This document shows, one piece after another, positions 1 through 5,279 of a stretch of 5,279 nt of DNA. This DNA comes from Lentisphaerota bacterium (lineage in GTDB: Bacteria > Verrucomicrobiota > Kiritimatiellia > JAAZAB01). Below the pieces are notes generated by a model. That model had not been told where the DNA came from. It ran no database searches and saw only the letters and a program-made list of their open reading frames with translations. Numbering within the stretch: position 1 is the stretch's first letter; each line of letters starts with the position of its first letter. The stretch covers positions 1 to 5,279 of the forward strand of contig JACPGN010000022.1 in NCBI GenBank assembly GCA_016182435.1. The letters run 5' to 3'. A program made the translations under genes and the position numbers.

Positions 1-189
1 GAAAACCTGCTGGTGACCGATGCCATCCGGCGCCTGGTCGTCGAGCGCGCCGCGGCCAATGTGATCAAGCAAAAAGGGCTGGAGCAGGGCATGCAAACCC
101 TGCGGGACGACGGCTGGGTGAAAGTCCGCGAGGGCACGACCACGATTGAGGAAGTCCTGCGCGTGACCGAGGAAGAAGAAAATGCCTAA
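1..189 (+). CDS. gspE: Type II secretion ATPase GspE, C-terminal end (5' truncated by window)
   Basis: Frame 1 is open from the first base to the TAA at 187-189, giving the last 62 residues of a longer protein. The tail contains VTDAIRRLVVERAA, then GMQTLRDDGWVKV and finally GTTTIEEVLRVT. This is the standard ending of GspE/PilB-type secretion ATPases, where the 'G-x-T-T-x-E-E-V-L-R-V-T' motif closes the C-terminal domain. The family forms a cytoplasmic hexamer whose ATP hydrolysis drives pseudopilus assembly through GspF. The Walker A, Asp and Walker B boxes and the tetracysteine zinc site lie upstream of the window and cannot be checked. The stop overlaps the gspF start by 8 bp (182-189), which suggests translational coupling. 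PilB of a type IV pilus would have a similar tail, but the downstream GHIJK set makes GspE the better call. Confidence 0.93.
   Translation, partial: ENLLVTDAIRRLVVERAAANVIKQKGLEQGMQTLRDDGWVKVREGTTTIEEVLRVTEEEENA
169..173 (+). promoter_or_regulatory. Shine-Dalgarno for gspF inside the gspE 3' end
   Basis: GAGGA lies 8 nt before the ATG at 182, within the Glu-rich codons that end gspE. It supports the 182 start of gspF and reinitiation after gspE translation. Confidence 0.6.
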
Positions 190-1423
190 GTTCAGCTATA
201 CGGCCCGCACGCGCACGGGTGAAAAGGTTGAAGGCGCGCTGGAGGTCTCCGACCGCCGCGCGGCGCTGCTGCATATCGAGCGCCTGGGCCAGGTGCCGGT
301 GAAGGTTGAAGAAAAACCCGCCGAGCAGCCCCATCCTAAAGCTACGGGCTGGCGCGCGCTTTTTTCCCGCCGCGACCGCCGCCAACGGATGGGCGCCCGC
401 GACCTGCTCAACTTTACCAGCGAGCTGAGCGACTTGCTGGCCTCCGGCATGAAGCTGGGCAACGCGCTCAACACGCTCGCGCGCCGGCGGACTTCCAATT
501 CCACCGACTATGTCGTGCGCGCGCTGCGGGATGAAATCATCCGCGGGGCAAGTCTTTCGGAGGTGATGGGGCAGTTCAAGGACACTTTTCCTACTTTGTA
601 TGTCAGTCTGATTCGCGCCGGGGAAGCCAGCGGCAACCTTTCGGAAGTTATGGGGCGAATCATCAAACATTACGAGCGCATCCAGGAAGTCAAGGAGAAG
701 GTCGTAATGGCCCTGGTGTATCCGGTCATCGTGATGGTCGTGGGCATTGCCACGCTGATCTTTGCCATGACGTTTGTGATTCCGCGCTTCACCCTGATTT
801 TCAAGGACCTGGACAGCACCCTGCCGGTGCCTACGCGCATCCTGATCGGCCTCAGCGCAGCCATGATTCATTATGGCTGGCTGATAGCGATTGGTCTGGT
901 AATAGCCGTGATCCTGTTCCGCCGCTTTCTGCGCACGGAAGCCGGGCGGGTCTGGTGGCACGGGTTTCAACTGCGCGTGCCGCTGATCCGCAATATTATC
1001 ACCTCCAGCGCGTTTGCCCAGTTTGCCCGCACACTGGGCATGCTGATCGGCAATGGTGTGCCCGTGCTGGACGCCCTGCACATCAGCGAACATACTGTGG
1101 CGAACTCGGTAATTGCCGCCGAAATTCATAATGCCCGCGACCGCGTGACCGATGGCACGACGATTTCAGGCCCGCTGGCCGCCGGCAAGGTGTTTCCGCC
1201 CATGCTGACCGATATGCTGGCCATCGGCGAGGAAACCGGCGACATGAGCGGCGCCTTGGCCCACATTGCCCGGCGCTATGAGGCTGACCTGGACCGTGGC
1301 GTGAAAATCTTCACCACGATGCTGGAGCCGATCCTGATCGTGCTGATTGCCGTCGTTGTCGGGTTTGTGGCCATCAGTATTCTGCTGGCGGTCTTTGATT
1401 TGACCAGCGGGTTAAGGGCGTAA
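182..1423 (+). CDS. gspF: Type II secretion inner-membrane platform protein GspF
   Basis: A 413-residue protein of normal length for GspF, which sits in the inner membrane and couples the GspE ATPase to pseudopilin insertion. The N-terminus (MPKFSYTARTRTGEKVEGAL, then a VSDRRAALLHIERLGQVPV stretch) is the usual small cytoplasmic domain. Two T2SSF repeats follow, at about 73-201 and 276-398. Their matching motifs are FPTLYVSLIRAGEASGNLSEV (about 136-156) and FPPMLTDMLAIGEETGDMSGA (about 338-358). Hydrophobic segments are at about 174-200, 219-246 and 380-404, the expected three-span topology. A charged linker at about 43-72 (KPAEQPHPKATGW, then Arg-rich) is variable in the family. The ATG at 182 has a good Shine-Dalgarno and overlaps the gspE stop. 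PilC is the alternative family assignment, disfavoured by the neighbouring minor pseudopilin genes. Confidence 0.97.
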   Translation: MPKFSYTARTRTGEKVEGALEVSDRRAALLHIERLGQVPVKVEEKPAEQPHPKATGWRALFSRRDRRQRMGARDLLNFTSELSDLLASGMKLGNALNTLARRRTSNSTDYVVRALRDEIIRGASLSEVMGQFKDTFPTLYVSLIRAGEASGNLSEVMGRIIKHYERIQEVKEKVVMALVYPVIVMVVGIATLIFAMTFVIPRFTLIFKDLDSTLPVPTRILIGLSAAMIHYGWLIAIGLVIAVILFRRFLRTEAGRVWWHGFQLRVPLIRNIITSSAFAQFARTLGMLIGNGVPVLDALHISEHTVANSVIAAEIHNARDRVTDGTTISGPLAAGKVFPPMLTDMLAIGEETGDMSGALAHIARRYEADLDRGVKIFTTMLEPILIVLIAVVVGFVAISILLAVFDLTSGLRA

Positions 1424-1435
1424 GGGCGTGGCCTG

Positions 1436-1463
1436 CCCACCGAGGCGCTTTGGCGTAGGTGGG
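1436..1463 (+). repeat. Inverted repeat just after gspF
   Basis: CCCACC (1436-1441) pairs with GGTGGG (1458-1463), and an inner CGC/GCG pair (1446-1448 with 1453-1455) closes a TTTG loop. The stem begins 13 bp after the gspF stop. There is no T-tract, so a Rho-independent terminator is not supported. The local text GCCTGC...GGCGTAGGTGGG partly resembles the inverted repeat in the 5' part of gspH (GCCTGC...GAGCGTAG...GGGCAGGC at 2179-2214), so the two may be relics of one repeat family. Confidence 0.5.
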
Positions 1464-1484
1464 AGCGTAGAGCGTTGAGCGGGG
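1464..1484 (+). repeat. Heptanucleotide array, AGCGTRG type, F-G gap
   Basis: Three consecutive 7-nt units are readable: AGCGTAG, AGCGTTG and AGCGGGG. The same consensus recurs after gspG (2063-2083), so this is a shared repeat rather than chance local composition. It lies in the 230-bp gap between gspF and gspG, directly after the inverted repeat and before the palindromic element. Confidence 0.65.
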
Positions 1485-1493
1485 CGTTTGACT

Positions 1494-1570
1494 GTCATTC
1501 CCGCGCAAGCGGGAATCCAGGATCAGGGTAAAACAAATCCTTTCTGGATTCCCGTTTTCACGGGAATGAC
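1494..1570 (+). mobile_element. 77-bp MITE-like palindromic element with 27-bp terminal inverted repeats
   Basis: Arms 1494-1520 and 1544-1570 are inverted copies that match at 24 of 27 positions, around a 23-nt spacer. Each arm is itself a perfect 8-4-8 hairpin: ATTCCCGC-GCAA-GCGGGAAT (1497-1516) and ATTCCCGT-TTTC-ACGGGAAT (1548-1567). Both fit the 20-bp ATTCCC-N8-GGGAAT pattern known as the dRS3 repeat in Neisseria, and similar 'ATTCCCG...CGGGAATCCAG' pairs are common in other bacteria. No coding capacity and no clear target-site duplication are visible. In the transcript it would form either one long hairpin or two short ones between gspF and gspG, which could affect mRNA processing. That role is inference. 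Confidence 0.75.
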
Positions 1571-1641
1571 GGAATAGGCGAGTATATGCGTGCCCACAGT
1601 GCTATGCACAGCATTACCTGCTTGTCGGAAAGCACACACAT

Positions 1642-1646
1642 AGGAG
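1642..1646 (+). promoter_or_regulatory. Strong Shine-Dalgarno of gspG
   Basis: AGGAG lies 7 nt before the ATG at 1654. It is the clearest ribosome binding site among the pseudopilin genes here. This fits GspG being the major subunit needed in excess over H, I, J and K. Confidence 0.75.
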
Positions 1647-1653
1647 ACATTGC

Positions 1654-2052
1654 ATGAATACAATTAAACAAGACGCATCCCGGTCGGGGTTCACGCTGAT
1701 CGAAGTTCTGCTGGTGGTGGTCATCATCGGCATTCTGGCGGCCGTTGTGGTGCCGCGCTTGTCGGGACGGGTGGGCCAGTCGCAAACCTCCGCCGCTAAA
1801 ACCAGCATTGCCAGCATCAGCCTGGCCCTGGACCTCTACGAAACCGACAATGGCAATTATCCGGCCAGTCTGCAGTCCCTGCTCACCAAGGGCGGCGAGG
1901 ATAACTGGCGCGGACCCTACCTGAAAAAAGCGGAAATTCCGCGCGACCCCTGGCAACGCGAATTCGTCTATACAGTCAGGGAAAACGGGTATGAGCTCAG
2001 GTCCGCCGGCCCCAACGGCTCGACGGGTGATAGCGATGACATCACCAACTGA
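1654..2052 (+). CDS. gspG: Major pseudopilin GspG
   Basis: A 132-residue prepilin with a normal 12-residue leader (MNTIKQDASRSG) and a class III cleavage site G12|F13. The mature form starts FTLIEVLLVVVIIGILAAVVV, with Glu17 at mature position +5. The hydrophobic helix spans about 13-34. The globular part has LALDLYETDNGNYPASLQSL, then WRGPYL (about 85-90), DPWQREFVY (about 98-106) and a C-terminal ELRSAGPNGSTGDSDDITN. These are the conserved GspG elements, including the acidic loop near the C-terminus that binds calcium in characterised GspG proteins. GspG polymerises into the periplasmic pseudopilus after GspO/PilD cleavage and methylation. The start at 1654 is fixed by a strong AGGAG. It lies 230 bp after gspF and 37 bp before the first possible gspH start. 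At 120 mature residues it is slightly short but complete. Confidence 0.97.
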   Translation: MNTIKQDASRSGFTLIEVLLVVVIIGILAAVVVPRLSGRVGQSQTSAAKTSIASISLALDLYETDNGNYPASLQSLLTKGGEDNWRGPYLKKAEIPRDPWQREFVYTVRENGYELRSAGPNGSTGDSDDITN

Positions 2053-2062
2053 GCAACCGTAA

Positions 2063-2083
2063 AGCGTGGAGCGTATAGCGTGA
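2063..2083 (+). repeat. Heptanucleotide array, AGCGTRG type, G-H gap
   Basis: AGCGTGG, AGCGTAT and AGCGTGA follow one another without gaps, 11 bp after the gspG stop. The consensus matches the array after gspF (1464-1484). The GTG proposed as the first gspH start (2090) lies just downstream. Confidence 0.7.
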
Positions 2084-2089
2084 GCCATT

Positions 2090-2719
2090 GTGAACGGGAA
2101 TAAAATAGTCAAGAGTAAAGAGCTATATAGTGTAATGGGTCAGTTATTGGAGGTCGGCGATCCCAATGGCCTCAGCCCGCCTGCAACGCTGAGCGTAGCA
2201 CTGCGGGCAGGCAAGCTGAGGCCCTACGTAGGGCGCGACCTCGTGTCGCGCCATTTTACCCCCTCAGCATTCACGCTTATTGAGATCCTCATGGTCATCG
2301 TGATAATGGGCATTGTCGCGGCGATTGCCCTGCCGTCCTTTGTGCGTTCCTTTCAGGGCCAGCGCTTGAGCACGGCGGCGCGGACGCTCGCTACGGTTAC
2401 GCGCTATGCCCGCAGCATGGCCGTGCTCAAGCAGAGCGACCTGGAACTGACCTTCAACCTGGCCAACGGCCAGATTGACCTGGTCTCTTCCAACACGAGT
2501 CTGCCGAGTTTTTCGCGGTCGGTATCCGGCGTCCGGCTGCAGGAAGTGGCCCTCGAGGGCGCCGAGCCGATAATGGAGGGCGTAGGCCGCGTGGCCTTTC
2601 TGCGCAACGGGGTCTGTAGCCCGTTTGTGGTTACGCTGATGGATCGGCAGGGGAACTATGTGATCATGAGCGTAGACGCCCTTGGCAGCGTGAAGTCGAA
2701 AGTGTATGGAGCGCAATAG
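2090..2719 (+). CDS. gspH: Minor pseudopilin GspH (start uncertain)
   Basis: The frame is open from the GTG at 2090 and encodes 209 residues. The pilin part starts at SA|FTLIEILMVIVIMGIVAAIALPSF: Phe61 would be mature +1, Glu65 +5, and about 149 mature residues follow, normal for GspH. Downstream, TVTRYARSMAVLKQSDLELTF and the C-terminal LMDRQGNYVIMSVDALG fit the GspH family, a minor pseudopilin near the pilus tip. The residue before the cut is Ala60 where Gly is the rule. From 2090 the leader would be 60 residues, far longer than usual, and it is encoded by repeats (2107-2252). Other in-frame starts are ATG 2135 (45-residue leader) and GTG 2243 (9-residue leader MSRHFTPSA, with AGGG at 2230-2233 as a weak ribosome site). 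The 2243 start looks most like a normal leader but lies in a REP-like hairpin. The gene identity is firm and the start is not. Confidence 0.88.
   Translation: MNGNKIVKSKELYSVMGQLLEVGDPNGLSPPATLSVALRAGKLRPYVGRDLVSRHFTPSAFTLIEILMVIVIMGIVAAIALPSFVRSFQGQRLSTAARTLATVTRYARSMAVLKQSDLELTFNLANGQIDLVSSNTSLPSFSRSVSGVRLQEVALEGAEPIMEGVGRVAFLRNGVCSPFVVTLMDRQGNYVIMSVDALGSVKSKVYGAQ
2107..2134 (+). repeat. Degenerate heptanucleotide array, AGTMAAG type, in the gspH 5' region
   Basis: AGTCAAG and AGTAAAG, then the weaker AGCTATA and TAGTGTA, run in a 7-nt phase. The stretch is A+T-rich, unlike the surrounding genes. It would encode part of the long gspH leader if translation starts at 2090. The last two units are too diverged to be certain. 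Confidence 0.4.
2168..2223 (+). repeat. Large inverted repeat in the gspH 5' region
   Basis: GGCCTCAGCCCGCCTGC (2168-2184) pairs with GCAGGCAAGCTGAGGCC (2207-2223) at 15 of 17 positions. The loop holds a small ACGC-TGA-GCGT hairpin (2186-2196). The element abuts a 14-bp perfect palindrome, GCCCTACGTAGGGC (2221-2234), and the REP-like unit beyond it. It lies inside the gspH open frame but upstream of the pilin domain. Confidence 0.7.
2228..2255 (+). repeat. REP-like unit 1 (GTAG + hairpin)
   Basis: GTAG at 2228-2231 is followed by the perfect hairpin GGCGCGAC-CTCGT-GTCGCGCC (2232-2252) and then ATT. A GTAG foot 5' of a hairpin is the layout of REP sequences mobilised by REP-associated (RAYT) transposases. 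The loop (CTCGT) and trailing CAT resemble the loop (CTCCGT) and GAT of the units at 2760-2838. The GTG at 2243, a candidate gspH start, overlaps the loop. Confidence 0.6.
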
Positions 2720-2758
2720 CACCTTGAACACCCGGTACCGTCATAAATAACAAGAAAT

Positions 2759-2839
2759 TGTAGGAGCGCCACCCCGCTGGCGCGATGCCTGCCCGAGCGT
2801 CGGCCAGGGAGATCGCCTCGACGGAGCGAGGCTCCTACA
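2759..2839 (+). repeat. Inverted pair of 28-nt REP-like units between gspH and gspI (BIME-like)
   Basis: The ends TGTAGGAGC and GCTCCTACA are perfect inverted repeats. Unit A (2760-2787, + strand) is GTAGGA, stem GCGCCA/TGGCGC, loop CCCCGC, then GATG. Unit B (2838-2811, - strand) is GTAGGA, stem GCCTCG/CGAGGC, loop CTCCGT, then GATC. Both are 28 nt with a 6-bp stem and a 6-nt loop. The stems differ in sequence but still pair, which is compensatory change. The 23-nt linker contains CCGA-GCG-TCGG. The pair fills much of the 176-bp gap between gspH and gspI, and the rest of that gap has no visible gene. It resembles the bacterial interspersed mosaic elements formed by paired REPs. A role in transcript stability or attenuation is possible, but no T-tract follows. 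Confidence 0.75.
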
Positions 2840-2895
2840 TTTGTTTCGGTTGCGGGCATAGCCCGCGTTGGTACTGATCCAATCAGGCATATCCG

Positions 2896-3348
2896 ATGTT
2901 CAAATCGAAAATCGAAAATCCCGCTATGAGCGGGACAAGTCGAAAACTTGTGGCGCATTGTGCGCCATCGAAAATCCTGGTTTCCCCGGGCTTCACGCTG
3001 GTCGAAGCCGTGATCGCGCTGGCGATCCTGAGCATCGGCATTTTTGTGATTATCGAGGCCACGGCGCGCTGCCTGGCGGTGATCCGCTCCTCGCGTAATT
3101 ATCAGACGGCCCGCACGGTGCTCGACCGGGGCGAGGCCGAATTCCCCCTCCAGAGCACCAACGCGGTGGAGGATAATACTGTTGCCGCAACGGAATACGA
3201 GCCGGGCTATAGTTTTGAGCGGGAGCTGGAAGAGGTGGACGGCGAGAAGAAGCTTTATGTGGTCAAAACCCGCGTGACCTGGTCGGAATCCGGCCAGGGC
3301 TCGGTGGAAGAGTTGGTCAGCTATCTCTATTTTCCGAACGAGGAATAA
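2896..3348 (+). CDS. gspI: Minor pseudopilin GspI
   Basis: A 150-residue prepilin with cleavage site PG32|F33. The mature start is FTLVEAVIALAILSIGIFVI, with Glu37 at +5, a hydrophobic helix to about residue 53, and the ATARCLAVIRSSRNYQTA stretch after it. FTLVEAVIALAIL with a short globular domain of about 118 mature residues is characteristic of GspI, which nucleates the tip complex with GspJ and GspK. The leader from ATG 2896 is 32 residues (MFKSKIENPAMSG...). ATG 2926 (22 residues) and GTG 2950 (14 residues) are in-frame alternatives. None has a convincing Shine-Dalgarno. The leader DNA consists of TCGAAAA heptamers and three abutting hairpins (2919-2967). ATG 2926 forms the loop of the first. 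The gene is 96 bp upstream of gspJ. Confidence 0.93.
   Translation: MFKSKIENPAMSGTSRKLVAHCAPSKILVSPGFTLVEAVIALAILSIGIFVIIEATARCLAVIRSSRNYQTARTVLDRGEAEFPLQSTNAVEDNTVAATEYEPGYSFERELEEVDGEKKLYVVKTRVTWSESGQGSVEELVSYLYFPNEE
2905..2975 (+). repeat. TCGAAAA heptamers in the gspI leader
   Basis: TCGAAAA occurs in direct tandem at 2905-2911 and 2912-2918, then as TCGAAAAC at 2940-2947 and TCGAAAAT at 2968-2975. Translated, the tandem part gives SKIEN. The first two copies and the last flank the triple hairpin. Confidence 0.6.
2919..2967 (+). repeat. Three abutting 17-nt hairpins in the gspI leader
   Basis: TCCCGCT-ATG-AGCGGGA (2919-2935), ACAAGT-CGAAA-ACTTGT (2935-2951) and TGGCGCA-TTG-TGCGCCA (2951-2967) are perfect palindromic stems with 3-, 5- and 3-nt loops. 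Each is 17 nt and consecutive stems share a single boundary base. They lie in frame in the gspI leader coding region. Confidence 0.8.
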
Positions 3349-3354
3349 GCGCGG

Positions 3355-3435
3355 CAGTTCACAGTTAGACAGTTCACAGTTTCCACCACAGGCGGATCAG
3401 CCTGCGGCTGACACAGTTCAGAGTTCAACGGTTCA
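3355..3435 (+). repeat. CAGTTCA heptamer array with central hairpin, I-J gap
   Basis: CAGTTCACAGTT is repeated exactly at 3355-3366 and 3370-3381. After a hairpin, CAGTTCA (3414-3420), GAGTTCA (3421-3427) and ACGGTTCA (3428-3435) follow. The hairpin is TCAGCC-TGC-GGCTGA (3397-3411). The array occupies nearly the whole 96-bp gap between gspI and gspJ and leaves only a weak AAGG (3435-3438) as ribosome site for gspJ. Confidence 0.75.
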
Positions 3436-3444
3436 AGGTTATTC

Positions 3445-4299
3445 ATGAATTCCCAACGAAGAACGACTATAGCCAGAGGCCAGAGGTCAGAAGTCAGAGG
3501 TCAGAGGTCGGATCAGAGTCTGGCGTCCGGTGTCTGCTATCCGGCGTCTGGTTTTACCCTGATCGAATTACTCGTGGCCATTGCGCTCTTGGCTATGGCT
3601 ATGGCCATGACCTTCACGACTTTCTACAGCGTGATCAAGGCCTGGCAGCGGGGCACGGCCATGGCCGCCGATCTCGATCATGGCGAGTTTGTGATGCAAC
3701 AGATTACCTACGGCCTGCGCTCGGCTTTCTTTCCGCCTGCTGTCGCCGCCGCTACGGCCACCAATGCCGCTGCCACTAACGCGGCCGCCACCAATGCCGT
3801 GGCGACGGCCGCGCCCGCCATGGGTGGCCGATACGGGTTTGTGCTGGAAGATCATGGCGCGGGCGCCGGCGCCCAGGACATCATCAGTTGGGTTAAAACC
3901 GGCACCGCTCTCCTGGGCCTGAACGATCCCCTCTACAAGGGCTTGCACCGGGTGCAGCTCTCGATCGAAGACGATGGCGACTCAGGGCCGGCCGTAGCCG
4001 TGCGGGCCTGGCGCCCTTACGCCAATCCGATTGATTTCGATCCGGCCGAGATTCCTCCCCGATTTATTTCCAGTAAAGTTGTGGGAATGGATTGCCGCGT
4101 GGCCAGGGAAATGAAGGATGGCCAATGGGATTGGCTGGAGGTCTGGGAAGATGAGGCCACCAACTGCCTGCCGCTGGTGGCGGAAATAACCCTTTACCTG
4201 GAGCCCCTGGACCCCGGCGAGCTGCCCGTTGAAGTCCGGCGCACTACGGAAATTCCCATCGCGCCCTTATCGTGGAGCAGCGTTCAAAAGAAGCCATGA
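3445..4299 (+). CDS. gspJ: Minor pseudopilin GspJ
   Basis: A 284-residue prepilin with cleavage site SG36|F37. The mature start is FTLIELLVAIALLAMAMAMT, with Glu41 at +5, followed by FYSVIKAWQRG and an extended globular domain of about 248 mature residues. Length and position between gspI and gspK fit GspJ, the larger tip partner of I and K. The ATG at 3445 is the only ATG, GTG or TTG I find in this frame near the pilin domain, preceded by a weak AAGG. The 36-residue leader is therefore probably real. It contains RGQRSEVRGQRSDQ, the translation of a heptamer array. A low-complexity insert of three ATNAA-type pentads lies at about 105-119, and the rest of the globular domain has no identifiable motif. 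The stop overlaps the gspK start as ATGA. Confidence 0.93.
   Translation: MNSQRRTTIARGQRSEVRGQRSDQSLASGVCYPASGFTLIELLVAIALLAMAMAMTFTTFYSVIKAWQRGTAMAADLDHGEFVMQQITYGLRSAFFPPAVAAATATNAAATNAAATNAVATAAPAMGGRYGFVLEDHGAGAGAQDIISWVKTGTALLGLNDPLYKGLHRVQLSIEDDGDSGPAVAVRAWRPYANPIDFDPAEIPPRFISSKVVGMDCRVAREMKDGQWDWLEVWEDEATNCLPLVAEITLYLEPLDPGELPVEVRRTTEIPIAPLSWSSVQKKP
3474..3508 (+). repeat. Five tandem CAGAGGT heptamers inside the gspJ leader
   Basis: CAGAGGC, CAGAGGT, CAGAAGT, CAGAGGT and CAGAGGT follow one another exactly, and a weaker CGGAT-CAGAGT extends to about 3519. Because 7 is not a multiple of 3, the array cycles through all frames and always reads (QRSEVRG)n with no stop. It lies between the start codon and the pilin domain. 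Confidence 0.85.
3757..3801 (+). repeat. Three 15-nt repeats encoding ATNAA pentads in GspJ
   Basis: GCCACCAATGCCGCT, GCCACTAACGCGGCC and GCCACCAATGCCGTG are in-frame repeats with mostly synonymous differences. They make a flexible Ala/Thr/Asn-rich insert just after SAFFPPAVAA. The flanks continue Ala-rich. Confidence 0.75.
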
Positions 4300-5279
4300 A
4301 AGCAGACGACAGAGGACAGATGACTGAAGACCAGATACCAGAGATCAGAGATCAGAGGTCAGATCAGAGGCTGCCGTCCGTCGTCCGTTGTCCCTACTTC
4401 GCCAAGGCTTCGCAGGACAAGCCGTCTTCCTCAGTCTTGCGTCCCGCGCAACGCGGGATAAATCCGTCGCTTGCCACGCGTCCCGCGTGGTCCGTCGTCC
4501 GTCCGCAAGGCGGCGCGGCGCTGATCGTGGTCTTGTGGGTCGTCGGGCTGCTGGCGCTCTTCGTCATGGCTTTTGCTTTCGATATGCACATTGAGACTCG
4601 GATTACCTCCAGTTGGCGCAAGAAGCTCAAAGCCGAATACCTGGCCCAGGCCGGCTTTGAGCTGGCCCGCATGATTCTTTTTGAAACCGCCGACCCCGAC
4701 GTTAACAACCCCGATACCTCCATTTACCTGGGCAAAGGCTCGGACGAGAACGTGCGCGGCGCCGCCATTTCACTCGCCCGGGGCGGCGTGGCCGAAGTGA
4801 CGCGCGAGTTGGGCGCCGGCTCGCTCTCCCTCAGCGTCCGCCCCGAAAATGCGCGGATCAACTTGAACAACATAATTTTTGTTAATGACCGGGAGCGCAC
4901 CTATATCACCTGGCAGCCGCTCTTTGAGGCCGCCGGGGTTCCCTGGGAACAGTGCGATGCCCTGGTTGATTGCCTGCTCGATTGGGTGGACCAGGATGAG
5001 CTTACCCATCTGAACGGGGTTGAATCATCATATTACGAGAGCTTGGATCCGCCCTACCAGTCCAAGAACGCCGCCCTGGACACCGTGGACGAGCTGGCCC
5101 TGATTAAAGGGTTTGACGAGAAACTGCCGGAGTCGGACGTCAGCATTTACCAGGCTATATCAGGATTTCTGACGACCTACGCGACCGACGAAAAGATCAA
5201 CATCAATGCCGTGGATCGCAACACCATCATTGGTTTTCTGGGAATTGACGCGGCGCTGGCGGATGAAATCATTGCCGAA
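4296..5279 (+). CDS. gspK: Tip minor pseudopilin GspK (3' truncated by window)
   Basis: The frame is open from ATG 4296, which overlaps the gspJ stop (ATGA), to the window edge: 328 residues. The pilin start is QGG73|AALIVVLWVVGLLALFVMAF. GspK normally lacks the +5 Glu, as here. KAEYLAQAGFELARMIL (about 110-126) follows, then LLDWVDQDELTHLNGVESSY (about 227-246), NAALDTVDELALIKG (258-272) and KININAVD (about 300-307). These are hallmark GspK motifs of the large two-lobed domain that caps the I-J-K tip. From 4296 the leader is 73 residues, built from a heptamer array and a hairpin module. ATG 4320 (65 residues) and TTG 4437 (26 residues) are the only other in-frame starts I found. No strong Shine-Dalgarno is seen, so coupling to gspJ is likely. 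The C-terminus and any gspL/M lie beyond the window. Confidence 0.93.
   Translation, partial: MKADDRGQMTEDQIPEIRDQRSDQRLPSVVRCPYFAKASQDKPSSSVLRPAQRGINPSLATRPAWSVVRPQGGAALIVVLWVVGLLALFVMAFAFDMHIETRITSSWRKKLKAEYLAQAGFELARMILFETADPDVNNPDTSIYLGKGSDENVRGAAISLARGGVAEVTRELGAGSLSLSVRPENARINLNNIIFVNDRERTYITWQPLFEAAGVPWEQCDALVDCLLDWVDQDELTHLNGVESSYYESLDPPYQSKNAALDTVDELALIKGFDEKLPESDVSIYQAISGFLTTYATDEKININAVDRNTIIGFLGIDAALADEIIAE
4310..4370 (+). repeat. Heptanucleotide array, CAGAKRA/TCAGAGR type, in the gspK leader
   Basis: Units in 7-nt phase: CAGAGGA, CAGATGA, CTGAAGA, CCAGATA, CCAGAGA, TCAGAGA and TCAGAGG, then TCAGA and TCAGAGG. The sequence resembles the gspJ-leader array (3474-3508) and is purine-rich. 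Translated it gives ...DQIPEIRDQRSDQR. Confidence 0.75.
4376..4502 (+). repeat. Hairpin module bounded by 13-nt direct repeats in the gspK leader
   Basis: GTCCGTCGTCCGT occurs at 4376-4388 and again at 4490-4502. The 114-bp offset is exactly 38 codons, so both encode SVVR in frame. Between them lie two 17-nt perfect hairpins of 7-3-7 layout: TCCCGCG-CAA-CGCGGGA (4442-4458) and CCACGCG-TCC-CGCGTGG (4474-4490). The module ends just before the Gly-Gly cleavage region of GspK. Confidence 0.8.

Follow-up and report, generated by a model that had tools for sequence, protein, structure and literature searches.

Heptad Arrays of a gsp Operon as Probable Ends and Remnants of S23 Hairpin Elements Outside rRNA

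Genes and Heptad Arrays of the gsp Locus

The window (the whole stretch of DNA analysed, 5,279 nucleotides) carries the gsp genes F to K on the + strand. The first, gspF (182..1423), matches PF00482 (T2SSF, E 3e-50), and its product is 91% identical to that of the related locus L002; gspG (1654..2052) matches PF08334 and scores above the cut-off of TIGR01710. The gspH-like pseudopilin gene (2090..2719; PF12019 and PF07963) has a long stretch upstream of the prepilin motif and an uncertain start codon. The gspI-like (2896..3348) and gspJ-like (3445..4299) pseudopilin genes both match PF07963, with the GspI and GspJ models, respectively, under their cut-offs, and gspK (4296..5279; PF21687, T2SSK, in a frame read from 4272) continues past the window end.

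Tandem arrays of heptads, all given here as + strand words, lie at the junctions of these genes. Comparison of junctions and Tandem Repeats Finder (TRF) place about three copies of GAGCGTA (1463..1484) between gspF and gspG, where L002 has them too; a weak AGCGTRG array (2063..2083) follows gspG, and AAATCGA (2902..2920) lies within the leader-coding start of gspI. The I-J junction holds CAGTTCA (3355..3381; TRF and junction comparison) and CAGTTCA/CGGTTCA (3414..3440; junction comparison). The sequence-only reading had treated these as two blocks, but they are apparently one array, uninterrupted in L002 and split in the window by about 30 nt of palindromic DNA (3382..3413, limits approximate) that L002 lacks. 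Next come TCAGAGG (3472..3509; TRF), a solo arm of the left-arm type defined below, and a degenerate GTCYGGC array (3513..3552), a word of the GACGACA family; the leader of gspJ is mostly translated heptad array. The leader of gspK holds a composite array, CAGACGA and then TCAGAGR (4303..4370; TRF), followed by CGTCCGT (4375..4393; TRF), of the right-arm type of the GACGACA family, and a second, short array of this kind, GTCCGTC (4486..4503). The period-7 rows returned by TRF span 1463-1481, 2902-2920, 3355-3381, 3474-3509, 4303-4324, 4328-4363, and 4375-4393.

Pooled, the five junctions give z = 8.6 at lag 7 and 4.4 at lag 14, with −2.2 at lag 6 and 0.8 at lag 8; the coding remainder of the window is positive at lags 3, 6, 9, 12, and 15 and negative at lag 7. 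The claim of a period-7 array at every junction from F-G to J-K stands for four of them, where the best local lag-7 scores (9 at F-G, 12 at H-I, 22 at I-J, and 21 at J-K) were each reached by none of 500 shuffles of the same junction. At G-H the best score is 6, reached in 25 of 500 shuffles, so that the AGCGTRG array there is weak; an AGTMAAG block read at 2107-2134 also scores 6 and is not confirmed. Plain autocorrelation by junction picks out only G-H (3.6), I-J (7.4), and J-K (7.6), and is low for F-G (1.3) and H-I (0.4).

A distinct consensus for each junction, as first proposed, is not what the arrays show: AGCGTRG occurs at two junctions, as does TCAGAGR (I-J and J-K). Nor are the words unrelated, since 58 of 61 have a neighbor word differing by one base, against a null mean of 69-73% and maximum of 85%. 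Freedom from stop codons had been considered a special, possibly selected, property of the words and was dropped for lack of any excess: 55.7% of the 61 words are stop-free on both strands (shuffled letters, 55.1%; background 7-mers, 67.5%) and 91.8% on at least one (89.6% and 94.4%).

Period 7 in Related Genomes

Arrays scoring 12 or more at lag k were counted for k = 6, 7, and 8 in relatives. The respective counts were 1/9/1 in G001 (276 kb, including L002; contigs C1-20), 2/14/1 in G002 (399 kb; 3 of 4 contigs already known to bear TCAGAGG), 3/47/2 in G003 (400 kb; 4 of 4 so known), 0/38/1 in G004 (228 kb; 9 of 20 so known), 0/14/1 in G006 (113 kb; contigs C1-15), and 2/11/0 in the more distant G020 (400 kb), where mostly other words are used; the G001, G006 (a few contigs excepted), and G020 samples were drawn without prior knowledge of arrays. 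The predicted excess of period 7 over periods 6 and 8 is thus found in all six sampled relatives. Array density is 0.324 per kb in intergenic DNA and 0.037 in mid-ORF DNA.

Among the longer simple repeats of many bacterial genomes, heptanucleotides are the most frequent, a statement credited to Mrazek 2007 in PMC4679880, which likewise credits to that author replication slippage with a polymerase footprint of about 7 nt. Such slippage would build heptad arrays from any seed in unconstrained DNA, and both the dominance of period 7 even in G020, with its mostly different words, and the high intergenic density agree with it. It does not predict that one word should recur at many sites. Three copies of AATGCAG (at most 2 mismatches, overlapping matches counted) match 100 times in G003, 77 in G004, and 67 in G006, the reversed pattern not once, and these arrays occupy many separate places. 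The 31-35-nt spans of BLAST matches are set by the query array and do not prove fixed ends.

Inverted Pairs and S23 Genes

Arrays that share a word also have a preferred arrangement, contrary to the expectation from slippage. Nearest non-overlapping arrays less than 500 bp apart form 36 inverted and 6 direct pairs; the numbers are 32 and 6 below 400 bp and 71 and 113 at 0.8-20 kb (Fisher p = 2e-7). Polarity was the same in 91 comparisons, which are not independent, and opposite in 6. Each of the six inverted pairs whose loops measure 364-473 nt encloses a gene of the S23/IVP family (PF05635). Not every pair with a longer loop does: in the L115 pair (510 nt) no PF05635 match was found, and other pairs with gaps of 500-800 entered the counts. 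Short-loop pairs match an arm of an S23 element in the same polarity in 29 of 30 cases; of the 125 arrays outside such pairs, 104 match S23 arms, a share of 25% after scrambling.

The association was also approached from the genes. A period-free test found inverted flanks, across phyla, at 39 of 52 S23 loci (partly dependent, with 8 same-site pairs among them) and at 7 of 375 control ORFs drawn from Kiritimatiellota stretches only (p = 9e-37). A strict heptad test was passed by 15 of 27 S23 loci and 1 of 412 such controls (p = 1e-19); of the 26 S23 ORFs from plasmids and viruses, only 7 passed it. The best flank period is 7 at 38 of the 52 loci and 8 at 8 of them. Thirteen of the 52 fail the inverted test, 4 of these matching better in direct orientation, and L251, L253, and L255 have no array pair. 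S23 genes show third-position bias (e.g., 3/2/24) and are under purifying selection; we know of no catalytic motif in S23. The family is present in 28 of 29 relatives, among which the number of its copies does not go with richness in arrays (18 copies in G025, 5 in array-rich G003).

A complete element measures some 430-530 nt. On its left, about 4-5 imperfect heptads form an array that often begins right behind the stop of the preceding gene; an S23/IVP gene comes next, and an inverted version of the array closes the element on the right. With these two arrays, RNA or a single DNA strand can fold into a long terminal stem. Inverted short-loop pairs that lack the gene, together with solo or nested arrays, would occupy gene junctions. 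Complete elements of relatives contain an S23/IVP ORF (that of L073 matches PF05635 at E 3.5e-31, and TIGR02436); none was seen in the window, which would hold remnants. These arrangements bear on the sequence-only preference for a single process working on different seeds over spread of one repeat family. Inverted pairs, the S23 link, and recurring words all oppose it; because the same word recurs, arrays form inverted pairs of fixed polarity, and long-loop versions carry S23, it looks as if several families have spread. Slippage leaves the pairing, the polarity, and the enclosure of one protein family unpredicted, and for these reasons we reject it as the main cause when acting alone, a role in which it is improbable; it may still set copy number.

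REPINs are paired REP sequences mobilized by RAYTs, and with the elements described here they share inverted pairs, short loops, solo copies, and fixed polarity. Dispersed short inverted-repeat pairs with loops of 20-400 nt, solo copies, and one Y1 gene of G003 with an array pair nearby (L169) would suit REPIN-like elements that a RAYT/Y1 transposase mobilizes in trans, with S23 as a passenger. Two features differ from REPINs: each arm consists of tandem heptads, and the gene between the arms is S23 rather than a transposase. Y1 counts do not follow arrays (0 in the draft genome G006, 2 in G003, and up to 21 in relatives without AATGCAG arrays), and among 10 Y1 matches in G001-G004 and G006, three of the four loci read lack a heptad array, with no cognate Y1 gene seen between copies of the same repeat. 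On these counts and loci the transposase was rejected, and this origin is very improbable.

Comparison of Gene Junctions between Species

Orthologous junctions hold different words in different species, and they include one empty site (G001) and one scar (G004); no target-site duplication was seen by eye in the junctions compared. At one junction both arms change together between species. This concerted change would be expected if selection for gene regulation maintained intercistronic RNA hairpins, in which heptads keep the arms complementary while words drift. Predicted folds of three elements contain long stems, and plasmid arrays begin 2-14 nt past the upstream stop in 8 of 11 array-bearing loci (15 checked), both in keeping with such hairpins. 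The empty G001 junction and the G004 scar tell against them, and the S23 genes in the six forms with 364-473 nt loops are left unexplained; we regard selection for regulatory hairpins as an unlikely account.

Prepilin genes were considered as a special target, an array lying near 13 of 21 prepilin ORFs and 72 of 1354 others, but the comparison is not independent because four loci were picked through the window's own operon, and the idea was set aside.

Window Arrays as Probable Arms of S23 Elements

Window arrays were matched to the arms of S23 elements, with scrambled arrays as controls. TCAGAGG matches the arm of L114 (score 28; scrambled maximum 13.5). The composite array of the gspK leader matches arms of L247 and L245 (25.5; 19.5), the second CAGTTCA half that of L243 (14; 9.5), and AAATCGA belongs to the GATTTTC/AATCGAA family, the word of L257 (18; maximum of ten scrambled controls, 16). 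Two arrays match the GACGACA family, GTCYGGC (14; 11) and CGTCCGT (14; 11.5). GTCCGTC (12.5; 13) stays inside the scrambled range, and the first CAGTTCA half (8.5; 12.5) is not above its control. CGTCCGT and the 4303-4324 part of the composite array could form a short-loop pair at J-K, although their complementarity is poor (6.5). For the F-G and G-H words, no arm was found among the S23 arms compared.

We conclude, with a probability of roughly 0.8, that the window arrays represent solo ends and remnants of S23 hairpin elements, which belong to several families and lie outside rRNA; this kind of element has been known so far mainly as inserts within rRNA genes. In the gsp operon such arrays would also fill coding stretches for prepilin leaders, where the extra codons would be lost with the leader. 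A mobile-element origin would also explain why leader peptides and gene junctions of secretion operons change rapidly.

Words and Proteins

Close S23 relatives at different sites have a word in common. At 165 bits or more, a cut-off picked after a test at 60 bits, 11 of 11 pairs share their word (permutation mean 0.47, maximum 4), against 17 of 801 pairs below it. A link at all distances was abandoned, since at 60 bits or more the 18 sharing pairs among 229 lie within the permutation range (mean 9.2, maximum 22); the link holds among close relatives.

S23/IVP is a ring-forming four-helix-bundle protein. Structures 2gsc and 2rld have five chains each, S23p is described as a homopentamer toroid in PMC4990558, and 4DWL and 2GSC are compared in PMC10053308. 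The pentamer would bind the heptad array with about one heptad per subunit. This stoichiometry is weakened by the arms themselves, four cores (28 of 69) being commoner than five (20). A fixed size of exactly five heptads was likewise not retained: the peak of G003 array lengths at 31-32 nt (32 of 84) is a hint only, S23 arms being more often four-core. Elements would move as units, possibly with a partner reverse transcriptase, S23 being a relative of Avd of diversity-generating retroelements (the NF033474 match, at E 9.5e-11 and 41.9 bits, is under the 80-bit cut-off). RNase III, which cuts the stem of 23S intervening sequences (IVSs), would do the same to the stem of these elements in mRNA, uncoupling expression of neighboring genes.

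Relation to Known Heptad Repeats and rRNA Inserts

The 23S rRNA IVSs of Leptospira, Coxiella, and Azospirillum that carry an S23p/IVP ORF likewise set a PF05635 ORF between complementary ends, and have the same architecture within rRNA. In Azospirillum the S23 gene lies within LSU rRNA (RF02541, 610 bits) with GACGGATGACAGAGGACGGAGGAC ends, and this IVS has GAC-type inverted heptads like those of the elements described here. The Coxiella IVS is 428 nt long with a 28-bp stem; PMC4990558 places three or two copies of the heptamer GACAGAT ahead of the S23p ORF, suggests that cells probably do not produce S23p in vivo, and states no known function for the family. Unlike rRNA IVSs, the elements here lie between protein genes, fall into several word families per genome, and include many copies without a gene. 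In most plasmid regions the annotated neighbors are protein-coding genes, and in Kiritimatiellota they are ORFs; Rfam, run at gathering scores on three sources (L073, L278, and L282), gave nothing except LSU rRNA in L282.

Cyanobacterial STRRs are heptanucleotide tandem repeats, and like the TAACTGA repeats of Beggiatoaceae they lie between genes as tandem heptamers. PMC4679880 treats the latter as simple repeats or as possible signals for translation. Geobacter TCAGRAK, TCAGAGG here, and TCAGAAG/TCAGGAG beside S23 genes of Nostoc and Trichormus are words of one type; the Geobacter sites, in the accessible part of their description, form four classes annotated as mostly in pairs and are interpreted as regulator sites, with no link to S23 made there. 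These paired heptamers and those of the Coxiella IVS are prior hints; in the open-access literature, as far as its texts were accessible, no genome-wide link between S23 and heptads was found, PMC4990558 being the one precedent seen.

A broader proposal seems to us evenly balanced between right and wrong: that S23/IVP rings read sequence, their targets being tandem heptads with one word per subfamily; that the rings and their hairpins form a widespread class of mobile elements between genes, with 23S rRNA IVSs as the special case within rRNA; and that the heptanucleotide repeats known from cyanobacteria, Geobacter, and other bacteria are remnants without the gene. Two old puzzles, the abundance of heptanucleotide repeats and the role of S23/IVP, would meet here, and a mobile-element account would be at hand for arrays whose present annotation is as sites of regulators or products of slippage. 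If each S23 reads its own word, natural pairs of protein and array make the family testable at once. S23 genes also occur on plasmids of Cyanobacteriota, Bacteroidota, and Gemmatimonadota, and three scans of viral contigs yielded one S23 locus.

Period 7 in the Window and in Related Genomes

The window carries part of a type II secretion operon, from the end of gspE through F, G, H, I, J, and K. The gspE assignment rests on position, those of H, I, and J on position plus weak matches. Among genome contigs, the closest GspF relatives lie in Kiritimatiellota, Lentisphaerae, and Verrucomicrobia assemblies, the top one being 91% identical. Across the five junctions, self-similarity at lag 7 is far above that of shuffled sequences (z 8.6), with no such signal at lag 6 or lag 8. 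The array was unmatched by any of 500 shuffles in four of the five; at G-H its score was equalled by 25 of 500. The sequence-only reading had placed a different word at each gsp junction, which holds only in part. Its predicted excess of period 7 over 6 and 8 was borne out, because period 7 dominates in all sampled relatives: array counts for k = 6/7/8 were 3/47/2 in genome G003, 0/38/1 in G004, 2/14/1 in G002, 1/9/1 in G001, 0/14/1 in G006, and 2/11/0 in G020, in a sample partly known beforehand to carry TCAGAGG (9 of 20 contigs in G004, 4 of 4 in G003, 3 of 4 in G002). The 47 G003 arrays represent 22 distinct words.

GACGAC-type heptad arrays also occur in other members of the phylum (G242, G363, G251, G178, and G269), with 15 of 387 genomes positive in all (reversed control pattern: 5). 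At the F-G junction (1495-1573), an inverted GTCATTCCCGCGCAAGCGGGAATCCAGG / CCTTTCTGGATTCCCGTTTTCACGGGAATGAC pair forms a further hairpin with unrelated ends. Window positions 4391-4430 hold a GC-rich palindromic insert translated in frame as FAKASQDKP; inserts resembling it (PPERYAQASERR, PPERFAQARERR) occur in G003 prepilin leaders (locus L072, 8599-9396 and 12528-13118).

S23 Genes between Inverted Arrays

In every one of the six inverted pairs whose loops measure 364-473 nt (G006 C61, G003 C16 twice, G004 C236, G004 C280, and G006 C6), the loop contains a match to PF05635, the protein of 23S rRNA intervening sequences; the L115 pair, with a 510-nt loop, encloses none. Five genomes gave 40 PF05635 matches; starting from the protein, we inspected 27 of these, and an automatic heptad test found an inverted pair within 160 nt at 15 of the 27. 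Among other ORFs 90-200 aa long, it did so at 1 of 412. A period-free test found inverted flanks at 39 of 52 partly non-independent S23 loci (20/27 in Kiritimatiellota, 19/25 elsewhere) and direct flanks at 4; 7 of 375 control ORFs passed, all of them taken from Kiritimatiellota stretches, with flank windows starting at ORF ends rather than at the domain match. A simple longest-frame rule was used for ORF calling. The best flank period was 7 at 38 of the 52 loci and 8 at eight. S23 number did not predict array richness. S23 genes with an internal stop that retain arrays on both sides (L246, L247) are as expected of decaying elements.

Replication slippage, offered as the source of heptad arrays, is not the only process at work. 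In a set of 348 arrays (score at least 9) drawn from five genomes, neighbours that share a word and lie less than 400 bp apart are inverted in 32 cases and direct in 6, a bias that slippage alone does not explain; at 0.8-20 kb the counts are 71 and 113. Nor does slippage alone account for constant polarity (91 comparisons between pairs within a family agree and 6 disagree, five of the latter involving one composite L003 array) or for the recurrence of one word at many places: BLAST placed AATGCAG and GTTCTTG arrays at many separate sites among the matches listed, and three consecutive AATGCAG units gave 100 matches in G003, overlaps included, against 0 for the reversed pattern.

Probable Gene-less Remnants

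Of 185 arrays, 60 were excluded because they were arms or arm-identical; 104 of the remaining 125 matched the arm of an S23 element (scrambled units, 25%). Among inverted pairs with short loops (<340 nt), 29 of 30 match such an arm with polarity conserved (p = 6e-8). Each window array was judged against ten scrambled controls. S23-arm matches exceeded these for TCAGAGG (28 vs 13.5), the J-K composite (25.5 vs 19.5), AAATCGA (18 vs 16), the second CAGTTCA half (14 vs 9.5), CGTCCGT (14 vs 11.5), and the GTCYGGC stretch (14 vs 11); none did for AGCGTRG, AGTMAAG, the first CAGTTCA half, or 4486-4503. On the proposed reading, the gsp junctions and prepilin leaders of the window have collected ends from three or more families of elements.

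Word, Protein, and Turnover

With eight same-site pairs left out, all 11 S23 protein pairs scoring at least 165 bits at different sites share a word (permutation mean 0.47, maximum 4), a cut-off chosen after the result at 60 bits; below 165 bits, 17 of 801 do. At 60 bits or more only 18 of 229 pairs share a word (permutation mean 9.2, maximum 22); the arm word thus belongs to the S23 protein for close relatives, and the link fades quickly with distance. Third-position substitutions dominate between close S23 genes (e.g., 3/2/24 and 12/1/24), a pattern that suggests purifying selection acting on S23.

At one junction of a pilus-type cluster, G003 carries a GTTCTTG pair, G004 a GGCCGTA pair, G002 an AACTGAT array, and G001 nothing. 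A second junction has AATGCAG in G003 and G002 and GATTTTC-type words in G006, G004, and G001; at a third, an S23 element is present in both G003 and G006, and G004 shows a short GAACCAAGAAC scar.

G001 (L239 1713-2001) and G002 (L237 545-728, with GCGAAA-type repeats) have unrelated hairpin-like inserts at the junction that holds an S23 element in G003. A dispersed-looking element with TAGGAATTT ... GGCCTAATTTAA-like ends lies at about L001 11820-12020, L002 11250-11390, L042 12530-12660, and L073 550-650, within the loop of a heptad pair in L001 and L073.

Proposed Mechanism

In predicted RNA folds the heptad stem closes the element. The S23 relatives with solved structures, 2gsc (profile E 7e-29) and 2rld, each have five chains, and PMC4990558 describes the Xanthomonas protein as a homopentameric toroid. 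We suggest that the ring may bind the heptad array at roughly one heptad to a subunit. RNase III would, we further suggest, cut the heptad stem, as it does in 23S rRNA intervening sequences. On plasmids, 15 loci have a same-strand upstream gene and 11 of these an array, which begins 2-14 nt past the upstream stop codon in eight.

S23 Loci in Other Phyla and in rRNA

Plasmid records with S23 matches numbered 21 and 41 in two overlapping sets, from which 24 regions were read, together with one viral contig. The automatic heptad test, stricter than the period-free one, passes only 7 of 26 plasmid and viral S23 ORFs, which in part reflects arrays that have period 8 or fall within annotated reading frames. 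Plasmid array words include AGGGAAC (Nostoc edaphicum), GGTTTAA (Riemerella), AGGGTGT (Calothrix), and TCAGAAG/TCAGGAG (Nostoc and Trichormus). Loci with best flank period 8 come from Gemmatirosa, Tolypothrix, and one Nostoc, among others; they include L278, L279, L280, L269, L270, and L283 (e.g., AGGGCAGG in Gemmatirosa).

In Azospirillum lipoferum, an S23 copy sits within a large-subunit rRNA gene; its ends are GACGGATGACAGAGGACGGAGGAC and the inverted partner of that sequence, a word of the type seen in the Kiritimatiellota. In Coxiella, according to PMC4990558, GACAGAT heptamers, variable in number among strains, precede the S23p ORF of the intervening sequence.

Array-bearing S23 genes are housed in CRISPR-cas operons of cyanobacterial plasmids in L263, L276 (cas6 - S23 - cas4), and L270 (cas10 - S23 - cmr3). 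What we take to be a Cas4-like ORF follows S23 in the Kiritimatiellota loci L251 and L255, which have no array pair at S23. The S23 gene of L263 (601-960) is flanked by very long AAAAGCT/AAAAGCC arrays of at least 10 units per side, mainly in direct orientation.
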